In this document: positions 1 to 38,637 of the stretch, piece after piece
Position numbering within the stretch: position 1 is the first letter of the stretch
How the letters are laid out: the number at the start of each line of letters is the position of its first letter
DNA from: Elusimicrobiaceae bacterium
Lineage (GTDB): Bacteria; Elusimicrobiota; Elusimicrobia; Elusimicrobiales; Elusimicrobiaceae
Direction of reading: 5' to 3'
Assembly (NCBI GenBank): GCA_017525025.1
Contig: JAFXUJ010000015.1
Location: forward strand, 1-38,637
Length of the DNA stretch: 38,637 nt
Position numbers and translations under genes: made by a program
The notes under the pieces: model-generated
Told to the model about the DNA's origin: nothing
The model's input: the letters and a program-made list of their open reading frames with translations, nothing else
The model's database searches: none

Positions 1-141
1 AGATAGTCCAAAACCTCGCGCCGCTGCGTCGCCTTTAACGACGGTATATATTTAATCATTTTTGCCATGATTGCATTTTTACCGCCAACGTATACGCCGT
101 TATCGTAAATGTGTAATTGTCCGTTTAGTCGGACTATATGA
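1..141. repeat. 141-bp exact direct repeat of the two contig ends (left copy)
   Basis: The first 141 bases are identical to positions 38497-38637. The repeat lies inside the primase-helicase coding sequence and the reading frame continues through it, so it reflects a circular (or circularly permuted) molecule cut at an arbitrary point. An overlap of exactly 141 is what a de Bruijn graph assembler run with k=141 leaves on a circular contig; that is an inference. A biological terminal repeat in the middle of a gene is less likely. Confidence 0.95.
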
Positions 142-860
142 CATTCGTTTTTTAAGAACGTCGCGAATTTATCAAATAAGAACGTGTTTTTGTTGTAAAA
201 TGCGGGTTTTTTAAATGCGTCGTCGCGTAATACTGTTTCTAATTCCTTTTCGTCCAACGGATCCGTTAACACGTATTCGTTTATAATCTGTATTGTTTCG
301 CGGGCCTCATTAACAGTAAATCCGTTACCCTGTAAAGTTAATATGTAATTAAATAACGCCTGGTTGCGGCCGTCGCCCGTTTCCATATCAAAAAACGATA
401 TATCACGGGCGTTTACTACTGTTAACCATTTGGGTACTTCCTGGTATTCTTCACCGTCCAAAATATCGTATATAATCGGGCGGTTTTTCCCGTTATGCTT
501 TAATACCTCGTAACTGTTTTTGTTGCCTACTTTTATATCGCACTCAATACCGATTGCGGTTTTTTTATGAGTTCCGCACCGGTCAACTTCACCGCGCTTA
601 AATAAAAAATGCTTGCCCCTGGTTGTTTCGTAAACACGGCATAAAAGGTTTTTAGCCTCAACGATTTTAAATAAAATGTCGCTTTGTTCTTTGTCGTCTA
701 CGTCAATTAATATTGTTTCATCGTCCAATATTCCGGCGTATTCCCTCATGTGTTCGACTTGCTCAAATCTTAACAGTTCGGCCGCCGTCTTATTCTTAAA
801 CGGCATGGTACATTTTTTATTTTTAACGGGCGTATAGCCCTTAAATAAAACATCGTCCAT
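1..860 (-). CDS. Primase-helicase, N-terminal part (continues at 38496 on the circle)
   Basis: This is the 5' part of a 632-residue protein whose remainder is at 37458-38496 after circle closure (860 + 1039 nt = 633 codons). ATG at 860 follows a GAGG ribosome site. Residues 1-150 resemble the primase half of phage D5/P4-type primase-helicases: LIDVDD at about 51-56 gives an acidic metal-binding pair, GKHFLF at 82-87 follows, and the segment near 108-125 (DIK..NSYEVL) is typical of the family. Residues about 160-265 link to the SF3 helicase. The protein would synthesise primers and unwind DNA at the phage origin beside the family B polymerase encoded just upstream. It starts 22 bp after a small Cys-rich gene in the same operon. 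The family call is strong; the exact primase subfamily is inferred. Confidence 0.9.
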   Translation of the reverse strand, partial: MDDVLFKGYTPVKNKKCTMPFKNKTAAELLRFEQVEHMREYAGILDDETILIDVDDKEQSDILFKIVEAKNLLCRVYETTRGKHFLFKRGEVDRCGTHKKTAIGIECDIKVGNKNSYEVLKHNGKNRPIIYDILDGEEYQEVPKWLTVVNARDISFFDMETGDGRNQALFNYILTLQGNGFTVNEARETIQIINEYVLTDPLDEKELETVLRDDAFKKPAFYNKNTFLFDKFATFLKNECHIVRLNGQLHIYDNGVYVGGKNAIMAKMIKYIPSLKATQRREVLDY

Positions 861-881
861 ATTATCAAACCTCAATCGTTA

Positions 882-1061
882 TTAAATTCTGTCGCCCGCG
901 TTCTCATGTTCTAACGCCTGTTTTAATCCCTCATATTCGCAAAACGCCCGGTATTGTTCACGGTCAAATTGTTTTTGCCAACGCGGGCAATTTTTGTTTT
1001 CACAAATTGCGGTATCGCATAACCCGCAACAATCCCCCTGTTTTATTTCGTTTACCCTCAT
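882..1061 (-). CDS. Small Cys-rich protein, 59 aa
   Basis: ATG at 1061 lies 5 bases below the polymerase stop and its GAGG ribosome site is inside the last polymerase codons, so translation is probably coupled. The product has five cysteines between residues 11 and 25 (CCGLC, then C20 and C25), followed by a charged, probably helical C-terminus. The spacing suggests a small metal-binding knuckle, but no family is recognised. It sits between DNA polymerase and primase-helicase, so a replication accessory role is possible but unproven. It ends 22 bp before the primase start. Confidence 0.8.
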   Translation of the reverse strand: MRVNEIKQGDCCGLCDTAICENKNCPRWQKQFDREQYRAFCEYEGLKQALEHENAGDRI

Positions 1062-1065
1062 ACTG

Positions 1066-2853
1066 TCAAACCTCTATACCAAATTTATTTAGTAACCGGT
1101 CGTTCGCTAAACTTATATACCAATCTATGTTTAATTTGTCCGGGATCCCTACGCCCTGTACGTCGCCGTTTTCTATATAACAGTTTTCGGGCGTGTTCGC
1201 GAATTTATCCGCACGGCGGCCCCCGTCTTTTACTGCGTATATTGCACCGTCCCACGGGTTTTTACTTGCAAACACCCGGTAACACTTATTTGTAAATTGT
1301 TGGCCGTCCTTTTCGACGTACTCGTATTTGCTCGACAACTTAACAACCTTTTGAAACATCGCGTAATCGTTGCAATTACTGATTGTTTCGGCGGGTGTCG
1401 TACCGTTCATAAAGTAATCGTTTAACGCCTTGTTTATTATCGGTAAATCGTTATCCAGGGGGCTTAATTCCTTAACGTACGCCCCTTTGCGTTCCCACTT
1501 GCCCGCCTTTTTGCCGTTCGTTTCTACATCTGCATATTTAAACAAATAATTGTTAACGTCGCCTTGATATATCCGATCTATATATTCAAACTCCAAACGC
1601 ATTTTTGTACGCGTTTCCCACTCGTAACAAATATCGTCAACCGCTGCAAAATCGCGTTTGTGGATTTTAATAATTAATCCGTCCGTATTGCTTTGTATCA
1701 ACTCAAACGACGGTACACGCTCCAATTTTTCGATTAAATCAATTAACAGTAATTGCCCGTTAATACAAATCATGTTGGCGTTACGCGGGTCGTATGCCGG
1801 GTTGTTCGGATCCTTACTAATACCGAACGTACCGTTAATAACGATTTTTAACGGGGCTTGCTCTTTTTTCTTGCCCTCATGTTTTAACTGTAATCGACGT
1901 TCGTATATTTCTTTGAACCGCTCCGGTTTTCTCGCGTTCCTGGTTAACAAGTTCCAATAAATCATTAACGACGGGTAATAACTTTCAACGTCAACATGGA
2001 TTATTAAATAACCGTTGCTGCACTCGTATATAAATTTATCGCGTGCGCCATGTATGCCGCCCAAACCTAAACTATGTTCAACGCCGGCAATATCTACTGT
2101 AAACCCTGGGTTTTTCTTTGTAACTGTTTTACCTTTTTTACGTTCGTACTTTTTGTACCATTGGTTTTTAGGATCGAAAAACCATTTAACGCAATTTTGG
2201 TATTTCGGGTTGTTCAACTGCAAGCATGGTAACGTATATATTTCCCAATCGTCTTTGCGGTCTACAAACTCACATTCTAATATTTGTGCGCTTACCTGGG
2301 CTTTTGTCTTACTGATTGCCGAAAACGGCAATTTAAACATTTCTATTAACCCTAACAATGCGTCAAAATCCGCTTTATTTTCTGCAAAAACGTTTAATGT
2401 TTCCATTACGTCGTTTAAACAATAATCTTCGGTTTCGCGCTTTTCTGCGTCGGTTAACGGGCGGTCTATGTTAAAATCAACGCCCGTTTCGTGTATATTG
2501 TGGCCCTGGTATGCCTCTAATTGTTTTAACGATTTATCCGGGCCGGGCTGCACATCGTAATTATATAAACGGATCTTGTTTAACAGTTTCGAGAATTGCC
2601 AACCCGGTAATTGCTTTTTAACAATCCAATCGTTTATTTGCCACGCGTTAAAACCGCACAAAATCCCTTTAAATACCCATTGATCGTAAAACCGGGAATT
2701 GTAACCAACATTAATAAAATCGTTGTTGGCGTCGTAATACTTTTTTAACGCGTCCGGATCGTCCCAAATCTTCGTTACTTCACGCGTAAACGGGTTAACA
2801 AAAACAACTAACCAATTGTATTTAAAAACCTCGAAATCGTAACCAACAATCAT
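1066..2853 (-). CDS. Family B-type DNA polymerase with 3'-5' exonuclease
   Basis: A 595-residue polymerase, near the size of the phi29 enzyme. The exonuclease domain shows D6/E8 (GYDFEVF), GYNSRFYDQW at 50-59 and YCLND at 144-148. The polymerase domain shows motif A DVESYYPSLM at 288-297, motif B KIVINGTFG at 336-344 and motif C SNTDG at 388-392, so all catalytic carboxylates are present. It would replicate the phage genome with the neighbouring primase-helicase. No terminal-protein gene was recognised and the genome is circular, so protein priming is not supported. The ATG at 2853 has no adjacent Shine-Dalgarno: the nearest strong one (2906-2910) is separated from it by a 9-bp stem, described separately. 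Confidence 0.95.
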   Translation of the reverse strand: MIVGYDFEVFKYNWLVVFVNPFTREVTKIWDDPDALKKYYDANNDFINVGYNSRFYDQWVFKGILCGFNAWQINDWIVKKQLPGWQFSKLLNKIRLYNYDVQPGPDKSLKQLEAYQGHNIHETGVDFNIDRPLTDAEKRETEDYCLNDVMETLNVFAENKADFDALLGLIEMFKLPFSAISKTKAQVSAQILECEFVDRKDDWEIYTLPCLQLNNPKYQNCVKWFFDPKNQWYKKYERKKGKTVTKKNPGFTVDIAGVEHSLGLGGIHGARDKFIYECSNGYLIIHVDVESYYPSLMIYWNLLTRNARKPERFKEIYERRLQLKHEGKKKEQAPLKIVINGTFGISKDPNNPAYDPRNANMICINGQLLLIDLIEKLERVPSFELIQSNTDGLIIKIHKRDFAAVDDICYEWETRTKMRLEFEYIDRIYQGDVNNYLFKYADVETNGKKAGKWERKGAYVKELSPLDNDLPIINKALNDYFMNGTTPAETISNCNDYAMFQKVVKLSSKYEYVEKDGQQFTNKCYRVFASKNPWDGAIYAVKDGGRRADKFANTPENCYIENGDVQGVGIPDKLNIDWYISLANDRLLNKFGIEV

Positions 2854-2862
2854 TTTAAAATA

Positions 2863-2901
2863 CCCGGCGGGGTATTATTTCAGTTATAACAACCCGCCGG
2901 G
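2863..2901 (-). promoter_or_regulatory. Hairpin between ribosome site and polymerase start codon
   Basis: On the minus strand CCCGGCGGG (2901-2893) pairs perfectly with CCCGCCGGG (2871-2863) across a 21-nt loop. A GGGGG ribosome site at 2910-2906 lies just upstream of the stem and the polymerase ATG (2853) nine bases after it. Folding would reduce the effective ribosome-site-to-ATG spacing from 52 to about 13 nt. A short U-rich run after the stem makes a weak attenuator an alternative. Confidence 0.65.
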
Positions 2902-2913
2902 CGCACCCCCTTT

Positions 2914-3402
2914 TTACCCCTCGTAAACTTCAAGTATTTTAATCGGGTTAAATCCGTCCGGATCGTAATCAATTTTGAGTTCTAACTTGTATTCCTCGCA
3001 CTCGTCGAAAATATCTAATACACATTCGTTAAACTGCGAATAATTAATAAATTCCGGTACGGTTTCCGTTTCCAACTTATCCAACCAACCAATAACAGTT
3101 TGTACGGCCTTTGCGTCGTTCCATTTGTCACTTTCTTTATTGCCGTAAATCTTGCGGTTAAAAAATACACATTGTTTCTTGTGTTCACCCTCGATAATAC
3201 GACACATTGCGCTAAACATCGGTTCGCCGTTCTTTGTCGGGCGTATCTCCATGCGCTCAATCTTAACCGTGTATTGGCCCTTTGGTACTTCCGGGTAATC
3301 ATCGGTGCTATTGGCCTTTGCCTGTTCCAAATCCTTTTGGAATTGTTCCGCGTTAATTTTTGCGTCAAACTGTGAAAAATCAATTTTGTTGTTGTCTGCC
3401 AT
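2914..3402 (-). CDS. DUF669-family phage protein, probable ssDNA-binding factor
   Basis: A 162-residue protein matching the DUF669 family found in replication/recombination modules of Firmicutes phages. The N-terminus (MADNNKIDFSQFD) and the segment about 35-70 (VPKGQYTVKIERMEI, then MFSAMCRIIEG) are typical: members start with an acidic helix and then a beta-rich core that resembles OB-fold proteins. The ATG at 3402 is chosen over an in-frame GTG 15 bases upstream because GAGG lies nine bases before the ATG and overlaps that GTG. It follows the RecA-like ATPase by 20 bp, and the pair is a common phage combination. An ssDNA-binding role is family-based inference. Confidence 0.85.
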   Translation of the reverse strand: MADNNKIDFSQFDAKINAEQFQKDLEQAKANSTDDYPEVPKGQYTVKIERMEIRPTKNGEPMFSAMCRIIEGEHKKQCVFFNRKIYGNKESDKWNDAKAVQTVIGWLDKLETETVPEFINYSQFNECVLDIFDECEEYKLELKIDYDPDGFNPIKILEVYEG

Positions 3403-3422
3403 GTTTTTATACCTCACTTTTT

Positions 3423-4487
3423 TTAATTAATTTCAAACGGTAAATCGTCGTTATCGTTTATAAAATTTTCTGTTTCCGGTTCGGCTGCCTTGCGTCTACG
3501 TTTGCGGGGTGCGGCTGCTCCGTTTTCCACGGTGTTTGCTACGGTTTCCGCAATTTCCGTTACGCTTTCGGGTGTTTCCGCTACGGGTCTACGTCTACGG
3601 CGCGGCGGTTCGTCTTGGGTTGGTACGTCCTGGGTTGTTGTCGTTTCCGGTGTTACGTCCGCCGTTTCTGCGCCTCTACGTCTACGCCTGGGTGCGTCCG
3701 TTGTTTCTACGGGTGTTTTATCGTCCTCAACCGTTGCGGCGGTTTCCGGGGCATTTGTGGCCGTTTCTGCGGTACGTCTACGGCCGCGCCTCTTGGGTTC
3801 GTCCTTTATTACGTCAAGTTTGGCCGCTGTTTCGTCAATTTCCTTTATTTCGTCGTCGCTCAAAAACTCACCAATGCCGTAATAATTACGGATCTTTTCA
3901 TCAACGTACTTTAGATTGTTTTCGATTGCATACGACGGAAACATACCCGCCGGGCTTTTAACGGTATCTTTGCCGTTATTCTGCGTTAAAAATGTGTATT
4001 GCCCGTCACTAACGTTTGTTTTAAGTACAATTGTACTCATGCCCTCTAAAAAGATTTTTTCATCAAGCAACTTGCCGATTGTCTTTAAACGCTCTATGCC
4101 CTCGGTGTCGGTGTCGGTATGGCACAAAATATAAACAATAACATCGTTTGGCAATGTGCGTACTTTGTCTACAACGTCCCACGCATGGCGGGCAATTTCC
4201 GTAAACTTATCGTAACCACGCTCAAACGCACGGCGCATAAACTCATTACCCATTAAGTATTGAAAATCATCAATAACAATTGTTTTACGTGACTTTGCCA
4301 TAACCTCTAACGCCTGTAAAATCTGCGTCGGGTCGTCGGTATCGGCTGTTAAAAACTTTGCCCCGTTACGGAACGGTAATATTTTACCCTGTACGTTAAT
4401 AACGCCGATTTTCTCCGGGTCAAAATCTCGCATACTGTACGACTTACCCGTACCGGATCTACCCAAAATAAATACTACTGTACCCAT
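3423..4487 (-). CDS. RecA-like phage ATPase (Sak4-like) with Arg-rich tail and SSB-like acidic tip
   Basis: The 354-residue protein has an N-terminal P-loop domain: Walker A GRSGTGKS at 9-16 and Walker B TIVIDDFQYL at 69-78. Its size and DUF669 neighbour fit the Sak4/AAA_24 group of single-strand annealing ATPases. The core ends near residue 225. Residues 230-340 form a Thr/Glu/Ala/Pro-rich, apparently disordered tail carrying four Arg/Lys clusters (232-238, 267-271, 296-300, 328-333) spaced about 29-35 residues apart. The last residues include DNDDLPF (345-351), close to the acidic tip that bacterial SSB uses to recruit partner enzymes, with three extra residues after it. The core assignment is firm; the tail's partner-binding role is inference. 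Confidence 0.85.
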   Translation of the reverse strand: MGTVVFILGRSGTGKSYSMRDFDPEKIGVINVQGKILPFRNGAKFLTADTDDPTQILQALEVMAKSRKTIVIDDFQYLMGNEFMRRAFERGYDKFTEIARHAWDVVDKVRTLPNDVIVYILCHTDTDTEGIERLKTIGKLLDEKIFLEGMSTIVLKTNVSDGQYTFLTQNNGKDTVKSPAGMFPSYAIENNLKYVDEKIRNYYGIGEFLSDDEIKEIDETAAKLDVIKDEPKRRGRRRTAETATNAPETAATVEDDKTPVETTDAPRRRRRGAETADVTPETTTTQDVPTQDEPPRRRRRPVAETPESVTEIAETVANTVENGAAAPRKRRRKAAEPETENFINDNDDLPFEIN

Positions 4488-4500
4488 ACGTTAACCCCCT

Positions 4501-4974
4501 TTAATTTGTTGAAAAATTGCACGCTATACTATGCCAATTAATCGCCTCAACCGGCTCGATTGATGAACGATTTAAAACAATTGTACCGTTAGTGTTAACG
4601 GTCATTTTTGTAAACATTTGGCCAACTGAACAAACGGCAAACATAACCTTTTTTGACGGTCTGAACCCTACCGGTAACGTTGCTACGGTTTGATCCTTTG
4701 CCGTAACTCCACGCAAAACCCCACTTAAAAATACGTCTTTGCCTATTTTTCTATATCGGGGGGCTTGCTCATCACTATATGCCGTAATTCCGGTTGCTAA
4801 CGGTATTTCAAACCAACCACTATCGTTATTTAATTCTTCAAGTGCTGCAACCTTTGTTTGTAATTCGTCTACATCGTCGTAAATACTTGCCGGGATTGCA
4901 CCGCCGTTAATAATGCGTTCAAACTCTTTTGCCTCGGCCTCGGCTGTTTCGTTTTCGATCTTTAATACAATCAT
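4501..4974 (-). CDS. Fibre-tip / receptor-binding-like domain protein in the early operon
   Basis: A 157-residue protein. Residues 1-45 look like a helical, acidic stem (ENETAEAEAKEF). Residues 55-157 resemble the beta-sandwich tip of phage tail fibres and baseplate proteins: YRKIGKDVFLSGVLRGVT near 74-91 and ATLPVGFRPSKKVMF near 98-112 are typical of that fold. Such domains normally lie beside tail genes, but this gene sits between a small membrane protein and the RecA-like ATPase, about 8 kb from the end of the tail module. It may be a fibre gene brought in by recombination, or an early surface protein acting against superinfection. Both are inference. Confidence 0.65.
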   Translation of the reverse strand: MIVLKIENETAEAEAKEFERIINGGAIPASIYDDVDELQTKVAALEELNNDSGWFEIPLATGITAYSDEQAPRYRKIGKDVFLSGVLRGVTAKDQTVATLPVGFRPSKKVMFAVCSVGQMFTKMTVNTNGTIVLNRSSIEPVEAINWHSIACNFSTN

Positions 4975-4985
4975 ATAAAACCCCC

Positions 4986-5177
4986 TTAAAACTTCTTAAA
5001 ATAATCGTTGTTTTCGTTGTCCTGGTTCTTTTCATCAAATCCCGGAAAACGTTTTTTAAAATCGTCCAATTGCCTAACTGCCTGTTTGCGTTCGTTGGCT
5101 TTGCCTACTGCACTAATTATTGAAATTAGTACCAACGTACCGCAAATAATTAATGTGATCCAAATACCTGTTGTCAT
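4986..5177 (-). CDS. Small single-pass membrane protein, 63 aa
   Basis: ATG at 5177 is preceded by GGGGG at a normal distance, so it is preferred to an in-frame GTG seven codons upstream. Residues 3-24 (TTGIWITLIICGTLVLISII) form a clear membrane segment. The remainder is charged and Lys/Asp/Asn-rich, with a likely short helix near 28-45. No family is recognised. It is co-transcribed with Gp157 and the fibre-tip-like gene. A membrane-anchored exclusion or host-interaction role is possible, but nothing in the sequence proves it. Confidence 0.75.
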   Translation of the reverse strand: MTTGIWITLIICGTLVLISIISAVGKANERKQAVRQLDDFKKRFPGFDEKNQDNENNDYFKKF

Positions 5178-5194
5178 TCGGTTAACCCCCTTTC

Positions 5195-5692
5195 TCACTT
5201 AATACGTAAACTTTCGTCGCGTTCGCCAAAATGAGCATAACCGCACGCGGGGTGTTCGGTTATGTATACCGCGATTGCGTCCAAATCCGGTTTTTCTTCA
5301 ATCCTTACTAAATCATCGGGTAATTTGTCCGTTGACACGTCAACAATAACCGGTAATTTACCGCCGTTGGCCTGTATTGCAATGGTAAATAACTTACCTT
5401 TGACTTTCGGCGTATTAGTTGCTTTCATGCTGTCATACATACGGGCTTTTAAATTATCTGCATTGGTTTTTAACGCCTTTTTGCGGGCTGTTAAACGTTT
5501 AATTTCCGCGTCTATGCCCTCAACGTCGCTTGTTAGGTTTTTATAAACCTTTGCGCAATTTTCGATTTTTTCCTCATAATCGGCGGTTGTATCTGCTAAA
5601 ACATCGTTTAATAATTCCGTGTCTACAACCTCGCCGTTTTCCAACAACTGTTGCAATTTGAGCATATCGCCCGTTAACTCGTATAAATTCAC
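5195..5692 (-). CDS. Gp157-family (siphovirus) protein
   Basis: A 165-residue protein matching the Siphovirus Gp157 family: N-terminal LYELTGDMLKLQQLLE, a long coiled coil at about 30-95 (EKIENCAKVYKNL ... IKRLTARKKALK), MYDSMKATNTPKVKG near 85-99, then a small beta domain. Members are common in early regions of Firmicutes siphoviruses; the first was linked to phage resistance in Streptococcus thermophilus. The start is GTG at 5692, overlapping the VRR-NUC stop in GTGA, so translation is coupled. Molecular function is unknown. Confidence 0.9.
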   Translation of the reverse strand: MNLYELTGDMLKLQQLLENGEVVDTELLNDVLADTTADYEEKIENCAKVYKNLTSDVEGIDAEIKRLTARKKALKTNADNLKARMYDSMKATNTPKVKGKLFTIAIQANGGKLPVIVDVSTDKLPDDLVRIEEKPDLDAIAVYITEHPACGYAHFGERDESLRIK

Positions 5693-6033
5693 TTTAAAAC
5701 CTCACTTTCTAATATGTTTTCTTCACCTGGGTAAAACGGCGTATTATCTCGAATACAAGTTAGTATTATTTGTAATACGGGCCAACCACTCGGGTAAACG
5801 ATCCACGCATAACCGCCGCTTGCTCGTATTTCTCGTATGTTGTCTATTTGTAAATCCGACGGGCGGCCGTTTTGGGCCTTAACCTCAATAGCAACAAATT
5901 TACCGCCTACACTTGCCAAAATGTCGGGAACGCCGCGCCTGGTATATCCGTTTGCAAAAAACTTTACGTAATAACAACCGTTTGCGGCTAACCACTTTTT
6001 TATTTTGTTTTCAAATGATTTTTCTTGTGCCAT
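5689..6033 (-). CDS. VRR-NUC domain nuclease
   Basis: A 114-residue single-domain VRR-NUC protein, a PD-(D/E)XK-type nuclease. GVPDILASVGGKFVAIEVKA at about 35-54 contains the catalytic D and ExK; S..Q...I..I...GG near 59-74 is the family's C-terminal signature. Phage VRR-NUC proteins are thought to cleave branched replication or recombination intermediates. ATG at 6033 is used because AAAGG precedes it; an in-frame TTG eight codons upstream lacks a ribosome site. The gene overlaps the small membrane-protein gene upstream (by 23 bp) and Gp157 downstream (by 4 bp). Confidence 0.92.
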   Translation of the reverse strand: MAQEKSFENKIKKWLAANGCYYVKFFANGYTRRGVPDILASVGGKFVAIEVKAQNGRPSDLQIDNIREIRASGGYAWIVYPSGWPVLQIILTCIRDNTPFYPGEENILESEVLK

Positions 6034-6178
6034 GCCGGTTTTTTGTCCTTTCTTCAATCTGTCTTAATTCTGTTTCGGCCTTTTCAATTTCCTTTGTTGT
6101 CTGTCGGATCCTAAAACACATTAATACAAATAGAACAAAACATAAAAACGCGCCTAATAAACAATCGGCTTTGTACAT
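6011..6178 (-). CDS. Small membrane protein with charged helical tail, 55 aa
   Basis: ATG at 6178 has AAAGGA upstream. Residues 6-24 (CLLGAFLCFVLFVLMCF) form one membrane segment, and residues 25-46 (RQTTKEIEKAETELRQIEE) a strongly charged amphipathic helix. The 3' end overlaps the VRR-NUC start in another frame, which suggests coupled translation. The topology resembles small phage coiled-coil membrane proteins, but no family is recognised and the early position argues against lysis. Confidence 0.7.
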   Translation of the reverse strand: MYKADCLLGAFLCFVLFVLMCFRIRQTTKEIEKAETELRQIEERTKNRHGTRKII

Positions 6179-6328
6179 CGGGGTTTATTTCCTTTCTTTA
6201 AATTCAAACGGGGTGCGGTATTGTCCTACGCCTGATTTATTTCAGTCCTCGCGGTTTACGTCCTCACGTCGTCCCCCGTTCGTGTCTATATAGTACGCCT
6301 ATGGGTGTATAACTGTATATTGTGAATT
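6179..6328. other. 150-bp gap with a degenerate operator-like site
   Basis: There is no ATG-started frame with a ribosome site on the minus strand between the helicase stop and the next gene. The gap contains AGTACGCC-TATG-GGTGTATA at 6292-6311, a partly degraded match to the 20-bp operator family found at 10.2-12.9 kb. No convincing -35/-10 pair accompanies it. It could be a silent or weak regulatory site inside the early operon. Confidence 0.45.
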
Positions 6329-7618
6329 TTACACAAAATATTGTGAAAAATTTTGTTTAAATAAGTCGTCGGTATAATTCCGGCGCATTTCCAACGTTGC
6401 GTATATATCCGGTTCAATACTACCGGTACAAATAAATTGATAATAAAAACACGTGTTAACCTGGTTAATACGGTGTATACGTTTTTTGCTTTGCTCGTAT
6501 AATTCCGATGAAACGGGCGGCGTATAGTAAACTATCTTGTTATATTTCTGCAAGTTAAGGCCCATTGCGCCCGCCTGGTATTGCACCAATACAACGGCGT
6601 TATTGTATTTGTTGTATGCCGTCAAATCCTTAACGGATCCGTTAATAATACTAATAGGCCGTTCGGCGTCGGTTGCTGCCTGTTTCAACTTTTCTAACTC
6701 ACAATCGAAATTATAGAAAACTATTAAACCGTCGTCGGTACTATCTAATAAATCCGTAAACGCTTGCAATTTCTCATTGCTATACGCACCGGCTAATTGC
6801 CGTAAATATAACAGTTCTTTTAATACGTAATCGCCTTTAAGTTTTACGCCGTCAACCTCAACAATTTTAGATTTACAAAATTTTCTGTATTCTTTATTTA
6901 CCGGAACGCGTACCGGTATAAATACTTGTTGCGGTAATTCCAAAACCTCGGACGTTTTAAGGAAATCGCAACCCAACCGGCGCATTTTACGTTTTAAATG
7001 CTCAACGTTTTTATAACCGTCAATAACCCGGTATTTCTTTTCGGGTACTCCATGCCAACCGCCCGTTTTTTCCAAATGAGTTTGTACGTACATATCGAAA
7101 AACGCGGTTTTACGTATGTTGTAACCCAACATTGTTAATTGACTATACAACCGTTCATAACGGCCGCTTGTTGGTGTACCGGACAACAATATTAAATTCT
7201 CGTATTGTAGTTTCATAACGAATTTTGCGCGCTGCGTTTTCTCGTTTTGTATTAAACTGCTTTCGTCTAACATCAACGTAAACCCGGTTAATTTCAGTAA
7301 TTCCGGGCGGCGATAAATCAAATCGTAATTTATAACACCAACACGATCATATTCATAAGCATTAAAAAAATCTATAAATTGATCTTTGCGGGTTAAATCA
7401 AAAACCATTAAATTATTTCCGTAATATTTATATATGTGTTCGCACCAATCTTGTATTTTAGATTTTTGGCAAACTACCAGGTTAACCCGTGCGCCTAATT
7501 CGTGCATTTTTTCGGATCCTGTAAAGGTTTTACCTAATCCCATATCGTGATAATACGCAACCCGGTTAAACTGTTTCGTACGTTCCAATGCCTCTACTTG
7601 ATGTTTATATAAATTCAT
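6329..7618 (-). CDS. SNF2/SF2 family DNA helicase
   Basis: A 429-residue superfamily 2 helicase of the short phage SNF2 type. Motif I is DMGLGKT at 25-31, motif II DESS at 118-121 in place of DEAH/DEAD, and motif III SGTPT at 146-150. Motif V QAGAMGLNLQ at 348-357 and motif VI QSKKRIHRINQ at 376-386 close the second RecA-like domain. It probably remodels DNA or protein-DNA complexes during early replication. The start overlaps the last 14 bases of the excisionase-like gene. It is the first large gene of the early operon. Confidence 0.95.
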   Translation of the reverse strand: MNLYKHQVEALERTKQFNRVAYYHDMGLGKTFTGSEKMHELGARVNLVVCQKSKIQDWCEHIYKYYGNNLMVFDLTRKDQFIDFFNAYEYDRVGVINYDLIYRRPELLKLTGFTLMLDESSLIQNEKTQRAKFVMKLQYENLILLSGTPTSGRYERLYSQLTMLGYNIRKTAFFDMYVQTHLEKTGGWHGVPEKKYRVIDGYKNVEHLKRKMRRLGCDFLKTSEVLELPQQVFIPVRVPVNKEYRKFCKSKIVEVDGVKLKGDYVLKELLYLRQLAGAYSNEKLQAFTDLLDSTDDGLIVFYNFDCELEKLKQAATDAERPISIINGSVKDLTAYNKYNNAVVLVQYQAGAMGLNLQKYNKIVYYTPPVSSELYEQSKKRIHRINQVNTCFYYQFICTGSIEPDIYATLEMRRNYTDDLFKQNFSQYFV

Positions 7619-7781
7619 TTCTCGCCCCTAAATACTCGTATACTTTCGCGTCGCTAATGTGATAACACCACTTTGTACTCATTTTTATTGCGTAACCAAA
7701 TGGTAATATACCGCGTTGTAATCCGATCCTTACAAATTGCGGGGATTTACCCAATAATTTTGCACATTCGTTTACGCTCAT
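7605..7781 (-). CDS. Excisionase-like small HTH protein, 58 aa
   Basis: ATG at 7781 follows GAAAGG. The 58-residue product begins SVNECAKLLGKSPQFVRIGL, a MerR/Xis-like helix-turn-helix, then QRGILPFGYAIK and W/Y residues (STKWCYHIS) with a terminal DAKVYEYLG. This pattern is common to small excisionase-like proteins in Firmicutes prophages and integrative elements. It is the first gene of the early operon and faces away from the integrase across the repeat locus, a typical place for a directionality factor. It could instead be an early transcription regulator. Confidence 0.8.
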   Translation of the reverse strand: MSVNECAKLLGKSPQFVRIGLQRGILPFGYAIKMSTKWCYHISDAKVYEYLGARNEFI

Positions 7782-7812
7782 GCTATCAACCTTTCTTTTT
7801 GGAATTTTTTAA

Positions 7813-7870
7813 ATATTACGAACAAATTTTATGTACTTCAATAGGTGTATTGCATAAACACATATGCAAT
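7813..7870 (-). promoter_or_regulatory. Probable early promoter with upstream inverted repeat
   Basis: On the minus strand TTGAAG (7841-7836) and TAATAT (7818-7813) are 17 bp apart and point at the excisionase-like gene. Directly upstream is the inverted repeat ATTGCATA-N6-TATGCAAT (7849-7870), a plausible operator. The start point would be near 7806, giving a short leader that contains the GAAAGG ribosome site. Confidence 0.55.
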
Positions 7871-7986
7871 ATATTTGTTTAACTTGTCTTAAATGTAGCA
7901 AGGACGCAAAAAAACTGCAACTTGTTTAAAATTTCCATTGATGTTTGTATATTGCGCATGGTAACGTAAACGTATCAATATTGTTT

Positions 7987-8011
7987 AACCAGGTTTTATA
8001 TTATCCTGGTT
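7987..8011. promoter_or_regulatory. Inverted repeat AACCAGG-N11-CCTGGTT
   Basis: Perfect 7-bp arms flank an AT-only 11-bp centre. The site lies about 170 bp upstream of the early operon and 45 bp from the first copy of the repeat locus. It has the size of a dimeric repressor or Xis/integrase accessory site. Between it and 7870 I see no gene; the stretch holds one copy of GTTTGTATATTGCG (7943-7956), which recurs downstream of the integrase. Confidence 0.5.
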
Positions 8012-8055
8012 ACATTTTACATTTTTTTATAAATTACCCATTATTTCGGTAAAAA

Positions 8056-8381
8056 ACAACTATTTGACAACTATTTGACAACTATTTGACAACTATTTAC
8101 GTAAAATAGTTGTCACCCCTCAAACACCCTATTTACAAGGGTTTGCGGACTTGCAAACAACTATTTACAACTATTACAACTATTTTCTTTTATTCTTGAT
8201 AAATTTTAAAAAAAGTACCTGGGTACTTTTCAAAACGAAATAATAAAAAATATATAAAAATAGTTGTAAATAGTTGTAATAGTTGTAAGTTAGCAACGAC
8301 TAACAAGCGCAAACCCAATAAATAAAGGCGTTTCGGGGCGAACAACTATTTTTACATATAAACAACTATTTACAACTATTT
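8056..8381. repeat. Complex repeat locus 1: 14 copies of ACAACTATTT in both orientations
   Basis: Direct copies start at 8056, 8067, 8078 and 8089 (11-bp period), 8157, 8167, 8176, 8342, 8362 and 8372. Inverted copies (AAATAGTTGT) start at 8104, 8258, 8268 and 8278. The copies at 8089 and 8104 form a dyad with a 5-nt centre. The triplets 8157-8185 and 8258-8286 face each other across a 72-bp AT-rich core that contains a 9-bp palindrome. Spacers of about 40-55 bp carry GC-richer words such as GTTTGCGG and GGCGTTT. No gene fits inside. The same plan recurs at 35075-35416. Likely a multi-site binding array for a phage protein (origin, partition or operator). Confidence 0.9.
8211..8230. repeat. 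Palindrome AAAAGTACC-TG-GGTACTTTT in the core of repeat locus 1
   Basis: Nine-bp perfect arms with a 2-bp centre, sitting in the middle of the AT-rich core between the facing repeat triplets. The equivalent core of locus 2 has GTAC and GTACC words (near 35250 and 35264) but not a matching palindrome. It may be the symmetric centre of a nucleoprotein complex or a melting site. Confidence 0.7.
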
Positions 8382-8396
8382 TTGGGGGTTTTTATT

Positions 8397-9404
8397 ATGC
8401 GACGTGGAAACGGTGACGGATCCATTATTAAACTATCAGGAAAACGGCGGCGGCCCTATGCTGTCCGGGTTACTGTTGGTTGGTCTGATACGGGGAAACA
8501 GATTTATAAATACATCGGGTATTATTCCGGTAAACGCGAGGCAAACGCGGCGTTACGGGCATACCTGGTTAACCCTTACGACGTAACCGTAACCGATACA
8601 AAATTAAAAGATATATTTAACGCCTGGTTAAAAAATACTAATTTAAAACCGGTCACAATCTCCGGGTACAAATCGGCGTTTAACCAATCCTATAACATAC
8701 ACAATTTAAAAATACGTGATGTTAATATGTCCGATCTTGATAATGCCATGTACAATTTAAAACCGAGTATGCAAGCAAGTTTTAAAAATGCCATGCTGCA
8801 CGTTTACAAATACGCAATTAAAAATAACATGGTTGAAAAAAATTTGGCCGAATATCTCGAACCACAACAACCGGAACGTAAAAAGCGCGTACCGTTTACA
8901 GTTGAGCAAATCGAACAAATTAAAAGGTTTAACCATAAATATACGGATATTGTCATTATACTGTTATATTCCGGTATGCGTATAAACGAATTGTTGGGTA
9001 TGAAAAAAGAAAACGTTAATTTACAACAACGGGTTATGGTTGGCGGTCTGAAAACACGGGCCGGTATAAATAGGATTATCCCGATCCATAACGAAATTTA
9101 CGATATTGTTGAACGTTATTACAATAACTGTAATAAATATTTAATTGAGCATAACGGCCGCCCGGTTGTTTATCGTACATTTATGACGGTATTTTGGGCG
9201 CGATTAAAAGAATATCTAAATACAGACCAAACGCCGCATTGTACGCGCCATACGTTCGTTACATTCGCCGATAACTGCGAAATAGATAAAATCATATTAA
9301 AAAAGATTGTCGGGCATGAAACACGGGATATAACCGACGATGTATACAACCATAAGGGTATAAACGATTTATTGACGGAAATAAACAAATTAGAATACAA
9401 ATAA
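8397..9404 (+). CDS. int: Tyrosine-type site-specific integrase
   Basis: A 335-residue tyrosine recombinase. An AP2-like, basic N-terminal arm-binding region (about 1-60) is followed by a SAM-like core-binding domain (about 68-155) and the catalytic domain. Catalytic residues are visible: R195 (SGMRINELL), K219 (GGLKTRAG), H281 and R284 (PHCTRHTF), H307 (VGHETR) and Y317 (DVYNH). ATG at 8397 has GGGGG eight bases upstream; an in-frame TTG at 8382 is not used. It would insert the phage into the host chromosome and, with the excisionase-like protein, remove it. The last repeat of locus 1 ends just upstream of its ribosome site, so binding there could govern its expression. Confidence 0.96.
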   Translation: MRRGNGDGSIIKLSGKRRRPYAVRVTVGWSDTGKQIYKYIGYYSGKREANAALRAYLVNPYDVTVTDTKLKDIFNAWLKNTNLKPVTISGYKSAFNQSYNIHNLKIRDVNMSDLDNAMYNLKPSMQASFKNAMLHVYKYAIKNNMVEKNLAEYLEPQQPERKKRVPFTVEQIEQIKRFNHKYTDIVIILLYSGMRINELLGMKKENVNLQQRVMVGGLKTRAGINRIIPIHNEIYDIVERYYNNCNKYLIEHNGRPVVYRTFMTVFWARLKEYLNTDQTPHCTRHTFVTFADNCEIDKIILKKIVGHETRDITDDVYNHKGINDLLTEINKLEYK

Positions 9405-9407
9405 AAA

Positions 9408-9431
9408 AGCACCCTCACGGGTGCTATTTTT
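9408..9431 (+). terminator. Intrinsic terminator after integrase
   Basis: AGCACCC-TCAC-GGGTGCT hairpin (9408-9425) begins 4 bases after the integrase stop and is followed by ATTTTTG. Confidence 0.9.
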
Positions 9432-9755
9432 GTATATTGTATTGTCTATTGCACACAAAATAAACGGGTGTTTTAGGGTGTCTTAAACTGCTTTCAAATC
9501 TACGTTTTCGCGATGTATCACGGGTTTGTATATGTGGCAAAATATATCACATAACATATTTTATACCCCCTAAAACGTTGATTTTATGCGGTTTTAATAT
9601 TGCGTTTGTATATTGCGTGTCACTTTTAACAATTGTGTTTTTATATTGGGCCTTGTTGCATATCGCCCGTAAATCCATAATAATACGTTGGTCAAAATAG
9701 GTCAAACAAAACGCATTGGTAATACTTACATACCCCCAACGGCGTACAAACTTGT
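9432..9755. other. Intergenic region behind integrase; probable attP and arm-site region
   Basis: About 360 bp without a gene. The word TTTGTATATTG occurs at 9429-9439 and inside GTTTGTATATTGCG at 9604-9617; a third copy lies across the integrase gene at 7943-7956. Copies on both sides of int are what arm-type integrase or Xis sites look like, so attP is likely here. No tRNA 3' fragment or other obvious core was recognised, so the crossover site itself cannot be placed. Confidence 0.45.
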
Positions 9756-9773
9756 TATACTACTATTAGTATA
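9756..9773. promoter_or_regulatory. Palindrome TATACTA-CTAT-TAGTATA upstream of SAP-HTH gene
   Basis: Perfect 7-bp arms with a 4-bp centre, 20 bp before the probable start of the SAP-HTH regulator. It shares the TATAC...GTATA ends of the 20-bp operator family but is two bases shorter and lacks the CC/GG. It overlaps weak -10-like words (TATACT, TATATT). Autoregulation is the likely use. Confidence 0.5.
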
Positions 9774-9792
9774 TATTAAGGGGCTGTTATTA

Positions 9793-10194
9793 TTGAACCG
9801 TAAAAAACAACTTGAACAATTAACCGGTATGCAATTAGTTGATTTAATGATTGAGTACAAAATACCAACTGATTGTAAACGATCCGAGGCAATCGAACGT
9901 ATATTAGCACATGAAAAACCACCGAAACAAACAAGGCCGCCCCGGAACGCTGCACAAACCAAATTAAAGGCCGTACGGATCCGAACCGGATTAACTCAAA
10001 AACAGTTGGCGGACGCGTCCGGGCTAAACTTGCGAACGCTGCAACATTACGAGCAAGGGGCAAAACCCTTTGACAACGCCCATATTAGCGTTATTTTGAA
10101 CGTATGCAACGCGTTAAACTGTACATATGCCGATATAATCGAAAACGCCGATTATATCCAGGTATTTAACGAATATATGAACCGTGTAAAATAA
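9793..10194 (+). CDS. SAP domain + Cro/CI-type HTH fusion regulator
   Basis: The best start is TTG at 9793, nine bases after AAGGGG, giving 133 residues. Residues 6-38 (QLEQLTGMQLVDLMIEYKIP ... RSEAIERIL) look like a SAP/HeH helix-extended-loop-helix, a DNA-binding module. A basic Pro-rich linker (41-57) leads to a Cro/CI HTH at about 58-117 (LTQKQLADASGLNLRTLQHY). The HTH closely resembles that of the 10500 gene, so the two are paralogues. Neither has a peptidase domain, so induction would not follow the RecA-cleavage route. It is probably a lysogeny regulator. The plus-strand position with integrase supports this. Confidence 0.85.
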   Translation: MNRKKQLEQLTGMQLVDLMIEYKIPTDCKRSEAIERILAHEKPPKQTRPPRNAAQTKLKAVRIRTGLTQKQLADASGLNLRTLQHYEQGAKPFDNAHISVILNVCNALNCTYADIIENADYIQVFNEYMNRVK

Positions 10195-10210
10195 TTACAC
10201 AAAAAATAAA

Positions 10211-10234
10211 CCGCCCTGTTTGGGCGGCTTTTTT
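10211..10234 (+). terminator. Intrinsic terminator after SAP-HTH gene
   Basis: CCGCCC-TGTTT-GGGCGG (10211-10227) followed by CTTTTTT. The opposite strand also has a T run, so it may act in both directions. Confidence 0.88.
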
Positions 10235-10266
10235 ATAAAGGGGGGGCTTTTCCCTTATAGCATAAT

Positions 10267-10286
10267 TATACGCCTTTTGGTGTATA
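10267..10286. promoter_or_regulatory. Operator site TATACGCC-TTTT-GGTGTATA
   Basis: A perfect-end member of the 20-bp operator family, with G/T variation at one position. TATAAT words overlap both ends (10283-10288 plus, 10270-10265 minus), but I see no good -35 for either. Confidence 0.75.
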
Positions 10287-10338
10287 ATGAGTATTAACAG
10301 ATTGCACAAATTAGCTATGTTGTATTTGTGTATGATTT

Positions 10339-10358
10339 TATACCCTTATAGGCGTATA
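10339..10358. promoter_or_regulatory. Operator site TATACCCT-TATA-GGCGTATA
   Basis: Second member of the operator family, with TATAAT at 10355-10360 on the plus strand. The -35 is poor. A transcript from here would run about 70 nt to the terminator at 10408-10438 and carry a UCUCCUUUCUC tract (10387-10396 region), complementary to ribosome-binding sites. Confidence 0.65.
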
Positions 10359-10407
10359 ATTTTATTGGGGTTTTTATATATTATTTCTCCTTTCTCATTA
10401 CGAACGG

Positions 10408-10438
10408 CCGCCGGGGCTCCTCACAACCCGGCGGTTTT
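10408..10438 (+). terminator. Plus-strand intrinsic terminator in the regulator intergenic region
   Basis: CCGCCGGG (10408-10415) pairs with CCCGGCGG (10427-10434), followed by TTTTATT. No coding gene precedes it after the previous terminator, implying a short non-coding transcript from 10283 or 10355. Confidence 0.8.
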
Positions 10439-10442
10439 ATTA

Positions 10443-10471
10443 TTGCTTTTATACACCGCAAGGGGTATAAT
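10443..10471 (+). promoter_or_regulatory. Promoter-operator of the second HTH regulator
   Basis: TTGCTT (10443-10448), 17 bp, TATAAT (10466-10471). The operator TATACACC-GCAA-GGGGTATA (10450-10469) fills the spacer and shares bases with the -10, so a bound regulator would block RNA polymerase. This suggests autoregulation of the gene starting at 10500. Confidence 0.8.
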
Positions 10472-10499
10472 ATGACAAAAACATAACAGGGGGCTTTAT

Positions 10500-10721
10500 A
10501 TGTCTAATCTGAAAAACGCAAGGATCCGGGCGGGGCTTTCACAATCTGAATTAGCCAAACAAGCGGGCGTTAATTTCCGTATGCTGCAAAACTACGAGCA
10601 AGGCGTTAAGAACATCGACGGCGCAAAAATTGAAACGTTGGCAGCGTTGGCCCGCGTCCTGGGTTGCGGTATATCTGAAATATTAGAAAATCCGGACGCG
10701 GTTAAAAATGTACGTATTTAA
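10500..10721 (+). CDS. Cro/CI-type HTH regulator, 73 aa
   Basis: Nearly the whole 73-residue protein is one HTH_3 domain (RAGLSQSELAKQAGVNFRMLQNY at about 11-33). No oligomerisation or protease domain follows. ATG at 10500 has GGGGG at a normal distance. The sequence parallels the C-terminal half of the SAP-HTH protein (RIR.GL.Q..LA...G.N.R.LQ.YEQG.K..D), so one arose from the other or both from a shared ancestor. Its own promoter contains the 20-bp operator, and similar operators control the accessory operons. It is therefore the best candidate for the regulator that reads them. The tRNA-Gln follows in the same transcript. Confidence 0.88.
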   Translation: MSNLKNARIRAGLSQSELAKQAGVNFRMLQNYEQGVKNIDGAKIETLAALARVLGCGISEILENPDAVKNVRI

Positions 10722-10730
10722 TTTTAATTA

Positions 10731-10761
10731 AGTTAAAACGAGTTAAAACGAGTTAAAAACG
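10731..10761. repeat. Three tandem 10-bp repeats (AGTTAAAACG)
   Basis: AGTTAAAACG at 10731 and 10741 and AGTTAAAAAC-G at 10751 lie between the HTH stop and the tRNA. A 10-bp period places each copy on the same DNA face, as for a cooperatively bound protein or a bent segment. No function is assigned. Confidence 0.7.
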
Positions 10762-10776
10762 ATTTAAATTAAATAA

Positions 10777-10851
10777 TGCGGTTTAGTACAATGGTTAGTG
10801 CGTACGGCTTTGACCCGTAAAATAATAGTTCGATCCTATTAACCGCAGCCA
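10777..10851 (+). tRNA. tRNA-Gln (anticodon TTG) with encoded CCA
   Basis: A complete cloverleaf reads by eye: 7-bp acceptor TGCGGTT/AACCGCA, 4-bp D stem (10786-10789/10798-10801), 5-bp anticodon stem TACGG/CCGTA with loop CTTTGAC (anticodon TTG at 10110-10112 of the 10.8-kb region, i.e. 10110 read as 10110+700: 10810-10812), 4-nt variable loop, 5-bp T stem AATAG/CTATT with loop TTCGATC, discriminator G and CCA at 10849-10851. It decodes CAA. Most late genes here write Gln as CAA, so it matches phage demand. It lies 55 bp after the HTH gene with its own terminator, so it is probably co-transcribed with that regulator. Confidence 0.95.
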
Positions 10852-10853
10852 CA

Positions 10854-10883
10854 AATAACACGGCGTTAAACCGTGTTATTTTT
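10854..10883 (+). terminator. Intrinsic terminator after tRNA-Gln
   Basis: AATAACACGG (10854-10863) pairs perfectly with CCGTGTTATT (10871-10880) across a 7-nt loop, followed by a T run. Confidence 0.92.
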
Positions 10884-10923
10884 CGTTTTAAGGCGTTCCA
10901 ACATTATTTTAGTATAATTACAC

Positions 10924-10951
10924 CCCCGAACGCTTGCGGGCGTTCCTGGGG
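10924..10951 (+). other. Hairpin downstream of the tRNA terminator
   Basis: CCCC and GAACGC pair with GCGTTC and GGGG, with a small bulge, followed by CTATTTT. A TATAAT word lies at 10913-10918 but has no convincing -35. It may be a second plus-strand terminator that insulates the opposing operon. Confidence 0.5.
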
Positions 10952-10965
10952 CTATTTTGGGCGTT

Positions 10966-10990
10966 AAAAAACCGCCCTTATTGCGGGCGG
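10966..10990 (-). terminator. Terminator of accessory operon A
   Basis: On the minus strand CCGCCC-N7-GGGCGG (10990-10972) is followed by TTTTTT (10971-10966). The stop codon of the last gene lies in the loop. Confidence 0.88.
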
Positions 10991-11130
10991 TATATTTTAT
11001 GTAATCTGTTGTATTCGTCTAATGCTTTAAAGAATGTTGCACCGTGATGTTGTAACCCTAATAACTTACGTTCTAATTTTAAAAACTTTTCTTTGCTATC
11101 CGGCATTGCTAATATTGTTTCGTACTTCAT
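10978..11130 (-). CDS. Hypothetical small protein, 50 aa (accessory operon A)
   Basis: ATG at 11130 has GAGG nine bases upstream. The product is highly charged and predicted helical (PDSKEKFLKLERKLLGLQ), with a basic C-terminus (NRLHKIYRPQ). No family is recognised. It is the last of four small genes transcribed from the operator-controlled promoter at 11690-11717, and its stop codon is inside the operon terminator. Small size and company suggest an accessory or anti-host role, which is inference only. Confidence 0.75.
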   Translation of the reverse strand: MKYETILAMPDSKEKFLKLERKLLGLQHHGATFFKALDEYNRLHKIYRPQ

Positions 11131-11131
11131 G

Positions 11132-11284
11132 TTATTTTACCTCAATTACTATTATGTGTTCGTCCTTTTCTAATTCCCTAAAATCGCTACAATAAGTTAT
11201 TATGTTATATCCTATTGCCCTAAAATCTTTTGTTAGTTGGTTTAACTGTTTTCTATTCTTTACGATGTATTTATGCTGTTTCAT
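11132..11284 (-). CDS. Hypothetical small protein, 50 aa (accessory operon A)
   Basis: ATG at 11284 is chosen because GGGGGCG precedes it; a longer frame upstream lacks a ribosome site. The 50-residue product begins with a basic segment (KQHKYIVKNRKQLNQLTKDF) and ends in an acidic strand (ELEKDEHIIVIEVK), consistent with a small alpha-beta fold. No family is recognised. It ends one base before the start of the next gene. Confidence 0.75.
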   Translation of the reverse strand: MKQHKYIVKNRKQLNQLTKDFRAIGYNIITYCSDFRELEKDEHIIVIEVK

Positions 11285-11297
11285 GTTGCGCCCCCTG

Positions 11298-11465
11298 TTA
11301 TGCTGCCTCGATACTGTATGTACCGTAATACTCATTAAATCCGTTGTAATCTGTTTTATCTTTTCCCATTTCGTCGTACTGTGCTTTTACTTCGATTGCC
11401 TCGGCCATTGTATCAACGTGTTCCATAACCTCGTTTGTTCTGTTGTTAATAATTGCGTATGTCAT
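11298..11465 (-). CDS. Hypothetical small protein, 55 aa (accessory operon A)
   Basis: ATG at 11465, with AGAGGTAAC upstream. The product is acidic and starts with a beta-like segment (TYAIINNRTNEVMEHVDT), then a helix (AEAIEVKAQYDEM), then a Tyr-rich end (NGFNEYYGTYS). The layout is that of short phage proteins of unknown role. It is the second gene of operon A, 18 bp below the first. Confidence 0.75.
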   Translation of the reverse strand: MTYAIINNRTNEVMEHVDTMAEAIEVKAQYDEMGKDKTDYNGFNEYYGTYSIEAA

Positions 11466-11483
11466 TTTTTGTTACCTCTTATT

Positions 11484-11657
11484 TTAAAGTCCTACACTTG
11501 CCATTACTTTTGATAATTCCGGGTCAATTCCTTGTGCTATAAGTTCGGCGGTTCTTTGCTTTTTAATTGCCTTTTCGGCTTTCTTAATGTGAGTTCTTAC
11601 TATTTCGTCGTACTCAATCATTTGTGCTAATTCGTTTAATCCATTAACCTTTATCAT
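11484..11657 (-). CDS. Hypothetical small helical protein, 57 aa (accessory operon A)
   Basis: ATG at 11657 follows AAAGGA. The product is largely helical and basic in the middle (THIKKAEKAIKKQRTAELI) and ends PELSKVMASVGL. No family is recognised. It is the first gene of the operon, so it is expressed soonest once the operator at 11692-11711 is free. Confidence 0.75.
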   Translation of the reverse strand: MIKVNGLNELAQMIEYDEIVRTHIKKAEKAIKKQRTAELIAQGIDPELSKVMASVGL

Positions 11658-11689
11658 TTTTTGTTACCGTCCTTTGCTTTGATAGTTAT

Positions 11690-11717
11690 ATTATACACCT
11701 TTTGGGGTATAGTTCAA
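11690..11717 (-). promoter_or_regulatory. Promoter-operator of accessory operon A
   Basis: On the minus strand TTGAAC (11717-11712), 16 bp, TATAAT (11695-11690). The operator TATACACC-TTTT-GGGGTATA (plus-strand reading, 11692-11711) fills the spacer exactly as at the HTH promoter, so the same regulator should control both. Confidence 0.85.
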
Positions 11718-11746
11718 TACTTCAAATGTTAACAAACTGTAAACAC

Positions 11747-11772
11747 AAAAACGGCGGGTTAGGATCCCGCCG
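11747..11772 (-). terminator. Terminator of accessory operon B
   Basis: On the minus strand CGGCGGG (11772-11766), 7-nt loop containing the upstream gene's stop codon, CCCGCCG (11758-11752), then TTTTT. Confidence 0.88.
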
Positions 11773-12172
11773 CCGTTACTCTTAATAGTATTTTTGTGTA
11801 TTCAGTTTGTGTTATGCCCTTACAATCGTATTTTTCTTGTAGGTTGAGGAAACATTGCATTAAATACCGTTCATCGTGCCAACCTTTGAATAAATTGTTA
11901 TATTCGGGCGTAATTAAGGCGTACGGCTTATTAATCCATTTTTCAAAGTTACTAAAATTGCATTTATACCCCCGGCGTTCCATTTCGCAAAATATTAAAT
12001 AACCATATTTCCAAAAATGCCCCGTCGGATAATCCATAATTTTATTAACTAATATATGGTTCGGTGTGCCTTTTACTGCGATGTTACGGGCAATCGCGCA
12101 ACATTCCCGCCATTGGCCCAACAACTGTTGTTTTGGTAAAACCGGTATTAAATCTTTGTGCCACAATCTCAT
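11759..12172 (-). CDS. Pyrimidine-dimer DNA glycosylase / endonuclease V-like protein
   Basis: The 137-residue protein starts MRLWHKDLIPVLPKQQLLGQWRE when read in two parts (MRLWHKDLIP, VLPKQQLLGQWRE), the N-terminal signature of the PF03013/TIGR02328 family related to T4 endonuclease V. EMERRGYKCN near 72-81 is another family landmark. Known relatives cut pyrimidine dimers through glycosylase and AP-lyase activity, with the N-terminal region catalytic. Here it may repair phage DNA or act on modified or defence-damaged DNA. It is the last gene of operon B, 14 bp after its neighbour, and its stop lies in the terminator loop. The family call is good; the substrate is inferred. Confidence 0.85.
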   Translation of the reverse strand: MRLWHKDLIPVLPKQQLLGQWRECCAIARNIAVKGTPNHILVNKIMDYPTGHFWKYGYLIFCEMERRGYKCNFSNFEKWINKPYALITPEYNNLFKGWHDERYLMQCFLNLQEKYDCKGITQTEYTKILLRVTAAGS

Positions 12173-12186
12173 ATTGTCACCCCCTA

Positions 12187-12372
12187 TTAGCCTACTAACT
12201 CACGTTTAACAACGTTACGTACGATGTTATATAACGTTTCGTTGTCCTGGTATGTAATTTTGCCGTGTTGATAACTCATATCGACGTTACCGCAAAATGT
12301 GTATAAATCCTCTTTTGTTCTTATGTTGGATAACTCAACAACCAATTGTTTAAAAGTCTTATAGTTTGTCAC
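12187..12372 (-). CDS. Hypothetical small protein, 61 aa (accessory operon B)
   Basis: The start is GTG at 12372, in a leader (AACAGGGGGTACGGATCC before the start) almost identical to that of the next upstream gene, which has ATG. The product is helical (KTFKQLVVELSNIRTKEDLYTF) when read across residues 5-26, with a C-terminal NIVRNVVKRELVG. No family is recognised. It may be a diverged duplicate of a common small-gene cassette rather than of its neighbour's protein. Confidence 0.75.
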   Translation of the reverse strand: MTNYKTFKQLVVELSNIRTKEDLYTFCGNVDMSYQHGKITYQDNETLYNIVRNVVKRELVG

Positions 12373-12388
12373 GGATCCGTACCCCCTG

Positions 12389-12547
12389 TTATGCGTATTT
12401 TTCTAACAACTCGTTAAAATCTTTTGCAATTGTCATTATTACGTCGTGTTTTTCTTGATCGTTTAACCCGTTCCACTTTTCAACGCCTAATACTGATATA
12501 TAAGCCTCTTTTATCATTTCAATTATTCTATTTTCTTTTGCTGTCAT
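12389..12547 (-). CDS. Hypothetical small protein, 52 aa (accessory operon B)
   Basis: ATG at 12547 with GGGGG upstream. The product is wholly helical and acidic (RIIEMIKEAYISVLGVEKW, then DQEKHDVIMTIAKDFNELLE). No family is recognised. Its leader duplicates that of the 12372 gene over about 25 bp, including the GGATCC word between ribosome site and start. Confidence 0.75.
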   Translation of the reverse strand: MTAKENRIIEMIKEAYISVLGVEKWNGLNDQEKHDVIMTIAKDFNELLEKYA

Positions 12548-12563
12548 GGATCCGTACCCCCTG

Positions 12564-12743
12564 TTATAATAATTTGCCGTAATATTCGACTTCCAATTTT
12601 GCGACGTTGTAACCGTCTAAAACGTTAAATTTGTCTAGTTCTTCAAAATCATTTGTGTATAATGCTTTGTACATTTCAAGTTCTGTTAATCCTGTAAGTG
12701 TTAAACCGTTGCTAAAATGAATATAAAATTTATTGTTTTTCAT
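12564..12743 (-). CDS. Hypothetical small protein, 59 aa (accessory operon B)
   Basis: ATG at 12743, with AAAGGAACGGTACAAGGAA upstream. The product begins KNNKFYIHFSNGLTLTGL and continues into two charged segments (EMYKALYTNDFEELDKF, YNVAKLEVEYYGKLL). It looks like a compact alpha-beta protein but no family is recognised. It is the promoter-proximal gene of operon B. Confidence 0.75.
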   Translation of the reverse strand: MKNNKFYIHFSNGLTLTGLTELEMYKALYTNDFEELDKFNVLDGYNVAKLEVEYYGKLL

Positions 12744-12783
12744 TTCCTTGTACCGTTCCTTTCTTTGTTTTATGGCCTTATTA

Positions 12784-12831
12784 TATACCCCTTTTGGTGT
12801 ATATCATATTGACAAAACGCATAATATCAAC
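12784..12831 (-). promoter_or_regulatory. Promoter and operator of accessory operon B
   Basis: On the minus strand TTGATA (12831-12826), 17 bp, TATGAT (12808-12803). The operator TATACCCC-TTTT-GGTGTATA (12784-12803) overlaps the -10 edge and the start point. A TATAAT word also overlaps its far end (12785-12780) but lacks a -35 at the right distance. Confidence 0.7.
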
Positions 12832-12855
12832 GGTTTTATTTGTGCAATCTTTTTG

Positions 12856-12883
12856 TTGATATATACCCCTTTTGGTGTATAAT
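12856..12883 (+). promoter_or_regulatory. Plus-strand promoter-operator facing the late-operon terminator
   Basis: TTGATA (12856-12861), 16 bp, TATAAT (12878-12883), with operator TATACCCC-TTTT-GGTGTATA (12862-12881) in the spacer. It is divergent from the operon B promoter 25 bp away, but no coding gene follows it on the plus strand. Confidence 0.75.
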
Positions 12884-12889
12884 AATAGT

Positions 12890-12951
12890 ATAAGGGGAGA
12901 GCCCCCCTTATATAAAAAAAAGAACCCCCGGCGGTTAACCGGGGGTTTTAT
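12890..12951 (+). ncRNA. Candidate short RNA from the orphan promoter
   Basis: A transcript starting about 7 bases after the -10 would be roughly 60 nt: a TAAGGGG/CCCCTTA hairpin (12891-12910), an A-rich linker, then the 9-bp terminator hairpin at 12923-12947. It has no frame with a ribosome site. It could be a regulatory RNA, or the promoter may only occlude convergent late transcription. Prediction only. Confidence 0.4.
12923..12951. terminator. Bidirectional terminator at the end of the late operon
   Basis: AACCCCCGG (12923-12931) pairs with CCGGGGGTT (12939-12947). A T run follows on the plus strand and TTCTTTTTTTT on the minus strand. Confidence 0.93.
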
Positions 12952-13587
12952 TTAATCATCAATCTCTACGAGCGAATGGGATCCAATTACAAAACAATTT
13001 TTACCTTGAACCGTTATAACGGTATTGGCGGTCATTGTCGAACACGCTTTAAAATTTGGGTCGTTGATAGACTTAACGCCGGATAAGAAAAGACAATCGT
13101 TATCGACAAAATCAATTTTGCCCGCCTCTGCTGCATAGTTTAATAATGCGGCGTGTGTATATACCGTGCTATTGTCAACGTCTGATAGATTTATACTATT
13201 TATCGGTATAAATGAACTTTGATTGTCGGTTACATAACCGTAAAATTCTTGGTCGCCTATCTTTTCCCAAAGTATCGCCGCACGGTTTCCGTCGTAGCCC
13301 CCATACGCTTCAAGAAATGCGATATTTTGCGCCTTGCAAGCAACTAATGTCATATACCGCGATATTGTACGCATACTTGTTACCGTGCCGTTAATAATAA
13401 CCGCAAATGTAAAATTGTTATAACCCGCTAACCCTTTTGTAATTCTAAAAGAAACTTTGTTACTTAACTCAATCGTTGTTACATCGCCGTCAACTGTGTA
13501 CTGCCAACCCGCTGCCGTTAAAAATGCGTTTAATGCTGCGGTTGTAATATTTGAATTGTCAAAATATTGTGCTTTATAAGTTGCCAT
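12952..13587 (-). CDS. Tail-associated protein, probable fibre or appendage, 211 aa
   Basis: Last gene of the late operon. The N-terminus (ATYKAQYFDNSNITTAALNAFL) is followed by a beta-rich body with repeated short strands and Asn/Gly/Thr turns, consistent with a fibre or adhesion domain but not matching one I recognise. ATG at 13587 follows GGGGGCG. Position after the baseplate/fibre gene and two tiny proteins suggests a receptor-binding or accessory tail component. Function is inferred from place only. Confidence 0.7.
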   Translation of the reverse strand: MATYKAQYFDNSNITTAALNAFLTAAGWQYTVDGDVTTIELSNKVSFRITKGLAGYNNFTFAVIINGTVTSMRTISRYMTLVACKAQNIAFLEAYGGYDGNRAAILWEKIGDQEFYGYVTDNQSSFIPINSINLSDVDNSTVYTHAALLNYAAEAGKIDFVDNDCLFLSGVKSINDPNFKACSTMTANTVITVQGKNCFVIGSHSLVEIDD

Positions 13588-13601
13588 TTGTTGCGCCCCC
13601 C

Positions 13602-13787
13602 TTAACTATTCGTCGTGTATTCACTTGAATTAATTATTAGTTTTGTGCTATCCAGGCCGCGACTTAAATCGTTACGGATTGCCGCCGCCATTTCTTCAAT
13701 ATTATATTTATCTGTCTTTTTGGTTTTTTCTCGTATTGCTATGGCAATGTCTTGTATTTTTTCCTCTGTGTACATTCTTTTGCTCAT
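13602..13787 (-). CDS. Small helical protein, 61 aa
   Basis: ATG at 13787 follows AAGGAG, preferred over TTG two codons upstream. The sequence SKRMYTEEKIQDIAIAIREKT with NIEEMAAAIRNDL resembles the short helical region often found at the N-terminus of phage tail-fibre or baseplate proteins (a pattern of EEKI..IA.AIR.K). Here it stands alone before the 211-residue tail gene. It may be the detached anchoring domain of a fibre. Confidence 0.75.
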   Translation of the reverse strand: MSKRMYTEEKIQDIAIAIREKTKKTDKYNIEEMAAAIRNDLSRGLDSTKLIINSSEYTTNS

Positions 13788-13887
13788 TTTCAAATCTCCT
13801 TATTATAAAGTCGCCAATAATTTCAATTAGCAATATAATTATTACTATTGTCGTAATCATTCCGATTATTGCGAAAAATTTAATCAT
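13708..13887 (-). CDS. Possible small membrane protein, 59 aa, overlapping the next gene
   Basis: ATG at 13887 lies eight bases after AAGGG. Residues 2-30 are strongly hydrophobic (FFAIIGMITTIVIIILLIEI) and are followed by a basic hydrophilic tail (RRFENEQKNVHRGK). Its 3' 80 bases overlap the 61-aa gene in another frame. A membrane segment next to a good ribosome site supports it; the overlap leaves doubt about the tail. No family is recognised. Confidence 0.55.
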   Translation of the reverse strand: MIKFFAIIGMITTIVIIILLIEIIGDFIIRRFENEQKNVHRGKNTRHCHSNTRKNQKDR

Positions 13888-13898
13888 ATTGTACACCC

Positions 13899-15473
13899 TT
13901 AATACTGTATGTTATCGCCGTCTACGTCTGACGAATATACAACGTAAACTAACAATAAATCGCTTACGGCGTCGTCGTTACTCCAAATATTATTAATTGT
14001 ATCCGTTAGCGTTGGTACGGTTTCGCCGTCATATGTGAACGTGCTATACGTATTTGCCACAAAATCGGTTGCCGTGTCGCCAATTTCAATTTGCGGGTAA
14101 ATAGTTTCGTTGTTTACCGTTGTACCGCTTGCCGTTACCTGTACGGACGCTAACGCGCTTGTAACTTCTTTCGTTAACGTGAACGTGTTCGGGCTGTTGC
14201 TGCTTACTAAATAATCTGTCGTACCGTCGGCATAATTTAAGGTTAATTGTACATAAGTATTACCGGACGTTTTGCCGCTGTTAATTGTGTATGTTTGGCC
14301 TACAACAAACGCGTTTTTATCAATCGCCGCGCTAACGCCAACATAACCCGCCGTGCTTGTGCCGTCGGTTGTTATGGATCCGTCCGCGTTCTTTGTAAAT
14401 GTTAGTCCGTCTTTACTGATTGTTTGTATTTGGTCTAATCTAAACAAATTACGGTTTGTAACTGCAATTTGGTTTGTTGTACCCAATACACCAACCGTAA
14501 ACCCGTGTGCCGCCCCTGGTTTAGCGTCGTCAACGTGTATAAATTTATTGCCGCGTGCGCTTGTTAACAAACCGCCGGACGTTTGGGCCATATTGGATTT
14601 AAGTATAATAACCTCAAATCTATTGCCGGCCGTTAATTGTCCGTTTATATGCATTTGTACCGGCGTCGTTCTCGTATCAATCAAGTAATCGTAATCCGGT
14701 TGTAACATAAGGCCGTTTAAATTAGGTAAAATAATGTCGTTTTCATCGTACACATAACCGGCCATATCCAACGGTATTATATTACTAACTCCCGTACCGC
14801 CGGCAACAACTTTACTAAACTTTTGAATATATGCCCCAACGGTCAAATTTTGGGTTAACTGATAATACCACGCGTCAAACGTGTTTTGTTGTGTTTCTTG
14901 CCAACTTTCTAATTGATCCTCTAACGCTGCGAAACGGCTTTCGTATTGCTCGAATAAGTCCGCTATATCCACTTGCTCAATAAGGCCCGTAATATAGCCG
15001 CAAACGGCCGTATTTGCGCGTTGGTCGTATATATTACCCGTTGTTAATACCGTTGCATTGGCGGGTACTAAAACGTATGCTAACGCTATTTCTACCATGC
15101 TATCGTTAACCGTTGGTGTTGGGCGTACCGGTGTACTTGCGGGTGTTCCTGTTACCGCTTGTAATGTTATATCCCTGGTTGTTGCGTTCCAACGTAAAGT
15201 AATCATGTCATAACGGCTAAACAAATTGTGCGCCGCTGCTAACGTCAACGTTTCGGGTGCGGTTAATCTTACCCAATGCGAATTAACAATCGCTTTACCG
15301 TCGTCTACAATTACCGTTAACCCGTCCGAACCGGCGGCAACGGCTAAACAATCCCCGACGTTTTCATAAACGCCGTTTTGGCTTATTAGGCCCTCAAAAT
15401 ACGTGTTAAACGTTTCGGCATTATATAACCTATCATCGTTAACACTATTAAAAAATCCAAATGTTATTGCCAT
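13899..15473 (-). CDS. Tail baseplate/fibre protein, 524 aa
   Basis: The N-terminus (ITFGFFNSVNDDRLYNAETF) is typical of baseplate upper/receptor-binding proteins of Firmicutes siphoviruses, followed by a beta-rich head (GLTVIVDDGKAIVNSHWVRL). A helical stalk at about 165-215 (DLFEQYESRFAALEDQLESW) probably trimerises. Residues 215-310 form a second beta domain (IPLDMAGYVYDENDI) and residues about 320-470 a carbohydrate-binding-like beta-sandwich (YTINSGKTSGNTYVQLTL). It should link the tail tip to receptor contact. It follows the Gp37-like tail protein gene. Fine function is family inference. Confidence 0.85.
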   Translation of the reverse strand: MAITFGFFNSVNDDRLYNAETFNTYFEGLISQNGVYENVGDCLAVAAGSDGLTVIVDDGKAIVNSHWVRLTAPETLTLAAAHNLFSRYDMITLRWNATTRDITLQAVTGTPASTPVRPTPTVNDSMVEIALAYVLVPANATVLTTGNIYDQRANTAVCGYITGLIEQVDIADLFEQYESRFAALEDQLESWQETQQNTFDAWYYQLTQNLTVGAYIQKFSKVVAGGTGVSNIIPLDMAGYVYDENDIILPNLNGLMLQPDYDYLIDTRTTPVQMHINGQLTAGNRFEVIILKSNMAQTSGGLLTSARGNKFIHVDDAKPGAAHGFTVGVLGTTNQIAVTNRNLFRLDQIQTISKDGLTFTKNADGSITTDGTSTAGYVGVSAAIDKNAFVVGQTYTINSGKTSGNTYVQLTLNYADGTTDYLVSSNSPNTFTLTKEVTSALASVQVTASGTTVNNETIYPQIEIGDTATDFVANTYSTFTYDGETVPTLTDTINNIWSNDDAVSDLLLVYVVYSSDVDGDNIQY

Positions 15474-15500
15474 TATTAAAACCCCCTTTGTTATTTATTT

Positions 15501-16550
15501 TTAAACGTCCGTTGCGAACGTTGGTATACAGGTATAACCGTTTGTGTCGTGACATTCTATAACCTCTGTTATCCTGGGTGACATACTAACCCCATACGCA
15601 TTTATAACCTCAACCAAATCGCCTAAAAAGTAATCGCGGTTTAATTGGTATGTATAGTTGGGTTCTATTTCACCCTCTATACTTTCTGTTATTACTGTTT
15701 CGGCTAACTTTTGCGCCCCGCGCTCCAATAATAAATTATCATATTCCGCGGCCGTTATTTCGCCGTCGTTGCTCGAAACGTCGCGGGCGTCAACATATAG
15801 TTCGTATCGGTCTAACCCCGACGCCGTACCCATTGCCGCGGTTTTACGGGCCGTTCCCTCGCCCTCACCGGCAACCAATGCAACGTTTTTATAATTGTCG
15901 CTATTATACTTGTAATCGGTCGTTAACAAGTTTTCGTATTCATTCGAGAAAATAACACGTGGTACGGTGTTTTGTGAGTAAGTACGGTTTACCCCTTGTA
16001 ATAAAACAAACTTAAATTGTTTGTTTTCCAGGTCTAACAATACATCGTAACCAATACCGTATGTTTGCCCGATTGCGGTTAACGTATCGGCTAAATTATC
16101 GCCGGTGTATTGCGCCTCAATAGTTGCGGTTAGTCCTATTGTATCGCCTAATACTAACCGGGAAATTGCACGCGCCGCAATTGCGGGGTTTATAGCGTTA
16201 TCGGTTACTAATTTACGTATCATTGTTTCAACATTGCCGTTTAATACTGTTTGCGTCCATATGATCCGACGCCCCAATATGCTTTTAAGGCTTTGCCCCG
16301 TAATCGTTATATAATCGCCGTTTTCTACGTCCGTTTTAACTTCAAAATCCGCAATAATCATACATTGCGTTAAATCATCGTCGCGAACAATATAATAATC
16401 ACGTTGTAACACGTTTAATAAATCCGGGCTTGCGGGTGCGTATAACTCAAAATCTCCGGGGGTATAATACCGTGTCGTCCAAATCATTGAAGTATAAACC
16501 TCAATAATTTGGATATAGTTTAAATTATTATCCAACAAATAAAAGTTCAT
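15501..16550 (-). CDS. Gp37-like siphovirus tail protein
   Basis: A 349-residue protein matching the Siphovirus ReqiPepy6 Gp37-like family: NFYLLDNNLNYIQIIEVYTS and RYYTPGDFELYAPAS near the N-terminus are hallmarks. These proteins form part of the tail tip hub. ATG at 16550 is chosen because GAGGG lies at the right distance inside the end of the Dit-like gene; an extended frame to 16646 overlaps that gene by 95 bp and lacks a ribosome site. It overlaps no coding sequence from this start. Confidence 0.88.
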   Translation of the reverse strand: MNFYLLDNNLNYIQIIEVYTSMIWTTRYYTPGDFELYAPASPDLLNVLQRDYYIVRDDDLTQCMIIADFEVKTDVENGDYITITGQSLKSILGRRIIWTQTVLNGNVETMIRKLVTDNAINPAIAARAISRLVLGDTIGLTATIEAQYTGDNLADTLTAIGQTYGIGYDVLLDLENKQFKFVLLQGVNRTYSQNTVPRVIFSNEYENLLTTDYKYNSDNYKNVALVAGEGEGTARKTAAMGTASGLDRYELYVDARDVSSNDGEITAAEYDNLLLERGAQKLAETVITESIEGEIEPNYTYQLNRDYFLGDLVEVINAYGVSMSPRITEVIECHDTNGYTCIPTFATDV

Positions 16551-16551
16551 G

Positions 16552-17403
16552 TTATACACCCTCGTAAATAGGTTGTAATTGTACCGATATATTAAGGTAT
16601 TCCGAACCGGTATCACACGTATACGAAAATATGTTATCACCAACAACTAAATTTAACCATGCGGATCCTTGAACCATATTGTTTAATATATTGGTTATTA
16701 CGCCGTTATGGTTTAACGTTACGGTCTTATGTCCGCGCCGGGTATCAATCGTTATTACGTCCCCCGCCTCTAAATCAATATCTAACGTAAAATGTTCGTT
16801 GGTTGTCATATTGTATATTGTCGGGTTCGTAACGGCTGCATTGGCTAACATCGTAATTAATACGCCTGTTTCATCGTCGCTATTGTTCGTTATTGCTATT
16901 TCGACAAACTCGCCCAATTGTGACACGGGTATACCGGGCGTTTCTTCAATAGCAAACGGAAACGAAAACAAATTTATTACGTTACTGAATGTATATAAAC
17001 CCGTGGTTGTATCTTTAAAATACGGATCCGGGCAAATAATACTAATTTGTAATCGTTGGCTTTGTGAAAATAAATCACCGTCAATATTATCAATATAGCC
17101 CTCAATCCAAACCGAACGCGTATTATTTTCCAAATATAATTTTATATACTGTTTCGCTTTAAAGTATTTATAAATATTTATACGGTTCTTTTCAATTGAA
17201 TTTAGCGGGGCAATTGTCAATACAATATTACGAGTACCCAACCGCGACGAATTAAACACGGCCCCGTCACTTGTGGCAATAACGGCCGTGTTGATTGTTG
17301 CGGCCGGGGGTGTTAAACCCCCAACCGACAACAACGCGTAATTGCCGTTTTGGGTTAAATTAATTTGTTCGTTATATTTGTTTTCCGCAATTACTTGTAA
17401 CAT
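16552..17403 (-). CDS. Distal tail (Dit)-like protein
   Basis: A 283-residue protein between tape measure and Gp37-like tail protein, the usual Dit place. LGTRNIVLTIAP at about 55-67 and the YKYFKAKQYIKLYLEN region near 79-95 fit the N-terminal ring-forming domain (the phage tail protein family of SPP1 gp19.1 type). FSQSQRLQISIICPDPYFKD near 112-131 is a strong Dit-type signature. The C-terminal half is a beta-sandwich. It would join tail tube to the tip. Confidence 0.88.
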   Translation of the reverse strand: MLQVIAENKYNEQINLTQNGNYALLSVGGLTPPAATINTAVIATSDGAVFNSSRLGTRNIVLTIAPLNSIEKNRINIYKYFKAKQYIKLYLENNTRSVWIEGYIDNIDGDLFSQSQRLQISIICPDPYFKDTTTGLYTFSNVINLFSFPFAIEETPGIPVSQLGEFVEIAITNNSDDETGVLITMLANAAVTNPTIYNMTTNEHFTLDIDLEAGDVITIDTRRGHKTVTLNHNGVITNILNNMVQGSAWLNLVVGDNIFSYTCDTGSEYLNISVQLQPIYEGV

Positions 17404-17406
17404 GGT

Positions 17407-20400
17407 TTAAACCCCCGTTGCGAAATTCAATTGGTTTTTTGTTTGGCGGTAAATTTCCAAACGGCTTAATGCTTTCGGGCTGTTATTATTCTGCGTGTAG
17501 TAATATGTAATATTACTGCCCATTGTATTTGTAACGCCCTGGCTTGTTACCGCCTGGGTCATATCCTTTGCCGTTGCACTAATCAACTTTCTATTAATAC
17601 CCCATTGTACATTGGCATCGTTAAAAGTATCTTTAAATGCGTCGTTTATTGTATCTCGTATAATTTCCCCAATGCCAATTAGTTTTTCTTTAATTGTATC
17701 TATTAAACTATCAAAAATAGTTCCTTGATTTAATTCTGAATTGAGGGTATCAATAATGTTATTACCAAATAACGATACTTCTTTTAATGCCTCGTTTTCT
17801 TTTTTCTTCATTCCTATTGGTAAACCCTCAACCAAAAATTGGCCCATTTCGTCGGTTGCTTTTGACGGCGAATGTTCTTTTAACGACGAACGCAATTTAC
17901 CTAACAATTTAGTACCAAAATTAGCAATTGTACTAAAAACACCGGATTGCTTTTTTTCGTTAGCAATACCGTTATTAACACCGTCTATTAAATCCTCGCC
18001 GGCCTCTTTTGCATGGGTTTCTTGCATTGAAATCTCATTAATTGCCTCGGTTGCAATTTCGGCCATAGTTTCTTTTGATTTCGGTTTTCCCTCTGCAACG
18101 CCGTCAATATACATTTGAATTAAACCGCCGCCAACGTGTTTAAATTGAATGTCATGCCCCGTTAATTCTGAAAGTTGATCGTCTAAGCCCTCGCTCCAAA
18201 CAACTTTAGTTTTATCTAAGCCGTCTTTTGTCGTATCAACATATTGTTTCATTTCCCCTTTTAATTGGGCTATTCTTTCTTCAGATTGTTTAATTTGTTG
18301 GTCATAAATATCACTACCGCTTTTTGCTTTCAATTCTTGCAATAAGGCTAAATTAGTTTCCTCGGCTGCTAATTGATCCTCGAGCATTTTCTTTTGTGCG
18401 TCGCTTGCGTTTTGATAATCTTTGACATAATTCCAATTAACGGTTGTCATTTCGTCATATCTTCCCGCATGGGCTAACGCCATGTTTTCCTCATATACGC
18501 CAATGTTATATGCGTACTCTGAAATTAGATTTTTTTGTTTTGTATAGTTTTCTTCGGCTGTATAAAATTCCTCATTTACAAGTTTTTGCGCTTCTTCTAT
18601 GTCATATAGATTATTGGCTGCCTCTGCGTAAAGATCTGTTACACCTTTTAATTTTTCTTCATCTAAGATTTTTTGCCAATAATCATGTTGCTCATTAAGC
18701 GCATCAAATTCTTTTTTCTTTTCAATATAAACATCTTGAATTTCGTTAAAATCTTTTAATGCTTGGGATTGATTATTAATAGCCTCGGCGTACAAACTTT
18801 CTTGACTATCAAGTATAATTTGTGCTTTTTTCTTCTCCATTAAATCATCAATGGCCTTTATCATTTCATCATAATTATCAATAACATCATCGGTCTTAGT
18901 AATTTCAGTATCTAATGCCTCTGAAAGTTGGGAAATAATAAAATCTGCACGTTCTTCATATCCCTTTTTAACTTTTCCGTTAGCATCTGTAATAGATTGA
19001 AGTTCTTTTTTTAAACTTTGTAAATATGACATTTCTGTCATACCGCCGTCAATTTGCTTTTGTTGTGCGTCTTTTAAACTATTCCACGACGCTACGTTAG
19101 CGTCAATTTCGTTTCGCGTTTCTTCAAGTGTTGCCATTTCTGCTTTATGTGCTTTTTGTGCCTCGGTTTCTATGCTTGCAAGCGCAATAATAGCCGCGGT
19201 TAATGCTGCGATTGCCATAATTACCGCGCCAATAGGGTTAGACGATAACGCGGCATTATAAACTACTTGGGCCTTTGTGGCCAACCCAACCCCGGCCGTA
19301 AGACCGGATAATGCCGTTGTAACTGCGGTAACTGTTTTTGAAACTGCCATTACTGCATTAAACGCCGTAAATGCTGTTACGGCGGTCATAACAATGGGTG
19401 CAATTTTGCTAAAATTTTTAGTTATAAATGTAACAACCGTTTTTGCGACTTTATAAAATTTTTCAAGTACGGGCAAAACATTTGTTGAAAAGGTTTTAGC
19501 AAATTTTTTAATTTTAGGCACAAAATCATTAAGGCCCTTTTCTATTTTTGGGCCATATTTTCGTAATAATTCGTCTACTGCCTCACCGGCGGCAACTTTC
19601 ATATTTTGAAACGCTAATTTAACTTTGTCGCTCGCGTCCTGGGTTTCATTAAACGTTTTTTCTACCGTTCCTTTGGATCCCTCTAAAATATCCATAAATT
19701 CGGTAAATTCAAAACGGCCGCCTTTTATTGCGTCGGCTAAATCCGGCCCGGCTTTTTGTCCGAAAACTTCAATTGCTTTTGTTGTCGCGCTTGCTATGTC
19801 CGGGGCTTTTCCTATTTCGTCTAATACCTTTGTAAATTCTTCTTTTGCGTTTTTGCCCTCTTTACTCCATTTGCCAATTGCCTGTTTCATACCCGAAAAT
19901 GCAATTTCGGTATTTACGCCCGCCTTTTCCCATTGTGAAAAAATCGCGATTGCCTCTTTTGTATCAAAACCCAACGCCCTCATGGGTGCGCCGTATTTCG
20001 TTAGATTTTCGGTTAATTTATCTATGCTAATTCCGCTTGCTTGTGCTGCTATTGCCAAATCGTCTAATACGCTTTCGTATTCCTCGGATTTAATACCGGC
20101 GTCGCCCATAGCGCGCGAAACAAGTTTAACGGCGTTTGTTGCGTCCGTTCCTGTAATATCCGCAAATTTAACAAACTTTGTTGTTGCCTTTTCCAACTCG
20201 TCGCCGGTAAATCCGAAACGGGTATTAACTTCGCCTAATGCGTTACCCATATCGCCCAAATCACCAACAACGTTTTTTGCAACATTTGCATATGACTTTG
20301 TTAATTCTTTTGCTGCCTCGCCCGTTGCTCCGGTTGCTTTAATAACATTGTCCGCGCCCTCGTCAAACTCTTTAAACGCGTCCTTTGCTGCGGATCCTAA

Positions 20401-21126
20401 ATTTTTTAATCCTTGTATACATAATTTAATCCCGCTTGCTACTAAATTAGATAACGCGCCTTTCATTACGGTAAAGCCGTCGCTTAACTCGCTGCTATCG
20501 CTCTTTACATCTTTTAAAGAATTATCAAAATCATCGGCCGCGGTTTCGGCGTCCTTTAACGTGTTTTTATTCTTTGCCAAATCTCCGGACAATGCGGAAA
20601 TTTGCGCCCCTAACGCCTTTGCCTCTTTGCTATTTTTACCTTGTTCTACAACTACATTTGCGTATTTTTGTTTGAGCGCGTCCAACTCTTTTTGTTGGGC
20701 GTTAATTGTGGTTGTTAATTGTCCGGTTGCTGTTTTTGCCTCGTTTTCGGCTTTATTCAAATCGGACAACTTATTATTAAAATAGCCTAACGATTTTTCG
20801 GTTTTAGCGATTGAGGCTTGTTGGTTCGCTATTGCTATACGCATTTCATCGGCGGCCGCGCTGTTTTTGCCCTGTTCGCGTTCCACCTCAATTAAACGTT
20901 GCTTTTGCACCGTTAATTTTTTGTTTTCAGCGTCTAATACGCTTTCAAGTTGTTTAATTTTAGCCTGTACGCCCTCGGTGCTATCGCTCCATTTATCCAT
21001 GCTCGCGCTTGCCGCTTTAAATTCGGCATTGGCTAATTTAATTTGGCGTTGGGCGTCCTGTATACCGCGTTTAAATTCCCCTACGTCTATACCTAATTTT
21101 GTTGTTGTATCGTCATTATTCGGCAT
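17407..21126 (-). CDS. Tape measure protein
   Basis: The longest gene (1239 aa). The N-terminus (TKLGIDVGEFKRGIQDAQRQ) and a long coiled coil to about residue 230 are typical. A conserved globular region with TAGVGLATKAQ-type segments and two hydrophobic stretches near 575-605 and 620-650 are expected membrane-insertion elements. A further coiled coil spans about 650-920, and HSPSKATDEMGQFLVEGLPIG near 1090-1110 is a hallmark of Firmicutes tape measures. It sets tail length and is ejected at infection. The region encoding about residues 720-920 (18300-18900) is richer in AAG/GAG-type codons and AT than its flanks, which may mark an internal exchange. Confidence 0.96.
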   Translation of the reverse strand: MPNNDDTTTKLGIDVGEFKRGIQDAQRQIKLANAEFKAASASMDKWSDSTEGVQAKIKQLESVLDAENKKLTVQKQRLIEVEREQGKNSAAADEMRIAIANQQASIAKTEKSLGYFNNKLSDLNKAENEAKTATGQLTTTINAQQKELDALKQKYANVVVEQGKNSKEAKALGAQISALSGDLAKNKNTLKDAETAADDFDNSLKDVKSDSSELSDGFTVMKGALSNLVASGIKLCIQGLKNLGSAAKDAFKEFDEGADNVIKATGATGEAAKELTKSYANVAKNVVGDLGDMGNALGEVNTRFGFTGDELEKATTKFVKFADITGTDATNAVKLVSRAMGDAGIKSEEYESVLDDLAIAAQASGISIDKLTENLTKYGAPMRALGFDTKEAIAIFSQWEKAGVNTEIAFSGMKQAIGKWSKEGKNAKEEFTKVLDEIGKAPDIASATTKAIEVFGQKAGPDLADAIKGGRFEFTEFMDILEGSKGTVEKTFNETQDASDKVKLAFQNMKVAAGEAVDELLRKYGPKIEKGLNDFVPKIKKFAKTFSTNVLPVLEKFYKVAKTVVTFITKNFSKIAPIVMTAVTAFTAFNAVMAVSKTVTAVTTALSGLTAGVGLATKAQVVYNAALSSNPIGAVIMAIAALTAAIIALASIETEAQKAHKAEMATLEETRNEIDANVASWNSLKDAQQKQIDGGMTEMSYLQSLKKELQSITDANGKVKKGYEERADFIISQLSEALDTEITKTDDVIDNYDEMIKAIDDLMEKKKAQIILDSQESLYAEAINNQSQALKDFNEIQDVYIEKKKEFDALNEQHDYWQKILDEEKLKGVTDLYAEAANNLYDIEEAQKLVNEEFYTAEENYTKQKNLISEYAYNIGVYEENMALAHAGRYDEMTTVNWNYVKDYQNASDAQKKMLEDQLAAEETNLALLQELKAKSGSDIYDQQIKQSEERIAQLKGEMKQYVDTTKDGLDKTKVVWSEGLDDQLSELTGHDIQFKHVGGGLIQMYIDGVAEGKPKSKETMAEIATEAINEISMQETHAKEAGEDLIDGVNNGIANEKKQSGVFSTIANFGTKLLGKLRSSLKEHSPSKATDEMGQFLVEGLPIGMKKKENEALKEVSLFGNNIIDTLNSELNQGTIFDSLIDTIKEKLIGIGEIIRDTINDAFKDTFNDANVQWGINRKLISATAKDMTQAVTSQGVTNTMGSNITYYYTQNNNSPKALSRLEIYRQTKNQLNFATGV

Positions 21127-21168
21127 ATTCTAACCCCCTTTTTAATACCAACCGGGGTATTTATTTTA

Positions 21169-21734
21169 TTAAAACCAATTATCACCCGCCGGGCGTCTTA
21201 TGATCCGTTTACCGTTCTTTATTTGTGGTTTATTCTTTTTTTCACGTTCGTTATAATCACTAAAACGACGTATTAATATAAAAACCTCTCGCGCCCTGGA
21301 TTGCCTTAACGATAACGGCGTTAAACCAGGGAAACACGTACACAAATTAACGGTTATATTAAATAAACTTTCGTATATGGGCGCGTTATCGTCCGCGCCC
21401 TCGGTTAGTTTTTTCCGTTACTCAATATATTAAGATTTTCCGCAATTCCTCTAAAAATATTTGAAAATAAAGGTATCATTTCTTTAATCTTAATGCGCGT
21501 CATTTCATCGTCGGTTAATCCCTCGAAAATGTCTTTTAAAAACGGCTTTAGTTGTCGCCAACCTTTAACAATCATTACGGCTATTGCCTTTTCATCGTCT
21601 AATTTATCCAGGTCAATAACGTTTAAAATATCCTCAACCGTTCCAAACATTAAATCTATACTGTCGGTTGCATATGTCTTTTCTATCTCGTTTTTATTTT
21701 CCTTGCTATAAATATTTAACTTAATTTCGGCCAT
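21169..21734 (-). CDS. Tail assembly chaperone gpGT (via -1 ribosomal frameshift)
   Basis: At 21414-21408 the minus strand reads A-AAA-AAC in the gpG frame, the classic -1 slippery heptamer, immediately followed by the gpG stop TAA. Slipping back one base at 21408 opens a frame (LTEGADDNAPIYESLFN ...) that runs to a stop at 21169-21171. The fusion is about 188 residues. The T part is basic at its end (KKNKPQIKNGKRIIRRPAG). Long siphovirus tails conserve this frameshift between the major tail protein and tape measure, exactly the position here. The T frame has no start or ribosome site of its own. Confidence 0.9.
21405..21734 (-). CDS. Tail assembly chaperone gpG
   Basis: A 109-residue acidic protein (AEIKLNIYSKENKNEIEKTY at the start) with a C-terminal helical region (LKDIFEGLTDDEMTRIKIKE). 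It corresponds to lambda gpG-type chaperones that coat the tape measure before tube assembly. ATG at 21734 follows GGGGGCG. Its last codons contain the slippery sequence used to make gpGT. Confidence 0.9.
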   Translation of the reverse strand: MAEIKLNIYSKENKNEIEKTYATDSIDLMFGTVEDILNVIDLDKLDDEKAIAVMIVKGWRQLKPFLKDIFEGLTDDEMTRIKIKEMIPLFSNIFRGIAENLNILSNGKN

Positions 21735-21764
21735 ATTACGCGCCCCCTTATTGTTTTAAATGAA

Positions 21765-21788
21765 CCGGGCGGCGGTTAAACCGCCCGG
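21765..21788 (-). terminator. Attenuator-like hairpin after the major tail protein
   Basis: CCGGGCGG (21788-21781 complement) pairs perfectly with CCGCCCGG across an 8-nt loop, directly after the major tail protein stop. The U tract that follows is weak (TTCATTT), so partial termination or 3'-end protection of the upstream mRNA is more likely than full termination. Confidence 0.6.
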
Positions 21789-21796
21789 CATAAAAA

Positions 21797-22687
21797 TTAA
21801 CCCTCGTTTTCGGTTGCTGTTGCGGTTACGACAATATCGCCGGTTACATCGGCAATATAAATTACACCGTTTGCCGCCGTGTATGCTGTACTTGTAATAT
21901 CAGTACCGCCCATTGTTACGGTTACATCGTCCATTGTGTAACCTGTTTCGGCTGTGAGGGCCGCCAAATATGCGGCACCGCTATTAACGCTTGTGTCGGG
22001 GTTACTGTCGTTTACGTGTGTAAGGGTGTTAGTAATACTAAAAGTATTGCTGCCGCTTGCCTGTACGCTGTCGGGTGTTTGAACCTGATTAAAGAATGTT
22101 GAAAAGTCAACCAGGTTATAACGTTCATCGACAACAATACCCTTTGCGGATCCCTTAACCCATGCGCCGTTTACATACTTACCCTTGTTAAACTCATAGT
22201 TTGTATAAACGCCGGTAAATGTAACCTGTACGTTGGTTGTGTCTGTTCCGTCGTTTTCTGTACTAACGGTTTCCTCGGGAATGTTAAACGTACCCTTTAG
22301 ACGTGACACATAACGGTATTTACCGTCCGTACCCTTTGTACGATAAGAAATAGCATAATAATCATTTTGGCGTTCACCGTCTACATACATACCTGTTTCC
22401 GGATCGAATGATTTACCCGTAAGTTGTGCCAATTGCTGCAATGTTGGTACGGTCATTGTAATACTGATTGTGTCCGCGCTTTCGCTATTTACAACAATAA
22501 GGGCCTTATTGTCGTAATAATGCGCCTCGCTTGCGCTGTCCGTTGTTTTTCCTATTTCCTGTACGGGTTGGAAATAAACGGGCGTTTCGGTTACATAACC
22601 GGTCTTGTCGTCCTGGGTAACGCGTGCAATGTGAAATTGATCTACGCCGCGATACTCAAAATACTGTGTGTCGTTTTGTGTAGGCAT
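21797..22687 (-). CDS. Major tail protein with C-terminal Ig-like domain
   Basis: A 296-residue tail tube protein. Residues about 1-205 form the tube domain (HIARVTQDDKTGYVTETPVY near 18-37; VSRLKGTFNIPEETVSTEND near 123-142 is typical). Residues about 212-296 form a bacterial Ig-like domain: SITNTLTHVNDSNPDTSVNS, TAETGYTMDDVTVTMGGTDI, and a closing TGDIVVTA. Such C-terminal domains decorate the tail surface and may bind glycans or mucus. ATG at 22687 follows a GGGGG site. The hairpin behind the gene fits a need for abundant product. Confidence 0.92.
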   Translation of the reverse strand: MPTQNDTQYFEYRGVDQFHIARVTQDDKTGYVTETPVYFQPVQEIGKTTDSASEAHYYDNKALIVVNSESADTISITMTVPTLQQLAQLTGKSFDPETGMYVDGERQNDYYAISYRTKGTDGKYRYVSRLKGTFNIPEETVSTENDGTDTTNVQVTFTGVYTNYEFNKGKYVNGAWVKGSAKGIVVDERYNLVDFSTFFNQVQTPDSVQASGSNTFSITNTLTHVNDSNPDTSVNSGAAYLAALTAETGYTMDDVTVTMGGTDITSTAYTAANGVIYIADVTGDIVVTATATENEG

Positions 22688-22705
22688 GATTTTTTACCCC
22701 CTTAA

Positions 22706-23053
22706 TTAATTTTCTGTATTGATGTAACCAACCTCAAAACCTTTACCCGTGTGCGTTATTTCATCGCTCGAAACATCAAACCCACGGGAAACAATTATAA
22801 AGTTGTTTTGCTTTAATAACGTGCGTGCGGCTGCTAACGTGTCCGCTAACAATTGCGGGTCAATGCTATATACGTATACGTTAAAATCGTATATAACAAA
22901 CTTTGTTTGGTTGTCGTAATCCGTTTCGTTTTCGGGATTTTCCCAAAAAGTAAAAAACGTGTCCGGGTATGGCGCGGTTTCCGCTAAACTGCCTTGCCTG
23001 TAAACGGGAAAACCGAACGTTTGCAATAACTCTATTAAAATATCGTCTATCAT
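22706..23053 (-). CDS. Tail terminator / completion protein
   Basis: A 115-residue protein starting IDDILIELLQTFGFPVYRQG, with TFFTFWENPENETDYDN near 31-47 and Y.VYVYSIDP near 56-65. This pattern is common for the tail-completion or terminator protein just before the major tail gene in HK97-like phages. Order (connector, stopper, HK97-gp10-like, this, tail tube) supports the call. It overlaps the preceding gene by 4 bp. Confidence 0.82.
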   Translation of the reverse strand: MIDDILIELLQTFGFPVYRQGSLAETAPYPDTFFTFWENPENETDYDNQTKFVIYDFNVYVYSIDPQLLADTLAAARTLLKQNNFIIVSRGFDVSSDEITHTGKGFEVGYINTEN

Positions 23054-23478
23054 TCTGTAAAATCCCCCAAATACTTTTGCAATGCTTGTTTAACGTACGT
23101 GTGTTGTAAGTTTTTAAGTTCTCGGGCCGTCTTTTTACCAAATACCGTTTCGTATAATTGGGTGTCCGGGGCTTGCCTGGGTGTACCGTGCATTAAGAAT
23201 ATTGACGGTAAACCACCTTGCGAAATGTGAAAACCAATGTCAATTGAGTACAAATCACCTTGTTTATTAACAACCGGGTTTGTATCTAATGACTTTTCCG
23301 TACGTCCTGTACGACGGTGTTTTTCTATTTCCGCTTGCAATAATGGCGTAATGTAATTATGGCTTTCGATTAATGCTTTTGTTACGGCCTCTTGTAAACC
23401 GGTTTTACTCAATCCGTCAAGATCCGTTAACCATTTTTGCATATTAGGCGTAACCATAAATACAACTTTTTTTGCCAT
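23050..23478 (-). CDS. HK97 gp10-like neck/tail protein
   Basis: A 142-residue basic protein. The N-terminal KKVVFMVTPNMQKWLTDLDG and the HRRTGRTEKSL segment near 55-65, followed by VDIGF-type strand and GTPRQAPD, match the HK97 gp10 family that joins head and tail. It lies between stopper and tail-terminator genes as expected. Confidence 0.88.
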   Translation of the reverse strand: MAKKVVFMVTPNMQKWLTDLDGLSKTGLQEAVTKALIESHNYITPLLQAEIEKHRRTGRTEKSLDTNPVVNKQGDLYSIDIGFHISQGGLPSIFLMHGTPRQAPDTQLYETVFGKKTARELKNLQHTYVKQALQKYLGDFTE

Positions 23479-23479
23479 A

Positions 23480-23821
23480 TTACGCGCCCCCGCGAACGGA
23501 TTTAACTTTAAACTTTAACCACTTGTTACGCATTTCGATATTTTCGGGTACGCCCAAAATCTCGTAATTAATCCCGCCTATAACAATTTTGCAATTAGCC
23601 GTTATGTTAGGATCGAACCACGTTTCTATTGTGGCCGTATCTTGAATAACTGTTACGCCATTGTTGTTAATTTCCGTACCGCCAAACGTTCTAAATGAAC
23701 AATAAAACGTTGTGCCTATTTCGTCGTAAACTCGTTTTAAAGTACCTTTAACCATTGTTTCGGTACATTTAAAATACTGTCCTGGTACGTTAAACGGCGT
23801 TGCGGGTTTATATTCGCTCAT
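23480..23821 (-). CDS. Head-tail stopper / closure protein
   Basis: A 113-residue beta-rich protein. WFDPNITANCKIVIGGINYEI near 68-88 (in two parts) and ENIEMRNKWLKFKVKSV at the end are typical of head closure proteins of the HK97/SPP1 gp16 type. It overlaps the adaptor gene upstream by 4 bp. Confidence 0.8.
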   Translation of the reverse strand: MSEYKPATPFNVPGQYFKCTETMVKGTLKRVYDEIGTTFYCSFRTFGGTEINNNGVTVIQDTATIETWFDPNITANCKIVIGGINYEILGVPENIEMRNKWLKFKVKSVRGGA

Positions 23822-24099
23822 GTTGTACCCCCATTACCCAATGCCAATTGCGCGACACGTTGCGTAAATAACGTACTCCAACCCGTGTTACCCGCTCCGT
23901 AATTCCAACAATCGGCAACCCCACGCGTTAACGTACCAATTGTTGTTTGCGCATTAATAACGCTATTTGGTACACCGGCATTTAACATATAATCTTTAAC
24001 GTCGGTTAACCAAACGTTTATTGTTGCGTTCGGTATACCGTCGCCAATGCCTAACGCCTGTTTGATCTGCGTTATTTGTTCATCGCTTGTTAACTGCAT
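23818..24099 (-). CDS. Head-tail adaptor (gp6-like) protein
   Basis: A 93-residue helical protein. ITQIKQALGIGDGIPNATIN near the start and VADCWNYGAGNTGWSTLF-type end fit short gp6-like connectors that dock under the portal. It is the first connector gene after the capsid genes and lies directly behind an intrinsic hairpin-terminator (24115-24161), which should lower its expression relative to capsid. Confidence 0.8.
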   Translation of the reverse strand: MQLTSDEQITQIKQALGIGDGIPNATINVWLTDVKDYMLNAGVPNSVINAQTTIGTLTRGVADCWNYGAGNTGWSTLFTQRVAQLALGNGGTT

Positions 24100-24114
24100 A
24101 TTGTCGCCCCCTGT

Positions 24115-24161
24115 TAAAAATTACGGTTGCGGGTACGGGTATTCGTACCCGCGCACGTAAT
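24115..24161 (-). terminator. Intraoperonic terminator between capsid and connector genes
   Basis: On the minus strand the inner stem GCGGGTACG/CGTACCCGC (24152-24144 and 24137-24129, 6-nt loop) is extended by an outer stem ATTACG/CGTAAT across 3-nt internal loops and followed by TTTTT (24120-24115 region). The next gene's ribosome site follows directly. Partial termination would favour capsid over connector expression. Confidence 0.8.
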
Positions 24162-24171
24162 CACGAATTAA

Positions 24172-24534
24172 TTAAAAACCAACTTGCGCAATTGTTACGG
24201 CACCGTCTGCAAGTGTTGCGGTGTAAAGGCTTACGCCGTCCGCGTCAACTGTTGCGCCGCTTGTTTCAACGGCAACACCGTTAACGCTAAATCCGGCGTA
24301 ATTGTAACCAGGAATAAAATACAATACTGCGGCGGTTACATCTTCGCCAAAATCGCAACTGTTAACGGGTTCGCTTGCAATAAGGTTGCCGGATCCCTCG
24401 GAAATCTCAAAAACGCCGCTTGCGTCGTTTGCGTCAACCTTTGAAACTGTTGTACCCGCAATTGTAAGAATGTTTGCGTAAAGTGTAAGTAAATCGGTTT
24501 TTGTTACCGGTACAATTCTGTCGTTGTTAATCAT
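24172..24534 (-). CDS. Capsid-associated protein, probable decoration, 120 aa
   Basis: A 120-residue acidic protein starting INNDRIVPVTKTDLLTLYAN. ASEPVNSCDFGEDVTAAVLY and FIPGYNYAGFSVNGVAVETS describe a beta-rich core. Similar short proteins follow the major capsid gene in many gut Firmicutes phages and are usually listed as hypothetical or head decoration. Position between head-fibre-like and connector genes, upstream of a terminator, supports a high-copy head role. Confidence 0.75.
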   Translation of the reverse strand: MINNDRIVPVTKTDLLTLYANILTIAGTTVSKVDANDASGVFEISEGSGNLIASEPVNSCDFGEDVTAAVLYFIPGYNYAGFSVNGVAVETSGATVDADGVSLYTATLADGAVTIAQVGF

Positions 24535-24560
24535 TTTGTTTTACCTCTTTCTTTAGATTA

Positions 24561-25163
24561 TTATGCGCTCAACTTTGTGACCGAAATCGTCTTCGTGTCG
24601 TCGCTTTTGACCGTTATGATAAGCGCATAAACGTCGCCGTTATCAACTACCACACCAGAAAAAACAGCGTCCTGATTGTTTAAGGTGTCATTACCCGCAT
24701 AATAAACAGAACAACCTGATGCAAAGCTATCCGCTATGAAGTTTATTCCCGCACGAATTTTGCCATTAACAAAATCTTTCACTGCTGCATAATTACCATT
24801 AAACTGCTCAAAAGAATAAGACGAACCGCTTTTCTTTATTACTGACTGAAGATATTGCACGGCAGAACCTACAACAATTTCATTTCCCTGATTATTTACG
24901 CAAATCGGTCTGAATTTCTGGGTTGACGTAATAGAAGCGGGCAATTTTAAGCCAGCCGCCCACTTTCCACTTTTAACCTGCATAATCTTGCCGTTGTCCG
25001 AAGTTGTAACGGCAGGCAATTCGCTTGCGGCTGCCGAAGCGACTGTCGAAATCTTTTCGAGCATTTCGGGAATTGTTGTTACGTTTGCAACGTCGGCAAT
25101 ATCGCCGCCCAACGCGACGTACAAACCTTGCAACGCCGCAACATTATTAATTACGTCGTTCAT
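24561..25163 (-). CDS. Head fibre-like protein, 200 aa
   Basis: Residues 1-75 fit head-fibre N-termini seen behind capsid genes: NNVAALQGLYVALGGDIADV, then TTIPEMLEKIS, then ELPAVTTSDNGKIMQVKSGK. The C-terminal part (about 85-200) is a beta-rich domain (FRPICVNNQGNEIVV, GCSVYYAGNDTL, SGVVVDNGDVYALI). Codon choice in the C-terminal half differs from most neighbours: Gln is CAG and TCT/AGC/CTT appear, which suggests an exchanged tip domain. Related phi29 gp8.5 fibres decorate the capsid and may aid attachment. Confidence 0.78.
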   Translation of the reverse strand: MNDVINNVAALQGLYVALGGDIADVANVTTIPEMLEKISTVASAAASELPAVTTSDNGKIMQVKSGKWAAGLKLPASITSTQKFRPICVNNQGNEIVVGSAVQYLQSVIKKSGSSYSFEQFNGNYAAVKDFVNGKIRAGINFIADSFASGCSVYYAGNDTLNNQDAVFSGVVVDNGDVYALIITVKSDDTKTISVTKLSA

Positions 25164-25178
25164 AATTGCACCCCCTTA

Positions 25179-26450
25179 TTAGCCCTTAATGATCTTGTAA
25201 TAACCTGTCGGGTTAAGGATCTTACCGTCAACAACAACTAACGCCTTGTCTACCCATTCGTTAGTTTCTTCATCGAAATAACGACGCATTGTAAAACCGA
25301 AATTCTCGTTAATTGCGTATTCCTGGGGCTGCCAATAAATACCGATAACGTCGCCGGCCTGTGCGCTGTCAAAATCCGCGATAATGTCGGGTTCTACGAG
25401 TGAAATATCACGGCCGAAAAATCTACCGTTCGGGTTTCTCGCGTCGCCGTCGTTAACTTCAAGGCCTGTTGCCTGTCTAAAAATCGGGTTGTTGTTGGCG
25501 TCGGCCATTGTTTCCAAATATGCGTCAACTGTTGCAACCGGGAAAATAAATTCGCCGGAACGATAACCCAACGGCAATTGTGCAAAGAAGTTTTTACGCC
25601 ACTTTGTCCAATCTGTAAGTTGTGCGGCTGTCATTGTAATCGTATTTGTAACCCTGGGATCGTTAAGAATACCCAACATAGAACCGTTACCGGATCCGTT
25701 TACAATGCCGTAATCCATTGCCTCAAGGTATGCAATTGCGATAACCTCAACAATTTTTGCCTCAAAACTTGAAAGTGTAAGAAGTTGTGACAAGAATGTT
25801 TGAGCGATACGAATTTCGGCCGTATGGTAATTAAATGTTACCTTACCCAACTTATCGAGGTTTTGACGGGGTGAAACTGTCTTTTCATTGATCCACTTAA
25901 AAGTTGCGGACAATGCACCGACGGGGTACTCAACTCCGCCCTGTACCGCAATCTTTCTAACCTTGCTGTAAAGGTTGCCGTATCTCTTACGAACCGTGTT
26001 AATAACATCGTTCATAATTGTAAACGGGATTGCTGCGCCGGTATCACCTGTGTTAATAGCCTCGCCCGCACGCTTAATAGGTTCGCCGGTCTGCACGTAC
26101 TTCATAAACGCTTGGCGGTACTCCATTGTGCTTGTAGGGTCAACGTCGCGGTTTTCGCCTGTTTCGCCCTGTTGCTGTGCGCCCTGGGAAAATGCACCAA
26201 CGATTGAACCGTTAACAAGTGTTGCGTTTGCGGGCGGTGTTGCTGCCCTTTGCGCTGCCTCGTTTTCCTCGGCGTCGATTGCGTCAATTTCGCCCTGGGT
26301 TTCCTCAATTTCGGCGTTAATGTCGGCCAATTCCTCGTTAATAGAACGAACCTCGTTAACGTCCTGGCTTGCCATTGCGCGTTGTGTCAAACTTGCCTTT
26401 TTTGCATTAAGTCTTGCAAGTCTTTTTGTAAGAATGTCTTTTCTTTTCAT
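25179..26450 (-). CDS. Major capsid protein, HK97 fold
   Basis: A 423-residue HK97-type capsid precursor. Residues 1-65 form a coiled-coil delta domain that acts as scaffold (ILTKRLARLNAKKASLTQ; EELADINAEIEETQGEID), then a linker. The mature shell part shows IPFTIMNDVINTVRKRYGN near 146-164, VEYPVGALSATFKWINEK near 171-188 and a closing domain with FGFTMRRYFDEET. The protease gene immediately upstream should remove the delta domain after assembly. The gene uses more CAG and GCC codons than others, as highly expressed genes do. Confidence 0.96.
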   Translation of the reverse strand: MKRKDILTKRLARLNAKKASLTQRAMASQDVNEVRSINEELADINAEIEETQGEIDAIDAEENEAAQRAATPPANATLVNGSIVGAFSQGAQQQGETGENRDVDPTSTMEYRQAFMKYVQTGEPIKRAGEAINTGDTGAAIPFTIMNDVINTVRKRYGNLYSKVRKIAVQGGVEYPVGALSATFKWINEKTVSPRQNLDKLGKVTFNYHTAEIRIAQTFLSQLLTLSSFEAKIVEVIAIAYLEAMDYGIVNGSGNGSMLGILNDPRVTNTITMTAAQLTDWTKWRKNFFAQLPLGYRSGEFIFPVATVDAYLETMADANNNPIFRQATGLEVNDGDARNPNGRFFGRDISLVEPDIIADFDSAQAGDVIGIYWQPQEYAINENFGFTMRRYFDEETNEWVDKALVVVDGKILNPTGYYKIIKG

Positions 26451-26457
26451 GGTATTG

Positions 26458-27105
26458 TTACCCCCTTGAAATAATTTGAGTTTTTGCCTTTAACAAGGCT
26501 AATGTTGTTTCGTCATTATCCAATGACGTTGCGCGCATTTCGGCCCTTGCTTTCTCCAAAACAGTTTTGGCGTTATCCAACGCCGCCGCCTCGCTACGTG
26601 CGTATATTTCGGTGCTTTCATAAGCGGGGAATGTTACCGCGCTTACTTCCACAACGGAACCAATTTTTGTAATGTGACGTGTCGGGTGTTCGCTTTCGAG
26701 ATTTTCCCACGCGTCCGCGTCAATATAAAACATAAATGACATACCGGTAATGTCGCCGCGTCCAACCGCGCTATATAATGCGCGGGCGTCGGCATTGTTC
26801 TCAACATCAAGTTTTACAAAATCCATGTTAAGGCCCTGTACGTCGGGTGTTAGTTTCATGGTACTATTACCGTTATTACGACGTGAACGCGCCAACGGTA
26901 TCATACTTGTATTATGGTTAACTAAAAAACGTATGTCGGTTAGGTCTGCGCCGTCCAACGCGCCCGCGTCTATAATTTCATCAAACAAACCCAAATCGGT
27001 ACGCGAATTGTATACAATCGGGCGGCCGGTTATGATCTTTTCGCCGCTGTCGTTTTCTTGCGCCCTAATTTCAAAATTAAATGCGCGTTTTTCTAAAACT
27101 GCCAT
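26458..27105 (-). CDS. HK97-family prohead protease
   Basis: A 215-residue S78-type serine protease. ITGRPIVYNSRTDLGLFDEI near 24-43 starts the domain; FLVNHNTSMIPLAR (with the catalytic His), GDITGMSFMFYID (catalytic Ser) and VEVSAVTFPAYEST (acidic third member) are all visible. It processes the capsid and itself during head maturation. Located between the 145-aa gene and the capsid gene, the canonical order. Confidence 0.95.
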   Translation of the reverse strand: MAVLEKRAFNFEIRAQENDSGEKIITGRPIVYNSRTDLGLFDEIIDAGALDGADLTDIRFLVNHNTSMIPLARSRRNNGNSTMKLTPDVQGLNMDFVKLDVENNADARALYSAVGRGDITGMSFMFYIDADAWENLESEHPTRHITKIGSVVEVSAVTFPAYESTEIYARSEAAALDNAKTVLEKARAEMRATSLDNDETTLALLKAKTQIISRG

Positions 27106-27121
27106 ATGTTTTATACCCCCT

Positions 27122-27559
27122 TTAACTAAACGTTACCGATGTAACATAATCGTTTAAAATCGGTATAATAACGCCTACGTTCCACGCGTAACCCAAATCA
27201 ATATTTACCGTTTGGTTGCTTACGGATCCACTAACCGTATATGTGTAACCCGCCAAATTTTCGGCCGATACTTCACCGTTAACCACTTTTACGTAAACAA
27301 TACCCATTTGGGTTAATATTAAATAACTGTTGTACTTTGCGCGGCTTTCGGATCCATGAACAATACTAATATTTTGTTTGTTCAATATCTTGTAACCAAT
27401 TTCCGGGGCCGCTACGTCGCCCCCGCCGCCCAACTCTTGTAACAATAGTTGTAATAGCGTTTCAATACGGCTTTGTGGTTCGGCTAACTGATTATCTGCC
27501 CCCAATATGTTTTGTAATATTGCCTCGTTACGGCTTTGTGGTTGCTCAAAATCTGCCAT
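27122..27559 (-). CDS. Hypothetical head-region protein with N-terminal repeats, 145 aa
   Basis: Two copies of a PQSR.E..LQ..L motif (QPQSRNEAILQNILG at about 6-20 and EPQSRIETLLQLLLQ at 27-41) precede a Gly-rich hinge (44-47) and a beta-rich C-terminal domain (GYKILNKQNISIVHG; LAGYTYTVSGSV). The repeated helical motifs may dock on the capsid or portal, as in short head-fibre anchors. The gene lies between portal and protease, an uncommon insertion. Function unknown. Confidence 0.75.
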   Translation of the reverse strand: MADFEQPQSRNEAILQNILGADNQLAEPQSRIETLLQLLLQELGGGGDVAAPEIGYKILNKQNISIVHGSESRAKYNSYLILTQMGIVYVKVVNGEVSAENLAGYTYTVSGSVSNQTVNIDLGYAWNVGVIIPILNDYVTSVTFS

Positions 27560-27571
27560 ATATAACCCCCT

Positions 27572-28831
27572 TTAAATATCCTCGTTTGTGTTATTTTCGG
27601 TTTTGTCTACCACGTCAACGTTTACCTTGCCAACTTGGTATTGATCCGCGTTATTCGCGTCAATCCAGTTTAAACTCATGTATCGTTTGCCCTCTAATTC
27701 GGGTAACGGTGATAAACCTAAAATTGTACGTTTTTCGTTCTCGAATAACGAACCGGTCGGGGCTAACATATTAATCATTTCGATTTTTTGGCTTATACTC
27801 ATAAAAATTAAATCTTTTGTGTAAAACTCAATTTTATTGCCAAATGCCCGTTCGCGGCTTGTTAACATTTTCTTTGTAAACGCCTGGGTAAACGCTGTTA
27901 TAAGCGGTTCTAACGCCTTTTGATAAAACGCCTCGTATTGAGCCTTTGTATAGTCGCCTGTCAATATTGCAAGCGGTACACCCCAATGCCTTAAAATCTT
28001 TTCATCAATAAATTTTAAAGTTGGTTCGTCTACCAATTCGCTTTTATGCTCTAATGGCGTAAAATCGGCTTTAATATCCAATGGTAAAAAACCGCTTTCG
28101 CTATTCTGTAATTTACGCTCCAATTCTTTTAACGCTGCCTCGGTGCGTCCGTCGTCAATCATCGTATTATATTTAACAATACCGTTGATTGCATAACTCG
28201 CGTTCATTGCCTTTGCAATGCCCTTTAACAATTGATCGTTTAGTTCCAATGTTCCTAACAACGCTTTATGGTCGGGTTGCCCTAACTCATTACCGCCCAT
28301 ATATTCGCTAACCGAATAGTTATACTTAATATGTATAACGTCGTCGTACGGTATCGTTGTTGTGTACCCGTTCCAAAACGTAAATTTAACGAATAAACGC
28401 CCCGTTACATCTTCAATAAAATCTACTTGCGACGGGTTAATAGGGTACAAACTTTCGTAACGTCTTATTGTCGCCCCGGTCTTATCGTCAACCCATGTAT
28501 AATACGTCGGTATCACAAACGCGTTATAATTCAGTAATAGCAACCACGTTATTTTTTCCAAAAACTCGTTAGTTGTCATTAATTCGTTCGGATTGCTCAA
28601 TACATCTTGTATTGATCCTTTAACCGGTACGGGGTCACTATTAATATATCTAACGTGCGTCGGGTTCAATTTCTTCATTTCGTCAACAATACATTTAATT
28701 GCTTGCTGCACAACGTCCGACGCGTATATATTCGTACCAAATTGAGTATACACGGGCCAAAAACCGTTCATTGTCGGCGCGTACTTTGGTGACTTTGGGC
28801 CGCGTCTAAACAACTTTTCGTACCATTTCAT
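27572..28831 (-). CDS. Portal protein
   Basis: A 419-residue HK97-type portal. YASDVVQQAIKCIVDEMKKL near 35-54 is the family's N-terminal signature; PVKGSIQDVLSNPNELMTTN and LLNYNAFVIPTY follow. The C-terminal half carries WGVPLAILTGDYTKAQYEAF near 287-306 and EAFYQKALEPLITAFTQAF, typical of the clip/wing region. It forms the dodecameric DNA channel and docks the terminase. It starts 7 bp after the terminase stop. Confidence 0.94.
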   Translation of the reverse strand: MKWYEKLFRRGPKSPKYAPTMNGFWPVYTQFGTNIYASDVVQQAIKCIVDEMKKLNPTHVRYINSDPVPVKGSIQDVLSNPNELMTTNEFLEKITWLLLLNYNAFVIPTYYTWVDDKTGATIRRYESLYPINPSQVDFIEDVTGRLFVKFTFWNGYTTTIPYDDVIHIKYNYSVSEYMGGNELGQPDHKALLGTLELNDQLLKGIAKAMNASYAINGIVKYNTMIDDGRTEAALKELERKLQNSESGFLPLDIKADFTPLEHKSELVDEPTLKFIDEKILRHWGVPLAILTGDYTKAQYEAFYQKALEPLITAFTQAFTKKMLTSRERAFGNKIEFYTKDLIFMSISQKIEMINMLAPTGSLFENEKRTILGLSPLPELEGKRYMSLNWIDANNADQYQVGKVNVDVVDKTENNTNEDI

Positions 28832-28838
28832 ATTGTTA

Positions 28839-30563
28839 TCACCCCCATTTACTTTTTAAATCTGTTCTATATCTCCGGTACATTTCGTATAAACTTACTA
28901 ATGTTACCGCCCCGTCAATTTTCTTTTGGTCGTTCGTCTTAACAATTAACGCTTGGCGACGCTCATTTACTTTTAAACACGCGTTGCCTAACGTCCAACG
29001 ATCAACGGGGTTGTTGTTATAATTTATTAATCTTGCTTTTAAATCTGCCTCGCATAACAACAACGCATTGTTTAACGTATCTGCATTTTGTAAAATCATT
29101 TCCAAATCGCCGTTTTCACCTTTATACCACCCGTACGTTTCCATGCCTTTTAACCACTCTTTTGCAAAACGTTGGTCGTAACCGCATTTATATAACTTAA
29201 TGCCATATTGTAAATACAACGTTTCGTAAAACCATGCTGCAACAACACTTAAATCTATGTCGTTACCCTCGCAAACGGTTATATAACCGGCGTCGGCCCA
29301 CTCTTTGTATTTTGCCCCCGCGTTATGGTCGTCGTTGTCCGGGTCTAACTTTGTTTGCGGTATAAAATATTGTGTCAATACGTATTTAATACCGTCTTTA
29401 ACAACTAACGCCTTTGCACAACATAAATCAGTTGTTTCGGCTAAATCGACGTGGCCAACGGCAAAACCGCCGCGCAAATCCTCAACGTTAAAAGTTGCGT
29501 TATATGTGTAATCTTCATAATTTAACCAACTTACCGCAACGTTTTGTTTGATGTTAAAATCTTTGCTTAAAACAAAAATTCTATCGCTTTTACTTTTCTT
29601 TGCTGCGTCTACTTGCTCCGTTAAATAGTCCCACTTTTTAACTATCCCTAACGTTGGGTTGGATTTATACCACGTGTTAGGATCCGTAAATATTTCGTTT
29701 TCGCTATCCTGGGTATACAACCACGGCAAATAACGTTGTGCGCTTATGCTGTCGTCCTCACCCTTAATAATTGCCCGCGCCTTTTTTAATTCATCGTCCA
29801 AAAAACCACCGTCTACAAATCCCTCTGTTGTTATTAGTATTAATTTCGGGTTTTCTTTCAAACTCTGCGATTGCTCAATACTTTTAACAATTACGTTTGT
29901 TTTCATTTCGTGGACTTCATCGACAACGGCCCAATCTATGTTGCGGCCCTCTTTGTTTTTTGTCTTATCAGATAATTTAAATACTTTCGTATTTGTCGCA
30001 CGGTTCAATATAAAACGTTGGTTGCGGTGCGTGTCTACGCCGTCCGGATCCACCAATAAACGCATTGTGTCGATTGCGTCGTATGTCAAACTTGCCTGGT
30101 TGTCGTCGTTACTACTGCATACAATATCCGCGCCCGGATTGCCTGTTATAAACTCCGATAAACCCAACGCGCTGCACGTTTCGGACTTTGTATTTTTACG
30201 GGCAATTAGTAATAATGTTTTTTTAAATCGGTCAATTATTGCCTTACGTTCGGCATAATCACGGGCCATTTTAAAACTATAAAGGGCCTCAATATATGCC
30301 TTTTGCCATAACATTAAAACCATTGGTTGATTATAAAACGGGCTTTTTGTTAGCCTTACGCAATTTTCCATAAAATCCATGCGTAAACGGCTGTCGCTTA
30401 CATCGTAAAAATACGCGTCGTTATGCTGCAAATCATCTATTAAATTGTCAAGTTCCGTTATAAGTTCGTACCCGGCGATTATTTCGCCCGCCGCTATACG
30501 TTCCCTATATTCTATTAAAAAACTATTGTCCGCCGTCCAATTCGTTTTAACCTGTATTAACAT
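28839..30563 (-). CDS. terL: Terminase large subunit
   Basis: A 574-residue Terminase_1 (HK97/P27-type) packaging motor. The ATPase shows a deviant Walker A ARKNTKSE at 121-128, Walker B VVDEVHE at 213-219 and coupling motif ITTEG at 244-248. The nuclease domain begins GHVDLAETTD at 370-379, an acidic metal site; KCGYDQRFAKEW near 476-487 is also typical. It cuts and pumps DNA into the prohead through the portal encoded next. Its start overlaps the preceding small gene by 17 bp. Confidence 0.95.
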   Translation of the reverse strand: MLIQVKTNWTADNSFLIEYRERIAAGEIIAGYELITELDNLIDDLQHNDAYFYDVSDSRLRMDFMENCVRLTKSPFYNQPMVLMLWQKAYIEALYSFKMARDYAERKAIIDRFKKTLLLIARKNTKSETCSALGLSEFITGNPGADIVCSSNDDNQASLTYDAIDTMRLLVDPDGVDTHRNQRFILNRATNTKVFKLSDKTKNKEGRNIDWAVVDEVHEMKTNVIVKSIEQSQSLKENPKLILITTEGFVDGGFLDDELKKARAIIKGEDDSISAQRYLPWLYTQDSENEIFTDPNTWYKSNPTLGIVKKWDYLTEQVDAAKKSKSDRIFVLSKDFNIKQNVAVSWLNYEDYTYNATFNVEDLRGGFAVGHVDLAETTDLCCAKALVVKDGIKYVLTQYFIPQTKLDPDNDDHNAGAKYKEWADAGYITVCEGNDIDLSVVAAWFYETLYLQYGIKLYKCGYDQRFAKEWLKGMETYGWYKGENGDLEMILQNADTLNNALLLCEADLKARLINYNNNPVDRWTLGNACLKVNERRQALIVKTNDQKKIDGAVTLVSLYEMYRRYRTDLKSKWG

Positions 30564-30867
30564 TTCGGTTTGCCGCCCACTTTCTTAACGGGCTTTCGTC
30601 TTTTCCGTCGTCTTTGTCGTTCATTCTTGCCAACGCCTTATAACAATTTGTGTATTGTTGTAACAACTCTTTGTACGCCTTAAACGTCGGGTTTATACGT
30701 TGTTGGCGCGGGTTGTCCGGGTTAACCTCGTAAAACGGTGCTATGCCCTCGCGGTCGTTCTTTTCTAATTCGTCTAACCTGGTTTCTAATCCAATAACGT
30801 AATCTATCATTTTAGCGTTTATAGGATCGTCACCAACTATTTTTATTAATTCGTCGCGCCGGTTCAT
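30547..30867 (-). CDS. P27-type small terminase-like protein, 106 aa
   Basis: A 106-residue charged protein. The C-terminal half (INPTFKAYKELLQQYTNCYKAL) resembles the distal helix of P27-family small terminases, and the overlap with terL is the standard TerS-TerL arrangement. The N-terminal helix lacks an obvious HTH. Another TerS-like gene lies at 32241-32582, so which one recognises DNA is open. Confidence 0.6.
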   Translation of the reverse strand: MNRRDELIKIVGDDPINAKMIDYVIGLETRLDELEKNDREGIAPFYEVNPDNPRQQRINPTFKAYKELLQQYTNCYKALARMNDKDDGKDESPLRKWAANRNVNTG

Positions 30868-30870
30868 TAT

Positions 30871-31371
30871 TTACGCCGTCCTTTTCCACATATAGCAAGT
30901 AATATACGGCTGTACAATGTTATGCGGTTGGCCGCTGCCTGTATATTCTTCATTCGGTACAATTTCGTTGCTCGCCTCTTTTCTATAAGGTCTGCTGCTG
31001 TACTGCGTACCGTATTGCGATAATATAGTGTAATTACCGTTATATGTTACGTGGCCCGCGTGTCGCGGCATTTCGGCAATTGTTAACGTGTGTTTCTTTT
31101 CGCCGCCGGTTTTCTCAACTGTATTAAAATCGCTATCCGCTGCATTAACACCAACGGGTACGCGTCCGGATCCCCACGCAACCCACGTACCGCCAAAAAG
31201 TGATGCCGGGTTAGTTTGTGACGTACTCATATAAATAGCACCAATCGGGTAAATGGTTTTCCAATAGTTATTTTGCAAATTGTCTATTTGCCTTTGCATT
31301 TCGTTTATTGTAGTTTCTAACAATTCTGTTATTTCTACTTTTTCCTTATCATCTGTAAACCCGTGTGCCAT
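30871..31371 (-). CDS. Tail-collar/fibre-tip domain protein beside the terminase
   Basis: A 166-residue protein. A helical stem at 12-38 (ITELLETTINEMQRQIDNLQ) is followed by a collar-type fibre tip: YPIGAIYMSTSQTNPASLFG near 41-60, GTWVAWGSGRVPVGV, and EKKHTLTIAEMPRHAGH, with a closing Q-P-H..V.PYI..Y.W. This domain normally ends short tail fibres or baseplate proteins, yet here it sits among packaging genes. It may be a mobile fibre-tip gene or a head-attached fibre. ATG at 31371 follows GGGGG. Confidence 0.8.
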   Translation of the reverse strand: MAHGFTDDKEKVEITELLETTINEMQRQIDNLQNNYWKTIYPIGAIYMSTSQTNPASLFGGTWVAWGSGRVPVGVNAADSDFNTVEKTGGEKKHTLTIAEMPRHAGHVTYNGNYTILSQYGTQYSSRPYRKEASNEIVPNEEYTGSGQPHNIVQPYITCYMWKRTA

Positions 31372-31523
31372 GCACCTAACCCCCTTTTATTTCACTTTTT
31401 AAAATTTTTTCAGTTTTTTTAAAATTTGTTGTACACCTTTTGGATTTTTTCAGTTTTGAAAATCTCGTTTTTGTCTTTTCTATAAGAAAAGGGCTCCCCC
31501 GTGCAGTCCCCTACGGGCCTTAT
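31372..31523. other. Non-coding gap with 14-bp direct repeat and inverted repeat
   Basis: ATTTTTTCAGTTTT occurs at 31405-31418 and 31445-31458. CTTTTCT-ATA-AGAAAAG is an inverted repeat at 31475-31491, and the minus strand has a weak CCCGT/ACGGG hairpin before CTTTTCTT. A half operator (GTACACC-TTTT-GG) lies near 31432. No gene is seen; the pattern suggests the scar of an inserted module (HNH-kinase or fibre tip). Confidence 0.45.
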
Positions 31524-32216
31524 CTAAACATCAATAGGGGGGGTGTATACCTCAAACCATTTGTTGATATATTCGCGCCAATCGTCTTTGTTACGTTCCG
31601 TTTGTTGCTCTAACCTGGTTAAACATTCGTCTTTTGTACTTTCAATTAATATTGTTTCCGCTCCAATGTCACCGGCTAAACGATTACGTTCCGTTGATAA
31701 TGGATAACCGCCAATAACATATGCACAACGCCAATTACCAACGCGATATTTAACCATGTTTAACAGTTCGTCACGGATCCCAAACACAACGGCGTTTAAT
31801 CGTTTGGGTTTAATATACCTGGGTTCGTTGCTTACACATTGCCAAATGTTATCAATATCTATTACTAAATCGCCGTCGTTCTTAACATCTTCAACATATG
31901 ACGTTTTACCGGATAATGGCGCACCGTATACTATGTATACTTTGCGAGTTCTCATGCCGTATTTATCATGTATTTTATTGTGACATTTATGATGTACTAA
32001 CTCTATATTGTCCGGGTTTAATGCTATTGTTGCGTCATTGTAATTAGTTTCGGTTAGTTCGGTCATATGATGTGCGATACAATCATAAGCGCGCACAATA
32101 GGTTTACCGCAATAAGCACAATATATAAAACCGTCCGACGGGTTAACGCGCTGTTCAATAACAACGCGGCGTAATTGCTCCCATGCTTTAGTTTTATAAA
32201 AGTCTGCTAATGCCAC
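31524..32216 (-). CDS. HNH endonuclease fused to P-loop kinase-like domain
   Basis: The best start is GTG at 32216, eight bases after GGGG, giving 230 residues. The N-terminal HNH domain has CAYC (C33, C36), an HH pair (IAHHMTEL, about 48-55) and HHKCHNKIH near 75-83. The C-terminal P-loop domain has GAPLSGKT at 98-105 and VIDIDNIW near 117-124, like small phage AAA/kinase proteins that process nucleic-acid ends. HNH proteins beside terminases stimulate cleavage at packaging sites in several phages. The fusion with a P-loop domain is known from gut phages but its role is not established. Confidence 0.85.
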   Translation of the reverse strand: MALADFYKTKAWEQLRRVVIEQRVNPSDGFIYCAYCGKPIVRAYDCIAHHMTELTETNYNDATIALNPDNIELVHHKCHNKIHDKYGMRTRKVYIVYGAPLSGKTSYVEDVKNDGDLVIDIDNIWQCVSNEPRYIKPKRLNAVVFGIRDELLNMVKYRVGNWRCAYVIGGYPLSTERNRLAGDIGAETILIESTKDECLTRLEQQTERNKDDWREYINKWFEVYTPPIDV

Positions 32217-32240
32217 TAAAATAACCCCCAATGCAACTAA

Positions 32241-32582
32241 TTACCATTCGTTATTAAATGCTCCGCGTGACTTTGCCAATAGTTCCGACGCCCTCAAACG
32301 GTCTTTTATTTCGTTAGTCGGATCGTTTAATATTGACGTCCAAAACGCTTGTATTTCTTTAACTGTCGCTATTTTATTAACTATTTCCGGCAACCCCACA
32401 ACGTTTAAATACTGTATATATTCTTGCACGTCACGCCTTGCAACCAATTTATGCGCGTTACCTCTTGCGTAACGTGGAGAATACCCGGCCATAATGGCCG
32501 CTTGCTCTGCATTGGCTTTTGCGTCGCCGCAATATGCTAATGCAAACTCTTTAAATTGTGGCTTTATTTTCGGTTCGTCCAT
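32241..32582 (-). CDS. terS: Terminase small subunit (Terminase_2-like)
   Basis: A 113-residue protein with the Terminase_2 pattern: FALAYCGDAKANAEQAAIMA (HTH-like, about 12-31), then GYSPRYARGNAHKLVARRDV, then VKEIQAFWTSILNDPTNEIK and RASELLAKSRGAF. It should bind the packaging site and hand DNA to TerL. It is separated from terL by the HNH-kinase, fibre-tip and P27-like genes, an unusual split. It follows the lysin gene with 4 bp between. Confidence 0.85.
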   Translation of the reverse strand: MDEPKIKPQFKEFALAYCGDAKANAEQAAIMAGYSPRYARGNAHKLVARRDVQEYIQYLNVVGLPEIVNKIATVKEIQAFWTSILNDPTNEIKDRLRASELLAKSRGAFNNEW

Positions 32583-32586
32583 AAAA

Positions 32587-33597
32587 TCACGCCTTTAAAT
32601 ACTTGCTGTAACAATAACCCGTTTTACCGTTGTACTTTACTTTGTACCAACTTGCGTTTGTCTTTTCGATTAACTCAACTTCCTTGCCTTTTGGTACGGA
32701 TCCGATAACCTTACCGTTTGGTGTTGCCCTCATGTTCAACGGTGCGGAAATTGTATTAACAGTTAAATAAACCTTTTTGCCGTACAACATTTCGTTAACA
32801 CGGTCTTGCACCTTGTTATAATCGTACCCGGCTTTTGTTAATCGCTCTTTTCTGTCTACGCCGTTACCCCATTTACCGGCTAAAACTTCTTTCGCCAATT
32901 GGTCAATGGTCTTTTTAGGCTCTGTATTGCCCTGTGACGCGTCCGAACCGTTTTGAGGGTTATTATCCTTATTTTTACCGCCCGCGCCATTTTGGGCCTT
33001 TTCTGCGCGAATTTTTGCGGGTAAATCGGTTAACAGTTCGTCGCAATCAACATAACCGTTAATGCCGTTAACTTTTCCCTTGCTCGTATATTGCCATAAA
33101 TCGCAAGCAATCGACGGTTTAGTACCTGGTTTGCCGTTATCCTTACCCCATGCGGCAACCCATTTTGTATATTTGTCTAAACCCTTTAAATAGGTTTTAA
33201 ACCATGATAACGACGCATAAACGCCACACCAATAACCGGCCTTTTCGATAATATCGCCAAAAACAACGGCGTTTGACTTTGCAACGCTGCTAATGCTGTT
33301 TTCTTCAAGGTCGTAATAAATGGGTAATGTGATTTTATCTTTATACGGATCCACCAAACGTAAAGTATGTTCGGCCTCACTTTTTGCGCTTGCTGCGTTC
33401 TTTGCGTATGAATACATATAAACGCCAATATCTAAACCGGCGTTTATTGCTCCGTCCATATTCTGTTTAAATTTTGCGTCGTCCTGTTTTTTATAATTTT
33501 GGCCAAAACCACAACGGACAATTACGCCGGTAACTCCGGCGGCCTTAACTTTAGCCCAATCAATATTACCGTTATGCTCCGAAACATCAATTAACAT
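32587..33597 (-). CDS. Endolysin: GH25 muramidase + Cpl-7-like + SH3 domains
   Basis: A 336-residue lysin. GH25 domain at about 1-190: DVSEHNG at 4-10 and YYDLEEN at 94-100 give the catalytic Asp/Glu pair; ACDLWQYTSKGKVNGINGYV closes the barrel. A Gly/Asn-rich linker leads to a Cpl-7-like repeat at about 228-272 (LAKEVLAGKWGNGVDRKERL) and an SH3_3 domain at about 276-336 (LNMRATPNGKVIGSVPKG). It cleaves peptidoglycan between MurNAc and GlcNAc. Domain set fits a Gram-positive host. No signal peptide; the holin genes are directly upstream. Confidence 0.95.
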   Translation of the reverse strand: MLIDVSEHNGNIDWAKVKAAGVTGVIVRCGFGQNYKKQDDAKFKQNMDGAINAGLDIGVYMYSYAKNAASAKSEAEHTLRLVDPYKDKITLPIYYDLEENSISSVAKSNAVVFGDIIEKAGYWCGVYASLSWFKTYLKGLDKYTKWVAAWGKDNGKPGTKPSIACDLWQYTSKGKVNGINGYVDCDELLTDLPAKIRAEKAQNGAGGKNKDNNPQNGSDASQGNTEPKKTIDQLAKEVLAGKWGNGVDRKERLTKAGYDYNKVQDRVNEMLYGKKVYLTVNTISAPLNMRATPNGKVIGSVPKGKEVELIEKTNASWYKVKYNGKTGYCYSKYLKA

Positions 33598-33601
33598 AAA
33601 A

Positions 33602-33865
33602 TTACGCCCCCTTTGTGTGTGCGTGTTCTAAATCCCCTATACGGTGATTTATTACTTTTATTTGTTCTTCTACAACGGGCATACGTTGAGCAAAATTATT
33701 ATGCTCTCGCACTTCTCGGGTTAGTTCTTCAATTTTGGTATCTGTAACGGCCTGGTTAATTTTAATATTTTCGTTTGTCTTACGGTTTCCCGCCCAAACT
33801 GTAAAAATCGTACCAATTAAAGTTAAACCGCCCGAAATAATAGCAACTAAAACGCCGTCACTCAT
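33602..33865 (-). CDS. Holin-associated membrane protein (XhlA-like), 87 aa
   Basis: One N-terminal membrane segment (GVLVAIISGGLTLIGTIFTV, about 4-23) is followed by a charged coiled coil (KIEELTREVREHNNFAQRMP; VVEEQIKVINHRIGDLEHAH). This is the layout of XhlA-type or second holin/antiholin proteins encoded next to a holin and lysin. It starts 3 bp after the holin stop. Confidence 0.8.
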   Translation of the reverse strand: MSDGVLVAIISGGLTLIGTIFTVWAGNRKTNENIKINQAVTDTKIEELTREVREHNNFAQRMPVVEEQIKVINHRIGDLEHAHTKGA

Positions 33866-33868
33866 TTT

Positions 33869-34138
33869 TTACGCCTCTTTTGTAAGTTGTTTGTAAATCT
33901 GATTAACGCCGGTTGCTGCAAATCCGCTAACAATGCCTGTTGCAACTGCTACGGCCCAATTTTCGGCGGCTATGTAATCGGGAATTGTCATAAACATTAC
34001 AACGCCCAAAATAGCACCGGAAAAACCGCAAATAATCGGGATAAACTTATCAATTTTACCGTTGCCGATTGTCTTACAAGCAACCCCGATTAAATAACAA
34101 ATAACCACTATTGCCGGCAATGCTACAAATTCACTCAT
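33869..34138 (-). CDS. Phage holin, 89 aa
   Basis: Three membrane segments are visible: about 5-21 (VALPAIVVICYLIGVAC), 32-52 (IPIICGFSGAILGVVMFMTI) and 61-78 (WAVAVATGIVSGFAATGV), with a short charged C-terminus (KQLTKEA). This matches phage holins of the Firmicutes type (Phage_holin_5_2-like). It is the first protein gene of the late operon and would open the membrane for the GH25 lysin. Confidence 0.88.
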   Translation of the reverse strand: MSEFVALPAIVVICYLIGVACKTIGNGKIDKFIPIICGFSGAILGVVMFMTIPDYIAAENWAVAVATGIVSGFAATGVNQIYKQLTKEA

Positions 34139-34141
34139 AAG

Positions 34142-34223
34142 ATAAACCCCCTAAACTCTATTTATCTATGTTAAAAATACCCGTATTGGTATGCGTACGC
34201 AATGTTGCATATGGTTGCATATA
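34142..34223 (-). promoter_or_regulatory. Candidate activator-dependent late promoter region
   Basis: Upstream of the holin, minus strand ATATGCAACC and ATATGCAACA (34222-34213, 34212-34203) are adjacent direct repeats one helical turn apart. Just downstream lie TGCGTACGCA (34192-34201) and AATAC-CC-GTATT (34176-34187). No consensus -35/-10 pair is evident, which fits a promoter needing an activator such as the product of 34566-34895. Confidence 0.45.
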
Positions 34224-34224
34224 T

Positions 34225-34254
34225 AAAAAAGCGGGTGCGCACAATGCGCCCCGC
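34225..34254 (-). terminator. Intrinsic terminator, late leader (fourth in series)
   Basis: GCGGG-T-GCGC pairs with GCGC-CCCGC across ACAAT (plus-strand reading 34231-34254); the minus strand continues TTTTTTATAT. Confidence 0.8.
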
Positions 34255-34264
34255 CTATAAATAT

Positions 34265-34307
34265 AAAAAACCCGTTTTCGTGCCGGATCTTGATACACGG
34301 AAACGGG
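34265..34307 (-). terminator. Intrinsic terminator, late leader (third in series)
   Basis: CCCGTTTTCGTG (34271-34282) and CACGGAAACGGG (34296-34307) pair with one mismatch; the minus strand continues TTTTTTATAT. Confidence 0.8.
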
Positions 34308-34353
34308 CCCACAACATATCATATATGTCGTTCAAACGCATATATTATAACAT

Positions 34354-34392
34354 AAAAAACCCGTCACGCAATAACTACGCAAACGGGCTTTT
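34354..34392. terminator. Weak terminator-like hairpin, late leader (second in series)
   Basis: CCCGT (34360-34364) and ACGGG (34383-34387) enclose an 18-nt loop, with T runs outside on both strands. The stem is short, so activity is doubtful. Confidence 0.5.
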
Positions 34393-34427
34393 TACGGATA
34401 GTACTTTATGGCAATAAAATTATACCA

Positions 34428-34458
34428 TAAAAAAACGGCGGTGCGCCTACCGCCGTTT
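34428..34458 (-). terminator. Intrinsic terminator of the structured RNA (first in series)
   Basis: AAACGGCGGT (34433-34442) pairs perfectly with ACCGCCGTTT (34449-34458) across 6 nt; the minus strand continues with a T run. Confidence 0.9.
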
Positions 34459-34551
34459 AAAGATTGCGTTAAATTTTCGGTTTGCCCGGACTTGCACCGG
34501 AAACGGAACGCAAAACCCGCATTTCCTCGTTAATGCTACCCCCGAAAATCT
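34428..34551 (-). ncRNA. Structured small RNA of unknown family upstream of the late operon
   Basis: Minus-strand RNA of about 120 nt with its own promoter (34558-34585) and terminator. P1 is an 8-bp closing stem ATTTTCGG/CCGAAAAT (34549-34542 with 34480-34473). P2 is GCATT/AATGC (34536-34532 with 34523-34519). P3 is CCGG-TGCAAGT-CCGG (34500-34497 with 34489-34486). The P2 loop AAC-GA-GGAA is complementary to the downstream TTCCGTT, which could form a pseudoknot. P3 superficially recalls a T arm, but no anticodon arm fits, so it is not a tRNA. It has no frame with a ribosome site. Position, just below the late regulator gene and ahead of three more terminators, suggests control of late transcription, but it could act in trans. 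I do not recognise the family. Confidence 0.65.
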
Positions 34552-34557
34552 GAATAT

Positions 34558-34585
34558 ATTATAACTCAATCTCGCGACAATTCAA
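34558..34585 (-). promoter_or_regulatory. Promoter of the structured RNA
   Basis: On the minus strand TTGAAT (34585-34580), 16 bp, TATAAT (34563-34558). The predicted start near 34551 coincides with the 5' side of the P1 stem. It overlaps the 3' end of the late regulator gene. Confidence 0.78.
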
Positions 34586-34895
34586 TATACAAACTAATAC
34601 ATAACCGTTTTTTGTTGCGTACTATCGTGGAAACATCAACGGCCATTAATTCGGCTATTTGCTCAATCGTGTAACGATCTCGGAAATAATACGGCAATAT
34701 GCCTAAATATAAATCGCCGTCCAAACTGTCTATTGCTGCCGTTATTTCGGGATCCTTTGCGCCGCCCTGGTAATAAGAAAATAACCGCCCGTTCATTTCC
34801 TCATACACAACGGCCCGCATATCCTTAATAATGCGTCGCCGCTCTAATTCGTTTAAGCACTCGTTAACTACCTGTTTAATTTCTTCACGTGTCAT
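34566..34895 (-). CDS. Late transcription regulator-like protein (sigma-70 region 4-like HTH), 109 aa
   Basis: A 109-residue protein. A helical N-terminus (REEIKQVVNECLNELERRRI) is followed by PEITAAIDSLDGDLYLGILP and a C-terminal HTH (YTIEQIAELMAVDVSTIVRN), like region 4 of sigma factors and the ArpU/RinA-type late activators of Firmicutes phages. It sits between the early module and the late operon, the usual site for such a switch, and its 3' end overlaps the small-RNA promoter. It should turn on lysis and structural genes. The specific family is inferred. Confidence 0.75.
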   Translation of the reverse strand: MTREEIKQVVNECLNELERRRIIKDMRAVVYEEMNGRLFSYYQGGAKDPEITAAIDSLDGDLYLGILPYYFRDRYTIEQIAELMAVDVSTIVRNKKRLCISLYIELSRD

Positions 34896-35061
34896 ATTTT
34901 AACCCCCTTAAAACAGATAACACATAATTGTATGCTGCTATTATATCGGCGTCCGGTAAAACTAAATCGCATTTTGCGCAATCCCGGTTACAACCGCGTA
35001 TATTTCGGTTAACACATTCTTTCTCATGCTCAATTACGTTAATTACATCGTCAACGGTCAT
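34885..35061 (-). CDS. Small Cys-rich protein, 58 aa
   Basis: ATG at 35061 follows GGGGGTTAAT. Four cysteines at 16, 24, 28 and 31 (ECVNRNIRGCNRDCAKCDLV) are spaced as in a small zinc knuckle, followed by a helix (PDADIIAAYNYVLSVL). Similar short proteins occur before late regulators in Firmicutes phages. It overlaps the regulator start by 11 bp, so the two are probably translationally coupled and transcribed from within or near repeat locus 2. Confidence 0.82.
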   Translation of the reverse strand: MTVDDVINVIEHEKECVNRNIRGCNRDCAKCDLVLPDADIIAAYNYVLSVLRGLKYDT

Positions 35062-35074
35062 ATTAACCCCCTAA

Positions 35075-35416
35075 ACAACTATTTTTACTTACTGCCACAA
35101 GGCTTTGCGGGTTTTCGTACAACTATTTGACAACTATTTGCAAAAATAGTTGTATGCCCGCAAATGCCCTAATTTATTACGTTTGCGGGCGGTCAATCGG
35201 TCAAAAAACAACTATTACAACTATTTACTACTATATTCTTTATATTTTTGTACTTATGATTAGTACCCTATATCGTTATTGTTTTTAAAATTATTAAGAA
35301 ATAAAGGCAAAATAGTTGTAATAGTTGTACCGAACCCGCAAACGCCTTTATTTATTACGTTTGAGCCTTACAACTATTTGCAAAAAATAGTTGTCAAATA
35401 GTTGTAAAATAGTTGT
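35075..35416. repeat. Complex repeat locus 2: 12 copies of ACAACTATTT in both orientations
   Basis: Direct copies start at 35075, 35119, 35130, 35208, 35217 and 35370. Inverted copies start at 35144, 35310, 35320, 35385, 35396 and 35407 (the last three at an 11-bp period). Dyads with 4-5 nt centres occur at 35130-35153 and 35370-35394. As in locus 1, facing groups flank an AT-rich core (35231-35307), and GC-richer spacers with GTTTGCGGG / CCCGCAAA words separate the groups. No gene fits. It lies at the far end of the replication module from locus 1. Confidence 0.9.
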
Positions 35417-35445
35417 CAAATCGCTGTTTTATACTCCAAAAGTTC

Positions 35446-35489
35446 TTATATATTATATATACTACGTAAGTAGTATATATAATATATAA
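35446..35489. repeat. 20-bp perfect AT-rich inverted repeat with GTAA loop
   Basis: Arms TTATATATTATATATACTAC (35446-35465) and their exact complement (35470-35489) enclose GTAA. It could extrude a cruciform or form a strong RNA hairpin at the end of the early operon. There is no T run after it, so it is not a classic intrinsic terminator. It lies 30 bp beyond repeat locus 2; 35490-35557 holds nothing else I recognise. Confidence 0.9.
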
Positions 35490-35557
35490 CGCCCCCGCTC
35501 AACTGCTGTTATATGTGTACATACTATTGCATATCATAAGTTTAAAAAAATTACGGT

Positions 35558-35875
35558 TTAATTTTGCTGCATAAAACGGCCCAAATAAAAATTATCGTTT
35601 GTTGTTTCGTCGTCCTGGGTTTTTACTGTTTCGGGATCCGTTACGGCGTCGTTTTTCTCGTAAAAATCTCGAACACGTTTAAGGGAAATATTTTGACATT
35701 CCAGGAAAAAACAATAACGCATGGCCCAATTTAACGCCGCTAATACGTCCGCTTTTGTAATACCGTTATGGGTATCCATTGCCACAACCTCGTTTATTGC
35801 CTCGATCTTTTCGGCGTCGGTGTATTCCTGGTTGTTAATATTCTTAAATATTGCCGCTGCTTTGCCTATGTTCAT
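35558..35875 (-). CDS. Hypothetical phage protein, 105 aa
   Basis: Last gene of the early operon. MNIGKAAAIFKNINNQEYTD with EKIEAINEVVAMDTHNGITK and ADVLAALNWAM is a pattern I associate with short conserved proteins in early regions of Firmicutes phages; no function is known. The C-terminus is acidic and probably disordered (DPETVKTQDDETTND). ATG at 35875 overlaps the ribosome region of the Lar-like gene by 3 bp spacing. Confidence 0.82.
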   Translation of the reverse strand: MNIGKAAAIFKNINNQEYTDAEKIEAINEVVAMDTHNGITKADVLAALNWAMRYCFFLECQNISLKRVRDFYEKNDAVTDPETVKTQDDETTNDNFYLGRFMQQN

Positions 35876-35878
35876 ACG

Positions 35879-36091
35879 TTACCCCCCGTTTATTAAATCC
35901 GCGTTTTCGTTCCACGCTTTTATACATTCTTCTTTACTTGTGAAATACACCTCAAATTTTGTATCGCACAAATACCGCCCACAATGTACATAAAATAAAC
36001 CGTTATTTTGTTTATATAACATCAGGCCTGTATTGCCGCAATACGGACACGGTTTTAATTTTTTTAAATCGTTCATACTAACATCGTTCAT
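35879..36091 (-). CDS. Lar-like zinc-ribbon protein, 70 aa
   Basis: A 70-residue protein with KPCPYCGNTGLMLY (C15, C18) and later YVHCGRYLCDTKFEVYF plus EECIKAWNENA, the pattern of the restriction-alleviation Lar family (zinc ribbon, then W-N). ATG at 36091 is preferred because GGGGG precedes it. Lar proteins from lambdoid phages modulate type I restriction; whether this one does is unknown. A second member is at 36478-36660. Confidence 0.85.
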   Translation of the reverse strand: MNDVSMNDLKKLKPCPYCGNTGLMLYKQNNGLFYVHCGRYLCDTKFEVYFTSKEECIKAWNENADLINGG

Positions 36092-36465
36092 ACGTTACCC
36101 CCTTTGTTGTCCTGGTTGTTTACGGATCCCAAAACCTTGTTTAAATATTCTCTTTTTTCGTTCGGTAATACTTCAATCATTCCCCAATATTGCAACTCGT
36201 CAAATTCCCGTTCTTGAACCTCAACAATTTGTATATTCTTTGCAAGTTCTGTTTTCATCGTTTCAACTAATTTCGTTTTTATTTCTCTATCATCAATCCA
36301 ACCATGCTGTACCGATCTTTTAGGAAAATAGCAAATCGCGTTAACTTTAACCGGTGTAACGGTTGTATGCGTAATTTCAATCGGTACGGGTTTAAACGGT
36401 GAAATATAATTTTTTCTATCGGGAAAACATTTAAAATAAAGTTTCTCAATTAGTAATTTTATCAT
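36088..36465 (-). CDS. Hypothetical protein, 125 aa
   Basis: Starts at ATG 36465 with GGGGGTTATAA upstream and overlaps the next gene in ATGA. The N-terminus is basic and aromatic (KLLIEKLYFKCFPDRKNY), followed by beta-like PVPIEITHTTVTPVKVNAIC and a helical region (DREIKTKLVETMKTELAKNI), ending acidic. No family is recognised. It lies between two Lar-like genes. Confidence 0.75.
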   Translation of the reverse strand: MIKLLIEKLYFKCFPDRKNYISPFKPVPIEITHTTVTPVKVNAICYFPKRSVQHGWIDDREIKTKLVETMKTELAKNIQIVEVQEREFDELQYWGMIEVLPNEKREYLNKVLGSVNNQDNKGGNV

Positions 36466-36477
36466 TTATAACCCCCT

Positions 36478-36660
36478 TTACGCTCGTTTGTTCCATGCGC
36501 CAACCGCGCTAACCGAATTTGCATAACCAATTGTGGTTGGTTGTATCTTGCACCGTTTATTATTACAACTAACCATGTAATAAATGTTTGGTGTCGTTAA
36601 ACTTTCCCAACGCTCCACCCGGTCGGGTACTACTCCACAAAACGGACACGCTTTTAACAT
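36478..36660 (-). CDS. Second Lar-like zinc-ribbon protein, 60 aa
   Basis: ATG at 36660 follows GGGGGCAAAAAGT; an extension of 12 codons lacks a ribosome site. LKACPFCGVVPDRVE (C5, C8) and VSCNNKRCKIQP give four zinc ligands, then SAVGAWNKR closes the domain, the full Lar pattern. Together with the 35879 gene this makes two members within 800 bp, perhaps against different restriction systems. Confidence 0.85.
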   Translation of the reverse strand: MLKACPFCGVVPDRVERWESLTTPNIYYMVSCNNKRCKIQPTTIGYANSVSAVGAWNKRA

Positions 36661-36683
36661 ACTTTTTGCCCCCTGTTTTCTTT

Positions 36684-36764
36684 CTATTTGATCCATAAAT
36701 ACATACAGTAAATACCGAACGCAACTAAAACTATGATTGTTATTAGTTCGTCACCGGTTAACAT
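36684..36764 (-). CDS. Possible 26-aa membrane miniprotein
   Basis: ATG at 36764 overlaps the stop of the HTH gene. The product has one membrane segment (ELITIIVLVAFGIYCMYLW) and little else, ending in TAG. GGTGAT upstream is a weak ribosome site; coupling to the HTH gene would help. Plausible but unconfirmed. Confidence 0.45.
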   Translation of the reverse strand: MLTGDELITIIVLVAFGIYCMYLWIK

Positions 36765-36976
36765 TTAATCACCAATTCGTCATAACCCAACGCCCGCACC
36801 CAACAACTCAATATAAAAATACCTGGTGTACCGCGTCCGTTTTCAGTTAAAAATATGGTGTTTTTACTTATGCCGGCTTTTGCTGCTATTTGTTGGCGTG
36901 TTATATGCTTTTCTTCACGGATCCCGCGCAACTGTGGCCCTATTTCATCAACATTATTAATAATTAGTTGTTTCAT
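36758..36976 (-). CDS. Xre-type HTH protein, 72 aa
   Basis: A 72-residue Cro/CI-type HTH. DEIGPQLRGIREEKHITRQQ and IAAKAGISKNTIFLTENGRG cover helices 1-4; the C-terminus (LSCWVRALGYDELVIKC) is a dimer-like strand. It is deep in the early operon and may be a Cro-like brake on early or accessory promoters. ATG at 36976 follows GGGGG and overlaps the previous gene by 4 bp. Confidence 0.88.
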   Translation of the reverse strand: MKQLIINNVDEIGPQLRGIREEKHITRQQIAAKAGISKNTIFLTENGRGTPGIFILSCWVRALGYDELVIKC

Positions 36977-37236
36977 GGTTTAACCCCCTTTTTTAAAAAT
37001 AAATCTTCTGAAATTTTGCCGTAAATTTTTTCAAACATTGGTTTGCTCATTCCTTTAAATTTTCTATGTGCATATCCGTATGACATTGGCAATTTAACGT
37101 TTATTTTTGTTGACATTTGAAAATAAATACGATAATGCTTTTTAAAATAATCCGTTGCCGTTTCTTTATTTTCGTGTATTTTTAAATCTGATATACCGTT
37201 AAAAATATCTTCATAAAACGTAACCCATTTACTCAT
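36973..37236 (-). CDS. Hypothetical protein, 87 aa
   Basis: Basic 87-residue protein (KWVTFYEDIFNGISDLKIHE at the start; KLPMSYGYAHRKFKGMSKPM in the middle; ISEDLFLKKGVKP at the end). No domain is recognised. It overlaps both neighbours by 4 bp and is clearly part of the early operon. Confidence 0.8.
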   Translation of the reverse strand: MSKWVTFYEDIFNGISDLKIHENKETATDYFKKHYRIYFQMSTKINVKLPMSYGYAHRKFKGMSKPMFEKIYGKISEDLFLKKGVKP

Positions 37237-37445
37237 GCATAACCCCCTTTAGTTATTTTATTTTTCTTATTTTTTCGTGAATTTTCACGTAAACAACTTA
37301 AATGAAAAAAGCGTTTAATTTTCCATTGCCCTTTACCTTGATATATCCAACCGTAATTATCGTAATCGGGGTTTGTACTTGCGGTACAATTGGGCCAATA
37401 ATGAACATACTCGTTACAAAAAGGGCATTTTTTATCCCAATACAT
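37233..37445 (-). CDS. Small zinc-finger-like protein, 70 aa
   Basis: KKCPFCNEYVHYWPNC (C7, C10, C20) plus HLSC near 48-51 give four possible metal ligands, then a basic tail (RKNKKNKITKGG). It is directly downstream of the primase-helicase. A nucleic-acid-binding role is likely from composition; no family is recognised. Confidence 0.8.
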   Translation of the reverse strand: MYWDKKCPFCNEYVHYWPNCTASTNPDYDNYGWIYQGKGQWKIKRFFHLSCLRENSRKNKKNKITKGGYA

Positions 37446-37457
37446 TTGAACCCCCTT

Positions 37458-38637
37458 TTATTCGTTTGCTATAAATACGCGGTATCGTTTACCGTCTATT
37501 TTTTGTTCTACAATCTCACAATCAAACGTGCGTTTAACGGTTCGGCTAAATTCAATTTGTGACATTGGCGTAAAACTGTTAGCAACGCAAAATTCTTTGT
37601 ACGTGCGGTAAACCTCACTTGTACGCTCGTTTATGATGTTTTCCGCGCCGGTTTCTTTAAAGAACAATACAATAGGGTTGTTGTTTTCCTCGTATTCCTC
37701 TAACTCTTTTTGTACCGCGTTATTGATTGTAAACGCCTGGTTACTTAAAACCCTGTTTAGCCCGTCCAATGCCAATTGTATTAACGCCTCGATAACATCT
37801 GTTTTACGCAACTTGTATTTAATAAACGGGTCATAATCCGGTGCGTTTTTGTCAAACGTGGCATTAAACGGAACGATTATTAAACGATCCAATACCGCGC
37901 CGCTTTTATCCTTAATACGCGGTATGTTGTTTGCACTAAATAACAGTTTTGCATAATTGTTAAATGCGAACGGGTCAACGCCCTTGCGCTCAACTGTTAT
38001 GCGGTCACCCGAAACAACTTTTTTAAATATTGCCGGGTTCTTTATAAATTCGTCGCCGATGTCGTCGCCAATGTTGGCAAGTTTACCGACAATTTCGGCC
38101 GTTTTAAATTGGCTGCCAATGTCCGCAAGGTCTAACGCGCTTATATTTTCTTCACCCAACATATACGTTATTAAATCCAGGTACGTACTTTTACCGTTCT
38201 TTTTATCTCCGGTTAAAATAAAGCACTTTCGCAACTCATTACGCCGAAACATACAATAACCGGCCATTTCTTCAAGTAATGCCCTTATGTCCGGATCCCC
38301 GCACGCGATTTTATTTAACGTGGTTTCTAATAGTTCGTTTTCTGCGTCCGGTACGTAATCAAAGTTAATTTTGTTGGTTACGATTATTTCGGGCGTAAAG
38401 TCTATTAATTCATCGTTTACAATGTCGTATAATCCGTTCTTAAATGCTATAAAATTACTATTATCGTAATTGTGCTTGCTTTCTACTATCAATTCGAGAT
38501 AGTCCAAAACCTCGCGCCGCTGCGTCGCCTTTAACGACGGTATATATTTAATCATTTTTGCCATGATTGCATTTTTACCGCCAACGTATACGCCGTTATC
38601 GTAAATGTGTAATTGTCCGTTTAGTCGGACTATATGA
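37458..38637 (-). CDS. Primase-helicase, C-terminal part (SF3 helicase)
   Basis: 3' part of the 632-residue primase-helicase that begins at 860. The frame is open through 38637 into the repeated end. In full-length numbering, the D5_N-like linker spans about 265-370; Walker A GDKKNGKST is at 383-391, the SF3 acidic motif KLANIGDD at 425-432, and motif C LLFSANNIPRI at 471-481, followed by DRLIIVPF at 490-497. The C-terminal 130 residues include a winged-helix-like region (SEVYRTYKEFCVANSFTPMS). As a hexameric ring it would unwind DNA at the origin. Confidence 0.94.
   Translation of the reverse strand, partial: HIVRLNGQLHIYDNGVYVGGKNAIMAKMIKYIPSLKATQRREVLDYLELIVESKHNYDNSNFIAFKNGLYDIVNDELIDFTPEIIVTNKINFDYVPDAENELLETTLNKIACGDPDIRALLEEMAGYCMFRRNELRKCFILTGDKKNGKSTYLDLITYMLGEENISALDLADIGSQFKTAEIVGKLANIGDDIGDEFIKNPAIFKKVVSGDRITVERKGVDPFAFNNYAKLLFSANNIPRIKDKSGAVLDRLIIVPFNATFDKNAPDYDPFIKYKLRKTDVIEALIQLALDGLNRVLSNQAFTINNAVQKELEEYEENNNPIVLFFKETGAENIINERTSEVYRTYKEFCVANSFTPMSQIEFSRTVKRTFDCEIVEQKIDGKRYRVFIANE
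38497..38637. repeat. 141-bp exact direct repeat of the two contig ends (right copy)
   Basis: Identical to 1-141; see the left copy. Removing one copy gives a circle of 38,496 bp. Confidence 0.95.

Follow-up and report, generated by a model that had tools for sequence, protein, structure and literature searches.

Four serial terminators ahead of a predicted regulator-dependent late promoter in a phage genome of the rumen type

The known systems closest to the present case include late activators such as Ltr of Phi13 and Alt of TP901-1, which act via direct repeats located upstream of the late promoter (PMC13123087). In HK022, put RNAs of about 70 nt, located downstream of the early promoters, suppress terminators without the participation of any protein (PMC9378689). 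The terminator at the end of Tn916 is described as an insulator that keeps unwanted transcription out of an operon (PMC11658703). The locus analysed in this work can be compared with each of these systems.

The window, i.e., the whole stretch of DNA that was analysed (38,637 nucleotides), is a phage contig assembled together with a 1.55-Mb genome. Bases 1-141 are exactly identical to bases 38497-38637; the contig thus probably represents a complete phage genome, circular or terminally redundant, with a size of 38,496 bp. A primase gene close to the right end of the window probably runs on across the contig junction. A single strand carries a regulator gene followed downstream by the holin/lysis, terS, and terL genes, and the locus under study is the minus-strand gap of 427 nt that separates the regulator gene (34566-34895) from the holin gene (33869-34138). 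In the best reading, this gap is the early/late boundary of a rumen-type phage genome, in which the late genes are those of lysis and packaging. The parts of the locus, in the order of transcription, are the following:

34566-34895, minus strand: gene of the regulator P0001 (109 aa), put forward as the late activator; its C-terminal helix-turn-helix is of the sigma-70 region 4 type, and the protein matches phrog_36 'transcriptional regulator' (E 5e-5)
34558-34585, minus strand: promoter-like TTGAAT-16-TATAAT (10/12 consensus positions), possible promoter of the RNA; it overlaps the regulator gene at its end
34462-34552, minus strand: structured-RNA candidate with computed helices P1, P2, and P3 and a pseudoknot; no Rfam match, no homologue
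34433-34458, minus strand: terminator T1, hairpin of -15.4 kcal/mol and T-tract
34357-34390, minus strand: terminator T2, -15.1 kcal/mol, with an A-run before and a T-run after the hairpin
34270-34308, minus strand: terminator T3, hairpin of -17.0 kcal/mol and T-tract
34230-34255, minus strand: terminator T4, hairpin of -18.9 kcal/mol and T-tract
34201-34220, minus strand: predicted operator for the late promoter, made up of the 10-bp repeats ATGCAACCAT and ATGCAACATT, ranked together with the -10 box by a model built from relatives
34174-34179, minus strand: TATTTT, the -10 box of the late promoter as predicted, at a distance of 30 nt from where the second repeat starts and 35 nt ahead of the holin ATG
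33869-34138, minus strand: gene of the holin (Hol44, holin superfamily V; PF16079, E 7e-19; phrog_1129, E 3e-20), first gene of the late/lysis operon

Several other features of the genome were noted. The protein encoded at 31524-32231 matches HNH endonuclease profiles as well as phrog_4581, a family named terminase small subunit, and its gene adjoins a separate terS-like gene (32241-32582). Iteron arrays of the ACAACTATTTG / AATAGTTGT type, in direct and inverted orientation and with units about 10-11 bp apart, are found at 35075-35430 and 8056-8381; these arrays could be replication origins or sites for a replication or repressor protein. Moreover, a perfect inverted repeat of 20 bp lies at 35446-35489. 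On the plus strand, translation yields a 71-aa ORF that extends across the terminators.

The clustering of four intrinsic terminators in the gap is real, far above chance, and unusual in number. When the 427-nt gap was shuffled 500 times with dinucleotide composition preserved and terminators were counted with a cut at -12 kcal/mol, 448 shuffles contained none, 51 contained one, and a single shuffle contained two, against the four of the real gap. The original prediction of a strong terminator closing the RNA holds for T1, and the three further terminator hairpins that it placed before the holin are all present, although three of them, rather than two, are strong. T1 is probably the terminator of the regulator transcript itself, and T2, judging from the runs of A and T that flank it, is probably active on both strands. 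Most relatives with a comparable gap have one terminator at the place that corresponds to T1, and in the relatives collected by means of the regulator a single terminator is the rule between the regulator gene and the gene that follows, and two are the maximum. No second locus with four serial terminators appeared among the fetched loci, which amount to at most about 1.4 Mb and derive mostly from TerL- or holin-related phages; in the same set, three terminators within 350 nt were seen only in two loci (L089 and L107). Among the loci retrieved through the holin, those with inspected upstream regions show another gene order.

The regulator encoded ahead of the terminators is predicted to fold into helices only (pLDDT 85). 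Among 40 homologues of P0001, phrog_36 is matched by 39 and Sigma70_r4_2 by 20. A fold search of the PDB with the regulator model returned no match at E <= 0.001; the resemblance to sigma region 4 and to KorA was only weak. P0001 matches none of the ArpU and DUF1492/Ltrb models of Pfam and NCBIfam at E <= 0.1, and DUF1492 is weakly matched by 2 of the 40 homologues (best E 0.0037). Relatives of the regulator amount to about 57 in viral contigs, one in a yak-cecum assembly, and several among TerL-related phages, and those that have the gap usually share one order: the regulator gene, one terminator soon after its stop codon, operator repeats with a -10 box, and the late operon.

This shared order made it possible to describe a common signature. 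In 16 distinct relatives, the gap carries repeats of the [TG]GCGCCAT / GGCACTAT type, two in number or in some cases three, with a spacing of 10-11 bp, and in all 16 a -10 box follows at 29-30 nt from where the last repeat begins. The distance from the -10 box to the next ATG is 24-56 nt in 15 of these relatives, and in leave-one-out scoring the signature site was the top-ranked position of its gap for 15 of the 16. With a model from the 16 relatives that excluded the window, the operator and -10 box at 34220-34201 and 34179-34174 ranked first among the 77,172 positions of both strands of the window, a rank to be read with the fact that the repeats in the relatives were chosen by eye and that the window had also been viewed beforehand. 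The score of this site was equalled in 9 of 1000 shuffles of the gap, its distance of 35 nt to the holin is in line with the relatives, and it lies downstream of all four terminators. An earlier model limited to the operator placed the site just fifth within the window, and the -10 box TATTTT is weak. The signature is absent from about 10 of 26 distinct gaps, several of which contain ordinary TTGACA-type promoters.

Some gaps of the same regulator family depart from this arrangement. Those of L160, L176, L156, and L144 have an ordinary TTGACA-type promoter instead of the operator signature, and in L160 this promoter lies between repeats (CCACCGAATTAGTGG), which suggests repressor control. The gap of L197 (and also L028 downstream of 8700) contains several GTGCAACATTC-like repeats of 11 bp placed in phase before the late -10 box, the longest operator array seen in the regulator family.

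These observations are most readily accommodated by a boundary in which the early transcript is halted by the terminators and the regulator activates a late promoter located beyond them, an explanation that is considered likely although binding, activation, and insulation are deduced from sequence. The terminators, the sequence of elements along the locus, and the shared operator and -10 signature, including the spacing within it, are computed features. The early transcript would end with the gene of the small sigma-region-4-like regulator and would be stopped by T1, with T2-T4 serving as redundant stops; in this way, early read-through would be kept from the lysis genes, so that the additional terminators may act as insulation. 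The regulator would then bind the pair of 10-bp repeats at 34220-34201, which would stand in for a -35 element, and recruit the host RNA polymerase to the -10 box at 34179-34174, from where the late operon would start with the holin as its first gene. Such a role had been among those originally suggested for the small helix-turn-helix protein, and the recurrence of the operator and -10 signature of its relatives just upstream of the holin supports it.

The same protein had alternatively been proposed as an antiterminator; a Q-like protein would load onto the polymerase at the promoter of the RNA and make it resistant to the terminators. A few of the 40 homologues give weak matches to PHROG models with the name anti-termination protein Q-like (two to phrog_79 and one to phrog_753); however, the assignment of nearly all of them to phrog_36 comes with a far better best E-value, and a conserved operator precedes a -10 box located beyond the terminators. 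In antitermination of the lambda Q type, the late promoter is separated from its genes by one or more terminators; at this locus, none was detected in the interval from the predicted -10 box (34174) to the holin start (34138), and the terminators precede the predicted promoter. Since this promoter follows all four terminators and none was detected before the holin, antitermination is not needed to account for late expression, and the layout of the relatives with the same regulator also points away from it. Antitermination through the protein is considered very improbable.

The RNA between the promoter-like site and T1 was examined as the second possible source of antitermination. The promoter-like site originally described, at 34585-34558, is present and has the top score of its region, but such sites number 10 in the region against 12.2 expected from shuffles, a background density at which the site alone is no evidence of a promoter. 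As regards the fold, P1 comprises 10 pairs, including one G-U (34551-34542 with 34480-34471), instead of the eight first counted, P2 has 5 pairs (34536-34532 with 34523-34519), and P3 has 7 pairs and a 2-nt bulge (34503-34497 with 34489-34481), while a pseudoknot of 7 bp (34513-34507 with 34470-34464) meets P1 at a gapless junction. The closing stem, the two inner hairpins, and the pseudoknot can therefore all be drawn; nevertheless, the minimum free energy fold, T1 included, is no better than that of shuffles (z -1.19, with 31 of 200 shuffles equally good). When the 91-nt core was shuffled, 1.3% of the sequences showed a P1 of at least 9 pairs together with a 7-bp pseudoknot, in a test that was chosen after the structure had been seen. 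The fold is thus drawable yet weakly supported.

Searches for the RNA elsewhere were equally unproductive. The family had not been recognised at the outset, and a scan with the known models of Rfam, at gathering and permissive thresholds, agrees with this, as no family came near its gathering score. A single-sequence covariance model (R1) gave a significant E-value for the window alone when run over loci of related phages (about 1.4 Mb) and over genomes of the order (149) and of the phylum (341), and it matches none of the examined relatives that share the regulator and the late operon. When the region was compared with phages and plasmids by BLASTN, there was either no match or matches of chance size (22-28 nt), and in the fetched loci nhmmer and BLASTN found matches at chance level only. 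An exact pattern of the P3 hairpin had 5 matches in viral contigs, approximately the number estimated for chance; three contexts were inspected and none resembled the full RNA, and one of the matches, when run against Rfam, had no match there. An exact 18-mer had one match, at which the RNA model gave none, and a 17-codon ATG frame within the RNA (MRVLRSVSGASPGKPKI) was discarded as it is not accompanied by a well-placed ribosome site.

Antitermination in cis, with the RNA transcribed from the 34585 promoter binding the elongating polymerase in a put-like or EAR-like manner and carrying it through T1-T4, would suit the order of promoter, RNA, four terminators, and late genes, as well as the possible gapless stacking of P1 on the pseudoknot, and the put RNA of HK022 provides a precedent (PMC9378689). 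However, the late promoter beyond the terminators is better supported, the RNA was not found in the relatives examined that share the regulator and late operon, its fold is thermodynamically no better than chance, and it matches no Rfam family. A put-like role of the RNA is therefore unlikely, and control of the late genes by this route is very improbable.

Alternatively, the RNA could be an independent trans-acting phage sRNA that would be transcribed from a promoter of its own and end at T1, and T2-T4 may close additional, very short transcripts, for which TATAAT boxes after T1 and T2 would provide the starts. The promoter-like site directly before P1 and the terminator directly after the RNA fit this possibility, as do the TATAAT boxes found after T1 (TGGTATAAT) and after T2 (TGTTATAAT). 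Against it stand the background density of promoter-like sites, the lack of significant enrichment of TGTTATAAT, the failure to find any homologue, and a predicted pairing with phage translation starts that is equalled in 30% of shuffles; this alternative is regarded as doubtful. That the RNA is something new, either a pseudoknotted cis element that carries the host polymerase through the four terminators as a second, RNA-controlled late route beside the regulator-activated promoter, or a new trans-acting phage sRNA, is given little probability. In the best reading, the RNA is the 3' end of the regulator transcript or a stand-alone small RNA, and by itself it carries no weight yet beyond its orphan status.

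The repeats at a fixed distance of 29-30 nt from the -10 box constitute a testable late-promoter signature, which is shared by regulators from phages of the gut and rumen, a group mostly represented in metagenomes. The signature tells where late transcription would be expected to start in such phages. The locus also illustrates clearly how four terminators in series would shield a late operon.

In comparison with HK022, the locus is alike in having a short structured RNA between a promoter and terminators; the put RNAs, however, consist of two stem-loops and belong to early operons, whereas the RNA of the window directly precedes T1, has no homologues, and is followed by a predicted late promoter past the terminators. 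In Tn916, one terminator of an integrative conjugative element is used to keep unwanted transcription out of an operon, whereas the window contains four in a phage, with insulation as their presumed function. The late activators of Gram-positive phages, namely Alt of Lactococcus TP901-1, Ltr of Staphylococcus Phi13, RinA, and the ArpU type, are alike in that direct repeats lie just upstream of the core promoter, followed by the late operon, and direct repeats (34220-34201) are likewise found upstream of the predicted late core promoter (-10 box at 34179-34174) in an arrangement shared with 16 relatives. Unlike those activators, the protein of the window falls below the cut-offs of the named families (ArpU, DUF1492/Ltrb), its putative operator has two repeats with a spacing of about 10 bp at a fixed distance from the -10 box, four serial terminators stand in between, and the lysis genes come first. 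The best reading of this comparison is that the regulator would activate the late promoter as Alt of TP901-1 and the staphylococcal Ltr do.
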